Assembly (NCBI GenBank): GCA_030432295.1
Contig: JAUIHI010000034.1
Coordinates: forward strand, 1 to 64,000
Direction of reading: 5' to 3'
From: Anaerolineae bacterium
GTDB taxonomy: Bacteria > Chloroflexota > Anaerolineae > Caldilineales > Caldilineaceae
DNA: 64,000 bases
The translations under genes and the position numbers were made by a program. Under the pieces are notes generated by a model. That model did not search any database and was not told where the DNA came from. It worked only from the letters and a program-made list of their open reading frames with translations. Shown here piece after piece: positions 1 through 64,000 of this stretch (its first letter is position 1; each line of letters begins with the position of its first letter).

Positions 1-72
1 TGCGCTTTTGATCGCCTGCTCGATTTGCTTCAATTCGGTTTCGTTCAGTTGATACTTCAGTTGTTTTGGCAT
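1..72 (-). CDS. IS630-type transposase, N-terminal fragment (runs off window)
   Basis: Reading the minus strand from an ATG at 72 gives MPKQLKYQLNETELKQIEQA and then IKSA up to the window edge. This is the usual start of the helix-turn-helix domain of IS630-family transposases in Chloroflexi and cyanobacteria. A purine-rich AAGGA lies just upstream of the ATG. Only 24 codons are visible, so completeness cannot be judged. The family call is from memory of the N-terminal pattern. It belongs to a different element from the IS1-like remnant that follows. Confidence 0.5.
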   Translation of the reverse strand, partial: MPKQLKYQLNETELKQIEQAIKSA

Positions 73-106
73 TCCTTCAGTATGCCATCAACTACCAGAA
101 ATCTAA

Positions 107-943
107 AAACTTTCTCGACTCTACTTACATGAAGAAGTGGTTGAGAAAAAGCGGTTGGATCTGGGCCAGGTGCAGGCAGATGAGATCAAGGTGAAGATAC
201 AGGGATTCACAGTCTGAATGGCCATGGCGATTGCGGTTGGTCCCCGCTTGTGGCTGGGCGGTGTCATCAGTCACACACGGGACAAGGCACTGATCGAAGG
301 ACTGGTAGCCAAGATACGCAAGATGGCATTATGTCGACCTCTACTCCTGGCGGCGGATGGTCTGTCCAGCTATCCGGGCGCATTCATGCGAGCCTTCCGC
401 TCTCCTCTCCCTCGTCGGGGAGCCGGTGGTCGTCCCCGACTGGTCTCCTGGCCGGACATCGCCATCGTGCAGGTAGTGAAGCAGCGCAAGGCCGATGGCC
501 TGGCCATCACACGGCGCATCTTCAAGGGCGGGCAGGAACTGGTTGAGCGTCTGCTGCTTCAGACTCAACAAGGCGGCGTGATCAACACGGCCTACATTGA
601 GCGTCTTAATGCCACCTTCCGCCAGCGCTTGGCCCATCTGGCTCGGCGCACCCGCTGTCCAGCCCGAGAAAACGCCACTTTGATCGCTGGCATGTATATC
701 GTTGGCTGCTTCTACAATTTCTGCAGCCCTCACAAAAGCCTGCGGGTGAAGATATGGATCACTGAACGCACCTGGCGTTGGGCCCAACGCACACCGGCTA
801 TCGCCGCTGGCATCACGGACCACATCTGGACACCGACCGAGTTGCTCTGGTTCCGTCTGCCTCCTGAACTTTGGTCGCCCCCTAAACAGCGGGGACGACG
901 CTCCAAAGAGACCTTGAAACTCATCGAAAAGTGGTGCTCATGA
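107..943 (+). pseudogene. Degenerate DDE transposase (IS1-like) with in-frame UGA
   Basis: The open frame 218-943 encodes 241 aa of a DDE transposase: AADGLSSYPGAF carries the second acidic residue and YIERLNATFRQRL the glutamate region. The same frame continues upstream as EKKRLDLGQVQADEIKVK, which holds the first catalytic Asp, and is interrupted only by a TGA at 215-217 where relatives have Trp (TVWMAMAI becomes TV-stop-MAMAI). Going further upstream, the frame is lost at a TAA (104-106). The N-terminal zinc/HTH part is missing. The element is therefore a 5'-truncated, nonsense-mutated remnant. I saw no clear terminal inverted repeats. The family assignment (IS1-like/ISNCY) is from motif memory. 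Confidence 0.65.
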
Positions 944-1048
944 CTCCACGGTTAAGGGTTCTTCTACCACAGGGGATTGTTTCGCCCTTCCCCTTGTTTA
1001 TCCCTCCATCACGCTATTCTGCGGTCCTACCTACTGCCCGAACCCAAC

Positions 1049-2386
1049 CTACAGTTTCGACTTCACGCGCCTCCATCGCCAGAGCAGCACAGCAGCTCCG
1101 ATGAGCAGGGGCAGAAGAGAAAGGGTGTAGACGAATTGCCGGTCAACAGCCCGGATCGAACGGATGTCCCGGCTGCTGCCCGCCACAGGCTGGCCGCTCC
1201 CATCGACCAGTTGGACGCGGACATTCTGTCCGCTTTCCACGCCAATCCCATAGCCGTAGAAACTGGGCGACTTTTCCGCGGTCGGGTCGAACGCTTCGAT
1301 CTGGTAGCCAAGCGACGCGCCCGGCAGTTGGCGTACAAAATAGGGCTGATTGGCTACTCCAGCCACCACCTGCCCCTGCTGGATGACTTGCAGTGTCACG
1401 CTGGGATAGGGCGTTGTGTGGACCCAGACGTAGCGCTCCGCCTGGATGCCTATGGCCTGGGCGTCGATCATACGGGCATAGGCCAATTCGTTCACCTCAA
1501 ATTCTGTGAAAGGCTGCAAATAGAAAGTCGAACCGGGCAGCGCGTAGATGGCGTTGCCGGGGTCGTCGCTCTGCTCCGGCACAGTCCATTTGCTGGCGGG
1601 CATCACAGAATAGCCAACCCCATAACGGCGGGGCCCAAAGACGCGCAAACGTTTGCGGCTGGTTGGCTCTTCTATGCCATCGGGCCGTTCCAGCCATAGG
1701 GCGTAGTCACCTGCGGGCAGATTGAGCACAAATGCCTGCTTCACTTCCGTGCTGTAGCGGGTGAAGAGGGGCAATGGCTGCGGCCCGTCGGGAATGGGCA
1801 GCGTCTCGCCTTTGGTGGCAGCTTGTGCTGCTGCGGTCAACGTCGCCTGATACTGCTGCTCCAACTGGAATTGGGCGTGGAGCGCTTCGCCGTAGGCGGC
1901 ACGGGCCTGGTCAAAGGCAGCGTAACGGGTTGCCGCCTCCGCTCCGCTGTAGAGAGCGACGGTCTCGGCGGGCGCGTCCCCGTCGAACTGAATCACATAA
2001 TCGGTGAGTGGCAGTCGTTCCTCCTGGCCTCTGTTGTCCTGCAAAACCAGCGTCCCCGTCACTAGTTCATTGCGGGCCAGCCAGTCGGCCAGCAGCCGGT
2101 TGGTGATAGGCCAGTCGTAGACGAGTGTGCTTCGGGGAGCCAGGACGTGGCTCGCGTCTGCCAACAGATAGAGAGTCTCGCTGTCGGGCGGGGCAAAAGT
2201 GCTTTCGTACTGCACGCCCGCAAAGACTGTCGTGGCCCAGACAAATGCTTGCCGTCGCTCTGGGGCCTGGGCCGCCGCGGGCAACGCTGTGAATAACCAC
2301 AAAGACACAAAGACACAAAGAAAACAGCAAAGAAATCTTTCTGTTCTTTGTGCCTTTGTGTCTTTGTGGTTGGTATAAAAATTCAC
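1049..2386 (-). CDS. Secreted membrane-anchored protein of the ABC-2 operon
   Basis: A 445-aa protein with a hydrophobic N-terminal segment (about residues 19-35) ending in an Ala-rich signal-peptidase-like stretch, a long beta-rich extracytoplasmic region, and one C-terminal transmembrane helix (about 418-438) followed by basic residues. The start is the GTG at 2386, which overlaps the permease stop as GTGA, so it is the third coupled gene of an ATPase-permease-secreted protein operon. I do not recognise the family. Its role is presumably as an accessory or substrate-interacting part of the exporter. Oddly, the codons for the N-terminus and the hydrophobic core lie inside a dispersed inverted repeat (2295-2371), so the signal peptide is made of repeat DNA. 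Confidence 0.75.
   Translation of the reverse strand: MNFYTNHKDTKAQRTERFLCCFLCVFVSLWLFTALPAAAQAPERRQAFVWATTVFAGVQYESTFAPPDSETLYLLADASHVLAPRSTLVYDWPITNRLLADWLARNELVTGTLVLQDNRGQEERLPLTDYVIQFDGDAPAETVALYSGAEAATRYAAFDQARAAYGEALHAQFQLEQQYQATLTAAAQAATKGETLPIPDGPQPLPLFTRYSTEVKQAFVLNLPAGDYALWLERPDGIEEPTSRKRLRVFGPRRYGVGYSVMPASKWTVPEQSDDPGNAIYALPGSTFYLQPFTEFEVNELAYARMIDAQAIGIQAERYVWVHTTPYPSVTLQVIQQGQVVAGVANQPYFVRQLPGASLGYQIEAFDPTAEKSPSFYGYGIGVESGQNVRVQLVDGSGQPVAGSSRDIRSIRAVDRQFVYTLSLLPLLIGAAVLLWRWRRVKSKL
2295..2371. repeat. CACAAAGA-type inverted repeat inside a gene start
   Basis: An 18-nt arm AACCACAAAGACACAAAG at 2295-2312 is matched by its reverse complement at 2354-2371, with related CACAAAG units between. 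It lies in the 5' coding part of the 445-aa gene, which reads through it. Related degenerate units occur near 13064-13084. Confidence 0.85.
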
Positions 2387-3225
2387 GGGCCACCCCGTTT
2401 CAGCGCCCAGACTGCGCCGGCAAAATAGAGGGCCATCTGTCCCAGCAGCCCGCCCGTATGCAGCAGTAGCCTGCCGCCGTCCCCCACCAGCAGGGCGTCC
2501 ATCCCCCGGCTCATCTGAGCAAAGGGAGAGAGCCAGAGCAGCAGGCCATTCAGTCCGTTCAGCGCGGTGCGCAAATAGAGCAAAGAATTTTGGCGGTTGG
2601 CCGGGGTTTGGGATGCCAGTTGTTCAATGACCGGTGTGCCAAACTGGGCGGCCAGCACCAGCAGCAGCGCTAACAGAAAAAGGACGAGGGCGGTGCGCGC
2701 CGTGCGCCCCCACCCACCGACGAGCAGGCCAAAAGCGACGATTGCGCCGTTTGTCAGCAGCCCCAATCCCAGCACAGCCAGCACATCCGCCTGCACCAGC
2801 AGATTCGTCATCCAGCCCAGCGCTCCGGCCCACAGAAGCACGACCCCGCCAGCCAATGCAAAGAGACGAGTCTGGCTCCACAGCCGCCCCGCCAGATAGC
2901 TCACTCCATCCACCGGGCCGAAAAAGAGGACTTTCAGTGTGCCCTGTTCCCGCTCCCGCACCAGTTGGAGAGTGGCGTGCAGGGAAAGATAGAGGGAAAG
3001 CAGGACTGTGCAGACGAAGACAGGCAGAAAGAAGGGGCGGGTTAAGACCAGTAGCCCGTTTTCGTCCAGAAAGGCCAGATTGTTCAGCACAAGTGTAGAC
3101 GCTGCCAGCAGTGCCAGGGCCGTGACCACATAGATGCCGGGGCTGTAGAGGCTGCTGCTCGTACTGCGCCGCCCAATCTGCCCCGCAGCGTAGAGACGAT
3201 CCGACAATTGCAGGCCCGGCTTCAC
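2383..3225 (-). CDS. ABC-2 type transporter permease
   Basis: A 280-aa hydrophobic protein with about six transmembrane segments. The sequence REREQGTLKVLFFGPV after the second helix is the typical ABC-2 permease cytoplasmic motif that contacts the ATPase. It starts with GTG at 3225, overlapping the end of the ATPase gene by four bases (GTGA), and overlaps the next gene in the same way, so the three products are probably made in fixed ratio. Substrate unknown. The short size suggests a CcmB/NatB-like half permease that dimerises. Confidence 0.85.
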   Translation of the reverse strand: MKPGLQLSDRLYAAGQIGRRSTSSSLYSPGIYVVTALALLAASTLVLNNLAFLDENGLLVLTRPFFLPVFVCTVLLSLYLSLHATLQLVREREQGTLKVLFFGPVDGVSYLAGRLWSQTRLFALAGGVVLLWAGALGWMTNLLVQADVLAVLGLGLLTNGAIVAFGLLVGGWGRTARTALVLFLLALLLVLAAQFGTPVIEQLASQTPANRQNSLLYLRTALNGLNGLLLWLSPFAQMSRGMDALLVGDGGRLLLHTGGLLGQMALYFAGAVWALKRGGP

Positions 3226-4193
3226 AGGCTGCCACCTGCTAAGAAGTTCGACTTTTCAGAAAAAGTCGAACTTCTCACAGCTGCGTCAGTGAGAGTCACA
3301 AACGCTTCTTCCAGCGAGCGTTCCAGCGGACGCATCCCAATCACCAGCACCCCTTGCCCAGCCAAAAACTGGGCCAGAGAGGGGCGCTGATCCTCGCCTG
3401 GGGCAGTCGTCACCAGCCAGCGATGTGGCGAGAATTCCTCCACTTTCAGCACAAAAGGCAGAGCTTCCAACTGCTGGCGCAGATCGACGGGCTGCTGCTG
3501 GAATTCCACTTCAATGCGCTGACCCTCGCCCAACCGGGCACGCAGACCCGCCACCGAATCTTCGGCCAGCAGCCGCCCTCCCGCGATAATCCCGACCCGG
3601 TGCGCGGTCTGTTCGATTTCGCTGAGAATGTGGCTGGAAAGGAGGATTGTGCGCCCGCGCCGGTTCTCCTCCACCAGCAGTTCTCGCACCTGGCGGATGC
3701 CGTTGGGGTCCAGCCCGCTGACCGGTTCGTCCAGAACCAGCAGTTCCGGGTCGTGCAGCAGTGCCCGGCAGAGATTGAGCTTCTGGCGCATTCCCCGGCT
3801 GTAACCGCCCACCAGCACCTGCCGTCGATCCCATAGGTCTGTCCGCTCCAGCAGGGATTGCATGGCCGGGCCGGGCCGCTCCACCCGGTAGAGCCGGGCG
3901 AAGAAGGCCAGATATTCGTAGGCGGTCATCTCGTCGTATTGCCAGGCATCTTCGGCCACGACGCCCATTCGCCGCCGCAAGGCAAGCGAGCTTCCGTCGA
4001 AGGGCTGGCCCAGCACCTCCACCCGCCCGGAAGTGGGGCGAATGATCCCCAGAATCATCATCAGTGTGGTGGTTTTGCCCGCGCCATTGGGGCCGAGAAA
4101 GCCGTAGATTTCGCCGGATTGGACGTGCAAATTCAGATTGTCTACCGCTACGAAGGAGCCGTACCGTTTGCAGAGGTTTTCAGTGCGAATCAC
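3222..4193 (-). CDS. ABC-2 transporter ATP-binding protein
   Basis: The ATPase of the exporter. Visible motifs are Walker A GPNGAGKTTT, signature YSRGMRQKLNLCRALLHDP and Walker B LLVLDEPVSGLDP, followed by a C-terminal accessory domain. A longer reading from ATG 4259 exists, but that ATG lies inside a perfect minus-strand TATAAT, and the extra residues are unlike the family. The GTG at 4193 has GGAG nine bases upstream and begins VIRTENLCKRYG, a normal ABC start. The last 16 residues (SSTFSEKSNFLAGGSL region) are encoded by a mobile palindrome (3242-3275), so the native C-terminus was replaced or extended. Confidence 0.85.
   Translation of the reverse strand: MIRTENLCKRYGSFVAVDNLNLHVQSGEIYGFLGPNGAGKTTTLMMILGIIRPTSGRVEVLGQPFDGSSLALRRRMGVVAEDAWQYDEMTAYEYLAFFARLYRVERPGPAMQSLLERTDLWDRRQVLVGGYSRGMRQKLNLCRALLHDPELLVLDEPVSGLDPNGIRQVRELLVEENRRGRTILLSSHILSEIEQTAHRVGIIAGGRLLAEDSVAGLRARLGEGQRIEVEFQQQPVDLRQQLEALPFVLKVEEFSPHRWLVTTAPGEDQRPSLAQFLAGQGVLVIGMRPLERSLEEAFVTLTDAAVRSSTFSEKSNFLAGGSL
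3242..3275. repeat. Palindromic repeat family A, copy 1
   Basis: AGAAGTTCGACTTTT and its reverse complement are separated by a few bases, forming a 15-bp stem. It lies within the 3' coding end of the ABC ATPase gene. Four more copies are at 7716-7748, 29149-29181, 47262-47296 and 48086-48118. Confidence 0.9.
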
Positions 4194-4257
4194 GGGCTGC
4201 GGCTCCGGGTCAAACGAAAAAAAAGTGGACGAACGGGGACGATTGGGACACAGCTTC

Positions 4258-4263
4258 ATTATA
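4258..4263 (-). promoter_or_regulatory. Candidate -10 box for the ABC-2 operon
   Basis: A perfect TATAAT on the minus strand, 65 bases upstream of the preferred GTG start at 4193. Its last bases overlap the ATG at 4259, which argues against that ATG as a start. No good -35 was seen. Confidence 0.35.
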
Positions 4264-4301
4264 GCGGAGGGGCAGAGAGTGTCAAAGGATAGGCCAGATG
4301 C

Positions 4302-4307
4302 TATACT
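4302..4307 (+). promoter_or_regulatory. Candidate -10 box, leaderless start of the CDF gene
   Basis: TATACT lies seven bases before the ATG at 4315, so transcription from it would begin at or next to the start codon. No ribosome-binding site precedes that ATG, which agrees with a leaderless mRNA. Confidence 0.4.
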
Positions 4308-4314
4308 TTATTCT

Positions 4315-5694
4315 ATGAACCGCGACCACCGCGCCATCGAGCGCGTTCTGCTTATCACTTTCGCCCTCAACCTTCTGGCGACAGCCGCCAAACTGGGCGT
4401 GGGCCTCTGGACCGGCGCGCTCTCTCTCATCGCCGACGGCCTGGACACCCTCTTCGACGGCCTGTCGAATGTAGTGGGGATTGCCGCTGTGCGCAAGGGC
4501 AGCCAGCCCCCCGACGACGACCACCCCTATGGCCACCGAAAATTCGAGACACTGGCCGCGCTTCTCATCGCCACCCTCCTCTTTATCACCGCCTGGGAGG
4601 TAGCCCTGGGCGCGGTGGAGCGCCTGCGCCATCCCCAGCCACCGCTGGTCAATCTGTGGAGCATTTTGGCCCTGGTCGTGGGTGGTGTGATTCAGGGCTG
4701 TACGGGTGTGTGGGAGATGCGTCGGGGGCGGGCGCTGGGCAGCGAAGTGTTGGTGGCCGATGCCCGGCATACGATTGCCAGCCTATACGTCAGCGCCGCG
4801 GTGCTGGTTGGACTGGGGCTGGTCTGGCTGGGGTATGCCTGGGCCGACCCGCTGGTAGCCCTGCTGGTGGCTGGGGTCATCGCCAAAATCGGTGTGGAGA
4901 CGCTCCTGGAAAATATTCCCGCGCTGGTGGATCAGGCGACCCTCGACCCGGCGACGATTGGCGCAGTGGTGGAAAATGTGGCCGGGGTGGAGAGCTTCCA
5001 CCGCATCCGCAGCCGGGGCGCGGCCGACGACGTAGCGGTCGATCTGCACGTGCGGGTGGATCGCCGTCTTTCTATGCAGGCGGCCAACGCCATCGCCGAC
5101 GAAGTGCGCCGCCGCCTCCTCGACCTACCCGGCGTCAACGACGTGACTGTCCACGCCGAAGCCCAGAGCGGGCCAGAAAGTGCGCTGGAGATTCAGCAGG
5201 CTGTCGCGCTGGCCGCGGGGGAAGAGGGGCTGGCTCTCCACGAATTGTGGGTGCAGCAGACCGATGGCCACATTGCCCTGCACCTCCACGTAGGCGTGAA
5301 CCCAAACATCTCTCTTGCCGATGCCCACGAGCAGGTGGACCGGCTGGAAGCGCTCCTGCGCAGCCGTCTGCCCGCCGTCGAGGCTGTACACAGCCATATC
5401 GAAACCGCCAGTGCGGATGTGCTGCCTACCGCACGGGTCAGCCGGGGTCTGCAAGAGCGGATCGAAGCGGCTGTCCAGAGCGCAGCCGACGCCATTCCGG
5501 GCCTGACCGACCCCCACGACATTCAGGTGCGCCAGGTAGAGGGGCAGCTTTTCATCGCCGCCGAGGCGCTGGTGGACGGCGCACTTTCCGTCGCCGCGGC
5601 CCACGCCCTCAGCACAGAATTGCAGCGGGCCGTGCAGGCTGCCGTGCCGAATGTGGGGGAAGTGCTGGTCCATTTGGAGCCGGAGGGTAGTTGA
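4315..5694 (+). CDS. Cation diffusion facilitator metal exporter with three C-terminal domains
   Basis: A 459-aa CDF-family transporter exporting divalent metal (Zn, Mn, Fe or Co) by proton antiport. There are six transmembrane helices in residues 1-200; LIADGLDTLFDGLSN gives the TM2 Asp-x3-Asp and HPYGHRKFE the conserved loop. In TM5 the usual His-x3-Asp reads ARHTIASLYVS, so the second ligand appears to be Ser. The usual single ferredoxin-like cytosolic domain is followed by two further alpha/beta segments (about residues 280-365 and 380-459), giving three tandem cytosolic units. ATG 4315 is chosen because the family homology begins there; the frame is open further upstream but overlaps the divergent gene. 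Confidence 0.85.
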   Translation: MNRDHRAIERVLLITFALNLLATAAKLGVGLWTGALSLIADGLDTLFDGLSNVVGIAAVRKGSQPPDDDHPYGHRKFETLAALLIATLLFITAWEVALGAVERLRHPQPPLVNLWSILALVVGGVIQGCTGVWEMRRGRALGSEVLVADARHTIASLYVSAAVLVGLGLVWLGYAWADPLVALLVAGVIAKIGVETLLENIPALVDQATLDPATIGAVVENVAGVESFHRIRSRGAADDVAVDLHVRVDRRLSMQAANAIADEVRRRLLDLPGVNDVTVHAEAQSGPESALEIQQAVALAAGEEGLALHELWVQQTDGHIALHLHVGVNPNISLADAHEQVDRLEALLRSRLPAVEAVHSHIETASADVLPTARVSRGLQERIEAAVQSAADAIPGLTDPHDIQVRQVEGQLFIAAEALVDGALSVAAAHALSTELQRAVQAAVPNVGEVLVHLEPEGS

Positions 5695-5778
5695 TTGGTT
5701 GATTAGTTGATTGGTTCGTTTACGAATGATTTGCGCATCTACGACATTCCAGTCAACCAATGAACCAATCAACCAATC
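5691..5778. repeat. GGTTGATT-type inverted repeat between convergent genes
   Basis: Arms of GATTGGTTGATTAGTTGATT type (5691-5717) are mirrored by AACCAATGAACCAATCAACC type (5751-5778). It fills the gap between the CDF gene and the helicase stop and could act as a bidirectional terminator. Similar short units occur near 51238-51265. Confidence 0.75.
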
Positions 5779-5780
5779 GC

Positions 5781-7955
5781 TTACAACAATTCTTCCAGCC
5801 GTGCCCGCAGCCCAGACCGCGGAATCGCTACCCGCGCCGCCCGGTAGAGCCGTTCAAAGGCAGGCAGGTCCAATCGGTCTAGTACTGTTTCGCGTGCGAT
5901 GGCTGCGGGCAGCAGACTATGGAAACGGCCCAATTCCAGCAGTGGCTCGACACGGGGCAGCAGCCGGTAGAGGGCGCGCTGGGCCAGTCCTGCATCCCAG
6001 CCGGGGAGGGCGGGCAGTGGGCCGGGCAGATAGAGACAGAATTCGTTGACCGCCATCACTGCGCCCCCCTCGCCGCCGAAATGAGCGTCCAGCATCTCGG
6101 CAAGCAGGCTGCCGTAGACGTCCCCCCAGAAGTGAAAAAGCCACGTCCCTTCGGCCAGAGGCACGGAGAGAATCAGACTCTCGGCCAGCCCCAGCAGTGC
6201 GGCCACGGCCTGCCCGCTCTCCAGCGGCACGGCAAAGGGCGTTGTGGCAAAGCGCAGTTGATCGTCCACCGGCTTGCCGTCCTTGCGCCGAACCCCCACC
6301 CGATAGCGATCCCGCCAGACCACTTCCAGCACGTGACCGCCTAGCCGTAGGGTCTCCCCCTCCACTTTCGAGCGGGCCACTGTCGCCAATGTGCGCCCGG
6401 AAAAGGCGTCCACCAGCAGCAGAGGCAGCGGGTCGCCGCCGATGTTGGCGTAAATCTCGTACTTGTCCACCAGTTCGTCCAGCTTCTCCGCGGCCCGCCA
6501 TTCTCCCAGCCGTCCGGCGCGCAGATAGCCCTGCCGGGTCAGGTGGGCGAGGATGGCAGCCAGCGCGTCGTCCTCCACTGCGTCCGGCGCAACCCGGCGA
6601 AGATCGGCCAGACGGATGCCGCCGGTGGGGCTTTGGGCCAGAATGCTGAAGCTCTGCTGTACCAGCACAGAAGGCAGAAACCTGTACGTCGGACTGGCAG
6701 TCCGACCAGTCGAACTAACAGTTCGACCTACGGTCTCCGCAATTAGCGCCTGAAAGCGCACCTCCTCCAACGCAGAACGGGACAGGCAGAGGACCCGTGT
6801 CACGCCTGTGCGCCGTCCGCCCCGGCCAATGCGCTGCTGAAAAGAGGAGAGCGACGGCGGCGGGCCGATCAGCGCCACTTCGTCGATGCTGCCGATGTCG
6901 ATGCCCAGTTCCAGGGTGGAGGTGCTGACGCAGATGGCAACAGCGGCTTCGGCAAAGCCGTCCTCCACCTCCTGGCGCAGGGCCGTGTCCAGATTGGAGT
7001 AGTGGGTGAAGATGGCGCTCTCAAAGTACAGATTGGCGCGCAGAAAGGCCGCGGTCTGCTCCACTTCGTTGCGGCTGTTGCAGAAGACGAGGAACTTACG
7101 GGCAGCAGACTCACCGGTGGCGTGGATGGCGAGGGCCGTCGTCAGATCGTCCAGCCCAGCCAGAGGCCAAATCTCCGCGTCCAGTTCCCGGCGGCCAGGG
7201 ACGGCGATAATCTGTGTTTCACCCTCACTGGAGAACCCCACCCCAGCCCTCCCCTCAAGCGGGGAGGGAGTAGATCCCTCCGCTGATGGAGAGAGATAGC
7301 GGGCCGCGATTCCCTCCGGGTCCGGCACTGTAGCGGAGAGGGCGATGCGTTGTAGGGGGATGACGGGCAGGCCGTTGCGCTGCTGGTGATAGCTGCGGAT
7401 GTGCTCGATGCGGCGCAGCAGACAGCGCAACTGATCCCCGCGGGGTCCGCCGTCCAGCAGGTGAATCTCGTCCAGGACGATTGCCCACAATTCCGCCAGC
7501 AGCCGGGGCGCACGGGTGAGTAGGGAATCGGTGGATTCGGGGGTGGTGATCAGAACTGTCGGCGGGTTTGTGGTGGAGACCGGGCCGGTGTCGCCGCTTT
7601 TCATCGCAAAGGGGATTTCCAACTGTTCCAGCGGCAAACGCAGCCGCTCGTAGAGGTCACGCACCAGCGCCCGCGTGGGGCAAAGGTAGAGGATGGCAAT
7701 AGAAGCTCGGCTTTCAGAAGTCCGACTTTTGCCAAAAGTCGGACTTCTATTGTCCCCGAAGCAGTGGCGTTCGAGTAGCGGAACAATCGCTGCTTCGGTC
7801 TTGCCGCCCGCCGTGGCCGCGATGACGAGGGTATTGTGACCATCGAGAATGGGCGGAATGGCGGCTTCCTGCACGGGGGTAAAGCTGCCGTGACGGGCGA
7901 AGAAGGCGGTCCACGTGTGGGGCAGGCGGGATTTCAGACTGCGGGGGGTGGTCAT
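5781..7955 (-). CDS. BrxHI-like / Lhr-type superfamily II helicase
   Basis: A 724-aa DEAD/H helicase. Motif I ATAGGKTEA, Ia PTRALVRDL, Ib TTPESTDSLL, II DEIH, III LSATVPD, IV FCNSRNEVEQ, V STSTLELGIDI and VI QRIGRGGRRTG are all present, followed by a C-terminal Lhr-like winged-helix/beta region. It is the last gene of a coupled operon, overlapping the BrxD-like ATPase by ATGA. In type 2 BREX, brxD and brxHI occur together; the same pair is seen here without the core BREX genes. Three segments look like translated mobile palindromes: GDNRSPTFGKSRTSESRASI between motifs I and Ia, the PSPLEGRAGVGF segment after motif III, and GRTVSSTGRTASPTYRF after motif VI. All keep the frame. Confidence 0.85.
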   Translation of the reverse strand: MTTPRSLKSRLPHTWTAFFARHGSFTPVQEAAIPPILDGHNTLVIAATAGGKTEAAIVPLLERHCFGDNRSPTFGKSRTSESRASIAILYLCPTRALVRDLYERLRLPLEQLEIPFAMKSGDTGPVSTTNPPTVLITTPESTDSLLTRAPRLLAELWAIVLDEIHLLDGGPRGDQLRCLLRRIEHIRSYHQQRNGLPVIPLQRIALSATVPDPEGIAARYLSPSAEGSTPSPLEGRAGVGFSSEGETQIIAVPGRRELDAEIWPLAGLDDLTTALAIHATGESAARKFLVFCNSRNEVEQTAAFLRANLYFESAIFTHYSNLDTALRQEVEDGFAEAAVAICVSTSTLELGIDIGSIDEVALIGPPPSLSSFQQRIGRGGRRTGVTRVLCLSRSALEEVRFQALIAETVGRTVSSTGRTASPTYRFLPSVLVQQSFSILAQSPTGGIRLADLRRVAPDAVEDDALAAILAHLTRQGYLRAGRLGEWRAAEKLDELVDKYEIYANIGGDPLPLLLVDAFSGRTLATVARSKVEGETLRLGGHVLEVVWRDRYRVGVRRKDGKPVDDQLRFATTPFAVPLESGQAVAALLGLAESLILSVPLAEGTWLFHFWGDVYGSLLAEMLDAHFGGEGGAVMAVNEFCLYLPGPLPALPGWDAGLAQRALYRLLPRVEPLLELGRFHSLLPAAIARETVLDRLDLPAFERLYRAARVAIPRSGLRARLEELL
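6684..6732. repeat. Twin-hairpin repeat in the helicase gene
   Basis: Two consecutive palindromes, GTCGGACTGGCAGTCCGAC (6688-6706) and GTCGAACTAACAGTTCGAC (6709-6727), lie in frame inside the helicase coding sequence. Confidence 0.85.
7236..7271. repeat. CCCTCCCC-type palindrome in the helicase gene
   Basis: CCCAGCCCTCCCCTCAAGCG continues into a matching GGGGAGGGAG arm. It encodes the PSPLEGRAGVGF-like segment in frame. This repeat type is common in several bacterial groups. Confidence 0.6.
7716..7748. repeat. Palindromic repeat family A, copy 2 (inside helicase gene)
   Basis: AGAAGTCCGACTTTT, GCC, then AAAAGTCGGACTTCT: a perfect 15-bp stem, in frame between helicase motifs I and Ia. A half unit (AGAAGCTCGGCTTTC, 7701-7715) precedes it. 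Confidence 0.9.
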
Positions 7956-9358
7956 TTCATCTGAGACCGCAACTCATCCAGCAGGCTGACCACTTCGTAT
8001 TCCGGGTGCAGATAGAGCAGATCGTACAATTCCACGGCCAGGCGCACGACGGCGCGGATGTTGAGCCGGTCGTTGCGCATGCCCTGGGCCAGGTGCTCGG
8101 CCGCGCCCCGGCGCACCTGGCGCTGGCGTTCGCCCACCGCATAGCCATAGGCCAGGGCGTGATAGTCCATCACCTGTTCCAAAAAGTGACCGATTTCCTG
8201 GGGCGTGTGGTGGGGTTCCAGGGACAGCACTTTGTCGTCGTCCAGCCAGGCTTCCAGGGGGAGCCGGTTGTCGCTGCGGGTGATGGTAAACAGAAAAAAG
8301 AGGGACTGACGTTCGCCGTAGGCCACCGGGTAGTCCCGGAAGCGGTGCTGGGGCAGGTCGTCGTCGGACAACTGGGAGCGTTCCGCGCCCAGCGCGGCGT
8401 GGATCACCCCGCTGAAAAAGAGGCTGGCTTTGGGCTGTTGATAGGCTTTGAGCAGGGAATAGCTCTCGGCCTCGTCAATGAGCACACAGAGGCCGGAATA
8501 GCCAGCCAACCGGGCCAGTACACTGACGCCGCTGAGCAGATAGGCCATCTGGCGGGCGTTGTGGCCCACCCGATAAATGGATGGGAATCTCACACCCCTG
8601 GGCATAGCCCGGTTCATCGACTTGACCCGCCGCCCGCCCATCAGCCAATTCTCCCAGGCCGTCTGCTGGCGGGTGCTGGTGATGGTGCTGAGCGCGTCCA
8701 ATGCGAAGATCAACGGGTCGTGCTCCTCAGGGGCCAATTCGCGTAGTTCATCCCGCAGCCGGGGCACGCCTGCCACTGCGGCCAGCAGCGGACCCATCCC
8801 CCGTTCGTCGCTGTCCGGGTAGCGCAGGCTGCGCATAAGCGCGGCGTAGATGTCGAAGGCCCGGTGGGGGGGCAATTCCTGCAAATCCAGGCTGGCGCTG
8901 GCGACGAGAAATTTTCGTTGCAGGGCTTCCTGGCTGGTCAGTTCCACAATGTGGCTTTTGCCGTAGCCATACTCGCCGATGACCGCGCGCACGTCCCCGC
9001 CGCTCTGGTGGGTTTGGACCAACGCGCTGCCCAGGCTGGCCCGCTCACTCTCCAGGCCGATGGTCAACTCCTGGGCGTGCTGGGCCGGGGCCACACCCAC
9101 GCGCAGGGCCTCGATGAGGTTGCGGGCGTCCAGTTGACTGGGCGTCATCGGCGTGGGGGCAAAGGCGGTGGTCAGTGTGGGAGTGGTGGGGGTATTGGGC
9201 ATCTGTCCGTTGAATTCCTGGCGGGGGCGGCGAAAGCGCAGACCGCTGTCGAAGCGCACCATCCATTCCTCGCCGTTGCGAAAGAGGGCGACGATCTGGC
9301 CGGGGCCGTAGGTTGGGTGTTCGACGCGTGTACCGATCATCGAGTCTGTCTCACTCAC
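7952..9358 (-). CDS. BrxD-like (DUF2791) BREX-type ATP-binding protein
   Basis: A 468-aa P-loop ATPase. The N-terminal 60 residues form a small beta domain (VEHPTYGPGQIVALFRNG, resembling the CarD/UvrD-tail type binding fold). It is followed by LDARNLIEALRVGVAP, Walker A GEYGYGKSHI and Walker B VLIDEAES, typical of the DUF2791/BrxD family. The gene overlaps the XRE gene upstream (ATGA) and the helicase downstream (ATGA), so translation is coupled. A BrxD next to an Lhr-like BrxHI is the accessory pair of type 2 BREX. By inference it is an ATPase that loads or regulates the helicase. A second member of the family lies at 10638-11918. Confidence 0.85.
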   Translation of the reverse strand: MSETDSMIGTRVEHPTYGPGQIVALFRNGEEWMVRFDSGLRFRRPRQEFNGQMPNTPTTPTLTTAFAPTPMTPSQLDARNLIEALRVGVAPAQHAQELTIGLESERASLGSALVQTHQSGGDVRAVIGEYGYGKSHIVELTSQEALQRKFLVASASLDLQELPPHRAFDIYAALMRSLRYPDSDERGMGPLLAAVAGVPRLRDELRELAPEEHDPLIFALDALSTITSTRQQTAWENWLMGGRRVKSMNRAMPRGVRFPSIYRVGHNARQMAYLLSGVSVLARLAGYSGLCVLIDEAESYSLLKAYQQPKASLFFSGVIHAALGAERSQLSDDDLPQHRFRDYPVAYGERQSLFFLFTITRSDNRLPLEAWLDDDKVLSLEPHHTPQEIGHFLEQVMDYHALAYGYAVGERQRQVRRGAAEHLAQGMRNDRLNIRAVVRLAVELYDLLYLHPEYEVVSLLDELRSQMK

Positions 9359-9708
9359 TTCGTTTCGTTTTCAGACGCCTTGAAAGCTTTTGCGATCAAA
9401 GCAAGATCGTTCTGCCGTTCCGCTGACAAACGCCGATACAGCAGAAGCAACTCAATTTCCTCTTGCGGCGGCTTTGTTCCAACACCTAATGGATTATCCG
9501 AGACCCCAGTCAACCACTCCACACTGATTTCCAATGCTTGGGCGATCTTCACCACATTGATGGCCGAGATGTTGGGCCTCTTTCCCTGTCGAATCAGATA
9601 AATATAGTTATAGGTCAGCCCTGTTTTTTCGGCCAGTTCTGATGATTCGATTTCTCGTTTAGACATCCAATCATCCAGCCGGTCGTGCCTAAATTTAGCC
9701 TGGATCAC
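9355..9708 (-). CDS. XRE-family HTH regulator in the BREX-like operon
   Basis: A 117-aa protein. Residues about 12-66 form a Cro/CI helix-turn-helix (SSELAEKTGLTYNYIYLIRQ), followed by a charged helical tail. It overlaps the nucleotidyltransferase gene and the BrxD-like gene by four bases each, so it is co-translated with both. It could autoregulate the operon, or act as antitoxin or repressor for the adjacent nucleotidyltransferase. Which of these is not decided by the sequence. Confidence 0.8.
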   Translation of the reverse strand: MIQAKFRHDRLDDWMSKREIESSELAEKTGLTYNYIYLIRQGKRPNISAINVVKIAQALEISVEWLTGVSDNPLGVGTKPPQEEIELLLLYRRLSAERQNDLALIAKAFKASENETK

Positions 9709-10295
9709 CCTGCCTCGTCCATTTCTGCGTTCAACGCATTTTCTAATAGCTCAGAAACACCTAACTCAGTGGCCCAGTAGCGCAGATGGTCTTCGTCGAG
9801 CAGCGCGCCCTGCGTTTTCATCACACCCAGCACATCCCGCCACTGGCGCTCGGATACTTTCCCGCCCATGAGAAACCACTCCAACTTCGCCAGAATGATG
9901 TCTTCGGCGCTCGTCACCCAGGCCGTGCGTTCCGGATTGTCCAAAACGACTTCCCGGCCGCGTCGTTCCAGTTGCATCTGATCAAAAGCGCGCTCTTTGG
10001 GCAGAAAAATATCCACTTTGAACATCGACCGCTTGTGGATGAGGTTAAAGCTGCTACGACGCTGCATCGCATCGACAATCACAAGCGGATCGACGTGAAA
10101 TTCATCCCGCAGGGCACGAACGAAGGGACTGATGTGTTCTGGCTGCAAATCGGCCACCAGATCGGCGTCAATCGTCGTGCGGGGAATCCCGTGAAAGACA
10201 GTGGCAAGCGAACCGCCAATCGCATAGGGAACGCCCAGCGTGTCCAAAGTGTCGGTTACCAGCAGCGCACCCCGCAGAAATTCCGGATCATTCAT
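9705..10295 (-). CDS. MNT/AbiEii-type nucleotidyltransferase
   Basis: A 196-aa protein with the minimal nucleotidyltransferase core: GGSLATVFHG followed by TTIDADLV, i.e. the Gly-Gly-Ser and Asp-x-Asp metal-binding signature, and a third acidic residue probable in FKVDIFLP. Members of this fold act as toxins (AbiEii, MenA) that modify tRNA, or as antitoxins that AMPylate HEPN toxins. It overlaps the 95-aa gene upstream by eight bases and the XRE gene downstream by four, forming a tight trio inserted between the two BREX-type ATPases. Its role here is inferred from family and context. Confidence 0.8.
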   Translation of the reverse strand: MNDPEFLRGALLVTDTLDTLGVPYAIGGSLATVFHGIPRTTIDADLVADLQPEHISPFVRALRDEFHVDPLVIVDAMQRRSSFNLIHKRSMFKVDIFLPKERAFDQMQLERRGREVVLDNPERTAWVTSAEDIILAKLEWFLMGGKVSERQWRDVLGVMKTQGALLDEDHLRYWATELGVSELLENALNAEMDEAG

Positions 10296-10575
10296 TTTCC
10301 TGCCCGCCTTTGTCTACAGCGACAGAACACATTTTTTCGGCTATTTCTGCGCCGTACAGCAACTCTGCCAATCGAAATCGCAACTCTTCCGTTGTGGCGT
10401 TGGGATGCCGCTTGCGCAGCCCAGACATCGCCAGGGTTCGCATACTGCGGTTGAGGTCGGTCATCATCTCCAACTTCTTCCACGTCGGTGCAGTGCGATA
10501 GAAAGCGAACTGAATCGCTTCCACCTCCGGCGTCGTGTCCATATGCATTTCCCGCCAGGTCGGCAGCCGTTTCAT
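10288..10575 (-). CDS. Small helical partner of the nucleotidyltransferase
   Basis: A 95-aa, mainly helical, charged protein (TPEVEAIQFAFYRTAPTWKK; LRKRHPNATTEELRFRLAE). Small proteins of this pattern commonly sit immediately before nucleotidyltransferase genes in Chloroflexota, cyanobacteria and planctomycetes; that is recalled, not searched. The eight-base overlap with the next gene suggests a toxin-antitoxin-like pair. No catalytic motif or HEPN R-x4-6-H motif is visible. An in-frame Met at codon 11 is an alternative start. Confidence 0.65.
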   Translation of the reverse strand: MKRLPTWREMHMDTTPEVEAIQFAFYRTAPTWKKLEMMTDLNRSMRTLAMSGLRKRHPNATTEELRFRLAELLYGAEIAEKMCSVAVDKGGQENE

Positions 10576-10586
10576 TCAATCCCCCT

Positions 10587-10636
10587 GTAACGCAAGCTGT
10601 TAGCTTGCGCCGATGCAAGCTAACAGCTTGCGTTAC
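10587..10636. repeat. Perfect 22-bp-stem hairpin at the boundary of the TA-like insert
   Basis: Arms GTAACGCAAGCTGTTAGC... and ...GCTAACAGCTTGCGTTAC pair over 22 bases with a six-base loop. It fills the gap between the ATPase stop (10638) and the 95-aa gene (10575) exactly. It could be a mobile palindrome, an attenuator or an RNA processing site. Confidence 0.9.
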
Positions 10637-10637
10637 G

Positions 10638-11918
10638 TCAATAGGGCGGCGTCTCGCCCCCGGCCAGCTCGTCCACCTGGCCGCGGATGATGGCGATGGC
10701 CTCGTCTTCGGTGAGCAGATGCTCCTGGCCCGCGTGCTGCCGGGCCAGTTCAGTGATGAACGCTTTGACGAAAAGCCGCCGGTGACTCACGTCCAGAAAG
10801 ACGTCGCGAGCCACATTGGCCAGAATCACCGCGTTGGCCTGCTGGATGGGCCGGTCGAGGGTTGTCTCGAAAGCCGTTTCGTAGATGGGGATCAGCTTCT
10901 CGCCAATTGCCAGGAGCAGATCGTTCTCGTCCAAATCCAGATGATCCAGCGCTATTTGCGGGCTGAAGTGGTTGGCCCGGCTGAAACGGCCCGGCGCACG
11001 CACCCGCTGTTGCAGGGCCGGGTAGCGGGGCACAATGTCGTTGATGAACTGGGGCGGCACCGCGTAGACAAACATCGCGCCGGGCAGATCGTCCCGAGTG
11101 CGGTCGATGACCTCGCGCAGATTGTCCGTCGCCAGCTTCTCCGCCTTTCCGCCGATGCTGGACATACGGTCCACTTCGTCAAAGAGTAGAATCAGCCCGC
11201 CGTAGGAGAGGGCGCGGATGGTCTGCACCAGCGAGCGCAGCATTCGAAAGGCGTTGGTGCGGCTGATTTTACCGGTCACGCCGACCTCGCGCAGAATTTT
11301 GGTGTCGTCCGGGGTGGTGTTGGAGCCGAGCAGCCAGCGGGTGAGGGAGTCGAGCCGTTCGTCGAAGTCCCGGATCAGGGCGTCAAAATAGGCCAGGACC
11401 GCGGCCCGGTAGGCCAGGCTGTCGATGGCCGTGGATTCCAGAGTGTCCACCAGCCCCCGGTAGTTGGGATGGGTCAGCGCGTCCAGGGTGGGCGGGCCGC
11501 CCAGCACCCGTTCCAGCGTCCCTTCCAGAAAGCGGGGCAGGCCGGTCTCGTCGGAGATTTCGTCGCTCTCCTCGTGCCAGATGAGGTTGCGGGCCACCGC
11601 GGCGTAGACCAGCCGCTGGTCGTTGTAGGGAGTCTCCACCGGGCTGAGATCGACTTTGGCCACAGCAAAGCCTTTGCTCCAGGCCCGGTCGCGCAGACAG
11701 TAGAGAAAGTGGGATTTGCCGCTGCCGTAATCCCCCACCACCATTTTGTACGTCCCGCCCCCGTCCTGCAGATAGGAGGAGAGATAGTACTCGTCCAGGG
11801 CGTCGAGCAGAGAATTGTTGCCCGCGTTGAAAAATTGCACACCCCGGGCCGGTGGCGTGCCTGTGCTGCCCAGTACTTCGACGATATGGCGGGCGAGAGG
11901 GCGGGAGAGGGTCGTCAT
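10638..11918 (-). CDS. Second DUF2791 BREX-type ATPase
   Basis: A 426-aa P-loop ATPase with Walker A GDYGSGKSHF, Walker B LLFDEVDR and an R-rich C-terminal half; FFNAGNNSLLDALDEYYL precedes the P-loop as in DUF2791/BrxC-D-like proteins. It is paralogous to, but distinct from, the 7952-9358 ATPase, which suggests a hetero-oligomeric AAA-like assembly. It lies downstream of the 293-aa gene after a 176-base gap containing an inverted repeat, and upstream of the hairpin and TA-like trio. By inference it works with the helicase and the other ATPase on DNA. Confidence 0.8.
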   Translation of the reverse strand: MTTLSRPLARHIVEVLGSTGTPPARGVQFFNAGNNSLLDALDEYYLSSYLQDGGGTYKMVVGDYGSGKSHFLYCLRDRAWSKGFAVAKVDLSPVETPYNDQRLVYAAVARNLIWHEESDEISDETGLPRFLEGTLERVLGGPPTLDALTHPNYRGLVDTLESTAIDSLAYRAAVLAYFDALIRDFDERLDSLTRWLLGSNTTPDDTKILREVGVTGKISRTNAFRMLRSLVQTIRALSYGGLILLFDEVDRMSSIGGKAEKLATDNLREVIDRTRDDLPGAMFVYAVPPQFINDIVPRYPALQQRVRAPGRFSRANHFSPQIALDHLDLDENDLLLAIGEKLIPIYETAFETTLDRPIQQANAVILANVARDVFLDVSHRRLFVKAFITELARQHAGQEHLLTEDEAIAIIRGQVDELAGGETPPY

Positions 11919-11940
11919 TAGATAAGGCTCCTGTTAGGAA

Positions 11941-12089
11941 GTAGGTATTGGGTATTAGATATTTCGTCAGGGCGATTCAGGGCTGTCAGATCATTAAGTG
12001 GTAGGGAAGAAAGCCGTTCATCATCCCAATATCTCATCTTCCAGCGTCCCTCATACGTGACTACAAAATACCCAATACCCAATATCTTC
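11941..12089. repeat. Inverted-repeat-bounded element in the operon gap
   Basis: GTAGGTATTGGGTATTAGAT (11941-11960) and the mirrored AATACCCAATACCCAATATC (12067-12086) flank about 100 bases without an ORF. This resembles a small non-autonomous element between the first and second genes of the BREX-like operon. Confidence 0.65.
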
Positions 12090-12094
12090 TTCCT

Positions 12095-12976
12095 CTACTC
12101 AAACGTAATATCGCCGTAAAAATCTCCGCCCAGCGCGCTGCTGGGAACCCAGACGCTGCGGGCTGCACTGTCGGCCTGGCTTTTGGTGGCAATGCCCAGG
12201 CGCAGGCGATAGGTTGTGCCATCGACTGTGACGCTCCCCCCGGCTTCGTTGGCGAGGACCAAATCCCGCACAAAGAAGGCGCGCTCGTAGTCTTTGAAAG
12301 TACTGCGAGACGGCGCATTCCAGAAGCGGGTGACCTGGCGGTTGAGGACCAATTTGGCGTAGGTCTCTACCAGACCGATGCGATTCCCCTGTGGGCGGCG
12401 GCCTGCTTTCTCGGTCTTTTCGGTCATCAGATCGTTCCAGGCGCGATAAAGATCGGCCAGGAAAGCGGGCGTCTCGTCCTTGCGTTCCAGAATGGCCTTG
12501 CGCTGCTGGTCATAGGCTTTGATGATGCCGTTCAGGGAGAGGGGCAGGGGTTTGGTCAGGGCCTCCTTGCCGTAGAACCACTGGGCTTTGCGGGCCGAAA
12601 TGTCGATTTGCAGTACCAGCGCATCCACAACGAGGGTGGGTGGACGGCCTTCGACCGTCTGGCCTCGGGCCTCAAAGCTCTCCTTCAGATCCCGGGCGAA
12701 CTGGAAGGCCAGGCTGTCCAGCGCTGCCTGGGTGGCTTCCGCAAAGGCGGTGGTGGCGCTGTCCAGGGCAGCGTCTTCCAGCCCTGCGATTTTGACCAGT
12801 TCGGACGCCTGCTGCAATTTTGCCAGGGCCTTCTGCATAGGCAGCGCGTCCAATTTCTCCTGGGAGGCCAGCCGTGCCGCCGCGGTCAGCGCGCTGCTGG
12901 CCGCTTTTAGCGCTTTGAATTTGGGATCGGTCTCGCTCTGACCGGCCTGCAATGCCTGTAATAGTTCGTCGTTCAC
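12095..12976 (-). CDS. Uncharacterised first gene of the BREX-like operon
   Basis: A 293-aa soluble protein I do not recognise. Residues 1-110 are Ala/Leu-rich helices with coiled-coil character. The middle (about 110-200) includes VDALVLQIDISARKAQWFYG, and the C-terminal third is mixed alpha/beta (TVDGTTYRLRLGIATKS). There is no signal peptide, membrane helix or enzyme motif. As the promoter-proximal gene it probably belongs to the same complex as the two ATPases and the helicase; a DNA-binding or adaptor subunit is a guess. Start ATG at 12976. Confidence 0.7.
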   Translation of the reverse strand: MNDELLQALQAGQSETDPKFKALKAASSALTAAARLASQEKLDALPMQKALAKLQQASELVKIAGLEDAALDSATTAFAEATQAALDSLAFQFARDLKESFEARGQTVEGRPPTLVVDALVLQIDISARKAQWFYGKEALTKPLPLSLNGIIKAYDQQRKAILERKDETPAFLADLYRAWNDLMTEKTEKAGRRPQGNRIGLVETYAKLVLNRQVTRFWNAPSRSTFKDYERAFFVRDLVLANEAGGSVTVDGTTYRLRLGIATKSQADSAARSVWVPSSALGGDFYGDITFE

Positions 12977-13205
12977 GCCTTCAGCCTTTCCTGGAAATGA
13001 TTCTGCGGCAAATAGGTCTGCCAGCCACTGATGAACACTGATAAACGCTGATATTTTTCCTGTAAATCTTTGTGCTCTTTGTGGTTCAAATCACGTTTTG
13101 CACTAGACTCAGAAATGGGAACCGCCAAATCCTTCGGATAGTCCCATTTTAGGCCGTGCGAGGAAAAAAGCCAAACGGAGAATGACCACCCAATCGCTAT
13201 TCCCG
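12977..13205. other. Intergenic gap with degenerate dispersed repeats
   Basis: 229 bases without a gene. CACTGATGAACACTGATAAA and CTTTGTGCTCTTTGTGGTT are members of the dispersed repeats seen elsewhere in the window. An imperfect inverted repeat AATGGGA...TCCCATT (about 13115-13149) may terminate the Nudix operon on the minus strand. The promoter of the BREX-like operon must lie here, but no convincing -35/-10 pair was found. Confidence 0.5.
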
Positions 13206-13700
13206 TCAGAAGTGGAATTTCTGGGAAGCCGTCTTCTGGCGTAGGATTTCTAGCAGGCCGTCCGGGTAGAGAGGGATGCCCCGCGCTGCCAGATCGTCCG
13301 GGTCAATCCAGTGGGCAGCCAGTTGCTCGTCTCCTTCTGTGAGCGGCAGTTCGGTCAGGCTATAGAGGCTTTCATCGGCGAAACGGCACTCCCACAGAAA
13401 GGCGACTTCGTGGCCGGGTTTGTCCATGTGGACAAAGATGTTTTCGGTTGCCCCCCACAGGGACACAGGCTCGACGACCGCGCTGAACTCCTCCAGCATC
13501 TCCCGGCAGACCGCGTCCCGGCTGCTTTCGCCAAACTCTACGCCGCCCCCCGCGGGTCGGTAGAATTCTTCGCCTTTGATGGGGTCTGTGCCGTGCATAG
13601 CCAGCCACCGGCCATCGGATGGTCGGCGGATGAGGGCCAGGGCGAGAACCCGGATGCGCGGCTGCGGGGGCAGGGGATAGGGCGGCTTCAGGTCAGCCAC
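13206..13700 (-). CDS. Nudix hydrolase
   Basis: A 164-aa protein with a complete Nudix box: GGGVEFGESSRDAVCREMLE then EFSA (G-x5-E-x7-R-E-x2-E-E), which binds Mg and cleaves a nucleoside-diphosphate-linked substrate. Length and layout are normal for the family; substrate unknown. It overlaps the aminotransferase gene by eight bases and is the last gene of a three-gene coupled operon. Confidence 0.9.
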   Translation of the reverse strand: MADLKPPYPLPPQPRIRVLALALIRRPSDGRWLAMHGTDPIKGEEFYRPAGGGVEFGESSRDAVCREMLEEFSAVVEPVSLWGATENIFVHMDKPGHEVAFLWECRFADESLYSLTELPLTEGDEQLAAHWIDPDDLAARGIPLYPDGLLEILRQKTASQKFHF

Positions 13701-14862
13701 GCAGCACCTCTACAATCCCGTCCACCAGCGCCTGATTCTCCGCCTCTGTGTTGTAAAAATAGGGGCTGAGCCGCAGCGCACCGGGCCGATAGTCGATGAT
13801 AATCCCCCGCTCTTTCAGCGCTTTCACCGCCGCAGCGGGAGCGTCCACCGGCAGCATCACAATCCCCGCGTGGCGGGCCATATCCCCGGGCAGGCGGGGT
13901 TCCAGACCGGCAGTGCGCAGGCGCTGGATCAGGTCAGCGTCTAGTTTCGCGGTGCGGGCGCGAATCGTCTCCACGCCGATCTCTTCGATAATCGACATTC
14001 CGGCGTTGGCGGCGTAGACCGCGGCCACCGCGGGCGTGCCCGGCTCGAAGCGGCGGGCGTCCTCGGCCATCTCGAAACGCTCCGGGTTGAACTTGAACAT
14101 ATCCTTGGCAGCAAACCAGCCCGTCGTCGTTGGGTGGAGTTGGGGGATCAGTTCTTCCCGCACGTACATAAAAACGATGCCCGGCCCGCCCAGCAGCCAC
14201 TTCAGCCCGCCGCTGATATAGACATCCACATCCGCGGCTTTGACATCCACGGGAATCTGCCCCGCGGCCTGGTAGCCGTCCACCAGACAGAGGCTGCCAG
14301 CGTCGTGGGCCAGCCGGGCAATGGCGGCGATCTCCTGCACCCAGCCGCTGGTGAAGAGGACGTGGGTGGTGGCGACCAGTCCGGTGCGGGGGCCGATGGC
14401 CTGGGCGAAGCGCTCCAACGGGACCTGCACCCGATCTGTTGAGGCGAGCAGGCGCAGCTCCGCGCCCTCTTCGCCCCGAGCCATCCATTGGTAGGGAATG
14501 GTGGGGAAGTCCAGCTCGGTGACGACGACTTCGGGCCGGATGGAAAAGTCCAGGCTGCTCCCGATGACACTGAGGGCCACGCCCACGCTGGGCAGAATGG
14601 CGATTTCGTGGGGCTGGGCGTTGATGAGCCGGGCAAAGCGGGCGCGGGCGTCGGCCATCTCGCCCAGCCAGAGTTCATACCAGGCGCTGGCCCCGTAGCT
14701 GAGCCACTGCTCCTGAAAGCGCTGCATCCCGTCCATACTGCGGCGGCTGAGTTGGCCCAGAGAGCAGGTATTCATATAGACGCTGCGCTCCAGGCCGGGG
14801 AATTCCGGTCGCCAGCGGGCGGTGAGGGAATTAGGTGTGGGGTGTGGCATTGGCTGACTCAC
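13693..14862 (-). CDS. Class V aminotransferase (PLP enzyme)
   Basis: A 389-aa fold-type I PLP enzyme of the class V (cysteine desulfurase/isopenicillin N epimerase-like) group. VDGYQAAGQIPVDV carries the PLP-binding Asp and ISGGLKWLLGGPG the Schiff-base Lys; ATTHVLFTSG provides the stacking His region. No conserved desulfurase Cys loop is evident, so a kynureninase- or epimerase-like reaction is as likely as desulfuration. Coupled (four-base overlap) to the hydrolase gene upstream. Confidence 0.85.
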   Translation of the reverse strand: MSQPMPHPTPNSLTARWRPEFPGLERSVYMNTCSLGQLSRRSMDGMQRFQEQWLSYGASAWYELWLGEMADARARFARLINAQPHEIAILPSVGVALSVIGSSLDFSIRPEVVVTELDFPTIPYQWMARGEEGAELRLLASTDRVQVPLERFAQAIGPRTGLVATTHVLFTSGWVQEIAAIARLAHDAGSLCLVDGYQAAGQIPVDVKAADVDVYISGGLKWLLGGPGIVFMYVREELIPQLHPTTTGWFAAKDMFKFNPERFEMAEDARRFEPGTPAVAAVYAANAGMSIIEEIGVETIRARTAKLDADLIQRLRTAGLEPRLPGDMARHAGIVMLPVDAPAAAVKALKERGIIIDYRPGALRLSPYFYNTEAENQALVDGIVEVLRG

Positions 14863-15524
14863 TGGGTGGATGAACGAACCAGAAAGGCCAGGGTGCGCTC
14901 CCAGGCCAGGTGGGCGGCGGCTGGATTGTAGGCTTGCGCGACATCCGGTTCAAAGAACCAGTGGCCTGTCTCCGGGTAGGTGTGAAAAGTGACCGGGCGG
15001 CCCGCACGCCGCAAGGATTCGGCCAGAAGCGCCACATTCGATGGGGGTTCGTACTCGTCGTTTGCAGCGAAGTGGCCGAGATAGTCGGCCTGGGAGGCGC
15101 TGAAATTGCTGCCCATTGTGCCTTCGGTCCCGTAGAAGAGGACGACGGAGCGGACAAATTCGGGTGCTTCGGCGGCCAGGGCCAGGGCAAAGAACGCGCC
15201 CAGGGAGAAGCCGATGACCGCCAGCCCCCGCTCGGAGGAGTCAGCCCGTTCGTGGAGAAAGTGGGCCGCCTCTGCGATCTCCGCTTTGACCTGAAGATAG
15301 TTGGCATCGACTGTGCCGCCCAGCACTTCGGCCTCGGCAATCGTCTGCGCCACCTGGCCGTGGTAGAGGTCCGGAGCGAAGGCGACAAAACCGGCAGCGG
15401 CCAGCCGATTGCAGACGCCTTTGATCGTCTCGTTCAGTCCCCACCAGGCGTGGAGGACGAGCACACCGGGGCCTGTGCCGGTGTCGGGGAGGGCGAGAAA
15501 GCCGTCGGGTTGGGCGTGGGGCAT
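14859..15524 (-). CDS. Dienelactone-hydrolase-like alpha/beta hydrolase
   Basis: A 221-aa protein of the DLH family. PDLYHGQVAQTIAEAEVLGG, the nucleophile elbow GFSLGAFFAL and GHWFFEP with the catalytic His are visible. In true dienelactone hydrolases the nucleophile is Cys; here it is Ser, so it is better seen as an esterase of DLH fold. First gene of the operon with the aminotransferase and Nudix genes. The start ATG at 15524 lies about 40 bases after a predicted transcription start. Confidence 0.85.
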   Translation of the reverse strand: MPHAQPDGFLALPDTGTGPGVLVLHAWWGLNETIKGVCNRLAAAGFVAFAPDLYHGQVAQTIAEAEVLGGTVDANYLQVKAEIAEAAHFLHERADSSERGLAVIGFSLGAFFALALAAEAPEFVRSVVLFYGTEGTMGSNFSASQADYLGHFAANDEYEPPSNVALLAESLRRAGRPVTFHTYPETGHWFFEPDVAQAYNPAAAHLAWERTLAFLVRSSTQ

Positions 15525-15571
15525 TGGGGGAGGGTCCTTTCTGCAGGTTGGGATTGGTCGCTGTGTCTCTT

Positions 15572-15577
15572 ATTATA
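15572..15577 (-). promoter_or_regulatory. Extended -10 promoter of the hydrolase operon
   Basis: The minus strand reads TGCTATAAT, a perfect -10 with the extended TG, about 48 bases before the ATG at 15524. No good -35 is present, as is usual for extended -10 promoters. Confidence 0.5.
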
Positions 15578-15584
15578 GCAGAAA

Positions 15585-15613
15585 AGAAAACTGGGCGGCG
15601 TGCGCCCAGTTTG
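15585..15613 (-). terminator. Rho-independent terminator downstream of the HEPN cassette
   Basis: The minus strand has a nine-base stem AAACTGGGC / GCCCAGTTT with a seven-base loop followed by a T-rich TTTTCTTTTC run. It would end leftward transcripts of the HEPN gene just before the hydrolase promoter. Confidence 0.6.
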
Positions 15614-15655
15614 TGTGGTGTGGGTGGGTGTGGGTTGCTGTCCTAACGCTCGATG

Positions 15656-15789
15656 CACCTAACGATGAGCATCACCGGATTGTGCGGATAATGCCCGTGA
15701 ATTTCACCTGAAAAATAGATTGGATTTTCACCCGAAAGCTGTTCGAAGGGAAAGCGTAGCACAATTCCGAGTGCATGCAAAGTTAGGTG
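15656..15789 (-). other. attC-like integron recombination site
   Basis: On the minus strand the outer boxes are CACCTAAC (15789-15782) and GTTAGGTG (15663-15656). Inside them GCATGCACTCGGAATTGTGC pairs with the complement of GCACAATCCGGTGATGC, leaving three unpaired single bases (G, T, A) on one side only: the extrahelical bases typical of attC. The centre (about 60 bases) contains further hairpins. Total 134 bases, in the size range of VCR-type attC sites. It begins three bases after the HEPN stop codon. Confidence 0.75.
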
Positions 15790-15791
15790 TT

Positions 15792-16658
15792 TTATACTGA
15801 ATTTATTTCATTTTTTGATAGTTGAAATAATGCAGCCTTCAATACTTGCCAAGAAATTTTCGCAGTATGTTTATCAGGGTTAAATTTGGAACCCATTTGT
15901 TGATAAGGATGTATGTAATTCCGAAAGTTCCTTAAAGTGTGGCTGTATTTTCTCACATCTTCCGCAAGAAGCCCTACTTCATATGCTACATCAATAAAAC
16001 TGCTTAACGTCCAATCTGGATATTGCCTTACTTTCCCATCTTTATCTTTCGGTGACGATTTTGATTGATTGAACTCTCTCGGATGCTTTAAAGCGACTCC
16101 AAGTAAAACGCCTTCAAGTGTACTACCTGCAAGAAAAATCACAGAAAGAGGAGCATCTGCGGACAAGCATTTTTCAATTTCATTTATTCTGAGTTTTATG
16201 ATTTCGGTAATAGTACCATCTAACCCGATGCTTTCAACCGAAACTTCTTGAAATTCTTTTCTTAGAAACTCATCTTCGCTAGTAGCAGGCGAACTTTCGT
16301 CAAATTCTACTTGTTCAAGTCGAACAAAGCTAATTTCCTCTCTATTTCTAATGATCTTCCATTTGTCAAAGGCAAGGTATTGGTTAAAATCTTTAATGAA
16401 ACCATCCAAATCCCCAATTCGACCGATAAAATTTACAGGAGAAAACAACGCCTTGATGCATTTATCCAATTCTGGTTGCCCATTGATCCTTGCCAATCTG
16501 TCGTCAGTATATGATGCTCTTGAAGGAAATCCTTGCCCATATGTATCTCTGAACCCTATTTCATTGAAGAATTGTACTAATTGAGGACCTGAGCGATATT
16601 GTGTTTCTTCATTAATCAATAACCTGAGTTTTTCGAGTGACTTACTTTGCAGAATCAT
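15792..16658 (-). CDS. HEPN-domain AbiJ-like putative abortive-infection protein (cassette ORF)
   Basis: A 288-aa soluble protein. The C-terminal half ends with LRNFRNYIHPYQQ, an R-x6-H HEPN ribonuclease-type motif (about R243/H250) in the usual helical context. The N-terminal half (SGPQLVQFFNEIGFRDTYG; FPSRASYTDDRL) resembles the N-terminal domains of AbiJ-type abortive-infection proteins; this is recalled and unverified. Codon use and base composition are AT-rich, unlike the surrounding genes. The single ORF lies inside an integron-cassette-like unit, its stop codon three bases from the attC site. A role in phage defence through RNA cleavage is inferred. Confidence 0.7.
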   Translation of the reverse strand: MILQSKSLEKLRLLINEETQYRSGPQLVQFFNEIGFRDTYGQGFPSRASYTDDRLARINGQPELDKCIKALFSPVNFIGRIGDLDGFIKDFNQYLAFDKWKIIRNREEISFVRLEQVEFDESSPATSEDEFLRKEFQEVSVESIGLDGTITEIIKLRINEIEKCLSADAPLSVIFLAGSTLEGVLLGVALKHPREFNQSKSSPKDKDGKVRQYPDWTLSSFIDVAYEVGLLAEDVRKYSHTLRNFRNYIHPYQQMGSKFNPDKHTAKISWQVLKAALFQLSKNEINSV

Positions 16659-16964
16659 TTAACCCTCTAACAATGTTTTGAATGTTGTGGACGAACACCT
16701 AACTATCATTATCTGGCAACTGACAACAATAACTCTAGCACAGAGCGATTTGGCCTGCAACAGACTGCGCGAATCCACACTTGGATGTGTTATCTGCCAA
16801 ACGAAAATATAGCTCGTCTCTGGCGACTAATGGGACAATTCTGCCCCCCCATTCACCCCCCCCCCGTCACCGGCTTGACCGGCAGCCCGGTGCGGGTGGA
16901 TGTCGGTTCTCTCATTCCCCAATCGCCGCTGGCATCACATCCGGCGCATCGCAGAATTTCACAT
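16659..16964. other. Intergenic region at the cassette boundary
   Basis: 306 bases. It holds the cassette core GTTAGGTG (16703-16696, minus) and a C-rich tract near 16845-16866. Beyond 16700 no second attC structure was found. No gene or clear promoter is visible. Confidence 0.45.
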
Positions 16965-17483
16965 TCAGGCGTCTCGCACGATAGCCAGATGCTCTCGTAT
17001 TGCCTTTGGGTTCAAATCGAAACGCGCCGCATTGCGCAAAGCATTCTGCACCACAATTTCAAGTTGTTCAACCGAAATCAGATTCCGTCGAAGCAAGAAC
17101 TGAATATCTTCGAGATCAGACGCAAAGCCCCGGTCCAGCTTGCTCAGGGCAATCGTATAAGGGTCCAGCACAAAGACTGCAACCTGACCGTATTGACCAA
17201 TGGATATCCGCCGACTGTCTGCATCAGCAGGAATGGGTATGAATTCCCCAATCGGGACGGGGTCGATGATAAGCCTGAGGTCGTCGGCCAATTGGCCGAT
17301 GACCTGTTGAAACTCATTCTGTCGGAGATCATCGCCCACATAATCGATGTCGGCAGTGGGACGTTCACTTCCCAACAGGCACAATGCGCTGCCTCCCAGC
17401 AAAACTACAGTTGCTGGTCTGGTATAACGGCGTGCCAGTTCCGTCAGGAATAGATGGATTTGCTCGGATGTGATATTTGCCAT
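16965..17483 (-). CDS. DUF6036-like nucleotidyltransferase
   Basis: A 172-aa protein with LLGGSALCLLGSERPTADID, i.e. Gly-Gly-Ser and Asp-x-Asp of the minimal nucleotidyltransferase fold, then KLDRGFASDLEDIQFLL as in DUF6036/AbiEii proteins. It overlaps the preceding ORF by 40 bases. This arrangement resembles nucleotidyltransferase toxin-antitoxin modules; which partner is toxic is unknown. It is a different lineage from the enzyme at 9705-10295. Confidence 0.75.
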   Translation of the reverse strand: MANITSEQIHLFLTELARRYTRPATVVLLGGSALCLLGSERPTADIDYVGDDLRQNEFQQVIGQLADDLRLIIDPVPIGEFIPIPADADSRRISIGQYGQVAVFVLDPYTIALSKLDRGFASDLEDIQFLLRRNLISVEQLEIVVQNALRNAARFDLNPKAIREHLAIVRDA

Positions 17484-18025
17484 CGTTTCTCGTGTTCAGT
17501 GAAACGCAGCCAATTCTGCGCGGCGTGTTCATATGTGCCCAGCCAATTGAGGGTGATTCCCGAAAGCTCCCGCTGGCGCTGGGCGAGGAGGGGCAGGGCA
17601 CTATCTGGTTCTGTCTGCCCTGTGATGCCCAGCGTTTCACCGAAAAGATCGGGGAGCGGGGGCTGAGAACCGCAGACGGCTTCCAGTCGCGTGCGATATT
17701 TGGCCTGCAGCCAAACCGCAGCCGTATAGGAACAGCGCAACACCACAGCATCTTTGGCAAGCAACGACTGCGCTGCGGGGCGAACCTCCGGGGCAAACTC
17801 CGGATGGGCGAGGAAGAGGGGAATCAGCGCCATGCGTAAACGGGCTTCCAGGCTGGATGCCAGGGCTGCTATCAATACAGCAGGCGAAAAGTTTCGGGTC
17901 GCGCCGCTGCCGCCCCGTAGGAAGCAGACGCCGAGGGTATCCAGGGCATCTACCAGTTCCGTGGGTGATATTGTATTGTCAAACCCCTGTGACTTAACAG
18001 GCACGGATTGCCTTTCCACTATCAC
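17444..18025 (-). CDS. Putative partner of the nucleotidyltransferase
   Basis: A 193-aa helical protein without a recognised domain (LEARLRMALIPLFLAHPEFA; AAVWLQAKYRTRLE). It overlaps the end of the fucosidase gene by four bases (ATGA-like coupling) and the nucleotidyltransferase gene by 40 bases. Proteins of this kind, with a 'lipLfLahPe' pattern, are recalled as upstream companions of DUF6036 genes. An antitoxin or helical toxin role is inferred from position only. Confidence 0.6.
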   Translation of the reverse strand: MIVERQSVPVKSQGFDNTISPTELVDALDTLGVCFLRGGSGATRNFSPAVLIAALASSLEARLRMALIPLFLAHPEFAPEVRPAAQSLLAKDAVVLRCSYTAAVWLQAKYRTRLEAVCGSQPPLPDLFGETLGITGQTEPDSALPLLAQRQRELSGITLNWLGTYEHAAQNWLRFTEHEKRWQISHPSKSIYS

Positions 18026-19332
18026 ATCAACTCCAACTCAATCACCGTATCCAACTCATCCGGCAGCCTCGAAGTCGGGAAATCGATAAAGGCGTCGTTG
18101 GGATAGTCACTGGTCACCCAGGAGGTGTCCAGCTTCAGTTCGGAGCCGTCGGCCAGGAGGCGCGCCTTTTTGATTTTGCCGCGCAGGTCCCGGAAGTTGA
18201 TCGGCCCAATCCCCCGCTCGTAGACGTGGGCGTAGAGCCGGTTGCCCTTCTGGGTGTAACGCCCCCATTCGGGCTTGGGCAGGTCGGCCCGGCCACAGCC
18301 GTAGATGCTCTCGCCGTTTTGGCGCATCCATTCGCCCACTTCGGCCAGAACCTTCCCGCTCTCCCCAGGAATCTCGCCTTTGGCGTTTGGCCCCACATTG
18401 AGCAGCATATTGCCGTTCTTGCTCACACATTCCACCAGGGCACGCACCACCTGCCGGGGGGATTTGTAGTCCCGGTCCGCGGCGCAGTAGCCCCAGTGTT
18501 TGTTGAGGGTGATGCAGGCTTCCCAGGGCACGGAGACGCCGTCCTCGTCCACCAGACCCGCGGGCGGGATGATCTGCTCCGGGCAGGCGAAGTCCCCGGC
18601 GAAGATTTCCGGGTTTTTGGTAGTGAAGCGGTGGTTGCCCTCGCCGCTGGCCCCCAGCCGGTTGTCCATCAGAATGTGGGGCTGCAATTCCCGCACCTTC
18701 TGCACCAGTTCCGTGGCCCGCCAGGCTTCCCCCATCAGATTGTCGTAGGAGAAGTCGAACCAGACAATATCGATTTTGCCGTAGTTGGTGAGCAGTTCCG
18801 CCACCTGGCCGTGCATATAGTCCAGATAAGTGGGGAAGTTGTGGCTCTTGCCCTTGTACGCCTCGTTGTCCCGCATAGGGTGGATGCGGTCGCCGTAGGC
18901 CGGGTAGTCCGGGTGATGCCAGTCGATGAGGGAGTAGTAGAGACCCACCTTCAGCCCCTCGGCCCGGAAAGCATCCACATATTCGCGGACGAAATCCCGC
19001 CCGGCCTGGGTGTTTGTGGATTTGTAGTCGGTCAGTTGGCTGTCGAAGAGGCAAAAGCCGTCGTGGTGCTTGGCCGTGAGGACCGCGTATTGCATCCCCG
19101 CCTCTTTGGCCATCTTGGCCCAGACCTTTGGCTGAAAGTTGGTGGGGTTGAACTCGTCAAAGTAGTGCTGGTAGTCCTCGTCGCTGATCTTCTCGATGCT
19201 TTTGATCCACTCGCCCCGGGCCGGGATGGCGTAGAGTCCCCAGTGGATAAACATCCCGAAGCGGTCGGCGAGAAACCAGCGGGTGCGTTCCCGGCGGGCG
19301 GTGATGAGGGGGTTTTCGACTGAGGGGGGCAT
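18022..19332 (-). CDS. Alpha-L-fucosidase, GH29
   Basis: A 436-aa GH29 glycosidase releasing L-fucose from glycans. FGMFIHWGLYAIPARGEW is the family N-terminal signature, AVLTAKHHDGFCLFDS the His-His-Asp substrate site, and IVWFDFSYDN contains the nucleophile Asp of the beta-alpha barrel. There is no signal peptide, so it is probably cytoplasmic and acts on imported fuco-oligosaccharides. It is followed by coupled nucleotidyltransferase-pair genes of unrelated function. A small C-terminal beta domain is present. Confidence 0.9.
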   Translation of the reverse strand: MPPSVENPLITARRERTRWFLADRFGMFIHWGLYAIPARGEWIKSIEKISDEDYQHYFDEFNPTNFQPKVWAKMAKEAGMQYAVLTAKHHDGFCLFDSQLTDYKSTNTQAGRDFVREYVDAFRAEGLKVGLYYSLIDWHHPDYPAYGDRIHPMRDNEAYKGKSHNFPTYLDYMHGQVAELLTNYGKIDIVWFDFSYDNLMGEAWRATELVQKVRELQPHILMDNRLGASGEGNHRFTTKNPEIFAGDFACPEQIIPPAGLVDEDGVSVPWEACITLNKHWGYCAADRDYKSPRQVVRALVECVSKNGNMLLNVGPNAKGEIPGESGKVLAEVGEWMRQNGESIYGCGRADLPKPEWGRYTQKGNRLYAHVYERGIGPINFRDLRGKIKKARLLADGSELKLDTSWVTSDYPNDAFIDFPTSRLPDELDTVIELELM

Positions 19333-19431
19333 TTTCGGCTCTTTCTATGGGCTGGAAAAAGTGGATGTATGGGCGATCAGCACCTAACCGGTGAAGTCTT
19401 TGTTGCTTGTGCAAGGATGCGGGAGTTTTTT

Positions 19432-19731
19432 GTATACACGGATGAAGAGGAACACGGATGGGTCTGCTGCAAAAAGTGTACTGATCAGGAGGATGATAAA
19501 ACAGAAAATGGGACGCTGATTCACCATCAGCCCGATCACTACAGTCTGCTGCAAAAAGACTTCAGACCCACCGGGGAGTCGCGGGAAACACAGAGTTTCG
19601 CGGAGATTTTCTCCTGAACTTCTCCGCGCTTCCTCTGCGCCCTCTGCGCCTCCGCGGTGAAATTGACCTTTTTGCAGTGAACTCACGGATAGCTTTGTAT
19701 CTTATCCGTGTTCCTTTTCATCCGTGTATAC
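19432..19731. repeat. Nested inverted repeats
   Basis: The 421-base gap 19333-19753 has no gene. Outer arms GTATACACGGATGAAGAGGA... (19432-19459) and ...CATCCGTGTATAC (19704-19731) mirror each other over 28 bases. Inside lie CTGCTGCAAAAAG (19549) against CTTTTTGCAG (about 19668), and inside that the hairpin CGCGGAGA...TCTCCGCG (19599-19628). This looks like repeats inserted within repeats. The rest of the gap (19333-19431) shows nothing except a chance CACCTAAC at 19381. Confidence 0.7.
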
Positions 19732-19753
19732 AACGAGGCAAAGAAGCTGATTC

Positions 19754-20659
19754 CTACCCAAACCAGATGGGGTTTGTCCAGGCCCGCTTGCCCTGGGCAT
19801 CCCGCACAGTGACGCGCAGGTAAGGGCTGTCCAGACCGGAGATGTCGAGTTCGGTTTCGGTTAAGCCATTCCCAAAGGCGTGGCGGCCCTGACGGTTGCT
19901 GCCGGTGACGAAGATGCGGGCCGCTGGCGAGCAGCGCACGGTCACGCTTTTGCCCGGCGTCACCTGAACGTCGTGGATTTCCGGCCCGGTGCTGGCGTAG
20001 AAGTGGCCCGCTTTCAGGGCTGCCAGCAGTGCTGCGGGCGAATTCTCCTCGGCTTTCACCTGTACCCACCCCTCACAAAAGTCGGTGTAACCCGGCTTGC
20101 GGTGGGCGTCGTCCGCGGCGATGGCAAAATAGCGATAGCCCCGGTCCAGCAGCACATTGAGCAGAGGCCAGCTATCGGCCCGGTCGTTGTCGCCGCCGGC
20201 AATGCCGTTGAAGATTTCTACCGCGTGGACCGGGCCGAGGGAGAGTACATCGGCTTCCGTCAGGGCATACCAACTGGGGTGGGCCGCGGCCACAAACGCG
20301 CCTGCGGCCATTGCCCGCTGGGCAATCTGCGGGCCAGTCTCGACGGGGGTAGGTGGGGCAAAATCAGCGGGCAGGCCCACGGCCAGAATGTGCCAGATCG
20401 TCCCATTGCCGATCTGCCCGGCGTGGAGTTCCGCGCCCAGAATCGTCGTGAAATCCTCTGTGCGGAAAGGCAAAGTATCCGCAATGGGGAAGTTGTACTT
20501 CTCCATAAAGTGGTCGGTCAGGGAGATGAAATCGTAGCCCGCCTCCCGATAGTCCTGGCAGATGGCTGCGGGCGTCTGCGCGCCGTCGGAGAGGGTGGAA
20601 TGGGTGTGGAGGTTGCCCCGCCAGAAGCGGCCGGGCTTGTCGAAAGGAAGCGTGTGCAT
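19754..20659 (-). CDS. PHP-domain metal-dependent phosphoesterase
   Basis: A protein of about 301 aa with RGNLHTHSTLSDGAQTP and YDFISLTDH, the metal-binding motifs of PHP/CehA-type phosphoesterases, then AAHPSW and AADDAH. The frame opens at ATG 20722, but the ATG at 20659 (MHTLPFDKPGRFWRGNLHTH) gives the normal family start, with AGAGG 12 bases upstream; the upstream residues look non-coding. A C-terminal beta-sandwich (about residues 215-301) is typical of CehA-like members. Probable role: hydrolysis of a phosphate ester in the catabolic cluster. Confidence 0.85.
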   Translation of the reverse strand: MHTLPFDKPGRFWRGNLHTHSTLSDGAQTPAAICQDYREAGYDFISLTDHFMEKYNFPIADTLPFRTEDFTTILGAELHAGQIGNGTIWHILAVGLPADFAPPTPVETGPQIAQRAMAAGAFVAAAHPSWYALTEADVLSLGPVHAVEIFNGIAGGDNDRADSWPLLNVLLDRGYRYFAIAADDAHRKPGYTDFCEGWVQVKAEENSPAALLAALKAGHFYASTGPEIHDVQVTPGKSVTVRCSPAARIFVTGSNRQGRHAFGNGLTETELDISGLDSPYLRVTVRDAQGKRAWTNPIWFG

Positions 20660-20782
20660 TTGAAAATGGATCCTCTGGGGTGGGTTGGATACTCTGCCAT
20701 CAGAACGTACCTGATGCGTCAATCAGTATACGCACCACGCACGGCACTAGTCAACCCGGAGGAATCGGTGGGGGAGATTTGA

Positions 20783-20986
20783 GGCTCTGGACGAGGTGGA
20801 ATCGTCTGCGCCGCCCGGCCCTAAAGCGACCGGGCTACCGAGCCACGCCCCCTGAAGGGGGCTTTCGGTGGGACGAACAGACGGTTTCTAAGCCGGATTT
20901 ATCCGGCGTCGCCCTGTAGCTCCGGGTCTTTAGCCCGGTGCGGTCGTCGCAAACCCACCCCTCTGCCCCCAACTCGAATTACACCC
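20783..20986 (+). repeat. Structured ~200-nt dispersed repeat, copy 1
   Basis: It runs from GGCTCTGGACGAGGTGGAAT to GAATTACACCC and contains hairpins such as CCCCCTGAAGGGGG and CCGGATTTATCCGG. A second direct copy follows at once and an inverted copy is at 36533-36777. Confidence 0.85.
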
Positions 20987-21007
20987 TAATCTGTGGGGCG
21001 GGTTTCA

Positions 21008-21166
21008 GGCTCTGGACGAGGAGGAATCGTCTGCGCCGCCCGGCCCTAAAGCGACCGGACTACCGAGCCACGCCCCCTGAAGGGGGCTTTCGGTGGGACG
21101 AACTGACAGACCTTTGGCCCGGTGCGGTCGTCGCAGCCCACCCTGCCCCCAACTTGAATTACACCC
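21008..21166 (+). repeat. Structured dispersed repeat, copy 2
   Basis: Nearly identical to copy 1, but the segment holding the CCGGATTTATCCGG hairpin (about 45 bases) is deleted. It fills the gap between the PHP and URO-D genes together with copy 1. Nothing else is visible between 20660 and 21190. Confidence 0.85.
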
Positions 21167-21190
21167 AAATCGGTGGATCTCCGCATCCGT

Positions 21191-22255
21191 CTATGCTGGC
21201 GGATAGGGCTGGCTGTGGGCTGTCTCGACTATCGCCTTCAGGTTTTCCACGGGAGTGTAGCGGGGCACAATACAGCCGGAGCCGAGCAGAAAACCGCCGC
21301 CCGCACCGGCCTGGTCAATGCAGTGCTGGGCCGAGGCAGCCACACTTTCCGGCGTGCCCTGCAGCAGTTCGGTGACAGTATTGACATTGCCCACAATCGC
21401 GGTGCGGTCGCCAATGCGCTCTTTGGCCGTCGCCATTGAGACCGCGTTGTCGATCTCCACCAGATCAGCGCCCGTATCCGCGTAGCGGGTGAGGACCGGT
21501 GTGCTGTTGCCGCAGATGTGGAGTAGACAAGCCTTTGCGCCGTGGGCATGCCAGGCGTCAAAGACCCGTTTGGAATAGGGGAAGGAGAAGCGGTCGTAGG
21601 TGCGGGGCGAGATGACATTGCACGAGGCCAGAGAATCGCCGCAGTGCAGAATGTCGGCCCCCGCGTCGTGGCAGGCTTTGCCAAAGCGGATCAGCGCTTC
21701 GGTCGCTAGTTCCAGGGCGTGGAGTACCGCCGCCTCTTTGGCCTCTTCCAGCCCAGCCTCAATCAGCGCGATCTCCATCAGCCAGTTTTGCGAGCCGATG
21801 AAATAGGAGGCCAGGGCAAAGGGGCCAGTGCCGGGGGAGCGCAGGGCCACTTCGTCACCCACCGCTTTGCGGGCCAGTTTCAGCGCTTCGATCATCACCG
21901 GCATCCGCCCGTCCGTGGCCGGGTCCGGCACTTCGATGTCGAAAATGTCGTTGATGTCCGTGAGCGGTGGGGTGACAATCGAGGGCATTTCGTCGTTGGA
22001 GCGGGTGGTCTGGCAGCCGAAGCCCTCGGCGATGTAGTAGTTGTCCGAACCGATGGCGATGACGTCGTGGCCCACCTGCTCGTGCAGGGTTAGCTGAGCC
22101 TGGACCATCACCTCTGGTTTTGTATAAAAATCCAGCAACGGCACACCGGAGACCGCGGCGGCCATATCGTAGATGTAGGGCATAGCCGCCACGCAGTCGG
22201 TTGGCTGGCGCTGAATCGCATTCAGTACCCGTTGGCGTGAAGATAGCACACTCAT
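21191..22255 (-). CDS. Uroporphyrinogen-decarboxylase-family (methyltransferase-like) protein
   Basis: A 354-aa TIM-barrel protein of the URO-D superfamily. The N-terminus is RQRVLNAIQRQPTDCVAAMP, and LLHICGNSTPVL and LGSGCIVP supply the His-x-Cys...Cys zinc-thiolate site of corrinoid-dependent methyltransferases (MtaA/MtbA-like). True HemE enzymes lack this set. It is therefore more likely a methyl-transfer or demethylation enzyme in a catabolic pathway than a haem enzyme. The next gene downstream encodes nothing related; PhyH lies directly upstream on the same strand (29-base gap), so they are probably one operon. Confidence 0.85.
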   Translation of the reverse strand: MSVLSSRQRVLNAIQRQPTDCVAAMPYIYDMAAAVSGVPLLDFYTKPEVMVQAQLTLHEQVGHDVIAIGSDNYYIAEGFGCQTTRSNDEMPSIVTPPLTDINDIFDIEVPDPATDGRMPVMIEALKLARKAVGDEVALRSPGTGPFALASYFIGSQNWLMEIALIEAGLEEAKEAAVLHALELATEALIRFGKACHDAGADILHCGDSLASCNVISPRTYDRFSFPYSKRVFDAWHAHGAKACLLHICGNSTPVLTRYADTGADLVEIDNAVSMATAKERIGDRTAIVGNVNTVTELLQGTPESVAASAQHCIDQAGAGGGFLLGSGCIVPRYTPVENLKAIVETAHSQPYPPA

Positions 22256-22284
22256 CGAACACCTCCTGTGGAATTGGGTTGGGC

Positions 22285-23136
22285 CTACATTTTTGTCCCC
22301 ATTCCGCCACCCATCTGACCCCCACCCATTTTTGCACCCATCTGGCCGCCGCCCATCTGCCCGCCCGGTTCATTGCCGGCTGGCGTTGCCACCCCTGCGC
22401 TGGGGTCCACGCCCCGCAGTATCATCCCCTGGCCTCGGGAAAGGTGGGTGAGGACGCTGGGCGGGTCCAACGGATCGCGCATTTGGACGAGAAGGGTGGT
22501 GCGTGCTTCGTTGCTGGTGTTGACGCCGGAGCCGTGGATGGTGAGATAGCTGAAGAAAAGCACATCCCCGGCTTTGGCTTCGCAGGGGTGCGCTGATTCG
22601 ACGGGCCATTCGCTCAGGGGCAGATGCCAGCCGCCCTCTTTCAGATGAGGGACTGGTCCGTTCTTGTAGCTGCCGGGGACCACCCGCACGCAGCCTTTCG
22701 CCAGGGGGGCGTCGTCAAAGTGGATGATGGCCGCAATCATCGAATCTTTGTCGTGGGGGAAGAAGGGCTGGTCCTGGTGCATGGGGAAGGGGGACCCCTT
22801 CTCCGGCGGTTTGATGAAGAGTTTGTTGTGGTGCAACTGGACATTGGGCGAGCCGATAATCCCGGCGGCGATGTCGGTGAGCCGGGGGTCGGTGATCAGC
22901 CGGGCAAAGGCAGCGGACTGGAACTGGACATCGTGGCAGTGGAGCAGGGACGTTTTGGTCATCGTCACTTCTTTGGCGCTTTCCCAGGTGGCTTCCACAC
23001 TCTTCACCGCCTGCAAACGGGCGATGAGTTCGTGGGCCTCCTGGCGAAAGGCCGCGGCTTCCTCGGCGGTGAAGAGTCCCTTCACGTGGAGATAGCCGTT
23101 TTCTTTGTAAAAGTCGAGTTGGTCTTGGGTGGGCAT
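22285..23136 (-). CDS. Phytanoyl-CoA dioxygenase (PhyH) family oxygenase
   Basis: A 283-aa Fe(II)/2-oxoglutarate oxygenase. The N-terminal pattern is DFYKENGYLHVKGLFTAEEA, PMHQDQPFF holds the His-x-Asp iron ligands, and LTIHGSGVNTSNEART the distal His and the Arg for 2-oxoglutarate. The last about 25 residues are an unusual Gly/Met/Gln tail of repeated MGGGQ units, encoded by short tandem CCCATCTG-type repeats, absent from the family. The function is probably hydroxylation of a small organic substrate. Confidence 0.85.
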   Translation of the reverse strand: MPTQDQLDFYKENGYLHVKGLFTAEEAAAFRQEAHELIARLQAVKSVEATWESAKEVTMTKTSLLHCHDVQFQSAAFARLITDPRLTDIAAGIIGSPNVQLHHNKLFIKPPEKGSPFPMHQDQPFFPHDKDSMIAAIIHFDDAPLAKGCVRVVPGSYKNGPVPHLKEGGWHLPLSEWPVESAHPCEAKAGDVLFFSYLTIHGSGVNTSNEARTTLLVQMRDPLDPPSVLTHLSRGQGMILRGVDPSAGVATPAGNEPGGQMGGGQMGAKMGGGQMGGGMGTKM

Positions 23137-23280
23137 TGGGGTCTCCTTGAAAGAATCCAGAAATATCAGAAGAAGTGGAACGCATATTTTCGCAGATGAA
23201 CACAGATTACACAGATTCGATCCCTGACCAACACCGATCCGTGTAAATCCTGAGAATCCGGCGAATCCGTGTACTTATTT
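23137..23280. repeat. Dispersed CACAGAT-type repeat
   Basis: GCAGATGAACACAGATTACA with related AATCCGTGTAAATCC and GAATCCGTGTACTT units (23194-23275). Related sequences occur at 13030-13060, 19440-19740 and 39450-39515. Confidence 0.6.
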
Positions 23281-24663
23281 TTAGGGCAATTGAAAACCTT
23301 CGGGCAAACGCGCATCCGTCAGATTGGCCCGCTCCCATTGTACGCCCTCTAGCCGGGCGTCGGTCAAATCGGCGTTGACCAATCGGGCGGAGACGAGAAT
23401 CGCGCCGGTCAGGTCAGCGCCGGAGAGGTTGGCCCCCTCCAGATTTGCGCCTTGCAGGTCTGCGCCAGCCAAATTGGCCCCGGGCAAATCCGCCCCGGCC
23501 AGATTGACGAAACTGAGATAGCGCCCCCGCAGATCGGCCCCCGCGCCGCCGCGGTTGACAATCTCCCAGCCCAGCCGCCATTTGTCGGCGACGGTTGTCG
23601 AGTCGTCCCAGACCAGACCGACCAGCACCGCCCCGGTCAGGTCGGCGTTCGACAGGTCCGCGCCGGTCAGATTCGCGCCGGTCAACAGACTGTCGCGGAG
23701 GGAGGCGCTGAAGAGGCTGGCCCCACGCAAAATTGCGCCCTGCAGATCAGCCTGGCGCAGGTCGGCTTCGGTCAAAATGGCGTTGGATAGTGCCGCGCCC
23801 TGGAGATCGGCGGCGTAGAGGACGGCCCCGGTCAAGTCCGCCTCCGACAGATCGGCTCCGGCCAGCGAACGGTTGCGCTGGGCACGGTTGACGGTCTCCC
23901 AGACCAGCCGCCATTTGGGATCCAGGCGGGTTGTCTCGTCAATCTGGGCCTGTTGCAGAGCAGCGCCCGCCAACTGCGCGCCGGTAAGGTTGGACCCGGT
24001 CAGGTCGCTCTCCTGCAATTGGGCCTGGCGCATATTTACACCGGTAAAGTCCACCCCGGCCAGATGCGCGCCCCGCAGGTCTGCGCCGGTCAGATTGTGT
24101 CCCACGCCGCCGTCGTTGACAATCTCCCAGACCAGTCGCCACTTCTCCGTCAGGACGGTTCTTTCGTCGATGATTGTGCCCCGCAGATCGGCCCCGGCCA
24201 AAGAAACCGTCGAGAGGTCAGTGCCCCGCAGGTCCGCGCCGGACAGAATCACCTGCTGTAGCCGTGCCCCGGCCAGGAGACTCCCGCGCAAATCTGCTTG
24301 GGTCAGATCGGCTGCGGTCAGGAGTGCGCCGCGCAGGTTGGTCCCTTGCAAATTGGCCCCGGTCAGATTCGCCCCCTGGAAGTTGGCAAAGTAGAGATCG
24401 GCCCCGCTGAAATCCGCCCCGGCCAGGTGCGCACCGACAAAGGATGCTTCCCGCAGGTCTGCCCCGGCAAAGTTGGCTGCGGCCAATTGCTCTCGGTCAT
24501 AGCTTTCCCCCGCGCAGGCGGGCGGGCATCGACGGAAAAGATCGCCAGCGCCGAAGACAATCGCGACGTAGAGCAGAAAGAGCAGGAGAGGCGTGCCTAT
24601 GACCAGTGCCAGCCAGAGTCTGGCCCGCACTATTGGGTCGGCCAGAAATCCGGGCGATTTCAC
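23281..24663 (-). CDS. Membrane-anchored pentapeptide-repeat protein
   Basis: A 460-aa protein. The start is GTG 24663, overlapping the OppF stop as GTGA; the longer frame to 24882 only shadows oppF. One transmembrane helix (about residues 17-38, LWLALVIGTPLLLFLLYVAI) anchors about 400 residues of A(D/N)LxG pentapeptide repeats forming a quadrilateral beta helix. Three times the helix is interrupted by a conserved segment with KWRLxWEIVN or KWRLVWETVN (at about residues 170, 245 and 360). Function unknown. Coupling to the transporter operon suggests it scaffolds or shields the membrane complex; this is inference. Confidence 0.8.
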   Translation of the reverse strand: MKSPGFLADPIVRARLWLALVIGTPLLLFLLYVAIVFGAGDLFRRCPPACAGESYDREQLAAANFAGADLREASFVGAHLAGADFSGADLYFANFQGANLTGANLQGTNLRGALLTAADLTQADLRGSLLAGARLQQVILSGADLRGTDLSTVSLAGADLRGTIIDERTVLTEKWRLVWEIVNDGGVGHNLTGADLRGAHLAGVDFTGVNMRQAQLQESDLTGSNLTGAQLAGAALQQAQIDETTRLDPKWRLVWETVNRAQRNRSLAGADLSEADLTGAVLYAADLQGAALSNAILTEADLRQADLQGAILRGASLFSASLRDSLLTGANLTGADLSNADLTGAVLVGLVWDDSTTVADKWRLGWEIVNRGGAGADLRGRYLSFVNLAGADLPGANLAGADLQGANLEGANLSGADLTGAILVSARLVNADLTDARLEGVQWERANLTDARLPEGFQLP

Positions 24664-25685
24664 GCTGGGGCTGCCGCCTTTGCAGCCGAGGGGTGGTTGG
24701 CCTGTTCGTCGTAGAGGTAGCAGGCGGCTTCGTGGCGGCCCGGCCCGACAGTGTAAAGCGGAGGATGCTCCTTCAGGCAACGGTCCATGCCGTGGGCGCA
24801 GCGGGGATAGAAGCGGCAACCGCTGGAGACGTTGCCCCGCATCTCCTCGTCGTCGATGCTCGTCACCGAATCGCCGCCCCACTTGATTTTGGGATCGGGC
24901 ACGGGGATGGAGTCGATGAGCAACTGGACGTAGGGGTGTTTGGGGTTTTCGATGACCTGTACAGTGTCGCCCCGCTCTGCGGTCTGGCCCTGATAGAGCA
25001 GATAGATGCGGTCGCCGATCTGGTAGGCGGTGCTGAGGTCGTGGGTGATGTAGAGAAAGCTGATGCCCTGTTCGTCGCGCAAGCGCAGCATAATATCCAG
25101 AATCATCGCACGCAGGGATGCGTCCACCATCGAAACCGGCTCGTCGGCCACAATCAGCCGGGGTTTGAGCAGATAGGCCCGGGCCACCATCATTCGCTGG
25201 CGCTGGCCGCCGCTGAGCTGGTGGGGGTACTTTTCCAGCACCTCTTCGCCCCGCATTCCCACTACATTCAGGGCGTCTTCGATCAGTTCTCTGGCTTCGC
25301 TTTTGTTGGCGGCCATCTTGAAATTATTGATGACCATATCGAAGATATGCTTGACCCGATAGAAGGGGTTGTAGACCGCGTAGGGGTCCTGGAAGACGGC
25401 CTGCACCTCCCGCCGGTAGTCCATCAACTGCTGCTTGTCCATTGTCCCAATATCCGTGCCTTTGTACAAAATCTGGCCGGATGAGAGTTCGGTGAAGCCC
25501 AGCACTACATTGGCAAGCGTCGTCTTGCCGCTGCCGCTCTCGCCGGCAATTGTGGTGATGGAGGCAGGTGCGGCGTCGATGGTCAGGTTGTATTCCTGCA
25601 GGGCGACCGTCACTGGACTGGTGTGCAGAAAGCCGCCGCCGTAGACTTTGGTAGCGTTGCGAATTTCGAGAAGGGGAGTCGTCAT
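24660..25685 (-). CDS. Oligopeptide-type ABC importer ATPase (OppF/DppF-like)
   Basis: A 341-aa ATPase with Walker A GESGSGKTT, Q-loop QDPYAVYNPF, signature LSGGQRQRMM and Walker B LIVADEP. The C-terminal oligo_HPY region is Cys-rich (CRFYPRCAHGMDRC), as in Dpp/Opp ATPases that bind an iron-sulfur cluster. It pairs with the OppD-like ATPase upstream (gap filled by an inverted repeat) and is coupled to the pentapeptide gene. The substrate is probably an oligosaccharide or peptide, judged from the neighbourhood. Confidence 0.9.
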   Translation of the reverse strand: MTTPLLEIRNATKVYGGGFLHTSPVTVALQEYNLTIDAAPASITTIAGESGSGKTTLANVVLGFTELSSGQILYKGTDIGTMDKQQLMDYRREVQAVFQDPYAVYNPFYRVKHIFDMVINNFKMAANKSEARELIEDALNVVGMRGEEVLEKYPHQLSGGQRQRMMVARAYLLKPRLIVADEPVSMVDASLRAMILDIMLRLRDEQGISFLYITHDLSTAYQIGDRIYLLYQGQTAERGDTVQVIENPKHPYVQLLIDSIPVPDPKIKWGGDSVTSIDDEEMRGNVSSGCRFYPRCAHGMDRCLKEHPPLYTVGPGRHEAACYLYDEQANHPSAAKAAAPA

Positions 25686-25749
25686 GCAGGCTGGTCCTCG
25701 CGAAAACGGTTGGTAAAACTGTCAAAAAGGTGGGTCAGGTCTTGCTGGC

Positions 25750-25810
25750 GAAACGTGAGGCGTGAAACGTGAGATCACACGAACCTTCTCACGCTTCACG
25801 TTTCGTCTCA
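25750..25810. repeat. GAAACGTGAG inverted repeat between the two ATPase genes
   Basis: GAAACGTGAGGCGTGAAACG (25750-25769) is mirrored by CTCACGCTTCACGTTTCGTC (25788-25807). The right arm runs into the OppD stop codon at 25808-25810. It could reduce read-through into the OppF gene or be a mobile palindrome. Confidence 0.75.
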
Positions 25811-26815
25811 TTCGTACAAATGACACGCCACAAAGTGGCGTGTGCGCAGTTCCCGCATGGGCGGGTTGACCTCCCGGCAGATGTCGGTGACGTGGGGGCA
25901 GCGCAGTTGGAAGATGCAGCCCGGCGGCGGGTTGCGCAGGTCGTGGGTCAGCCCTTCGGTCAATTTGAGCGGCTTGCGCTCTTTGATGGAAGGGATGGAC
26001 TCAATGAGCAATTGGGTGTAGGGGTGCAGGGGTTCGTCGAAGACTGTCTCGACGGGGGAAATCTCTACCATCCGCCCGGCATACATCACCGCCAGCCGAT
26101 CCACCAGTTGGGCCATCAGCCCCATATCGTGGCCGATGACAATCATCGAGACACCCAATCGCTCCTTCACATCCAGCAGCGTCTCGCCCACCACCCGCTG
26201 CACCACCACATCCAGCGCGCTGGTCGGCTCGTCGGCGATGACAATCGCCGGGTGCAGGGCAATCGCCATGGCGATACAGGCCCGCTGCTTCATCCCACCG
26301 CTCAGTTCGTGGGGATACATACTGTAGACCCGGCTAGGCAACCCCACTGTGGCGAGGAGGTTGATAATGCGCTCCTTCAACTCTTTGGCTGGTTTGCGTC
26401 CTTCGTGGGTCTGAATGGCGTCCGCGATCTGCTTGTGGATGCGCATAACCGGGTTGAGGGAATTCATCGCGCCTTGGGGAATCAGCGCCATTTTGTTCCA
26501 GCGCACATCCCGCAGATCCGCGCCCTGGATAGTCGCCAGATCGATACCGTCCAGCAGAATCTGCCCGCCGGTGATGCGTCCCGGCGGCTGTACCAGACGC
26601 AGGATCGCCATAGCCGTCGTCGTCTTGCCACAGCCACTCTCTCCCACCAGCCCGACGATTTCGCTGTCGTAGACCTGGAAGCTCACATCGTCCACGGCCC
26701 GCACATTCCCAGTGGGGGTGGCGTAGTAGACCTTCAGATTCCGCACGTCCAGGACCACATCCGAGCCATTCTTTGCGCCGTCGCTGCCCACTGTGTGTGT
26801 CATCGATACTGTCAT
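25808..26815 (-). CDS. Oligopeptide-type ABC importer ATPase (OppD/DppD-like)
   Basis: A 335-aa ATPase. Walker A GESGCGKTTT, Q-loop PQGAMNSLNPV, signature LSGGMKQRACIAMA and Walker B VIADEPTSALD are present, with a C-terminal HPY domain bearing Cys residues (CIFQLRCPHVTDIC). The start is ATG 26815, overlapping the permease stop as ATGA; the frame to 26932 is a shadow of the permease gene. Confidence 0.9.
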   Translation of the reverse strand: MTVSMTHTVGSDGAKNGSDVVLDVRNLKVYYATPTGNVRAVDDVSFQVYDSEIVGLVGESGCGKTTTAMAILRLVQPPGRITGGQILLDGIDLATIQGADLRDVRWNKMALIPQGAMNSLNPVMRIHKQIADAIQTHEGRKPAKELKERIINLLATVGLPSRVYSMYPHELSGGMKQRACIAMAIALHPAIVIADEPTSALDVVVQRVVGETLLDVKERLGVSMIVIGHDMGLMAQLVDRLAVMYAGRMVEISPVETVFDEPLHPYTQLLIESIPSIKERKPLKLTEGLTHDLRNPPPGCIFQLRCPHVTDICREVNPPMRELRTRHFVACHLYE

Positions 26816-28038
26816 TGTTTCTGAACCCCTCGCAGTCGTGGGTTGGCGATTTCGTCCAGACCGATGGTCATCAGAAAGAGACCGCTGAAGATAATGACGA
26901 GAATGGCGATGGGCAGACCCCACCACCACCACATCCCGCGCAGGATGGCCGCAGCCCGGATGGCATAAAAAATGGTCATGCCCAGGGTGGGAATGCGGGT
27001 GGGGCCGAGGCCCAGGGCTTCCAGACCGGTGGCGGCCAGAATTGCACCGGAGACATTGCCGGTGAAACTGGAGGCCAGATAGGGCAGCAGATTGGGCATC
27101 ATCTCTTTGAACATTATATCAAAGCGGGATGCACCGGAGAGCCGGGCCATCTGCACGTAGCCCCGTTCCCGCATTGTCAATACCTGGGAGCGGATCAGCC
27201 GGGTTGGCCCAGGCCAGGCAAAAATGGCAAGCAGCAGGGCCATATTTTCCACGCTGACTGAGCGCACGTAGGCGGAAATGACGATCAGCACCGCCAGGGA
27301 GGGAATAGTAATGACCGCATCGGAAAGGGTACGGATTACATTGTCCACCCAGCCACCCACAAAGCCGGCGGTGAAACCGAGGAAGATACCGACGAGCATC
27401 CCGATCCCCGCGGCAATCAGACCGATGCGCAAAGAGCGGGGCGCGCCCACCAGCAGCACCGCCAGCATATCCCGCCCGTTGCTCTCTGTCCCCATTGGGT
27501 GATCCCAGGAGGGGATGCCGAAGCCGTAAGGGTTGGTGGTGACAGGACGAGTGATGGTTGTTGCTGTCTGGGCGGGCGCACTTTCCTGGGATGTAGAGGG
27601 GGCCAGGGGATTGCCGCCGGTCATCGAGCCGCTGGCTGTCGGTTTGGGAGCGAGTGGATTGCCCCCGGTCAGCGAACCGCCGCTGGAACTGCTGCTGTTG
27701 CTGGGAGCCAAGGGATTGCCGCCGGTGAGGGATGAGGCGGCTTTGGTAGGTCCAGCCGGAGCCTCGACAGCCGCTGCTGGCGCGGTTTCCACCACCACTT
27801 CCTCCATGCCGTAATCGTAGCCGGGTGCCCAGGGCGGCGGCAGGTTTTGCGGGGAAGTTGCTACCCGGGCCAGGTCCACGTCCCAAAAAAGCGGACCTAA
27901 AACACCCATCAGCGCGACAAAGAGAACCATCGCCAAACCCGAAATAAATTTGGGGTTGAGCCAGGGTGAATCCCACCGATTGACTTTCGCCTTGCGCGGC
28001 GCGGCGCTTTTTGTGCTATCAACAGTCGTAGCGGTCAT
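26812..28038 (-). CDS. Opp/Dpp-type ABC permease (OppC-like) with repeat insertion
   Basis: A 408-aa binding-protein-dependent permease. The C-terminal 240 residues hold the BPD_transp_1 domain (EAA-like loop MARLSGASRFDIMFKEMMP). Between the first helix and the core lies an extra low-complexity segment (about residues 65-170) with three copies of TGGNPLAP separated by Ser/Thr-rich spacers, predicted to be extracytoplasmic. Typical OppC proteins are about 300 aa. It overlaps the OppD gene by four bases and follows the OppB-like gene by three. Confidence 0.9.
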   Translation of the reverse strand: MTATTVDSTKSAAPRKAKVNRWDSPWLNPKFISGLAMVLFVALMGVLGPLFWDVDLARVATSPQNLPPPWAPGYDYGMEEVVVETAPAAAVEAPAGPTKAASSLTGGNPLAPSNSSSSSGGSLTGGNPLAPKPTASGSMTGGNPLAPSTSQESAPAQTATTITRPVTTNPYGFGIPSWDHPMGTESNGRDMLAVLLVGAPRSLRIGLIAAGIGMLVGIFLGFTAGFVGGWVDNVIRTLSDAVITIPSLAVLIVISAYVRSVSVENMALLLAIFAWPGPTRLIRSQVLTMRERGYVQMARLSGASRFDIMFKEMMPNLLPYLASSFTGNVSGAILAATGLEALGLGPTRIPTLGMTIFYAIRAAAILRGMWWWWGLPIAILVIIFSGLFLMTIGLDEIANPRLRGVQKQ

Positions 28039-28041
28039 GCG

Positions 28042-29052
28042 CTAGCCCTTCCCATACGTGATGCGCGGATCGATCAGTGGATAGAGCAGGTCCAGAATCA
28101 GTACCGCTGTGGCTGTTCCCATAATCAGCAAAAAGACAATGCCCTGAATTAATGTGTAATCGTTGGTGACAATGCCTAAATAGAGCAGATAGCCCATGCC
28201 GGGGTAGGCAAAAATGTATTCCACCAGTGTAGCCCCGCCGGCAATCGCGCCCAAATTCAGGGCCAACGCGGTGATCTGGGGCAGAATCGAATTGCGCATC
28301 CCATAAGACCAGAAGACCCGGCTGGGAGGCAGCCCCTTGGCCTCGGCCAAGATCATATAATCCTCGCCATCGTTGGTGATCATCATTCCCCGCATCCCCA
28401 ACGCCCAGAAACCCATAGATGTAACCACAATGGAAAAGGCGGGCAATGTGCCGAAATAGATCACATCTTTGATAAAAGGCCAGTTCCAGCCAATGGTATT
28501 GGTGCTGTTGTAAGCCCCAGAGGGGGGGAACCAGCGTAGACCAAAGGCGAAGACATAAATCAATAAAATACCGAGCATAAAGAAGGGGATAGATGTAAAA
28601 GTAAGGCTGAAAGGCAGAAGATTGCGCGCCCAACCCGGCGTGCGCCGCCAGGCCATCAACGCACCAATGAGGTTGCCCATTACAAAAGAAATAAGTGTTG
28701 ATATCGTGAGCAGGCCCAGAGTCCAGGGCAGGGCCTGGAGCACCATATCATCTACCCGGCTGGGGAAAGAAGCCAGCGAGAAGCCGAGATCAAAGGTCAG
28801 GACGCTGCGCAGATAGTTGAAATATTGGGTGTACCAGGGACCGTCCAGACCGAAGCGGGCGCGCCAGGCTTCGATCATCTGGCCCGCGTTTTCCACATAG
28901 CCTGCCTGGTTGAGCATCCGGCTGACCATCGACGAGACTGGATCGCCAGGGGCCAGGCGCGGAATGATAAAAATAATCGTCGCCCCCAGCCAGATGGTGA
29001 GTATCCACATGCCCAGGCGGCGCAATACATATTTTGGTGTCAGACCACCCAT
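28042..29052 (-). CDS. Opp/Dpp-type ABC permease (OppB-like)
   Basis: A 336-aa permease with an N-terminal OppB_TM helix (YVLRRLGMWILTIWLGATII), LAPGDP motif and the cytoplasmic loop LAEAKGLPPSRVFWSYGMRN. About six transmembrane helices. It heterodimerises with the OppC-like subunit three bases downstream. It is preceded by a gap with two palindromes that separates it from the binding-protein gene, a usual place for differential expression of the binding protein. Confidence 0.9.
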   Translation of the reverse strand: MGGLTPKYVLRRLGMWILTIWLGATIIFIIPRLAPGDPVSSMVSRMLNQAGYVENAGQMIEAWRARFGLDGPWYTQYFNYLRSVLTFDLGFSLASFPSRVDDMVLQALPWTLGLLTISTLISFVMGNLIGALMAWRRTPGWARNLLPFSLTFTSIPFFMLGILLIYVFAFGLRWFPPSGAYNSTNTIGWNWPFIKDVIYFGTLPAFSIVVTSMGFWALGMRGMMITNDGEDYMILAEAKGLPPSRVFWSYGMRNSILPQITALALNLGAIAGGATLVEYIFAYPGMGYLLYLGIVTNDYTLIQGIVFLLIMGTATAVLILDLLYPLIDPRITYGKG

Positions 29053-29085
29053 AAACGAATCCTCTCAACGGTGCGCTTGGGGGAT

Positions 29086-29126
29086 ATTTTAGTAGGGACA
29101 GGTCCAAGACCTGTCCCTACTAAAAT
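29086..29126. repeat. Perfect 19-bp-stem palindrome between SBP and permease genes
   Basis: ATTTTAGTAGGGACAGGTC, CAA, then its exact reverse complement. As RNA on the minus strand it would stop processivity or protect the upstream binding-protein mRNA. AT-rich arms give U-rich ends on both strands. Confidence 0.85.
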
Positions 29127-29148
29127 ACGGTCGTTCACAAACCTGCGC

Positions 29149-29181
29149 AGAAGTCGAACTTTTGGAAAAAGTCTGACTTCT
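29149..29181. repeat. Palindromic repeat family A, copy 3
   Basis: AGAAGTCGAACTTTT / AAAAGTCTGACTTCT stem, with one mismatch, directly downstream of the binding-protein stop. Confidence 0.85.
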
Positions 29182-29191
29182 GTTTTTTGCC

Positions 29192-31087
<1,896 letters not shown>

Positions 31088-31424
31088 TGCAGATTTCTCC
31101 CTATCAGTCTGGTGTATAGAAGGGTACATCCGGAGGGCTTATTCTCCAGGGGAAGCTTCGGAAGTCTACTCTACGTCTATGGCGCGAAAACCCGTCGTCG
31201 AGCGAAACGTATCGATCAGAGTCATTTCGTCGCCAAGTCCACCTCCTTTCTTCCGATCTCTTCGGAAGGCAAACTAGCTTAATTAGTTGGGTGGCGCATC
31301 CCTCACAGGGTTTGCTCGGGAACAGAAGCCAGCGATGGATGCAAGTATGGAAGCCAAATGGGGAGAGGGTATTGGCTTTATACAGCCATTGCTGGCTGCA
31401 TAAACGCTACGACGACATTGTAGC

Positions 31425-31430
31425 TATAAT
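31425..31430 (+). promoter_or_regulatory. Candidate -10 (TATAAT) upstream of the operator pair
   Basis: A perfect TATAAT on the plus strand; its predicted start (about 31437) lies just before the first palindromic operator, so a bound repressor would block it. No good -35 was seen. Confidence 0.35.
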
Positions 31431-31439
31431 AAACCGATT

Positions 31440-31489
31440 CCACATTCAATGTCAAACCCATTTTTTCCACATCCAATGTCGAACTCATT
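31440..31489 (+). promoter_or_regulatory. Tandem palindromic operator pair
   Basis: Two 23-base direct repeats 27 bases apart (31440-31462, 31467-31489), each centred on a palindrome: ACATTCAATGT (31442-31452, perfect) and ACATCCAATGT (31469-31479, one mismatch). They lie in the divergent region between the importer operon and the dehydrogenase/dehydratase operon, a natural place for a sugar-responsive repressor. Confidence 0.55.
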
Positions 31490-31513
31490 GAGCGTCCGCT
31501 TTTTGTGGTTGGT

Positions 31514-31542
31514 TTGTGGGCAATCCGGGGAAGTGATAGACT
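31514..31542 (+). promoter_or_regulatory. Candidate promoter of the Gfo/Idh operon
   Basis: TTGTGG (31514-31519) and TAGACT (31537-31542) with 17-base spacing. The ATG at 31614 is preceded by AAGGAA. Confidence 0.4.
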
Positions 31543-31613
31543 GGTATTTGCTTTTTCTTCCCGCAGCTTTCCCATAAATCGCATCTCATCACCCCCACAA
31601 AAGGAAACTTCTC

Positions 31614-32669
31614 ATGACCACTCTCAAAGTTGGCGTCGTCGGCGTCGGCGGCATTGCCCGCACCCACATGCCCGGCTGGGCCGCCTCGCCCGATGCCGAA
31701 GTCGTGGCGGGCAGCGATGTCAGCCAGGCCGCGTTGGATGCTTGGGGCGCAACCCACGGCGTCACAAAGCTGACTACCAACCCGACCGATCTCTTCGCTG
31801 ACCCCGACATCGACATCATCGACATCTGCACGCCCAATATGTACCACGCGGAGCTGGCCATCGCCGCGCTGGACGCGGGCAAGCACGTCATCTGCGAGAA
31901 GCCCCTGGCCCCCACCCCGGCTGAAATCCGTCGGATGATCGAGGCCAGGGATCGCAGCGGCAAGAAGCTGATGACCGCCCAGCACTTCCGCTTCAAAGGC
32001 AACTCCCAGGCCATGAAAGCTGAGATCGACACCGGCGTCCTCGGCAGCGTCTATCACGGGCGCAGTTGGATGATGCGGCGCAACGGCTTCATCCCCAGCG
32101 CTACCTTCACTGACAAGCGTCACAGCGGCGGTGGCCCCTGTATCGACATCGGCGTCCACGTCCTCGACCTGACCCTCTGGCAGATGGGCAACCCCCAGCC
32201 TGTGGCGGTGACTGGTGTGGCCGGTGCACCCCTGGCCCATCTGCCCGGCCAGTTTGCCGCCTGGAACCGGGAAGCGCCCATGCCCGCTGTCTGGGATGTG
32301 GAGGACTACGCCGCTGCTTTCATCCGCTTTGAGACCGGCGCGACGCTTGTGCTGGAAGTCAGTTGGCTGCTCCACCACGACATCGAAGGCGAGGATATGC
32401 AGATTTGGCTCTATGGCACGGAAGGGGGCTGTCACTGGCCGAAGGCCCAATTCCTGAGCAGCAACTACCAGACGAAGCAGTTGTACAACCGGGAACTGAA
32501 ATTGACGAAAGACCCACTGGAACCCCACGCGCTGGAATGCGTTCAATTCGCCAGAGCCATCGCCACCGACGCGCCCTCCCCCGTCCCCGCCGAACATTCC
32601 CTGCAAGTGCTCTCCATTTTGGATGGCATCTACCGCAGCCAGAAAGAAGGAAAGGAAGTCCAGATATGA
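31614..32669 (+). CDS. Gfo/Idh/MocA-family NAD(P)-dependent dehydrogenase
   Basis: A 351-aa protein with a Rossmann GVVGVGGIARTHMPGW dinucleotide-binding start, the family motif CEKPLAPTPAE (Glu-Lys-Pro) and a C-terminal alpha/beta domain with GGGPCIDIGVHVLDL carrying the His of the active site. It oxidises or reduces a sugar or inositol-like substrate. It is coupled by ATGA to an enolase-superfamily gene, so the two probably act in sequence on a sugar acid or lactone. The RBS AAGGAA lies nine bases before the ATG. Confidence 0.9.
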   Translation: MTTLKVGVVGVGGIARTHMPGWAASPDAEVVAGSDVSQAALDAWGATHGVTKLTTNPTDLFADPDIDIIDICTPNMYHAELAIAALDAGKHVICEKPLAPTPAEIRRMIEARDRSGKKLMTAQHFRFKGNSQAMKAEIDTGVLGSVYHGRSWMMRRNGFIPSATFTDKRHSGGGPCIDIGVHVLDLTLWQMGNPQPVAVTGVAGAPLAHLPGQFAAWNREAPMPAVWDVEDYAAAFIRFETGATLVLEVSWLLHHDIEGEDMQIWLYGTEGGCHWPKAQFLSSNYQTKQLYNRELKLTKDPLEPHALECVQFARAIATDAPSPVPAEHSLQVLSILDGIYRSQKEGKEVQI

Positions 32670-33799
32670 CAGCCTCACGAATCAAAATCACCGAAATTAA
32701 GCAATTGAATTTGCGCGTCGTCGAAGACATCGGCGACATCGAACCGGCCTGGGACTTGGGCGGCAAAATGCACTTCACCCGGGGCGGTGGCTCTGTGGTG
32801 GAAATCCACACCGACGCGGGTCTGGTGGGGATTGGTCCCGGCGTCGCGCCGGACCTGCTGCCTGTGCTCAATGCCAAACTGGTGGGCGAGGACCCCTTCG
32901 ACACCGAAAAACATGTGGGGATGCTGCGCTACTACGCCCGGGGCGTGGCCTACCGGGGCGCAACCGGCGTGGACATCGCCCTGTGGGACCTGATCGGCAA
33001 AGCCTGCGGCCAGCCTCTCTGGAAACTGTGGGGCGGCGCCAAAGAGAAAGTGCCCGCCTACGCTTCGATGGTGGCCCTCTCCACCCCGGAGGAACGAGCC
33101 GACCTGGCTGCCCGTCTGGTCGAGGAGGGTTGGCAGGCCATCAAATTGCGCATCCACTGCAAAACAATGGCGGAAGACATCGAAATTGTCGAGAAGGTGC
33201 GGGCCGCGGTGGGGGACAAAATGACAATTCTGGTGGACGCCAACCAGGCCCAGTCCAGCGGCAACTGGCAGCCGGGCATCCTCTGGGACTATCGCCGGGC
33301 GGTAGAGACGGCCCGGGAATTGCAGCGGCTGGGTGTCTACTGGCTGGAAGAACCCCTGCCCCGCTACGCCTTCGACCAACTGGCCAAGCTCAATGCCGAA
33401 GTCGATATGGCGATTGCTGGCGGCGAGAACAACCCGGGCCTGCACGAATTTGTACAGATGTTGGAAGAGAACGTGTACGATGTGTTGCAGCCAGAAAGTA
33501 TGGTGGCCGAGGGCATCACAACCCTGCGCAAGATTGGCGTCCTGGCCGAAGCCTACGGCAAGCAGATTTGCCCCCATCACGGCGGGCGCAACCTGGGTAC
33601 AATCGCCCACCTGCACCTGACCTGCGCCTGGCGTCACGCGCCATTTCTGGAAGTCTTGCACGATCCGCCAGTCGGGGATTACACTTACGGCTTCTCCAAT
33701 CTCGCCAACCCGCCGGTCATCGACAGCGAAGGATTCATCCACGCACCGATGGGGCCGGGGCTGGGCGTGGAAATCAACCGGGATTTGATTGTGAGTTAG
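32666..33799 (+). CDS. Enolase-superfamily (mandelate racemase/sugar-acid dehydratase) enzyme
   Basis: A 377-aa protein. An N-terminal capping domain is followed by the barrel with KLRIHC (Lys-x-Arg), DANQAQ, EEPL and GGENN metal ligands and HHGG carrying the general-base His. The pattern fits sugar-acid dehydratases (galactonate/fuconate-like) of the MR subgroup. Given the fucosidase, importer and dehydrogenase nearby, dehydration of L-fuconate or a related acid is a reasonable inference, not shown. Start ATG 32666 overlaps the upstream stop by four bases. Confidence 0.88.
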   Translation: MTASRIKITEIKQLNLRVVEDIGDIEPAWDLGGKMHFTRGGGSVVEIHTDAGLVGIGPGVAPDLLPVLNAKLVGEDPFDTEKHVGMLRYYARGVAYRGATGVDIALWDLIGKACGQPLWKLWGGAKEKVPAYASMVALSTPEERADLAARLVEEGWQAIKLRIHCKTMAEDIEIVEKVRAAVGDKMTILVDANQAQSSGNWQPGILWDYRRAVETARELQRLGVYWLEEPLPRYAFDQLAKLNAEVDMAIAGGENNPGLHEFVQMLEENVYDVLQPESMVAEGITTLRKIGVLAEAYGKQICPHHGGRNLGTIAHLHLTCAWRHAPFLEVLHDPPVGDYTYGFSNLANPPVIDSEGFIHAPMGPGLGVEINRDLIVS

Positions 33800-33800
33800 G

Positions 33801-34220
33801 ATGTATACCGATGCAGAACTGGCGGAGACAGTCGCCGCCCTGCAAGACCCAAACCCATCCGAGCGGGCGGCTATGCTCAAAGCACTGTGGGCATGGCCGT
33901 CCCAGGACGACCGTCTGCTGCTCCATTTGGAAGAGTTGCTGGAAGATACCGCTGCCTGTGTCTTTGGCACGCCCCCGCGCTTTGGGGAGATTCGCTGGCT
34001 GGCCGCCCAGGTGATCTTTGCCGAGTTCAAAGCCCGCCAGCGCAAAGACCGAGTGCGGCTGGAGGACGCGGTCAAACCCCTGAACCGGGACGAACTGACC
34101 GCGCTGGCCGCCCGCGCGGGCATTGACAGTGACGCCTCTCTGTCCGGCCTTCTCTCCGCCTTCGCACACCTGCAAAAATTAGGCCAATTGCCCACAGCCA
34201 CACTGGAGCTACGCCTGTGA
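33801..34220 (+). CDS. Small uncharacterised protein after the dehydratase
   Basis: A 139-aa soluble helical protein, probably HEAT-like (LQDPNPSERAAMLKALWAWP; FGEIRWLAAQVIFAEFKARQ). I do not recognise the family. It starts one base after the dehydratase stop, so it is in the same operon. No catalytic motif is visible. Confidence 0.65.
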   Translation: MYTDAELAETVAALQDPNPSERAAMLKALWAWPSQDDRLLLHLEELLEDTAACVFGTPPRFGEIRWLAAQVIFAEFKARQRKDRVRLEDAVKPLNRDELTALAARAGIDSDASLSGLLSAFAHLQKLGQLPTATLELRL

Positions 34221-34411
34221 GCCACCCAACCGACCCGACCTTGGCCCCGCGCCCGACCGGAATGCTGGCCGTCGTCGGCTGGATCGAAGCCATCTCCGCG
34301 GCTGACGCCAGTTTCGTATCGCCCAGATGCATCGAAATTGCCCACCGCCTGTGGGGGGTCTATCAGATGCTTGGCAAGCGCTGCCCGGCGGTCTATGCGT
34401 TGACAAAGTAA
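34217..34411 (+). CDS. 64-aa hypothetical protein coupled to the previous gene
   Basis: GTG start overlapping the preceding stop as GTGA; 64 codons (LAVVGWIEAISAADASFVSP). No known domain. Support comes from coupling, sensible codon use and a terminator shortly after the stop; it could still be spurious. Confidence 0.45.
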   Translation: MSHPTDPTLAPRPTGMLAVVGWIEAISAADASFVSPRCIEIAHRLWGVYQMLGKRCPAVYALTK

Positions 34412-34425
34412 AGTTTTGCAAAATA

Positions 34426-34486
34426 AAGAGGCGGCAGGGTGGCTGAGTGATTGTTCCTCACTCTACCGCCCTGCCGCCTCTTTCTC
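34426..34486. terminator. Terminator hairpin between convergent genes
   Basis: AAGAGGCGGCAGGG pairs with CCCTGCCGCCTCTT (14-base outer stem), with an inner GAGTGA/TCACTC stem; T-rich on the plus strand after the stem and A-rich before it. It serves the plus-strand operon and probably also the minus-strand protease gene. Confidence 0.8.
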
Positions 34487-34532
34487 TGTTCGGGTTTAGC
34501 CAATGGCTGGGTTGTCTCGGCGACTCTCGATG

Positions 34533-36200
34533 CTATTGAGTCCGCTGAATCGCGGGTATATAGACCTGGAAGGAGAGGCTCTCCACTGCTCCAAAGTTCA
34601 AACCAGAAGTTTCTTGCCCGCTCTGAAGTTGCACGGTATAGCTGTTGTTTGTAGTCAGCCGGGTGTTGCCCAGCGCGATTGCTACGACCTGATAGGTGCC
34701 GGGATAAAGATTATCGATTCTCCATTGGCCTGCTGCATTGGGTTGTCCCTCTGCCACCTTAGCGCCATTGGTGTCGCGGACTTGGATTGTCAGCGCTGCT
34801 GAGGTCATGCGCTCTTCCTGCTCCCACTGACCATTTACATTGTCGTCCTGCCAGATGTTGCCACTTACGGAAGCATCCGGGGACAATACGGGCGCACCGG
34901 CATCCAAAGCGGCAAAGGCGTTGATACGTCCATGCCCAAAGTAGACATCCCAGCCCGGATCGCCCAGGTCTGTGGCGGTTGACCGCATCAGCGCCCGCAG
35001 CGCTTCCACCGTCAGTTCTGGATTCTGGCTGAAGAGCAGACCCGCCAACCCGGCCACGTGGGGTGCGGCCATACTTGTGCCGCTCATATAGTTGTAGCCG
35101 CTATAAGTATTGTTCAAATCGTTGTATGTGCTGTAGACAGCGTAGCCCGGTGCACTTATCTCTACAAATGAGCCGTAATTGCTCAACGACCAACGGGTGT
35201 CATCATTGCGGGTTGCCGCCACACCCACCACTTCGGCCATCGCCGCCGGGTAGAAGGGTACATCCGAGCGTCCATTGCCCACCGCCGCCACCACAACCAC
35301 ATTGTGCTGTGCCGCGTAGCGAATGGCATCCTCGACTGCTTGAATGGTGGACTGTCCACCCAGGCTCAAGTTGATCACATTGGCCCCTGCATCCACAGCA
35401 AAGAGGATACCGGCCGCTACATTTCCCCAGGTTCCCTGGTTGTATTGATCGAGCACCTTCACCGGAATAATCGAACAGCCGGGGCAGACGCCGAGCATAC
35501 CGATTCCGTTATTCGCGCCTGCGGCTGCAATGCCGGCCACATGGGTTCCGTGCCCGTAGTCGTCATTGGGGTCATTGTCGTTGTTTACAAAGTCGAAGCC
35601 GGGCAACACGCGGCCAGCAAACTCGGGGTGGGAGGCCAAAATTCCACTGTCCAGGATAGCAATCTTGACGTCCGGTGAACCCATCGTGTTGTTCCAAGCC
35701 GTTCGCAAACTGATCATATCCGGCGCATAGACCTGCTTCTGGGGATCGATATAATCCGCGTCATTGACCGGCATGGGTGACATCGGGATTGTGCTGTTTA
35801 CACTGTTGGATGTGCTCGGCTGGGCATCCATCAGATTCTGGTCCGAAGGAACACCACTGACGACGGAATCGAACTGGACTGACTGAACGAACTGGTTTTG
35901 GCTGGCGAGCGTCAGTGCATTTTTGCCGCCCCGGGCCGCTGCCCAATTCGCGGGCAGCCGGACCTGAGCAGTCGAGATAGCGTCCAGCCAAAGAACAATC
36001 TCTCCCCCCATTTCGTTGACCAATTGGATTCGTTCTGCTTCGGTCGTATTGGCCGCAAACTTGACCAAAACCACATTGGTCAGGTCAGTCGGCTCTGCCT
36101 CTGCGTGAACAGGACTGATCGCCTGCAAGCTGAACCAGAAAAAGATAGCCAGCAGGATGACGAGAACGGGGTGTTTTTGGCGTCGAATTACGTTTGTCAT
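34533..36200 (-). CDS. Secreted subtilisin-like serine protease (S8) with SdrD-type domain
   Basis: A 555-aa subtilase. The start is ATG 36200 with AGAGG upstream; signal peptide to about residue 34 (VLVILLAIFFWFSLQAISPV). An inhibitor-I9-like propeptide follows, then catalytic Asp in KIAILDSGI (about 184), His in GHGTHVAGIA (about 220) and Ser in GTSMAAPHVAG (about 376). The C-terminus is an SdrD_B/carboxypeptidase-regulatory-like beta domain (SVSGNIWQDDNVNGQWEQEE). The protein ends ...FQVYIPAIQRTQ, similar to the tails of two other secreted proteins here. Extracellular protein degradation is the likely role. Confidence 0.9.
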   Translation of the reverse strand: MTNVIRRQKHPVLVILLAIFFWFSLQAISPVHAEAEPTDLTNVVLVKFAANTTEAERIQLVNEMGGEIVLWLDAISTAQVRLPANWAAARGGKNALTLASQNQFVQSVQFDSVVSGVPSDQNLMDAQPSTSNSVNSTIPMSPMPVNDADYIDPQKQVYAPDMISLRTAWNNTMGSPDVKIAILDSGILASHPEFAGRVLPGFDFVNNDNDPNDDYGHGTHVAGIAAAGANNGIGMLGVCPGCSIIPVKVLDQYNQGTWGNVAAGILFAVDAGANVINLSLGGQSTIQAVEDAIRYAAQHNVVVVAAVGNGRSDVPFYPAAMAEVVGVAATRNDDTRWSLSNYGSFVEISAPGYAVYSTYNDLNNTYSGYNYMSGTSMAAPHVAGLAGLLFSQNPELTVEALRALMRSTATDLGDPGWDVYFGHGRINAFAALDAGAPVLSPDASVSGNIWQDDNVNGQWEQEERMTSAALTIQVRDTNGAKVAEGQPNAAGQWRIDNLYPGTYQVVAIALGNTRLTTNNSYTVQLQSGQETSGLNFGAVESLSFQVYIPAIQRTQ

Positions 36201-36532
36201 GGAAACCTCTTTGTCGTTATCGTTTATGAATATTGTCAGTGGACTTAGAACTGCACCTTTTTGAGCTGAAAGTCCCTCTGGTGAATCCATAAACCAAGTA
36301 CAATTTTCATCTGTTTCTTTTATACTGCCCGGTCATTTCCATCCGCGTTTTGATTACGCATGATTTACATATAAGTTAGAACACTATTTGTTTGGAATCA
36401 ATAGGTATCTAGGGGGAGGTCCTAAATAGGAACAGGGGGTCATTGCCTGGGTACAGGGGCGGTTTTGTCCCTTGATAGGCTTGATCTGAATAGTAAATTC
36501 AGCCTATCTGCGCGAATGCCCGTCCTTTGCGC
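36201..36532. other. AT-rich upstream region of the protease gene
   Basis: 332 bases without a gene; AT-rich between 36290 and 36410. It must contain the protease promoter on the minus strand, but no convincing -35/-10 pair was identified. A partly palindromic AGGGGGAGGTCCTAAATAGG stretch lies at about 36410-36430. Confidence 0.4.
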
Positions 36533-36777
36533 GGGTGTAATTCAAGTTCGGGGCAGGTCGTGGTTGCGACGATCGCTCCGGGCTAAAGACCATGGGTCAA
36601 AGACCCCAGCTATTGAGCGACGCCCCCTAAACGGGGCTGCAAGAGAGCCGAGCAGAGGACGGATAAGCCGGATTTATCCGGCGTGGCTCGGTAGCCGGGC
36701 TACTCGAAAGTAGCCCGGTGTCTTTAGCACCGGGCGGCACAGACGATTCTACTTCGCCCCAAATCTGAATTGCACCC
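36533..36777 (-). repeat. Structured dispersed repeat, copy 3 (inverted), with terminal inverted repeats
   Basis: Bounded by GGGTGTAATTC and GAATTGCACCC. The inside contains hairpins CCGGATTTATCCGG, GGGCTACTCGAAAGTAGCCC and GGGTCAAAGACCC. Same family as 20783-20986 and 21008-21166, but the longest copy (245 bases). Confidence 0.85.
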
Positions 36778-36878
36778 CTTTGCGCCATTCTGTGGACAGA
36801 GCAGCACGCCTTTGCTATACTACACCCACAATAATCGTCTCAGGCTGAAACCATCCATCCCACCCTTTGGAACCGCGC

Positions 36879-37787
36879 ATGACTACTGCCCCTGCTCGCT
36901 GGAACGAATATCACACACCGACAGCCCTGGCCGATGCTTTGGCGATCCTGGCCCAACACGGCGACCGCGCCCGTATCATTGCCGGGGGGACCGATCTCAT
37001 TCTGGATATGGAAGGCGGCCACACCCCCGGCGTGGATGTATTGGTCGATGTAACCCGGATTGCGGGTATGGACGAGATTCGGGAGACCGACGCCGGCATT
37101 GTGCTCGGCGCAAATGTCACCCACGCCCAGATTGAGAAAAGCCCGCTACTAAAAAAACACGCGGCCTGTCTGGTGGAAAGCTGTGGGGTGGTGGGTGGCC
37201 CCCAGGTGCGCAATGTGGCAACGATTGGGGGCAATGTGGCCCACGCCCTGCCCGCTGCCGACGGCACGATTGGCCTGCTGGCTCTGGACGCGGAAGTGGA
37301 GGTCTGTTCCCTGGAAGGCGGAGAAGTGGAGCGCCGTTGGCAACCCCTGCTTTCCCTCTTTGCCGGGCCGGGCCGCAACACCCTCGGCCCCGCGCAGATT
37401 GTGGGTGGCTTTCGCTTTGCGCCCCGCACATCGGGCCAGGCCAGCGCATTTGACCGGATTATGCGCCCCCAGGGAGTGGCACTGCCGATTCTGGGGCTGG
37501 CTGCCTGGCTGCAACTGGCTGAAGATGGCCAACGGATTGCCGCGGCCCGTATTGCCATCGGCCCTGCCGGTCCGATCCCCTTTCGCGCCACCGACGCCGA
37601 AGCTGTCTTGACCGCCGTCCCAGCATTCGATGATGACGTGCTGGCCGCGGTGATCGCCGCAGCCCAGGCTCAGGTCCAACTGCGCACGAGCAGACACCGG
37701 GCCAGCAAAGAATACCGCCACGAAATGGTGGGGGTTCTGTTGGGGCGTGTGCTGCGTTCTGCCCTGGAGCGGGCGCAGCATTCATAA
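36879..37787 (+). CDS. FAD-binding subunit of a xanthine dehydrogenase/CO-dehydrogenase-type hydroxylase (orphan)
   Basis: A 302-aa FAD_binding_5 protein. ARIIAGGTDLILDM and IGGNVAHALPAADG are the two FAD-pyrophosphate motifs of CoxM/XdhB subunits, followed by the CO_deh_flav_C domain (LRTSRHRASKEYRHEMVGVL). It normally works with an iron-sulfur and a molybdenum subunit, neither of which is adjacent. ATG 36879 is preferred over the TTG at 36867. DUF4058 and AAA genes follow closely, which is not a usual context. Confidence 0.85.
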   Translation: MTTAPARWNEYHTPTALADALAILAQHGDRARIIAGGTDLILDMEGGHTPGVDVLVDVTRIAGMDEIRETDAGIVLGANVTHAQIEKSPLLKKHAACLVESCGVVGGPQVRNVATIGGNVAHALPAADGTIGLLALDAEVEVCSLEGGEVERRWQPLLSLFAGPGRNTLGPAQIVGGFRFAPRTSGQASAFDRIMRPQGVALPILGLAAWLQLAEDGQRIAAARIAIGPAGPIPFRATDAEAVLTAVPAFDDDVLAAVIAAAQAQVQLRTSRHRASKEYRHEMVGVLLGRVLRSALERAQHS

Positions 37788-37797
37788 GGAGAGTCAG

Positions 37798-38607
37798 ATG
37801 GATCTGCTGTCGTCGCCCTTTCCGGGGATGGACCCCTTTCTGGAAAAGCCAGCCGAGTGGCAGAGCGTCCACTTTCAACTGATCGCGCGCATCAGCGATA
37901 TCCTGAGCGAAGCGGTTGCGCCCGACTATTTCGTCCGGGTGGATCAGCGGGTCTACGTAACCACCCCAGGAGATTCGGATCGGCGTGCCATCGAACCGGA
38001 TGTTTATCTCCTGCGCCAATCGTCCGCGCCCTATCAAACGGCTGTGGCTGCGCCGGGCGTGACGCCTTTTGTCCTCGTCGAGGCCGCGGAGATCGACCCG
38101 GAAATTCGAGACTCATTCATCGAAATCCGCGATGCCAACAGCCGGGAAGTGGTGACTACCATCGAAATTCTCTCCCCCTTCAATAAGCGTCCCGGCGCAC
38201 AGGGCTTTGACGCCTTTCAGAACAAACGCAGCGCGGTGATGGCCTCCCAGACCCACTGGATTGAGATCGATCTGCTGCGGGCTGGCGCGCGTCCCGCCCA
38301 GGTGGCGAACAGCGGCGATTATTACGCGCTGCTGAAACGGAGTGATCAGCCGCACTCGCTGGCCGTCTGGTTCTTCAACCTGCAAGACCGGATGCCGACG
38401 ATTGCCGTGCCCCTGCGCCCACCCCACGCCGATGTCGCTCTGAATTTACAGGCGGTGTGGGACGAAATGTACCGACGCGCCCGCTACGCATATAGCATCG
38501 ACTATAGCCAGCCAGCGCCACCGCCGCCTCTGCGCCCCGACGACAGACGCTGGGCCGAGGAACACATTCAACGCTGGCAGATAACTCGCGAAGGTGAGGC
38601 CCAATGA
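37798..38607 (+). CDS. DUF4058 family protein
   Basis: A 269-aa protein. FPGMDPFLEKPAEWQSVHFQ and LISDILSEAVAPDYFVRVD-like residues are the hallmark of DUF4058, common in cyanobacteria and Chloroflexota. The core (EPDVYLLRQ; ETRD-like FIEIRDANSREVVTTIEILS) recalls Uma2/PD-(D/E)xK-like folds, but nuclease activity is not shown. AAGGAGA precedes the ATG. It overlaps the following AAA ATPase gene by four bases, suggesting they act together. Confidence 0.85.
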   Translation: MDLLSSPFPGMDPFLEKPAEWQSVHFQLIARISDILSEAVAPDYFVRVDQRVYVTTPGDSDRRAIEPDVYLLRQSSAPYQTAVAAPGVTPFVLVEAAEIDPEIRDSFIEIRDANSREVVTTIEILSPFNKRPGAQGFDAFQNKRSAVMASQTHWIEIDLLRAGARPAQVANSGDYYALLKRSDQPHSLAVWFFNLQDRMPTIAVPLRPPHADVALNLQAVWDEMYRRARYAYSIDYSQPAPPPPLRPDDRRWAEEHIQRWQITREGEAQ

Positions 38608-39419
38608 TTCACCTGACATCGGTCGAGCGCAAACCCTCTTTCCCCCAGGCCCGGGACGAATACCCCTACAACGTGCCGGTGATCGCCCGGTTGGATGGCG
38701 TGCGCTTTGAGACGCCTGTCACTTTTCTTGTGGGCGAGAACGGGTCGGGCAAATCGACACTGATGGAGATGATCGCGGCGGGCAGCCGTTTGCCCGCAGT
38801 GGGCGCGTCGGATGTAGACCGGGACGACTCTCTGGCCCCGGCCCGCAAACTGGCCCGCTCGTTCACCTTTGGCTGGGCCAAGCGCAACCACCGGGGCTTC
38901 TTTCTGCGGGCCGAGGATTTCTTCGGCTTTGCCCGACGCATGGCCGCCCTGGAAAAGGAGTTGGAGGCTGATCTGGCCGCGGTGGACGAGGAATACGCGG
39001 GCCGCTCGGACTACGCCAGGGGTCTGGCCCGGATGCCCCACGCCGGTGAACTGGCCGCCATCCGCTCTCGCTATGGAGACGGATTGGACGCCCGCTCCCA
39101 CGGCGAGAGCTTTCTGGCCCTCTTTCAGGCCCGCTTTGTGCCCGGTGGTCTCTATCTGTTGGACGAGCCGGAAGCGCCCCTTTCGCCCCTGCGACAGGTC
39201 GGTTTTCTGGCCCTGCTCCACGAAATGGTGCAACGGGATGCCCAATTTATCATCGCCACCCATTCACCGATTCTGATGGCCTATCCCGGCGCAACAATCC
39301 TGAGCTTTGACGAAGTGCCCCCCCGGGCCGTGCCCTGGGCGCAGTTGGAGCACGTCGCTATCACCCGGGATTTTCTCAACCAGCCCGATGCATTCCTCGC
39401 CAATCTGTTGGGAAGATAG
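38604..39419 (+). CDS. AAA/ABC-type ATPase (SMC-like head, AAA_21/23)
   Basis: A 271-aa soluble ATPase with Walker A VGENGSGKST, a signature-like RSHGESFLALF, Walker B LYLLDEPEAPLSP and FIIATHSPIL (switch His). It lacks a long coiled coil and membrane partner, so it is a stand-alone OLD/RecF-like head of the type used in DNA transactions or regulation. Coupled to DUF4058. Confidence 0.85.
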   Translation: MIHLTSVERKPSFPQARDEYPYNVPVIARLDGVRFETPVTFLVGENGSGKSTLMEMIAAGSRLPAVGASDVDRDDSLAPARKLARSFTFGWAKRNHRGFFLRAEDFFGFARRMAALEKELEADLAAVDEEYAGRSDYARGLARMPHAGELAAIRSRYGDGLDARSHGESFLALFQARFVPGGLYLLDEPEAPLSPLRQVGFLALLHEMVQRDAQFIIATHSPILMAYPGATILSFDEVPPRAVPWAQLEHVAITRDFLNQPDAFLANLLGR

Positions 39420-39538
39420 GACGCTGATGACGCTGGAAAGAGTGATGGCCGCTGAAAATCTGCGTAGATCTGTTGTTTCTGCGCAATCTGCGTCCTCTGC
39501 GTAATCTGCGTTCCTACCCTGAGAATTGACCGAACACA
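39420..39538. repeat. Dispersed CTGCGTAATCTGCGT repeats
   Basis: Several TCTGCGTA/GCAATCTGCGT units between 39455 and 39515, the same class as the repeats at 23194-23275. Confidence 0.55.
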
Positions 39539-41569
39539 ATGAAGTTTCCCCCTTCTCTTCGTCTACCCAAAGCACCCCTGCCGGAAATTCTCGTTCTGGC
39601 CCTGGCTGGGCTTATCCGCTTTTGGCGGCTGGGCTATCACAGCTTCTGGTTCGACGAAATCGTCTCCCTGGACTGGGCCTCCAATCCGCCCAGCGAAATC
39701 TGGGATATCGGCTTCCATCTGGTGCGGGAGAAGCACCCGCCCGGCTATTATCTGACTCTCCATTTCTGGCAACAGATGCTCGCTCCCTTTGGATTGGAAC
39801 AGAGCGACATCGCGCTGCGCACCCTGGGCAGCCTGCTGGGGATTCTTACGGTGCTGGGCGTGCTACTGCTGGCACGCCGTCTGAGCGGACATGCCACCGG
39901 GCTGCTGGCCGGTCTCTTTGTCGCCCTCAGCCCTGCGCTGGTCTGGTATAGCCAGGAACTGCGGATGTTTCAGCCCGCAGCCACGGCCATCATCTGGGCC
40001 ACCTATTTTCTGGTCACTGCCCTCTTAGAAACAGACGCGCCGCAAAAAAACAGTACCTCCCCTATTCCGCATTCCGCGCTCGGCATTCCGCGTTCCTCAC
40101 CCGCCATTCCCCATTCCGCACTCCGCATTCTGCATTGGCTCGGTTTGATTCTTGCCCTCACCTACGCCCTCTACAGCTATCTCTTTGCCGCCTTTTTTCT
40201 GCCCGGTTTGGGGCTTTCACTGCTGGTGCTGGCCTGGAAGCGCTGGCGGCTGCTGGTCGAAGGGGTGATCAGCCTGGGCGTGGCTGGTCTGCTCTTTCTG
40301 CCTCTGGCCCGCAACGCCTGGCTGATCAACGACAGCGAAAGCCCGCGTATGGACGCCTATGCGGATTTTGGGGCCAATCTGTGGCGGCAGATGCAGGTTT
40401 TTACGGTCTGGCGGGCGGATTGGGCTGGCTGGCTGGTGATAGGCACTCTTCTTTTCTTTGCCGGGTTGGTTATGGCGGGCTTTCTGCTGCGCGGGAAAGG
40501 GGAGAAGCCGGTGGGGCTGCTGTTGGTTCTGTGGACGTTGCCGCCCCTGCTGATCGCCGGGCTTTTGCAGGCGACCAATGCCAACATTTTCAAAGAGGAT
40601 CGCTACTATCTTTTTCTGGCCCCTTTTGTGCTGTGGGCCGTGGCACGGGGAATAGTCGCACTTGCCCGCTGGCGGGGCTGGGCGGGATGGGGCAGCGGGG
40701 CGCTGGCCGCGGCCCTGCTGGCCGCGGCCCTGCCTGTGCTGTGGACGCCGGGGATGCTGCGGGAGGATTGGCGGGCCGCCGCGGTCTATGTGGCCGACTA
40801 TCAGGCCCAGTCACCGGGGCTGTCTGCCGGGGGGGTGGCCCACGCCAACTATCTCTACCCCGCGGTGGAGTGGTATCTGTACCAGCAGCTCCCGCGGGAG
40901 AGCCTGCCCGTCTACGGTCTCTTTGGCGGGCCATTGACCCCGGACCAGATGGAAACGGTCATCGGCCCACCTCTGCACGGGATTGAGACCGCGCTGGGCG
41001 CGCAGACAGTCTGGCTCTGGCAAAGCCATCTGGCTGGTGTGGACGATCAGGGGCTGGTGGAGGAGTGGCTGGGCCAGAACTATCCGCTGATTACCGAGCA
41101 ATTCCCTGCTGGTGTGGCGTTGAAGGGATATGCGCTGCACACCCGTTACCCGGCCCTGCCTGCGCTGGGCGAGAATGCGATCTTCCCTGGCACGGAGATA
41201 GCGCCCGGTATCGAATTGACCGCCTGCGAAGTGATGACGCCCCAGGTGGCGGCCCAAGACGAACGGATGCACCCGCCCAGCGGCTGGGTACACGTCCGGC
41301 TCTGGTTGCAGGCGACGGGGCCAGTGAGCCAGGACTATACGCTGACGGCCCGGCTGGTCGGTGGGAATGGGGTCTGGGGCGAGTTGCTGGCCCGGCCTAA
41401 TAGCGCCCTGGAGCGCTTCCCCACCAGCGGTTGGCAGGCAGGCGAGTGGATGCGGGTGGAGGCGGATGTGAATCTGAATCCGGCGACACCCCCAGGGCAA
41501 TATGAGATTGTAGTTGGGATGGGTCAGGGCGAGGGGATTATCTGCGGACCGGTTGAGGTGTCGAGGTAG
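39539..41569 (+). CDS. GT39/PMT-type membrane glycosyltransferase
   Basis: A 676-aa integral membrane protein. FWFDEIVSLDWA in the first extracytoplasmic loop has the Asp-Glu catalytic pair, followed by REKHPPGYYLTLHFWQ; about 10-12 helices follow in residues 10-420. The C-terminal about 230 residues are a soluble periplasmic beta domain. It transfers sugars from lipid-linked donors to proteins or lipids. A segment at about residues 177-200 (IPHSALGIPRSSPAIPHSAL) is encoded by a CATTCCGC-type low-complexity repeat inserted in frame between helices. Confidence 0.85.
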   Translation: MKFPPSLRLPKAPLPEILVLALAGLIRFWRLGYHSFWFDEIVSLDWASNPPSEIWDIGFHLVREKHPPGYYLTLHFWQQMLAPFGLEQSDIALRTLGSLLGILTVLGVLLLARRLSGHATGLLAGLFVALSPALVWYSQELRMFQPAATAIIWATYFLVTALLETDAPQKNSTSPIPHSALGIPRSSPAIPHSALRILHWLGLILALTYALYSYLFAAFFLPGLGLSLLVLAWKRWRLLVEGVISLGVAGLLFLPLARNAWLINDSESPRMDAYADFGANLWRQMQVFTVWRADWAGWLVIGTLLFFAGLVMAGFLLRGKGEKPVGLLLVLWTLPPLLIAGLLQATNANIFKEDRYYLFLAPFVLWAVARGIVALARWRGWAGWGSGALAAALLAAALPVLWTPGMLREDWRAAAVYVADYQAQSPGLSAGGVAHANYLYPAVEWYLYQQLPRESLPVYGLFGGPLTPDQMETVIGPPLHGIETALGAQTVWLWQSHLAGVDDQGLVEEWLGQNYPLITEQFPAGVALKGYALHTRYPALPALGENAIFPGTEIAPGIELTACEVMTPQVAAQDERMHPPSGWVHVRLWLQATGPVSQDYTLTARLVGGNGVWGELLARPNSALERFPTSGWQAGEWMRVEADVNLNPATPPGQYEIVVGMGQGEGIICGPVEVSR

Positions 41570-41598
41570 CACCAGTCGTGTTTACAAATTATCAAATT

Positions 41599-43932
41599 TC
41601 AATCGTTGTCTCTGTATAGCGGCAGCTCAAAGGTGAAGGTGGTTCCTCGCTCACTGCTGCGAACCCAAATGCGTCCGCCGTGGGCTTCGATAATGCGTCG
41701 CACATTGGCCAGCCCCAGCCCCGATCCTTTGGCGTCCAGGTTCGCGCCCCGGTAGTAGCGACTCCAGATGCTTTCAATCTCCTGGGGGGGGATGCCTATT
41801 CCTTCATCTGCAATCGAAACCTGTGCCAGGTTCGCTTGTTCCCCCACCGAAATGGTGATTTTCCCTCCGTTCCGGCTGTATTTGATGGCATTGCTGAGCA
41901 GGTTTTCAAAGACCTGCTCCATACGCGCCCCGTCCCCTTGCACGCGCACCCTGCGCTGGGTGGATACAACTTCGATCTCCAGCCCGGCCAGACGTGCGGC
42001 CATGCGTGCGTTGCGTGCTACGCTGGCGGCTATTTCATTCAAATCGGTGGGGACCTCTTGCAGCGGATGGGCTTCCACATTTTTGATAGTGAGAATTTCG
42101 GAGATAAGCTGGTTTACCGCATCTGTCCTTTCCTGAATCACCTCCAGGGCTTCGGCCTGCTCCGGGTTGATCTCCCCCATAGCACCTTCTGCCATCAACT
42201 CTGCATAGCCTCGAATAAAAGTCAGGGGTGCTTTCAGATCGTGGGTGATGTTCTGAATAAACTCGTCCCGCTGTTGATCCAACACCTGCATCCGTTCGTA
42301 GGTTTCCATCAATTCGACTGCTCGTTCTCGGCTGTGGGCCAGGGCCTGAGTTTTCTGAATGACCGAGCCTGCCAGATCGGCCATGGCGGACAGCAGTTGG
42401 CGGGTAGTGGGATCGCGCACCACGTGGTCTACACTGATGATTCCGATGGTCTGGGAGCCGACACGCAAAGGAATGTCGAGGAGTTGACGGGGGGTGGTGC
42501 TGGCGAATTGTTCGGCGATTGTGGCTGCGACGAGGGGGGGCTGAACGATCTCTACCCATTCTCCTTTGCCAATGGAACGGGCAAATGTGCCTTCGTGGAC
42601 TGTATAGGGGCGGCTGTTGAAGGCGTCAATCTCGGATGCACTCAGGTTATGCCCCGCAGCCAGATGCAGGGTGTCGTTTCCGGGCATGCGCAGAATAATG
42701 GCCCCGCGTAGCTCATCCATATCTTCTCCCCGGCGGATGACGGCTATCACCCGATCCAAAATAAAGCGCAGCGTATCTGACAATTCTTCAGAGCGATTGA
42801 GATGCGCACTCATTTCCGTCAACACCGAGACCTCGTCCAGCCGACGGCGGGTCTCTTCGAGCAGACGCAGGGTGTGGAGCGCGCTGGCTGTCTGGTTGCA
42901 AAGGAGTGCCACATTGTCCTGGGCTGTTTTGGGAAAAGCATCGGGGCGATAGCTTTTCAGTGTGACATAGCCAATGATTTCAGATTGGGCATCTGCGCGC
43001 AGGGGGACGAGGAGTACTGTACGCACCTCCTGAATATCGGGAAGAAGGCCAGGCTGCCATCGATTCTGGTTGCGGGTGTCTGCCAGATAGATGGGTTCGC
43101 GTTTATCTACAAGCTCTACCAGCAGTTCAAACTGACGCATATCCACTGGTTTGTGGTGCGCTTCCTCCGGATCTGTGTAGCCGTAGGCCGCGGCAATATA
43201 GCCCCGATGGGCCGATTCGGGCATCAGCAATGTGACTGAGCCAGCATCCAGGGGCAGCGTTTCAAGAAGCGTGTCGAGCAGAGCGGAAATAGCCTCGTCG
43301 CTGGTGTTGGTGTGCATCAAACGGTAGGAGAAGGCCAACTGGCTCTCGGCAAATTGGCGCTGTTGCCGCTCCGATTCAAACAGACGGGCTTTGACCAGTG
43401 TGGTGGATACCTGATGGGCAAAGAGTGTGACCACCTGCACTTGATCGGCGTCAAATTGATCGGGCAGAGAGTGATCGATAGTCAAGATACCTGTCACTCT
43501 CTCTTGGATGACGAGAGGGACAGCCATAAAGGAGCGGATATATTCAAAACCGGCCAGGGGCTTCCAGGCTTCCTGGTGGAGGTCTGGGGAAAGATAGGGA
43601 CCTTTTTCTCTTTCCACAAATTGCCAGATAAAATCATTTTCCCGCTGATAGTTTATCTGGCCGACTGTGGGCAATGCCGCACCCACGCCCGCCTGTGTGA
43701 TCAGCCGCTCTCCATCCACCAGATGAATGGCCGCGGTTTCATAGGGCACCAGATAGCGAAGCAGGGTCAGGATACGGCCCAGTAGTTTGTCGCTGTCGAA
43801 GGTATCCAGCAGTTCGGTGGAGAGTCGCAAGAGGGTTTCTGCCAGGGCGGGGGAGACATCGCCTGGGTTTGTCATCTTTGGTTGATTGTCTGAAAGTTTG
43901 CTCTTCGGATGATAGGGCTGGGGTGGATTCAT
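41599..43932 (-). CDS. GAF-domain sensor histidine kinase (orphan)
   Basis: A 777-aa soluble kinase. Three GAF-like domains (about residues 30-180, 205-365, 385-535), HisKA with the phospho-acceptor in FIQNITHDLKAPLTFIRGYA (about His557), then HATPase_c with N box LLSNAIKYS, G1 DEGIGIPP and G2 GSGLGLANV. There are no transmembrane helices, so it senses an intracellular signal or small ligand. No response-regulator gene is adjacent. Confidence 0.92.
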   Translation of the reverse strand: MNPPQPYHPKSKLSDNQPKMTNPGDVSPALAETLLRLSTELLDTFDSDKLLGRILTLLRYLVPYETAAIHLVDGERLITQAGVGAALPTVGQINYQRENDFIWQFVEREKGPYLSPDLHQEAWKPLAGFEYIRSFMAVPLVIQERVTGILTIDHSLPDQFDADQVQVVTLFAHQVSTTLVKARLFESERQQRQFAESQLAFSYRLMHTNTSDEAISALLDTLLETLPLDAGSVTLLMPESAHRGYIAAAYGYTDPEEAHHKPVDMRQFELLVELVDKREPIYLADTRNQNRWQPGLLPDIQEVRTVLLVPLRADAQSEIIGYVTLKSYRPDAFPKTAQDNVALLCNQTASALHTLRLLEETRRRLDEVSVLTEMSAHLNRSEELSDTLRFILDRVIAVIRRGEDMDELRGAIILRMPGNDTLHLAAGHNLSASEIDAFNSRPYTVHEGTFARSIGKGEWVEIVQPPLVAATIAEQFASTTPRQLLDIPLRVGSQTIGIISVDHVVRDPTTRQLLSAMADLAGSVIQKTQALAHSRERAVELMETYERMQVLDQQRDEFIQNITHDLKAPLTFIRGYAELMAEGAMGEINPEQAEALEVIQERTDAVNQLISEILTIKNVEAHPLQEVPTDLNEIAASVARNARMAARLAGLEIEVVSTQRRVRVQGDGARMEQVFENLLSNAIKYSRNGGKITISVGEQANLAQVSIADEGIGIPPQEIESIWSRYYRGANLDAKGSGLGLANVRRIIEAHGGRIWVRSSERGTTFTFELPLYRDND

Positions 43933-44048
43933 GGATAGATAGACGGCTGGACTGCATCAATAAAATTTTGACTCGCACGATCTCGAGCTAACTTCCGTAG
44001 TATAGCGTTTGTGTATCAAGCTGAATATGCTTGTTACTACGTATGAGT

Positions 44049-44100
44049 ATACAAGGAAGATTACAAATTGCATAACAAGGAAGATTACAGATTGCATAAT
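44049..44100. repeat. Tandem 26-bp direct repeat
   Basis: ACAAGGAAGATTACAAATTG... is followed immediately by a second copy, ACAAGGAAGATTACAGATTG..., both ending CATAA, between the kinase promoter region and the secA terminator. Confidence 0.75.
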
Positions 44101-44134
44101 AAAGGGGGGCGCACGAATGCGTCCCCCTTTATGA
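44101..44134 (-). terminator. Rho-independent terminator of secA
   Basis: On the minus strand GGGGGACGCA, loop TTCG, TGCGCCCCCC with one mismatch, followed by TTTATTATG. It lies 27 bases after the secA stop. Confidence 0.85.
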
Positions 44135-44160
44135 AACTATTTGCTGTTGACCGAATGTGA

Positions 44161-47100
44161 CTAGCCAGCAGGTGTAAGACTCTTGCGGCTGTCTTCCTTC
44201 ATATGACACTGCTTGTACTTTTTCCCGCTGCCACACCAGCAGGGATCGTTGCGCCCTGGCTTGTTGTTGACATTGCGCACGGTCTGCTGTTTGGGGACAG
44301 CACCGGAGGCGTCCCGGTTGGTGCGGATGTTGGCGGCAATCGGCTTTTGCACCACAGGCTCTCGGCGCTCCACACGCAGGGCCATCATATTTTTCACAAT
44401 ATCGCCCCGAATGTCCCCCATCAACTCCTGGTACATCTGGAATGCCTGGCGTTTGTAGGCCACCAGCGGGTCCACCTGGGCGATGGCCTGCAGGCCAATA
44501 CCCTCCCGCAGCCGGTCCAGGTCGGTCAGGTGGCGCACCCAGCGATGGTCCACCGAGTGGAGCATAATTTGCCGCTCAGCGTCGCGCATCACCGCCTCGC
44601 CGTACTCTTCCTCTTTGTGGGTGTAGAAGGCGAGGGCCAGTTCCACAGCCAGATCGGCGATTTCGTCGGCACTCAACCCTTCCCAGTCGCTGGTCTGGAA
44701 GGAATCGGGGAAGGGGAATACCACCCGCAGGGCCTGCACCATCTCGTCCAGTTGCCACTCTTCGTGGTGGGAGCTGGCCGTGTAATGGCGCACTACATCT
44801 TCCACCTCCTGCTCGATCATATCCATAATCGTCGTGCGCAAGGAGGGATCGAGCAGAATACGACGCCGCTCCGCGTAGATCGTCTCCCGTTGCTCATTGA
44901 CCACTTCGTCGTATTTGAGCACGTGCTTGCGAATGTCGAAGTTGTGGCCTTCCACACGGGTCTGGGCGTTTTCGATGGCTTTGCTGATCATCCCGGCTTC
45001 AATGGGGATGTCATCCTCCAGACCCAGCCGGTCCATAATGCCGGTGATGCGGTCGCCGCCAAAGCGTCGCACCAGTTCGTCCTCCAGGCTGAGGAAGAAG
45101 CGGCTGCTGCCCGGATCGCCCAGACGACCCGCACGGCCACGCAACTGATTGTCGATGCGCCGGGCTTCGTGGCGTTCTGTGCCCACCACATGCAGCCCAC
45201 CCGCGTTGATCACATTCTTTTGGTCCCGGCGGGTCTCGTCGTAGTTCTCTTTCAGCGCTTCGGCCCAGCGGGTCTGATACTCGTCGGTCGGGTTCTTGCC
45301 CTTTTTGAGCATATCCAGGCTGTGGTTCCAGGCCCGGGTGGGGATTTCGGTAAGTTCGATGCCTTCTTTGCGTAGCTGGTCCCGGGCCATGCCTTCGTAA
45401 TTGCCGCCCAGCAGAATGTCCACGCCACGACCGGCCATATTGGTGGCGATTGTGACCGAATTGGGCTGGCCTGCCTGGGCAATAATCGTCGCTTCCCGTT
45501 CGTGGTTTTTGGCGTTGAGGACTTCGTGCTTGATACCTCGACGTTCCAGCATTCCACTCACCAGCTCGCTGGTTTCGATAGCGACTGTACCCACCAGCAC
45601 CGGCTGGCCCTTCTTGTGTGCTTCTTCGATCTCTTCGATGACCGCCTTGAACTTGGATTTCTCTGTCTTGTAGACGATATCGGGGCGATCGTCTCGGATC
45701 ACCGGCTTGTAGGTGGGGATGGCGATTACGTCCAGATTGTAGATGCTCTGGAACTCTTCTTCTTCGGTCTTGGCCGTGCCTGTCATGCCCGACAGTTTGT
45801 CGTACATGCGGAAGAAGTTCTGGAAGGTAATCGTCGCCAGGGTCATGGACTCCTTTTTGACTTTCACCCCCTCTTTGGCTTCGATTGCCTGGTGCAGCCC
45901 TTCGCCGTAGCGCCGCCCTTCCATCAGCCGCCCGGTGAACTCATCCACAATCACCACTTCGTCCTGGCGCACAATATAGTCCCGGTCTCGGGTGTAGAGG
46001 GCTTTGGCCCGCAGCGCGTTGTCCAGATAGGGGAGCATCTCGAAGTTCTCGGCGTCGTAGAGATTCTCGATCCCCAGACGGGCCTCAATGCGGGCAATCC
46101 CCTCTTCGGTCAGGGTGGCCGTGCGTTCCTTTTCGTTGACTTCGTAGTCGTCGTCCAGGCGCAGGCTGCGTACCATTTCGGCAAAGCGCCGGTAGTAGTC
46201 GCTGCTGTCCTGGGATTCGCCGGAGATGATCAGCGGGGTGCGGGCTTCGTCGATGAGGATATTGTCCACCTCATCCACAATCGCGTAGTGGAGTTCCCGC
46301 TGGGAGCGCCGTTCTTTCTCCGTCACCATATTGTCGCGCAGATAGTCAAAGCCGAATTCGTTGTTGGTTCCGTAAAGAACGTCGGCCTGATAGGCTTCGG
46401 CTCGGGTGATGGGGCGCAGGGCTTGTAGCCGGTCATCCTCGGCGGGGAAGTCGGGATCGTAGACAAAGCTGCCTTTGTCCGGGCTGCCCGCGCTGTTCTG
46501 GATCACCGCTGCGTTCAGCCCCAGCAGCCGGTAGATGGGCCCCATCAGTTGCAGACCGACTTTGGAGAGATAGTCGTTGGGCGTGACTAGATGGACACCC
46601 CGACCGGTCAGTGCGTTGAGGTAGAGGGGCAGGGTGGCGACGAGCGTCTTGCCTTCACCTGTGCGCATCTCGGCGATCTTTCCCCGGTGCAGCACCATTC
46701 CACCGATCAACTGCACGTCGTAGTGGCGCATACCGGTGGTGCGTTTACTGGCAGCCCGCACCGCGGCAAAGGCTTCGGGCAAGATTTCGTCGAGGAGCGC
46801 GTTTTCCTGATCCAGCAACTGCTTGCGCAAGCGCTCGACTTCCAGACGGGCAAAGCGCTGCTCGTCGGTCCCCGCCACAGCCTCGTACTCTTCCTGGGCG
46901 TGGGCCAGCAGGCCGCGCACCTCTGCCGTGGCCTCTGTGATCTCCTGTTTGAACTCGTCGGTCATGGCCCGCAGTTCGTCGTTGCTCTTGTCCTCGAACT
47001 CTTTTTCCAGTTCGTTGATGCGGTCCACATTGGGCTGTAGCCGTTTGATTTCCTTGTCGTTGGGATCACCGACGATGGCGTTATAGATTCGTTTAATCAT
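44161..47100 (-). CDS. secA: Protein translocase ATPase SecA
   Basis: A 979-aa motor of the Sec pathway, acting at the SecYEG channel. GEGKT (about residues 148-152) is Walker A, VDEVDNILIDEARTPLIISG the DEAD-like motif II region, GTVAIETSELVS and TNMAGRGVDILLGGN the second RecA-fold motifs. The C-terminus has the zinc-binding SEC-C motif NDPCWCGSGKKYKQCH. Length is normal for Chloroflexota. It is monocistronic: its own terminator follows and a candidate promoter precedes it. Confidence 0.97.
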   Translation of the reverse strand: MIKRIYNAIVGDPNDKEIKRLQPNVDRINELEKEFEDKSNDELRAMTDEFKQEITEATAEVRGLLAHAQEEYEAVAGTDEQRFARLEVERLRKQLLDQENALLDEILPEAFAAVRAASKRTTGMRHYDVQLIGGMVLHRGKIAEMRTGEGKTLVATLPLYLNALTGRGVHLVTPNDYLSKVGLQLMGPIYRLLGLNAAVIQNSAGSPDKGSFVYDPDFPAEDDRLQALRPITRAEAYQADVLYGTNNEFGFDYLRDNMVTEKERRSQRELHYAIVDEVDNILIDEARTPLIISGESQDSSDYYRRFAEMVRSLRLDDDYEVNEKERTATLTEEGIARIEARLGIENLYDAENFEMLPYLDNALRAKALYTRDRDYIVRQDEVVIVDEFTGRLMEGRRYGEGLHQAIEAKEGVKVKKESMTLATITFQNFFRMYDKLSGMTGTAKTEEEEFQSIYNLDVIAIPTYKPVIRDDRPDIVYKTEKSKFKAVIEEIEEAHKKGQPVLVGTVAIETSELVSGMLERRGIKHEVLNAKNHEREATIIAQAGQPNSVTIATNMAGRGVDILLGGNYEGMARDQLRKEGIELTEIPTRAWNHSLDMLKKGKNPTDEYQTRWAEALKENYDETRRDQKNVINAGGLHVVGTERHEARRIDNQLRGRAGRLGDPGSSRFFLSLEDELVRRFGGDRITGIMDRLGLEDDIPIEAGMISKAIENAQTRVEGHNFDIRKHVLKYDEVVNEQRETIYAERRRILLDPSLRTTIMDMIEQEVEDVVRHYTASSHHEEWQLDEMVQALRVVFPFPDSFQTSDWEGLSADEIADLAVELALAFYTHKEEEYGEAVMRDAERQIMLHSVDHRWVRHLTDLDRLREGIGLQAIAQVDPLVAYKRQAFQMYQELMGDIRGDIVKNMMALRVERREPVVQKPIAANIRTNRDASGAVPKQQTVRNVNNKPGRNDPCWCGSGKKYKQCHMKEDSRKSLTPAG

Positions 47101-47191
47101 TGCCTGTCCTTATCATTGCAGAGGCGGGCGCAGCATTCCCGGCAAACCGGCGCGCGCCGAACCAATCAAATACACAGAATTGTCTGGCTCT

Positions 47192-47217
47192 ATTCTACCA
47201 CGAAACCGGGCAGTCAA
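47192..47217 (-). promoter_or_regulatory. Weak candidate promoter of secA
   Basis: On the minus strand TTGACT (47217-47212) and TAGAAT (47197-47192), but separated by only 14 bases, shorter than the usual 16-18. Confidence 0.3.
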
Positions 47218-47261
47218 TAGAAAGCCAACAGACAATCTTGATTTGGGGGGGGCAAAGCGCG

Positions 47262-47296
47262 AGAAGTCCGACTTTTTATGAGAAAGTCGGACTTCT
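47262..47296. repeat. Palindromic repeat family A, copy 4
   Basis: AGAAGTCCGACTTTTT / AGAAAGTCGGACTTCT, located just downstream of the ABC permease stop (47311). Confidence 0.85.
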
Positions 47297-47310
47297 GTCA
47301 CCCGCTACGC

Positions 47311-48033
47311 CTATTTGTACAGCCCACTCCGAAAACGGCGCAGCAACACCCAGACGATCCCCACTGCGTAGACCCCACCGACCAGCGCCACCCACAGATA
47401 GGATTCCCCGGCTACAGCCAGCCAGTAGGCTTTGGCCGACCAGAAAGTGGGGAAGATGCCCAGCAGCCATTGCCACGGCTCTGGCACAAACCAGGCGATC
47501 ATCGGGGCCAACAGCAGCACGCCCATCCCTTTCATCACCGCGACGCCCTCCACTTTGTTTTTGGCCAGAGAAGCCAGCAGCAGTGTGAAGATCGGCGCGC
47601 CCAGGGATGCCGAGAGTGCCACCACCACCAGCGCACCCATCGGCGGAACCTCAACGCCGATCAGTGGGACCAGCACCAAAATGCCCACCAGACTGATGAC
47701 CGTCGGTGTGATCACCCGGTAGAGTGCGTAGGTGGTGATGGGCATAGGCGTCACCAGCAGCGCGGTGAGGGTATTCTCGTCCCGCTCGTCCAGCAGTAGC
47801 AGCCCGATCAGACTGCCAGCCAGATCGGGCATAATAATCAGCCCGAAGAAACTGGCAATGAAAAGGTAGTAGGGCGTCAGATCAAAGGTATCCATCAGCC
47901 CGGCGGTGACCCACGGAATCAGCCAGCGCATAAGCACCCCCAGAATCAGCGGGTAGACCAGCAGAAATTGCATCAGCGAATCCCGGCGGATGTTGATGAC
48001 ATCGCCCCGGGAGAGGGTTGTGAGAGCGCTCAT
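47311..48033 (-). CDS. ABC-2 type exporter permease (second subunit)
   Basis: A 240-aa permease with six predicted helices; GLLLLDERDENTLTALLVTP is the conserved cytoplasmic ABC-2 motif. With the permease at 49081 and ATPase at 49782 it forms a two-permease exporter like the mycobacterial Rv2686c-Rv2688c (fluoroquinolone-export-type) set. It is separated from its partners by an SDR gene and a nested palindrome. Confidence 0.85.
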   Translation of the reverse strand: MSALTTLSRGDVINIRRDSLMQFLLVYPLILGVLMRWLIPWVTAGLMDTFDLTPYYLFIASFFGLIIMPDLAGSLIGLLLLDERDENTLTALLVTPMPITTYALYRVITPTVISLVGILVLVPLIGVEVPPMGALVVVALSASLGAPIFTLLLASLAKNKVEGVAVMKGMGVLLLAPMIAWFVPEPWQWLLGIFPTFWSAKAYWLAVAGESYLWVALVGGVYAVGIVWVLLRRFRSGLYK

Positions 48034-48055
48034 AGGGCAGAATCCTCTCGGCTAA

Positions 48056-48148
48056 ATACTCTGTAAACGAAGTTTTCGGCATCCCAGAAGTTCGACTTTT
48101 CCGAAAAGTCGAACTTCTAAACCCCCAGAAACTTCGTTTGCGGAGTAC
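48056..48148. repeat. Nested palindrome with family A copy 5 at its centre
   Basis: Outer arms TACTCTGTAAACGAAGTTTT and AAACTTCGTTTGCGGAGTA mirror each other (about 48057-48076, 48128-48147). The centre is a family A palindrome (48086-48118: AGAAGTTCGACTTTT / AAAAGTCGAACTTCT). It lies between the SDR and permease genes. Confidence 0.8.
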
Positions 48149-48164
48149 TATATACCCCGCACAA

Positions 48165-49076
48165 TCAGTGCGAAGCAGCGGGTGCGGTCAACGCTATATC
48201 CAGGAAATCCATCGTCCGCGCCATCACCTGTGCGATGTTTTCGGGATCAACGCTGTATTTGGATGAATTCACCGGTTGAAGTTTCTCATCAAAATAGACG
48301 CCGGTGATGGGGCTGAACTCGTCAGCGGTAGCCAGACGGGTATAGGTTTTCGCCATCTCTTCCGGCGACAGCGTTGCTTTCATCTTCAGCGAATAGAGAA
48401 AGCGGAGAAAACCGGGCAGGTTTGCATATTTGTCGATGTCCACCCGCACACTGGGCACCCGAATACAATTGGCTGTCACCCCTGTCCCCTTCAGCCGTTC
48501 TGCAAGCCAGTAGGTATACATAATCTGGGCTGTCTTTGACTGGTAGTAGGCTTTGGTGACGCTGAATTTCCCGCTCCGAAACTCCGGGTCTTCCAGATTT
48601 ACCTTCAGAAAGGGCATTGCCAGCAGACCCTTGGACGCTATCGTAATGACGCGTCCCTGGGAACTCTGGGCAAGCGAATCGAGCAAAAGCTCGGTCAAAA
48701 GCACCGGCCCCAAATGGTTGGTAGCCCAAATGCTCTCAACCCCCTCCGTCGTGAAGGCTATCTCTTTGTGGGTGATGTCAAAGATCGCCGCGTTCTGGAT
48801 CAGAACGTCCAATGCTTCATACTTGCTTTTGAAGCGGTCAGCCAGTGCTTTTATCGACGATTGCAGGGACATATCCACAATCATCAACTCCACTGCCGCG
48901 CTGCCACTCTTCTCTTTGATCTCTTGCAGCGCGGCCTCGCCTTTGCCAGGATTTCGACAGGCAATGATGACCCGATAGCCCTGCTCTGCAATCTGAATGG
49001 CAGACGCTTTGCCAATCCCGGAATTTGCGCCTGTAATCAGGCAAACTTTCTCGCGCATATTCTTCGCCTCATTCAT
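48165..49076 (-). CDS. Short-chain dehydrogenase/reductase (retinol-dehydrogenase-like)
   Basis: A 303-aa SDR. LITGANSGIGKAS is the NAD(P)-binding Gly motif, IIACRNPGKGE suggests NADP preference, LIQNAAIFD the NAG-like motif, and Ser/Tyr-x3-Lys (ITIASKG; YYQSK) complete the active site. The start is ATG 49076, four bases after the permease stop; an upstream in-frame ATG overlaps that gene. It sits between two permease subunits of one exporter, so it may modify the exported or countered compound. Confidence 0.88.
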   Translation of the reverse strand: MNEAKNMREKVCLITGANSGIGKASAIQIAEQGYRVIIACRNPGKGEAALQEIKEKSGSAAVELMIVDMSLQSSIKALADRFKSKYEALDVLIQNAAIFDITHKEIAFTTEGVESIWATNHLGPVLLTELLLDSLAQSSQGRVITIASKGLLAMPFLKVNLEDPEFRSGKFSVTKAYYQSKTAQIMYTYWLAERLKGTGVTANCIRVPSVRVDIDKYANLPGFLRFLYSLKMKATLSPEEMAKTYTRLATADEFSPITGVYFDEKLQPVNSSKYSVDPENIAQVMARTMDFLDIALTAPAASH

Positions 49077-49080
49077 ATTT

Positions 49081-49785
49081 TCACCCATTCCCCACCTGCC
49101 GGGCAATCACCCGCACGAATGTCTGCTCGGCCCAACGCCAGCCCACCAGAATCAGCGCGGCCAGATAGAGCAGCGCGTAGCCGATTTCCCAGAGGGGCAC
49201 GGCGCTGAAGGCAGCTTCCAACAGAATCATCCCCGGCTGGCTGGGGACCAGATAGAGCAGGGGGTTGTCCCAGATGCCCAGATAGCCGAGCAGAGGCAAC
49301 TGCATGACCAGCAGAAAGAAGACGCCCGGCACGAGAAATTCGTTGATGCCGTTGTAGCGGGCGGCCAGCACAAAGCCCAGCAGAGAAATGGGCACGGACA
49401 TCCCCACCACCGCCAGCAGATACCAGCCCCAGTTGATGGAGAAGCCGTAGACCACCAGCGTCACCACCGCGCCCACCAGCACGGAAAGGGCTGTCAACAC
49501 ACCGATTTTAGCGGTCAGATATTCCGCCACCCGCAGGGGCGTCACCACCAGCCCTTCCAACACCCGGTCGCCCTTTTCCAGATAGTAGAGCGCGGCCATA
49601 AAGAAGAAGCCAAAGATAGAAAGGTCCAGAAAGAGGACCGAAACCAGCACAGGTACAATCCCCGCGTCGGGGACCTGAAATAGCACTGCCGACCAGAGAA
49701 CTGTCACGAAAAGGGCCGCGTAGAAGATGTTCTGGCGGAACTGGACCAGGACCTCCCAGCGCAGGGCAGAGAGCAGCCTGTTCAT
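49081..49785 (-). CDS. ABC-2 type exporter permease (first subunit)
   Basis: A 234-aa permease beginning MNRLLSALRWEVLVQFRQNI, as in fluoroquinolone-export-type permeases, with about six helices and the cytoplasmic YYLEKGDRVLEGLVVTPLRV motif. It overlaps the ATPase gene by four bases (ATGA), so it is the direct partner of the ATPase. Confidence 0.87.
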   Translation of the reverse strand: MNRLLSALRWEVLVQFRQNIFYAALFVTVLWSAVLFQVPDAGIVPVLVSVLFLDLSIFGFFFMAALYYLEKGDRVLEGLVVTPLRVAEYLTAKIGVLTALSVLVGAVVTLVVYGFSINWGWYLLAVVGMSVPISLLGFVLAARYNGINEFLVPGVFFLLVMQLPLLGYLGIWDNPLLYLVPSQPGMILLEAAFSAVPLWEIGYALLYLAALILVGWRWAEQTFVRVIARQVGNG

Positions 49786-50639
49786 GCCAGCCTCCTGCCT
49801 GTTGTCTCGACGAAGATGTCTTCCAGCGTCGCTTCCTGGGTGTGGATGGTTTCGATCTTTTCCCGGCGCAGGAGTGCCGCGAAATCGGCGTTGTCCCCCA
49901 ATCCGTCAATGGGGAACTCGGCCTGCTGCAACGGGCCGCCGTCCGCGTGATATTCCACCCGGACCGTCCGTTTGCCGTAGCGCAATTTCAGGTTGCGGGG
50001 TGAATCGATGAGCGCGATTTTGCCGTCCACAATAAAGGCCACTCGGTCGCAGAGGTCATCAGCCACGTACATATCGTGGGTGGTCAGAAAGACAGTACGC
50101 CCGGCCTCCTTCTGCTCCCGGATAATCTGGCGGATATTGCGCCCGTTCACCGGGTCCAGGCCGGTGGTGGGTTCGTCCAGAAAGAGCAGCTCGGGCTGGT
50201 GGAGCAGGGCGCGCACAAAATTCAGCCGCATCTGCATCCCTTTGGAGTAGTTGCCCACCCGCAGGTTGGCGTCCTCCCCCAGCCCCACCAACTCCATCAG
50301 TGCCATCGGGTCGAGGGTCGGGCCGCTGTAGAAGGAGCGAAAGAGGTTGAGATTCTCCAGCCCGGTCAGTTTTCGGTAGTGGTTGGGCAGTTCGAAGGCC
50401 ACCCCCACCCGCTCGTAGTAGCTGTCGTTCCAACTGTTCAGGGGCTTGTCAAAGACGGAAATATCGCCCGCATAGCCCCGCAACAGTTTAATCAGAATCT
50501 TCTGGGTGGTGCTTTTGCCCGCGCCGCTCGGCCCCAGAAAACCGAAAATCTCGCCCTTCTCGATCCGAAAATCCACGCCCTGCACCGCGGCTTTGTCGCT
50601 GCCAGGGTAGGTGTAGGTGAGGTTGGAGACGGTTATCAT
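49782..50639 (-). CDS. ABC exporter ATP-binding protein
   Basis: A 285-aa ATPase with Walker A GPSGAGKSTT, signature YSKGMQMRLNFVRALLHQP, Walker B LLFLDEPTTGLDP and H-loop FLTTHDM. Closest in layout to the ATPase of two-permease drug exporters. The gene follows the GbsR/MarR-type regulator on the same strand after 136 bases, consistent with regulation by it. Confidence 0.9.
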   Translation of the reverse strand: MITVSNLTYTYPGSDKAAVQGVDFRIEKGEIFGFLGPSGAGKSTTQKILIKLLRGYAGDISVFDKPLNSWNDSYYERVGVAFELPNHYRKLTGLENLNLFRSFYSGPTLDPMALMELVGLGEDANLRVGNYSKGMQMRLNFVRALLHQPELLFLDEPTTGLDPVNGRNIRQIIREQKEAGRTVFLTTHDMYVADDLCDRVAFIVDGKIALIDSPRNLKLRYGKRTVRVEYHADGGPLQQAEFPIDGLGDNADFAALLRREKIETIHTQEATLEDIFVETTGRRLA

Positions 50640-50775
50640 TGGGTGTTGCTCCTGGTAAAAGTGTCAGTGATGCGTGCTGCGTATTCCGTTGTCGTGTAGA
50701 GGCAAGACAATCTCTCTTTATCATTCGCCATCTCAACTATCCATCCCACAACACCACTTACTTACGCAGCACGCA

Positions 50776-51237
50776 TCACGAAATCGTCTTCCGTTCTTCT
50801 TGCCAGCGCTCCATAATCTGCGGGAACTCCCGGGCGATGAAAGTGTAGAGGTCGTGCATCTCCTGCAAGCGCTGGCGACGCTCCGGGTCCGCGTCGGCCA
50901 GCAGAGCCAGCCCCCGATCCGCCATCTTGCGAAAGCCCGTGAACTGCTGGGAAGAACGTTCCATCGACGATGTCCACAGGTCCGGGACCAGCCGGTAGTA
51001 GTCCCGGCGCTCCCCTGGCAGGCTGACCCGTTCCAGCATTCCAAAGGTAATCAGCATCCGGGTGGTGGTGCTGATGGAACTTTTGCTGGTCTGGAGCGCG
51101 TCCACCAGCTCGTGCATCGTCTGGTGGGGTGGGTCACAGATGAGCAACCAGCCCAGAATGCGCCCGGCCATACGGGTCAGGCCGATCTGTTCGGCAAAGA
51201 GGCCAAAATCTTCGATGTATTGTTGGGTTGGGTTCAT
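50776..51237 (-). CDS. GbsR/MarR-family transcriptional regulator
   Basis: A 153-aa winged-helix protein. GLTRMAGRILGWLLICDPPH is the GbsR-type N-terminal helix pair, followed by the recognition region LVDALQTSKSSISTTTRMLI and a wing (ERVSLPGERRDYYRL). It probably represses or activates the exporter operon just downstream (starts at 50639). Preceded by GGTTGATT-type repeats (51238-51265). Confidence 0.85.
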   Translation of the reverse strand: MNPTQQYIEDFGLFAEQIGLTRMAGRILGWLLICDPPHQTMHELVDALQTSKSSISTTTRMLITFGMLERVSLPGERRDYYRLVPDLWTSSMERSSQQFTGFRKMADRGLALLADADPERRQRLQEMHDLYTFIAREFPQIMERWQEERKTIS

Positions 51238-51380
51238 TGGGTGGTTGGTTCATTGGGTGATTGGCGCTATTTGCTGTGCAGTATATTGTGTTCTGTTTGT
51301 TTTGTCAATACCGAACAAACGGGAATTTGTATTCCAACACAATTGGTCGCAAGATGCGGCCTTCCGCTATTGTACCCAAA

Positions 51381-51416
51381 TAAAAAGAGTGGGCGCATCC
51401 AAGATGCGCCCACTCT
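51381..51416 (-). terminator. Rho-independent terminator of the surface-protein gene
   Basis: On the minus strand AGAGTGGGCGCATC, TTG, GATGCGCCCACTCT followed by TTTTTATTT: a perfect 14-base stem plus U-run, 61 bases after the stop at 51477. Confidence 0.92.
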
Positions 51417-51476
51417 CTACGGGATAGTCTGCAAACCATTTGTCCGATATGGCGAGTTTGGGCAGCCCTTTCTCCC

Positions 51477-54400
51477 CTATCGGATAACAGTCGGCAGATA
51501 GATTTCGTTGCTTTCAGCGACACCCTCCACCACCACAACCTGCACTGTCACTTCCCGCTGGCGTGTGCCGTTGTAGCCGATGATTTTGAAGCTGTAGTTC
51601 CCAACGGCCAGGCTGTTGCTGGCGTTCACTTGCAGATAGGCGGTCGGCCCAGCGGTGCTGAGTATCGATGCGCCGCTGCCGGTGAAGCCTACATCCAGCC
51701 CTCGCGGCGCGCCCGTCAGGTCCACGCCTAGACTCACATCGGGGAAGAAGAGGGTCGCAAGTTCTTGCAGTGTGATGGTCACCGGTGCGGAACTGCCCTG
51801 GGCCACGCTGTAGCTGGCCGCGGGCGTCGTCAGTTGGTAATCGCCGGCAGCCGCCTGCACATTCACCTCCTGGGATGTCACAGTGCTGCCGTTGAAGCCG
51901 TTGACCGCCCGGATGGAGATGGTGTACGTCTGCTCCGGATCTACATTAGGCAGGGTGATAAAGCCCAGGGGTGTGCCCACGATTTTACCGTCGGCATCCC
52001 GCGGGGCGATCAGTCCGCCCGCAGAGATGACCTGGCTGGTTCCGATGGGCGCAGCGCTGACCAGCACTTCGTAGTTGTCCGCGTCCAGGTGGTCCAGCCC
52101 CTCCCATTCGATGTAGAGAGTGCCGTCGGTCGCGTCCAGTTCTGTGCGGATGGTGGCGTTCCAACTGCTGGGCCAGCTCGCCGAGTGGTCCACTTTGATG
52201 GTCACCGCATCCTGCAACTGGGCCAGGGGGCTGTAGCCCGCTTTGGCGAAGCGGGCCGCATTGACACCGAAGCGCAGATCGTCCGGGCCTGTGATGGTGC
52301 GGGCACGGGCCGAGTTGGCGTCGATGGCGTAGGCGGGAACCGGCGGGTTTACCCGGTCCTCCACCCGCATCCACATGTGATAGTCGCCAGACGGCACATT
52401 GGAGATGTCGATGCCCATCATCAGTGGGCGGCCCAGGTCGTTGGGATCGTCGATGACCAGTTCCATCACCGGGAAGCCTTCGTAGTTAGGTACGATTTGG
52501 GTCGTGCGCGCCCCCATACTGTCGGTGATAGTCACGGTCTGCGTAATCGGTCCCGGATTCAGATAGATATTGCAGTCGTTGGTCTGATAATCCGAGTTGA
52601 GCATCCAGCCCACCTGGGCGTTGGAGAGGTCCGCTGCGTCCACCATCACACCGCCCAGAACCGGCGGGCTGGTGGGGCCAGAGACGGAGATGGCGTAGTA
52701 GGTATTCTCCAGATCGCCTGTGATCTCCACCTGCCACAGCCCCATCTCGGCCTGATCCACACCGTATTCGTTGCGCACGTTGCGGATGTACTCCCTATCC
52801 AGCCGTTGCAGACCGCCGACAGTGGGCTGGCCACCCAACTGAGCATCGGCAGCGATGAAAGTGTAGATGGCGCCGGGAGCAAAGCTCGCCAGGCCGCCCT
52901 CGCCCACAACCTGACCGCTGCTGTTGCGGAACTCCACACTCTTCTCGCCAGCACCGATCGTCGCGTACGCCGATGCGCCCCGGAAGGAAATCTGGCTGAA
53001 GAGCTTTACACCGTCCACATACAGGTCCAGCGGCCCGTTGGCTCCGTTGACAAAGCGCACCCGGCTCTGGTCGTAGCCCGTCGGCGGCGCGTTGTCGTCG
53101 GTGAAGAGGGAGATGTCCGCCGACGCGCCGCCTGTGGCGGAACCGGCCAGCAGAAGCGTATAGTCCAACTCTGCGGTCAGCGACATCTGCTGTGTAAAGA
53201 GTACCTGGCTGTCCCCTGCGGCCAGCACCTCGACCGTATGCGAGCCGGGGGCCAGGGGCGCATAGTCCAGCGGCAGTGAGCCTGTGAAGCGGGCGCTGGC
53301 AAAGAGGAGTGAGCCATCCACCTTCACATCCACCGCGGCCAGACCCGTCTGGGCAGAGGCGTGGACGAAGCGCAGCCGTGCCGTGCCGGAGATGATCTCC
53401 TGGGGATTGGCCGGTTCGTAACGGTCAATCTGCTGGTGGGTGATGGTGTATTTGGGATGACTGGCATAGTTGGCCGTCGTCACTGTATCCCCGTCCGGGG
53501 TGATGAGGTTGAAAGTCAGGGGTTTGTCCGAGACCAGAGAGAAGGCCACATCCGCCTGGTCAAGCAGATTGACCGGGTTGATCACATCGCCAGTCCGCAA
53601 GAAGACCGCTGCGTCCGCGTTCAGGCCGTCGTAGCGTTCGATCAGCGCGGATTTGTCCAGAGGCGTGTTGACGGTGACGCCGAACAGACGACCCGCCCGA
53701 TCGGTGACAAAGCTGTGGGCATCCGGCAGGGTTGCATTGCGATTGACGATGCCATAGACTGACGCATCCCAGGGCTGGAGGAATTCGACCGGCTGGCCGC
53801 TCTTCTGCAGTTCGGCGTTGCGCCAGTGAGTATAGGCCGCCCGCACGCTGGGGCCAGTGACAAGCTGATACTGGCTGTTATTTCCAAAGTCGATGTCGCC
53901 TTCCTCATCCACATAGAAGCCGACCGACCCGGCGATGGGGACATCAACCCAGCCTTTGAAGCCATAACGCCCATTGGTGAATTCGCCAAACTGGGCACCG
54001 CCGCTGGCCAGAGTGAGGCTGAAGGGAGGAACGGGGACACACGCCTTGCAGAATTTGACACCGCACGGCCCATCGAAGAGACCCCAACTACACGTCTTTA
54101 CACCACAGGGATAGGGAATGCAGAGACTGTTGTCGATGGACCCCTTCTTCAATCCGACGCTCATTCTGCCGCCGCCGGTGAAATGGAAGCCGCCGTTGTC
54201 GGACCAGGCGTGAATCCAGGCATTGCCGTGGATGAAGACCGCACTGATACGCACCTCGGCCCGGAAGCTGCGTTCGTTGACCACAGCCTGGGCTTCGGCG
54301 ATTTTGAAGGAGAGCACATAGAGCGCGCCGTTCAGGTCCACCTGGAACTGGGGGCTGATGTCCACCTGCATTGTGCCGTCTAAGGAGAGAGCGGGTTTGT

Positions 54401-57400
54401 TGATGGCCGGAATGCGTTTGGCCGCCTCGATAGTCACATCCACCCGGACGAATTCGTTGTCCGGGCGCAGGGAGATTGTGCCCTGCACCGACGTGAGGAA
54501 GAGTCCGGTGTTGCCGATGGGAATCCCATCGGAACAGGCAAAGCCTACCCGAATTTCGCTCAGGCGCACAACGCTCAGGTTGTCCCCGCCACGAGGATCG
54601 AAGACTGCACTCGCCGTCTCTGTGTGTACTGCCTGGGCCACCTGGCCGTTGACCGGCGTATAGGTGGCGATCTCCATCACCGTTTCCCCCGCGTTCCCGG
54701 CGTAGATTGTCACGCCCGCGTTGAGAGCGCACTCCTGGCCTTTGGCCCCGGTCTTTTTGTTCTTGCCAAAGTTGGGAATGGTCAGAACGCCATCGGCCAC
54801 AATCTCATAGCCGTCGCCCGCGGGGGCCAGGGAGCCGGTCAGGTCCAGGGCATAGCCGCCCTTTGTCTTGATCTGGGGCAGTTCGAAGGAGACGCCCGAC
54901 GACTCAAAGCCGCCGCTATCCAGCGTTGCGGCCCGACCGAAGGGGGCACTGAGGCCGCCCCAATCCACAGGCATTGTCACCGCAGGCTGGCGGATACGCA
55001 GCAGGGGCTGTCCATATTCATAGGCCACGGAAACCTGGCGCAGGGCAAAGCTGATGCCCCCGATGTTCAGGCTTAAGTCCTGGATGGAACTGGTGACGAA
55101 GCGGTTGCTGTCGTCCACATTTCCCTGGAAGGCCAGATTGCTGACCGTCGAACCGTTGGAAGTGATGGTCAGCGACCCGCTCACCGTACAGGTGGTCGGT
55201 TCCAGATTAGAAATCACTACATCATTGATCTGGGCCAGCACCTTGCGGGCGGGATTGCTGGAGCTGTTGTCCATCAGAAGAATAGCGTCGCCAGAGCAGA
55301 GGCTGAGCAGATTGGGCGGCGGGTCCGGCGGACTGGGCTGGTCGTTGACGCCGATCACCAGCCGCTGTTCCGTAGAGGCCCCCTGCTGGTCTGTGCTGCG
55401 CACGCGGATGCTGTAGCCCGTTTGTCGCTCGTAGTCGAAGGAAAGCGCAGTGGAAAGAGTCGCGCCGTTGAGGGTGAAGGCCCCGTTGCCGTTGCTGCCA
55501 GAGCCGGGGACCAGCGCATAGGTGTGGCTGTCGCCCGCGTCCGGATCCACAGAGGAGAGCGTACCCACAACCGTGGCTGCGGGCAGATTTTCACCCACCC
55601 GGTCGTTGCTCAGGTTGATGGCTGTGGGTGCGTCGTTCACGTCATCGACGCTGACTGTCACGTCCTGTTCGTAGAACTCGTTGCCGCTGTCGGTCACTTT
55701 GACACGAACGGTATAGCTGCTCTTCGTCTCGTAGTCGAAGGGCATTTGGGTCAGAAGTTGGTCGCCGTTGAGTTGGAAAGCCGCGCTCTCCTGGCCGGAG
55801 AGCAGGAAGAACGTATGCGTATCGTCCTTGTCCACATCCGTCGCCTGAAAGCGGCCCACGAGTGTGCCCGCGGGGGCATTCTCGGCCACGTTGGCCCGGC
55901 TCAGACTGATGGCCGTGGGCGGGTCATTGACCGGCGTCACATTGACCAGCAGGCTGGTAGATACCCGGTCGATACCCGGCGTGGCATTGCTCACCGCATA
56001 GAAGACGTAGGCCGGGCCTTCGAAATCTTTGGCCGGGGTGAAGAGGACTTTGTTGTTCTCAATCACGGCTGTGCCGCCGCTGGAATTGCTCACCGAGAGA
56101 AGGGTGAGGGGGAAGCCCGCCCCACTGCTGTCGTTGGCCAGCACATCCACAGTGACCGCTGTCTCTTCCGGGGTTGTGGCGTTGTCTGGCTGGGGGATTG
56201 TGTCCGGCAGCAGAATCGGTGCACCGGCCACGTCGTTCTCGTAGCGGGCTACAGCAAAGTCGCTGGTGCTGCTGCCCTCCGTGCCGGTGACGCCCACTAC
56301 AACGATTTTGCCGTCGGCCTGAATCAGCCCGGCGTTGGCCTGGTTGCCCGAGTCGCACTGATTGCTGCCACAGGTCTTGGTGAAGGGGGTTGTTACTGTG
56401 CCGCTGATGCCAAAACTGGCATCCAGGCTGCCCGCACCGGTGAAGCGGGCCAGGGAGAAGTCGTTTTCTATCGACACATTCTGCGTGTCGCCGCCGTTGG
56501 AGAAGGTATGCACGGCCATATCCGAAAAGCCGAAGACGACGATTTTGTCGTCGGCCTGGACCAGCAGCCCGCGGCCGTTGTCGTCATTGCCCCGGCTGTT
56601 GATGGCCGCGGTGATCTCGCCCCCCATCCCAAAGTTGGTGTCGAGTGCGCCGTTGCCGCTGAAGCGGGCCAGCCAGAAGTCGTCGTACTCACACTTTTTG
56701 CCGGACGAGTCGATGCAGTTGGCGCTGTTCTGATCGATGACCGATTTGGAACCTGCGGCCACAATCGAGCCGTCGGCCTGCCAGCCCACACCGTAGCCCG
56801 TGCTTACTTTGTTGCTAACCTTCACCCGGCCGCCGCTGCCGAAGATGCTGTCCAGCGAACCGTCGGGATTGTAGCGGGTCAGGGCAAATTGGCCGGATTT
56901 ATATTCGCCTACCGCCGCGATCTCGCCGTCGGCGCGCACGGCAATGGCCTTGATCTCCTCGTTGCTCAGCCCGCCGGGTTCAAATTCCGCAGTGGCAAAG
57001 CCGTCGCTGTCGAAGCTCAGGTCCAGTGTGCCGTCGGCCAGGACCCGCACAAGGCCAAACTTCTTTGGCTCGCCCTGTTTGATAGAGCCGCCCACCAGAA
57101 TCTTGCCGTCGGTCTGGATGGCAACGGATGTGCCCTCCGCCGCGCGGAAGTTGCCGCCCAGGCTGTCCGTACTCAGACTCAGCAGCCCGTCGCCAGCGAA
57201 GGAGGTGTCCAGAGAGCCGTCCGGGTTGTAGCGAGCCAGGGCGAAGTCCTGGTTGCTGGTTCCCGCCACGACAATTTTGCCGTCGGGCTGGATGGCGACC
57301 GCGTTGCCCCGGTCGCTGCCGCCCAAATCGGTGATGACCTGGCCGTCGTCGCTGAAGGAGGTATCCAACTCCCCACCGGGCAGATAGCGGGCCACCGCGA

Positions 57401-57695
57401 AATCGTTGTTGCTGGTTCCAACAACGACGAGTTTGCCGTCGGGCTGCTGGGCAACCCCATTGGCCCGGTCGCCGCCGCCCATATCGGTGATGACTCTGCC
57501 ATCGGTGTCAAAGGTGGGGTCCAGATCGCCGTTGGCGTGGATGGCTGTGAGTTTGTCGCTCACAAAGGCCTCTACCTGTTCCGCTTGGGCTGCCGGCGCA
57601 AGCACCAGGACGAGTGCGGCCACCAGCATTACACACAGAGCCAGCGCCAGCCCGCCGAAGGTGTGGTATCGAAATCGGAAGATGGGGTGTTTCAT
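51477..57695 (-). CDS. Giant secreted protein: delta-60 repeats, cadherin-like, DUF4397, Fn3-like
   Basis: A 2,072-aa protein. The start is ATG 57695 with AAAGGAA upstream; signal peptide GGLALALCVMLVAALVLVLA...AQA. Residues about 55-480 hold seven or so delta-60 repeats (LDTSFSDDGQVITDLGG; AIQPDGKIVVAGTSN). About 500-830 are Ig/cadherin-like domains (VAENAPAGTLVG; TLSSVDPDAGDSHTYAL). A central beta-rich region has a Cys cluster (CIPYPCGVKTCSWGLF). Then DUF4397 (RFVHASAQTGLAAVDVKVDG), Fn3-like segments, and the tail SNEIYLPTVIR. Probably a cell-surface or extracellular matrix protein. No sortase or known C-terminal anchor is visible. Confidence 0.85.
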   Translation of the reverse strand: MKHPIFRFRYHTFGGLALALCVMLVAALVLVLAPAAQAEQVEAFVSDKLTAIHANGDLDPTFDTDGRVITDMGGGDRANGVAQQPDGKLVVVGTSNNDFAVARYLPGGELDTSFSDDGQVITDLGGSDRGNAVAIQPDGKIVVAGTSNQDFALARYNPDGSLDTSFAGDGLLSLSTDSLGGNFRAAEGTSVAIQTDGKILVGGSIKQGEPKKFGLVRVLADGTLDLSFDSDGFATAEFEPGGLSNEEIKAIAVRADGEIAAVGEYKSGQFALTRYNPDGSLDSIFGSGGRVKVSNKVSTGYGVGWQADGSIVAAGSKSVIDQNSANCIDSSGKKCEYDDFWLARFSGNGALDTNFGMGGEITAAINSRGNDDNGRGLLVQADDKIVVFGFSDMAVHTFSNGGDTQNVSIENDFSLARFTGAGSLDASFGISGTVTTPFTKTCGSNQCDSGNQANAGLIQADGKIVVVGVTGTEGSSTSDFAVARYENDVAGAPILLPDTIPQPDNATTPEETAVTVDVLANDSSGAGFPLTLLSVSNSSGGTAVIENNKVLFTPAKDFEGPAYVFYAVSNATPGIDRVSTSLLVNVTPVNDPPTAISLSRANVAENAPAGTLVGRFQATDVDKDDTHTFFLLSGQESAAFQLNGDQLLTQMPFDYETKSSYTVRVKVTDSGNEFYEQDVTVSVDDVNDAPTAINLSNDRVGENLPAATVVGTLSSVDPDAGDSHTYALVPGSGSNGNGAFTLNGATLSTALSFDYERQTGYSIRVRSTDQQGASTEQRLVIGVNDQPSPPDPPPNLLSLCSGDAILLMDNSSSNPARKVLAQINDVVISNLEPTTCTVSGSLTITSNGSTVSNLAFQGNVDDSNRFVTSSIQDLSLNIGGISFALRQVSVAYEYGQPLLRIRQPAVTMPVDWGGLSAPFGRAATLDSGGFESSGVSFELPQIKTKGGYALDLTGSLAPAGDGYEIVADGVLTIPNFGKNKKTGAKGQECALNAGVTIYAGNAGETVMEIATYTPVNGQVAQAVHTETASAVFDPRGGDNLSVVRLSEIRVGFACSDGIPIGNTGLFLTSVQGTISLRPDNEFVRVDVTIEAAKRIPAINKPALSLDGTMQVDISPQFQVDLNGALYVLSFKIAEAQAVVNERSFRAEVRISAVFIHGNAWIHAWSDNGGFHFTGGGRMSVGLKKGSIDNSLCIPYPCGVKTCSWGLFDGPCGVKFCKACVPVPPFSLTLASGGAQFGEFTNGRYGFKGWVDVPIAGSVGFYVDEEGDIDFGNNSQYQLVTGPSVRAAYTHWRNAELQKSGQPVEFLQPWDASVYGIVNRNATLPDAHSFVTDRAGRLFGVTVNTPLDKSALIERYDGLNADAAVFLRTGDVINPVNLLDQADVAFSLVSDKPLTFNLITPDGDTVTTANYASHPKYTITHQQIDRYEPANPQEIISGTARLRFVHASAQTGLAAVDVKVDGSLLFASARFTGSLPLDYAPLAPGSHTVEVLAAGDSQVLFTQQMSLTAELDYTLLLAGSATGGASADISLFTDDNAPPTGYDQSRVRFVNGANGPLDLYVDGVKLFSQISFRGASAYATIGAGEKSVEFRNSSGQVVGEGGLASFAPGAIYTFIAADAQLGGQPTVGGLQRLDREYIRNVRNEYGVDQAEMGLWQVEITGDLENTYYAISVSGPTSPPVLGGVMVDAADLSNAQVGWMLNSDYQTNDCNIYLNPGPITQTVTITDSMGARTTQIVPNYEGFPVMELVIDDPNDLGRPLMMGIDISNVPSGDYHMWMRVEDRVNPPVPAYAIDANSARARTITGPDDLRFGVNAARFAKAGYSPLAQLQDAVTIKVDHSASWPSSWNATIRTELDATDGTLYIEWEGLDHLDADNYEVLVSAAPIGTSQVISAGGLIAPRDADGKIVGTPLGFITLPNVDPEQTYTISIRAVNGFNGSTVTSQEVNVQAAAGDYQLTTPAASYSVAQGSSAPVTITLQELATLFFPDVSLGVDLTGAPRGLDVGFTGSGASILSTAGPTAYLQVNASNSLAVGNYSFKIIGYNGTRQREVTVQVVVVEGVAESNEIYLPTVIR

Positions 57696-57838
57696 ATCTG
57701 TTCCTTTCACAGTTACGCTCACTGGCGAGGCGAAGGAAGCCAGTAGCGCTGCGCAAGATGAGCGCGAAACAAACGTATAGGAAGTGAGATGACCCTGGGA
57801 CAACTCAGGTTGGCTATATCAGCAGGGGGGGCAATCAA

Positions 57839-57856
57839 CGCTTTATGAGCGCTTAA
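57839..57856 (-). promoter_or_regulatory. Possible second SARP-like site (two heptamers)
   Basis: CGCTTTA (57839-57845) and CGCTTAA (57850-57856) are 11 bases apart, related to the CGCTTCA repeats at 63715-63754, about 145-160 bases upstream of the giant surface-protein gene. Confidence 0.35.
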
Positions 57857-57916
57857 GTGACACAACAAAGGGAATTCTATCTTATATCAGAAGCCTGTCC
57901 GGGCAAACTGTGAGCC

Positions 57917-57965
57917 GAGGGGCAGGGCAGCTATGCGCCGTCGTATAGCTGTCCTGCCCCTTTTC
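57917..57965. terminator. Terminator-like hairpin between surface-protein genes
   Basis: GGGGCAGGGCAGCTAT pairs with ATAGCTGTCCTGCCCC (one mismatch). The T-run follows it on the plus strand, A-run precedes; on the minus strand it could still slow transcription from the 462-aa-frame gene ending at 57991. Confidence 0.5.
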
Positions 57966-57990
57966 TGCTGCGTACTCTCTTGCCGTCTAT

Positions 57991-59313
57991 CTACCGATTG
58001 ATGCTCGGCAGATAGATCGTTGACTTCGCCTGCACGGCTACGGACGGCACATTCACTGGGCCTGAACCAGTCACATTGACACTTACCGGCGGCGGATTGG
58101 TGCCGCTCTGGCCGGGGGGCAGTGTTACCTGTAGGGTGTACTGACCCGCGGGCACATCGTTCAGCGTGTAGATACCGCTGACATTTGTGATAGCCGTGCG
58201 TGTGACTGACCCGCTGCGGTTGCCGTCGCTGAGCGTTACCTCCGCGCCAGCGACGCCCGGCTCGCCATTGTCCTGGCTGCCGTTGCCGTTCTTATCGTCA
58301 TAGACCTGCCCTGTCACAGTCGCGCCTGTGGATGGAGCAGTGGCGGTGGCAGTCGCAGTTGCAGTCGCAGTTGCGATCGCAGTTGCGGTCGCAGTTGCGG
58401 TCGGTGTAGACGTACTGTTCGCTGTCGCGGTGGCCGTCGCCGTCGGCGTGGATGTGCTGTTCGCCGCTGTTGTCGCAGTGGCAGTCGGCGTGGGTGTGCT
58501 GTTCGCAACCTGTGTGGCTGTTGCTGTGGGCGTGTTCGTCGAACCGCCAGATGTGGTCGGCGTGGATGTAGGCGTATTGTCCGGTGTCTCCAGGAAAATC
58601 GCCTGGTGGAGCGTAAAGCTGCCGATCACAGTCACATCTTGGGGCATATAGTTCCAGATCGTCTCCCGATATTCACCTGTGAGGGTGATCAGATTCGGCT
58701 GGCGATCCACAGTGCCGATTAGCTGAAACTGCTGTTTTACGCCTGTCTTTCCTCCCACGTTCAGTACCAACTGCTCGGAGCGCAGGTCCAGCGTCGTGCC
58801 GTCGAATGTCCCTGTCAGCTTTGGTCCCACGGCCAGGGGTGTTGCTCCCGGCGCGGGTGTGCCGGGGAAGGGCGTCGGCCCAACCGGCGTGGCCTGGATG
58901 GTGTGGGCCTGAGAAAAGACCAGTGTATTGTCCAGGTCCACATAGGCGGTGATGTTCGTGCCGCTCTGTTGGATCAGCAGGCCCAGATCGATGCTGCCCA
59001 ATTCAACGGGCATGGAATCGGTGTAGGCATTGCTGCTGCCCACAGATGTTGGCGTGGGTGTCGGCGTTTGCAGGTCGTCATCGCTGAGAGTTCCCGACAG
59101 CCCCCAGTGCAGCGCTACCTCCCCGGAAAAGCTGCCCTCTAAATCACCCTCCGCGGCGAGAAGCACCACCGGGGCGGGATTACTATCGACGCTCTCCGGG
59201 TTACGGTTGGATGGCCCGAAATTGGAAAGCACCAGGGCAAATCCAACCAGGAGAAATCCAACCACGAGGAGGCCGACGAGTATCGTTATAGGTAATGCGC
59301 GTTTTCGTTGCAT
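57991..59313 (-). CDS. Secreted SdrD-type protein with Thr/Pro/Ala linker
   Basis: A 440-aa protein. The start is ATG 59313; signal/anchor MQRKRALPITILVGLLVVGF. Residues about 30-250 form a beta domain of unknown family. A TPTATAT/ANSTPTPT low-complexity linker (about 255-325) is encoded by 12-base units of the GTCGCAGTTGCG type. Then an SdrD_B domain (GQVYDDKNGNGSQDNGEPGV), ending with STIYLPSINR. The tail matches those of the protease and the giant protein. Surface or secreted; function unknown. Confidence 0.8.
   Translation of the reverse strand: MQRKRALPITILVGLLVVGFLLVGFALVLSNFGPSNRNPESVDSNPAPVVLLAAEGDLEGSFSGEVALHWGLSGTLSDDDLQTPTPTPTSVGSSNAYTDSMPVELGSIDLGLLIQQSGTNITAYVDLDNTLVFSQAHTIQATPVGPTPFPGTPAPGATPLAVGPKLTGTFDGTTLDLRSEQLVLNVGGKTGVKQQFQLIGTVDRQPNLITLTGEYRETIWNYMPQDVTVIGSFTLHQAIFLETPDNTPTSTPTTSGGSTNTPTATATQVANSTPTPTATATTAANSTSTPTATATATANSTSTPTATATATAIATATATATATATAPSTGATVTGQVYDDKNGNGSQDNGEPGVAGAEVTLSDGNRSGSVTRTAITNVSGIYTLNDVPAGQYTLQVTLPPGQSGTNPPPVSVNVTGSGPVNVPSVAVQAKSTIYLPSINR
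58330..58520. repeat. 12-bp microsatellite-like coding repeat
   Basis: Tandem variants of GTCGCAGTTGCA/GTCGCAGTTGCG coding for Thr-Ala-Thr-Ala, then longer Thr/Pro/Asn/Ser units, in the linker of the SdrD-type protein. Confidence 0.8.
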
Positions 59314-59326
59314 GGCATCCTCGTGA

Positions 59327-62300
59327 CTAAAAGTCAATCTTGACACATTCGGACAGGGTCGGTACTTCGTTCGGCACATCCCGGGAAACGTACGTGGCGC
59401 TGAACTTCAACACCAGATCGTTTAGCTGTTGCAGGTCCATATCAGCCAGACCGCCGCCGCCGCCGGAGAAGAGCTTCACCGTCCATTCGGTGCTGGCAAT
59501 GCCTCGGCCTATCAACTCGGAATTCTGGAAGCCATTCGTTCCCGGTGGCGTTTCGCCGTTGACATTGGCCTGGAACTGGGCAAAGGCCTTTTCCGGGTTC
59601 TGCCCCTCCGACCATTCCAGCCCCAGCAGATAGGCCGGGGCCACCAGTCGATAGTCCAGAATACAGCCGCTGTTGGCCCGAATCTGCACCAGCCCGGATT
59701 GGGAGATGCGGATGGTGCGCCGCTGTAGACCCGTCTGGTCGCTCTCGATGTCCGCGGCCACACCCGTATTCGTATTGACAGGCTGCCCCACCGCGGCCAT
59801 CTGTTGCAGCCACAGACCGCTGTAGCCTGGCCCGTAGACATTGGCAAAGATGCCGTTGTCCTGGATATTGGTGGGGAAACTGAAGACCAGCGCATCTTTG
59901 CCCCCGCTTTCCGGGTCGGCAATCGTATGTTCGGCCACCCAGGCCCGGAAGCGCTTGGTACGCTCGGCCTGGATTTCGGCTGGGGTGGTGAAGCCATCGG
60001 CCTTCAATACGTCGTCCGTCAGCCCTACCACATAGCGGGCCACAGAGATTTCGTAGTCGATGGGGTTCCGCGCCGAAGTCGGCTTCAGGCTGTTGACTTT
60101 CGTCGAGAGGTCGAGGAGGAACTGCTTCACATCCTCAGCCGTGCGGGCTTTGTAGATTTTGGAGATGGCGAAGCCGCTGGCCGACAGACGCACGGCGTAC
60201 TCATACTCTGCCCGGCGTGCGGCCAGATAGGCGATGCGGGCCACCCGTTCCAGGGCCGCGGCGGTTTGCAGCCGGGCCGAGTCCCGCACGATGCGGTGGC
60301 TGGGGTCGTTGGCCGAGCTGTACTGGAGATAGGCCCGCTGCTTGCGCGCCTCCATCAGCAGATCGTCGCCCAGCATATCTTCAAATTCGGACTTCTTGCC
60401 CAGATAGGCCTGGTGGGCCACCTGCCAGTCCACGTAGCTTTCGCTGATGTCCAGGAGCAGACCGGCGATTTCCAGATGGTTTTGTACATTCTCGATATAG
60501 ACGGACGCAGCGGTGGAGCTGGCCCCGGCTGCGGCTGCGGCCAGCCCGGCTGCGGCAGAGCCAGGTTTGGTAATTGTCCCACCGCCGGAACTGAGCGCAA
60601 CTACCTCGGTAGCGTCGCTCACTGCATCGGCCACCTGAAAGGCCGTCTGAATCACACCGTCGGCGACCATCGTGGCACTTACCTTCACATTGGCCTCTTC
60701 GGAGTTCTTGATGCGCTGGGCCAGATTATCGATCTTCAGCTTAATCCCCGCCTCTTCCAGCCAGACGCCCCGCAGATCGTAGAGCGAGCGTTTGGCGTCG
60801 CCTTCCAGCACTTTGGGGTCGGTCATGCAGGTGTCAAAAGTCGAAGGCTGATTCTGGACGGTGGGCGCTTGAATGTCATTGAGGCAGATGTTCAGATATT
60901 CGATCTGCTCCTCGGCGCAGGTGAAGAAAGCAGCGTCGCTGACACCGCCGGGCGATGGCTTTGTACAGCCGAATGTTGCATAGATTTCGTTGTCCACGCC
61001 GCCACGCACCGCATCGACGTCATCGACCAGCTTTTGCTGGGTATTGTCAAAGGCCAGTTTCGTGGTATAGGCAATCTTTTGCAGGTTCTTGGCCTCTTCG
61101 GCCAGGGCAAAGGCGTCTTCCAACAGACCCGTCTCACCGCTGCTGGCCGGTTTGGAATAGGGCCGGGCCGGGACGAGGGTGACATTGAAGCCAAAGATGT
61201 TGCGGTTTTCGGCCAGGTTGCGGGCCGCGTCCCGGGTCTTGAGCATATTCAGGGCCATCTCGGCCACCAGCAGCCCGTCCGGGCGTTTGCCCTGGGCACA
61301 GCCCTGGCCCTTGGGCGCGCCCGCGCCAATGCCTGCCATACCGATCAGTTTGATGTGGCCTTCGGCCAGGGTCGCCCGATAGGTATTGCCAGCGTTGACC
61401 TGGGCCTGCTGGGCCAGGGCCTGCTGCTCTGGCTTCGGCTTGCTTTCCGGGTTGTCCACGTCGCCCAGATAGCTCTGGCGGATGGCGATGTGATGCTGGG
61501 CCGTCTCTTTGCTGGCCGACGCCTCCACCAGCAGGGACCACTCGGTCTGGGTGAAGAAGTCGGAGACCAGACAGCCGCTGCCCAGGGGTCTGTCCAGAGC
61601 CTCGGCAATCCCCGCCTCGACCAGTTCGTACTGGTTTTCCGCGGCGCGCAGCTTGGCGATCTCCTGGCGCACAAAGTCCTCGCCCCCTTTGAAGTCACCG
61701 CTAAAGGCCACTTCCAGGGCGTCGACCACAAACTGCTGGCCGAAGATCATACGGATGTTGGCCGCCTCGCGCACGCTCTGGCGCAGCCGGGCCTTGAAAT
61801 CACACCAGTCCACCACCGGCGGCAGCACCTGCCCGCTCTTGGCCGGGTCGGGCGGATTGGGTTCTTCTTTGCTTGTGCCCTCGCCGCACAGACTTGTGGT
61901 GTAGTTGATGCCGTCGGTGACGGAGTTCTCCCGAAAACGGCTCTCCGGCGCATAGACGGCCAGAAAAGCGTAGAGGTCCCGGGCCTGGCGCAGTTCCGTA
62001 TCGGCCTTGTCAATGCGGCTCTGTATTGTCGTCACAGTGCCCAATGTGTCCGTGTAGGGCGAGGAAGCCAGACCCGCTTTGTAGTCGAACTGCTGTACCA
62101 GTGTCAGATAGTCTGGTTTGTTGTTGTAGGGCGAGATCGACTCGCGGAATTCCAGGTTCGGTTTGAGCAGGGCGTAGGCCTTGCGTTCCAGTTTGATGAA
62201 ATCTTCGTAGATCAGCGCGCCCGCGGTCGGCAAGCTGGGGTTGACCACGTGGGTCGAGTTCGTTGGCTGGTCACTGGGCGCAATGGCGGTAAAGCCGCCA

Positions 62301-62449
62301 GGGACAGCCGCCTCTGGTTCCGGGGCCGCCGTACTTGCGCCCAGCAGCAGAGGGATGACCAGACAAACGGCCAACACCAGTTGCCCCAAATGCAAACGTT
62401 TAATGTGGGCAGGGGATAAGCCGGCCCAGTTAATTGGGTTCGGTTTCAT
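59327..62449 (-). CDS. 1,040-aa secreted protein of unknown family
   Basis: The N-terminal helix LGQLVLAVCLVIPLLLGAST is a signal peptide or anchor. The rest is mostly alpha-helical with many charged residues (LRQARDLYAFLAVYAPESRF; AEVEVALSSGG-like centre at about 610-650), plus several isolated Cys that could form disulfides. No enzyme motif was recognised. It lies between two secreted-protein genes with gaps of 8-13 bases, so the three are one operon. It does not carry the YLP tail. Confidence 0.75.
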   Translation of the reverse strand: MKPNPINWAGLSPAHIKRLHLGQLVLAVCLVIPLLLGASTAAPEPEAAVPGGFTAIAPSDQPTNSTHVVNPSLPTAGALIYEDFIKLERKAYALLKPNLEFRESISPYNNKPDYLTLVQQFDYKAGLASSPYTDTLGTVTTIQSRIDKADTELRQARDLYAFLAVYAPESRFRENSVTDGINYTTSLCGEGTSKEEPNPPDPAKSGQVLPPVVDWCDFKARLRQSVREAANIRMIFGQQFVVDALEVAFSGDFKGGEDFVRQEIAKLRAAENQYELVEAGIAEALDRPLGSGCLVSDFFTQTEWSLLVEASASKETAQHHIAIRQSYLGDVDNPESKPKPEQQALAQQAQVNAGNTYRATLAEGHIKLIGMAGIGAGAPKGQGCAQGKRPDGLLVAEMALNMLKTRDAARNLAENRNIFGFNVTLVPARPYSKPASSGETGLLEDAFALAEEAKNLQKIAYTTKLAFDNTQQKLVDDVDAVRGGVDNEIYATFGCTKPSPGGVSDAAFFTCAEEQIEYLNICLNDIQAPTVQNQPSTFDTCMTDPKVLEGDAKRSLYDLRGVWLEEAGIKLKIDNLAQRIKNSEEANVKVSATMVADGVIQTAFQVADAVSDATEVVALSSGGGTITKPGSAAAGLAAAAAGASSTAASVYIENVQNHLEIAGLLLDISESYVDWQVAHQAYLGKKSEFEDMLGDDLLMEARKQRAYLQYSSANDPSHRIVRDSARLQTAAALERVARIAYLAARRAEYEYAVRLSASGFAISKIYKARTAEDVKQFLLDLSTKVNSLKPTSARNPIDYEISVARYVVGLTDDVLKADGFTTPAEIQAERTKRFRAWVAEHTIADPESGGKDALVFSFPTNIQDNGIFANVYGPGYSGLWLQQMAAVGQPVNTNTGVAADIESDQTGLQRRTIRISQSGLVQIRANSGCILDYRLVAPAYLLGLEWSEGQNPEKAFAQFQANVNGETPPGTNGFQNSELIGRGIASTEWTVKLFSGGGGGLADMDLQQLNDLVLKFSATYVSRDVPNEVPTLSECVKIDF

Positions 62450-62457
62450 TATGCCCC

Positions 62458-63594
62458 CTATTGGCCCGAATTCTTCTGGTCAACGGCTTCTGAAGTCGTG
62501 TCATGTGGTTGAGTCTGCGCATCTGCTCCTGCAGCAGATGTTGCTGCCGCCGCATTGACCCAATTCACCATGTTGTTGTGGAAACAGATCAGATCGACAG
62601 AAATGGGAGGATTTGGGGTCTGCCCATGAACCTTATTGTAGAATTCAATCACCCAATTTCCCTGCTGGTTTACATAGGTGGAACGTCCCCACGGCCCATA
62701 CCCGATTTCATCGATATCCATATTCACGAACCATCCGCCCACGGTACAAGAATACGTGGCAGCCTTGATGCCCGTATCAATATCGGTGTTGTTCAGCGTC
62801 TGTTGTTGATATCTCTTGATCAGTACCGGTCTTACACCTGAGACATTCATCGTACCGGCCACATTAAGTCCGTAGACTTCTAACCCGGTCGTGTCGTTGA
62901 GGTGCATAATGTATTGGTTCTTGTCCGCACCTACCCACGAAAATCCTTTTGGTCCAAAGAAGCGCAACACATCACCATTTGTGAACTGATCCGATGTCGT
63001 GTCGATCTGGTGTTTGGTGTCGTTGAAAGAGAGCGGGCCGATGTGGGTTAGATTTTGGACAGTCGCACCGTTTGACAGTGTGCCTGCGGTTGTCGCTTCC
63101 TGCGCACTGGTGGCCAAAATCGCCCAGGGAACCGGGTGGATGCGCTGGCGGGGGAGCAACTCCGGCTTGGGGTCCTCCACTGTGTCATCCACTGTGATGC
63201 CCACAAAGATGGCGGCATTGTCCACAAAGATATTCGTGTCCAGAGATGTCAACGATCCCATCAGCACATTGAAAAGACCGTCCCGCACAGCGACTGCCGG
63301 GAACTCTTCTGTGTGCAACGCGGCGACGTTCGTCGCTTCCACATCCTTCCACAGTTTGAGGGTGATCTTATGCGTGCCACCCATCGGGTCGCCGTTGCTA
63401 TCGCGCAGAAATCCCTGGTAGTTGAAAGTGGACGGAATGGTGATAGCGGGCGCATCCTCCGCGGCGGGCCGGGACTCATCCCCCGCAGCCCAGAGTCGTC
63501 CGCTGCCCAGTGACATAAAGCCATAGAGGGCCAGGCCCGCAATGGCGAGAAAACCGACCCATTGGGCCAACTGTTGGAAGCGTTTGATTAGCAT
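62458..63594 (-). CDS. Secreted protein of tail-fibre/adhesin type
   Basis: A 379-aa protein. Two close ATGs (63600, 63594) follow AAGGAGAG; 63594 has the better spacing. Signal peptide MLIKRFQQLAQWVGFLAIAG...WAAG. Residues about 45-170 carry STFNYQGFLRDSNGDPMGGT and LPRQRIHPVPWAILATSAQ, a pattern of bacterial secreted proteins that precede collar or intramolecular-chaperone-like domains. The C-terminal half is beta-rich (lectin-like, unproven). First gene of the surface operon, divergent from the SARP gene. Confidence 0.75.
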   Translation of the reverse strand: MLIKRFQQLAQWVGFLAIAGLALYGFMSLGSGRLWAAGDESRPAAEDAPAITIPSTFNYQGFLRDSNGDPMGGTHKITLKLWKDVEATNVAALHTEEFPAVAVRDGLFNVLMGSLTSLDTNIFVDNAAIFVGITVDDTVEDPKPELLPRQRIHPVPWAILATSAQEATTAGTLSNGATVQNLTHIGPLSFNDTKHQIDTTSDQFTNGDVLRFFGPKGFSWVGADKNQYIMHLNDTTGLEVYGLNVAGTMNVSGVRPVLIKRYQQQTLNNTDIDTGIKAATYSCTVGGWFVNMDIDEIGYGPWGRSTYVNQQGNWVIEFYNKVHGQTPNPPISVDLICFHNNMVNWVNAAAATSAAGADAQTQPHDTTSEAVDQKNSGQ

Positions 63595-63699
63595 TGTCAT
63601 TCTCTCCTTAAAAGTGTGCGGAATGGAGTCTACACGCCGGACAGGACGGACGAAGGGTATAAGTTCCGGGTTCTGTAGCAATTCTGGGTATCTGACACA

Positions 63700-63705
63700 G
63701 CATAG
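63700..63705 (-). promoter_or_regulatory. Candidate -10 of the surface operon
   Basis: On the minus strand TATGCT begins nine bases after the last heptamer (TGAAGCG), the spacing typical of SARP-activated promoters, where heptamers replace the -35 box. The predicted transcription start is about 63693. Confidence 0.45.
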
Positions 63706-63714
63706 AGCGGCAGC

Positions 63715-63754
63715 GCTTCACAGACGCTTCACCAGCGCTTCATCTCCGTTTCAA
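63715..63754. promoter_or_regulatory. SARP-type operator: four heptamers at 11-bp period
   Basis: CGCTTCA at 63715, 63726 and 63737 (identical) and CGTTTCA at 63748, each starting exactly 11 bases after the last. SARP/OmpR-type activators bind such direct heptamers on one face of the helix. The site lies between the divergent surface operon and the SARP/BTAD gene. Confidence 0.75.
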
Positions 63755-63811
63755 AAGCGCCGATTGTCAGGAAAAGAGGCCCTTTTGTAATACATTCTCT
63801 ACTCTGGACGT

Positions 63812-63820
63812 GTTACAATG
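63812..63820 (+). promoter_or_regulatory. Extended -10 for the SARP gene
   Basis: TGTTACAAT (TG, one base, TACAAT) on the plus strand, 62 bases before the ATG at 63883. Confidence 0.4.
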
Positions 63821-63882
63821 TGCGAAAAGGATGCAGCAAAAGAAAGGGATGGTCGTCAACCGACAGGCAACAACGCAAACCA

Positions 63883-64000
63883 ATGGCTCCTACACTTCAA
63901 CTCAACTTGCTCGGTACGCTGGAACTGGCCCTGGATGGTCAGCCGCTGCTTGCCCTGCGCAGCCAGAAAGCCATCGCTCTCCTCGTCTATCTGGCCTGCA
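63883..64000 (+). CDS. SARP/BTAD-type transcriptional regulator, N-terminus (cut by window end)
   Basis: From ATG 63883: MAPTLQLNLLGTLELALDGQ... SQKAIALLVYLAC, 39 codons. This is the start of the winged-helix domain of SARP/BTAD regulators (LLGxLELxxDGxPL; QKAxALLxYLA). In Chloroflexota the full proteins are often 600-1,200 aa with NB-ARC and TPR domains. It is divergent from the surface operon and next to a matching heptamer operator. Confidence 0.8.
   Translation, partial: MAPTLQLNLLGTLELALDGQPLLALRSQKAIALLVYLAC

Follow-up and report, generated by a model that had tools for sequence, protein, structure and literature searches.

Single attC sites without an integrase, insertions at attG sites and attI-type cassettes in mobile integrons are already known (PMC9024848, PMC12901181). 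Clusters of at least two attC sites that lack an integrase are referred to as CALINs (PMC9024848), the attI1 site, which includes L and R boxes, measures 65 bp (PMC12901181), and deltaattI-type gene cassettes are unusual units of the order attI-gene-attI (PMC12901181). The locus described here lies in a 64-kb window, the whole stretch of DNA that was analysed, and is closest to the one-attC limit of a CALIN as treated by IntegronFinder (PMC9024848), with which it shares an ORF followed by an attC of the order R''/L''/L'/R', the polarity of both, and the lack of an intI nearby or elsewhere in the genome. The window holds one attC, and its cassette differs from such a site in that it resides in a recognisable attI-like promoter platform repeated within the genome rather than being a bare array remnant. 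Similarly, the platform resembles the attI-Pc region of complete integrons in its length, in a core ending in G|TTRRRY and in a promoter that would read into the cassette, but no intI lies beside the attI-like site of the window, and the elements as a group have no adjacent intI and occur in two to eight copies per genome. Tandem units in two relatives (G017 C16 and G005 C10) may be compared to deltaattI-type cassettes, as an element precedes each unit, which is thus flanked by attI-like sites and not by attC; in contrast to the known examples, these are chromosomal, integrase-free, natural tandem sets of an environmental clade, known from sequence alone. As far as attG insertion is outlined where it is cited in PMC12901181, it likewise places a cassette outside an integrase-linked array, attG being, however, a scattered degenerate site, whereas the site here is conserved, repeated and similar to attI. 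In the open literature, mainly at the level of titles and abstracts, we found no description that matches dispersed integrase-free attI-promoter elements, which is no proof of their absence.

We propose, with a probability of roughly three in four, that a cassette has entered an orphan platform, which bears a promoter and resembles attI, at its crossover point, and that this platform belongs to a small dispersed family in a clade without intact intI. Integron searches are directed at intI and at clusters of attC, and both miss orphan attI-promoter sites that carry a single cassette or cargo without attC. If the elements are functional, a lineage that has no integrase of its own could take up and express cassettes at several places on its chromosome, and this would add to the known ways for defence and resistance-type genes to become established in genomes. 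The element family also provides a testable set of natural attI variants together with a candidate integrase type.

The cassette and its attC

Anatomy, polarity, composition and site context support the view that the feature in the window (Table 1) is a genuine single integron gene cassette, whose excision and integration by an IntI are predicted. The original prediction of an ORF bounded by two core sites was confirmed by a motif search, which located GTTAGGTG at 16696-16703(-) and 15656-15663(-) and also at 15782-15789(+), with 5 matches in the window where 0.74 are expected. The cassette consists of one ORF in the attI-to-attC direction and, as this ORF is encoded on the minus strand, the attC is found at the low-coordinate end. 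With a GC content of 36.3% compared to 59.4% for the window, the ORF is AT-rich, as had been claimed. Its TAA stop codon is located 2 nt from the CACCTAAC box, well in line with the predicted distance of up to three bases, and the structure that follows is exactly 134 nt long as proposed, its outer R boxes CACCTAAC and GTTAGGTG pairing over 8 bp and comprising the RYYYAAC and GTTRRRY boxes. The inner stem, GCAT(G)CAC(T)CGG(A)ATTGTGC or an equivalent register, contains single bulges, three in L'' and none in L', and thus shows the three extrahelical bases on one side that had been noticed before.

Table 1. Positions of the features at the window locus, and examples of a palindromic repeat of the same genome
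Feature	Position	Strand	Basis
attI-promoter element (Pc-like promoter and attI-like site), upstream of the cassette	16701..16785	-	profile match of 66 bits at 16701-16763
Promoter-like hexamers TTGCAG, 17 nt, TAGAGT (TG before the second), conserved across copies	16732..16760	-	sequence and alignment
Upstream core site GTTAGGTG; crossover point after G at 16703 (G|TTAGGTG)	16696..16703	-	motif search
Gene cassette, 1,040 bp (TTAGGTG ... G of R')	15663..16702	-	two bounding core sites
Cassette ORF, 288 aa; SD-like AGAGGG before ATG	15792..16658	-	ORF list
attC, 134 nt: R'' CACCTAAC, L''/L' stem with 3 extrahelical bases, R' GTTAGGTG	15656..15789	-	attC scan, stem analysis
Hairpin and T run, intrinsic-terminator-like, 44 bp beyond the cassette	15588..15612	-	terminator scan (two in the region, against a chance expectation of 1.8)
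Repeat TTTCAACGCAAAG...CTTTGCGTTGAAA, examples in G000	L205 5852-5939, L210 17755-17834, L220 5013-5091 and others		

The scan for attC sites was carried out with a purpose-written script that scores the R boxes and the bulged L stem and is not a published covariance model. On this scale the site received 33.5-35, a value above all shuffled windows, which reached 20 at most with the first scoring and stayed below 20 with the second, in agreement with the full attC anatomy that had been assigned to it. The stretch 15656-15789 was the only clear match in the window; a second candidate at 38566-38696 had scored 22 in the first scan and was gone under the better scoring. An Rfam search of the window gave no match, and close copies of the attC DNA were not convincingly detected in this genome (G000) or in 36 relatives. 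It might be argued that the structure has nothing to do with integrons and is a chance inverted repeat or a terminator beside an AT-rich, horizontally acquired gene, as other palindromes of the genome, such as the TTTCAACGCAAAG family, can mimic attC boxes, and as no attC was found at the gene end in 29 loci that carry homologues of the ORF elsewhere. However, such a coincidence would leave the score above the shuffles, the exact R-box consensus, the three extrahelical bases on the canonical arm and the core sites at both boundaries without explanation, and we regard it as exceedingly improbable. Just past the attC, at 15643-15663(-), there is a second GTTAGG (GTTAGGTGCATCGAGCGTTAGGAC), which may be the remnant of another attC end.

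Collinear flanks of native composition in related genomes had been named as an observation that would speak against a cassette. A dienelactone-hydrolase-type neighbour gene is indeed common to relatives, but other DNA lies at the position of the cassette, and in two of the genomes (G001 and G004) the sequence by the gene beyond the locus is common as well, with different DNA in between. Thus, the locus is a variable spot. The element is immediately preceded by a nucleotidyltransferase-like gene (DUF6036, with a weak match to AbiEii) and a partner ORF, at 16965-17483 and 17444-18025 (-); as DNA similar to this pair occurs elsewhere in G006 and G001, the pair may be mobile and toxin-antitoxin-like.

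The repeated element and its likeness to attI

The 5' boundary of the cassette abuts an element with a length of 65-85 bp. In DNA searches with the window locus, a stretch of about 72 bp that ends at the GTT of the cassette start recurs in relatives, and the sequence following it differs each time. A model built from sequence only identified 25 copies of the element, including that of the window, across six genomes: four copies in G000 (C34, which is that of the window, C18:239072-239133, C18:283205-283260 and C7:142135-142194) and two to eight in each of five relatives (G001, G003, G005, G017 and, more weakly, G018). Beyond these six, the 396 genomes of the class yielded one marginal partial match at E<=0.01, and a deeper search of nine genomes revealed no convincing new copies. 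The consensus is made up of TTGC(AG)-17-TACAGT-like hexamers and a conserved TTATTTTGTCAATTGCTGGATAATGATAG|TT, and a TTCGCGC-like sequence further upstream is common to several copies. As a generic consensus promoter scan did not list 16732..16760, we infer the promoter function of the hexamers. GTTRRRY directly follows 7 of 15 copies (binomial p=1.5e-5), while some copies deviate and several are without GTT. One element of a relative (L111 5055-5274, G017:C146) is broken by a palindromic CCAACCCC... insert between two copies of GTCAATTGYTGGATAATGRTA.

The upstream regions of 36 intI genes, taken to a length of up to 320 bp and in the direction leading away from intI, were searched for similarity to the 31-nt core of the element. 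The best matches, 23 of 31 positions each, were obtained for G019:C10 and G015:C5; the next best reached 18, and a value of 23 did not occur in any of 200 shuffles of either region. The two sites agree in their offset of 156-157 nt, counted from where the intI match starts, and both read away from it. The two integrons belong to the same family as G000, both encode an IntI, and these integrases are 72% identical to each other, more than either is to the others compared.

An IntI was not found in G000 itself (6.7 Mb in 61 contigs, with a listed completeness of 100%), where the best match to TIGR02249 amounted to 55 bits compared to a cut-off of 265; weak matches of this kind were also present in 14 of 14 control genomes. 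The lack of a nearby integrase that had been noted therefore extends to the whole assembly. The view of the cassette as unusual for its lineage needs correction as far as integrases are concerned, since the IntI cut-off is exceeded in 98 of the 396 genomes of the class and, within the family, in 6 of 46, including G006 of the same genus as G000. As integrases are common in family and class, their absence is a trait of G000 and its closest element-bearing relatives and not of the lineage. Among the genomes compared, all of them draft assemblies, no cognate integrase coexists with the elements, as G006 possesses an IntI and no convincing element, and the IntI of G017 is broken.

An attI-like site with a cassette but no intI might also be what is left of an ordinary integron that has lost its integrase in place and retained attI and one cassette, and complete integrons do occur in relatives of the same family. 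Such decay is, however, hard to reconcile with the presence of several copies per genome that are dispersed and have different genes upstream, with the lack of any intI-like match within 4 kb of each of the 25 elements, and with the genes upstream of the window element, which read towards it, unlike an intI; we therefore consider it quite improbable. Under the orphan-platform reading, an IntI of the type that is still present in the sister genera (G015, G019) would act in trans and would since have been lost, or would have been present only transiently. Recombination at G|TT would join the attC of a circular cassette to the attI-like site, the promoter of the element would then read the ORF, and the transcript might end at the hairpin at 15612-15588.

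Cargo downstream of the elements

Pairs of related loci indicate how the cargo changes at the crossover point. The orthologous loci G001 C146 and G003 C560 are 82% identical over 1,499 columns. This homology extends through the element, with identity down to about 65% over the final 200 bp ahead of the site, and in both loci it stops 4 bp short of the crossover G; the genes downstream of the crossover are unrelated. Similarly, upstream flank and element are in common, and the cargo is different, in G005 C18 and G003 C63 as well as in G000 C18a and G005 C10a. Compared to G001, one whole unit is inserted in G005. It was weighed as proof that cassettes of the attI type insert, and rejected, because its junction is situated far upstream of the crossover point and could also have arisen by homologous recombination of the repeated flanks.

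Sites of the attC type with canonical polarity, five in total, were identified downstream of four elements. In addition to that of the window, these are an attC of 81 nt at G000 C18b, 1.3 kb downstream of the element and after an ORF of 422 aa, one of 121 nt at G005 C18, after an alpha/beta-hydrolase-like ORF, and two of 64 nt and 129 nt at G017 C140, the shorter of which was chosen by eye and has a weak stem. All 11 extrahelical bases of the five sites reside on L'' and none on L'. The cassette had been called a lone one; it rather occupies one of the four attI-like elements of G000, another of which is followed by a further cassette that has an attC of its own. In 864 kb of G000 that were scanned, these two were the only genuine attCs, both at most 1.4 kb downstream of an element, and the remaining matches of a relaxed scan turned out on inspection to be members of the TTTCAACGCAAAG palindrome family or terminators. 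This repeat, TTTCAACGCAAAG...CTTTGCGTTGAAA, is abundant in the genome, with about 10 copies per 864 kb scanned, and mimics attC boxes in relaxed scans. Most elements are followed by cargo without a recognisable attC, in several cases in tandem (G017 C16, G005 C10), which includes Arr-, MarR-, YdeI- and GyrI-like genes and hydrolase genes, as named from their sequences. For three of the four G000 elements, the GC content of the first cargo gene is clearly below that of the upstream DNA.

The missing attC after most elements, the missing GTT in several and the lack of a coexisting cognate integrase all speak against orphan attI sites, and a shared promoter with varied stress-type cargo could also fit the promoter of a regulon. 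The main alternative is that the repeats of 65-85 bp serve a stress or resistance regulon as promoters instead of being attI, and that the cassette entered an incidental attG-type site within a native promoter. The conserved promoter-like core of the repeats and the kinds of genes downstream of them agree with this, and attG insertion is, by the account cited in PMC12901181, an established phenomenon. However, a regulon explains neither the likeness to two attI sites that are linked to an integrase and agree in their offset nor the excess of GTTRRRY, and the attCs at four separate copies and the change of cargo at the crossover between orthologous loci are likewise left over. As coincidence would have to account for the resemblance to attI, for the attCs and also for the breakpoint, we judge the regulon explanation to be unlikely.

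Starting from the orphan platform, it might further be speculated that dispersed, integrase-free attI-promoter elements have largely taken over the role of attC in this clade. The tandem units of element and gene would then behave as attI-type cassettes, and their gain, loss and reordering between genomes would be served in trans by a mobile or transient IntI. This extension is tentative, and we would sooner doubt than accept it. In the tandem units of G017:C16 (L110) and G005:C10 (L183), which each start with an attI-promoter-like element, Arr-like, MarR-like and DUF1059-like genes are common to both loci and differ in order between the two genera, resembling a shuffled array without attC.

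The cassette ORF and its predicted HEPN fold

The protein of 288 aa encoded by the cassette is composed of an N-terminal helical domain and a C-terminal HEPN-fold domain with the motif R-x6-H (R243...H250). An AlphaFold2 model was obtained with a mean pLDDT of 86 and a pTM of 0.55, and the best 17 structural matches in the PDB to about residues 145-286 of this model had Z values of 8.2-10.1, followed by Csm6. Judging by their titles and our prior knowledge, we take all 17 to be HEPN or HEPN-containing chains. Z values in this range are only moderate for helical domains, and Foldseek alone did not return a significant E-value for the model (E>0.9), and the motif is therefore important support for HEPN: as R-x4-6-H it is retained among 13 homologues, with R243 in at least 90% of them and H250 invariant. 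Model and motif thus support a HEPN fold for the C-terminal half.

Fold and conserved R-x6-H motif are shared with HEPN-domain defence proteins (HEPN-MNT toxins, AbiA and the HEPN domains of Csm6), whereas the ORF itself is without a match in Pfam or NCBIfam; 6 of 13 members of its family weakly matched DUF4145, and a PDB sequence search with the family found none. PADLOC gave an N-terminal match to Stk2 (E=2e-9) and returned AbiJ at E=0.022 over 35 residues. Of the predicted HEPN/AbiJ-like character, the HEPN part is accordingly borne out by fold model and motif, while the likeness to AbiJ is weak. Homologues of the ORF are spread over many phyla, and in at least 6 of 9 loci tested they are adjoined by candidate defence or restriction-modification genes, among the neighbours being PDC-S58/ApeA-like genes, type II, IIG and III methylases and AbiH. 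Fold and neighbours of the homologues suggest that the cassette gene is likely to function in defence. Elsewhere in the window, two P-loop ATP-binding proteins of BrxD/DUF2791-like appearance are encoded at 7952-9358 and 10638-11918 (-), with an HTH gene and others between them, and this region is possibly a defence locus.
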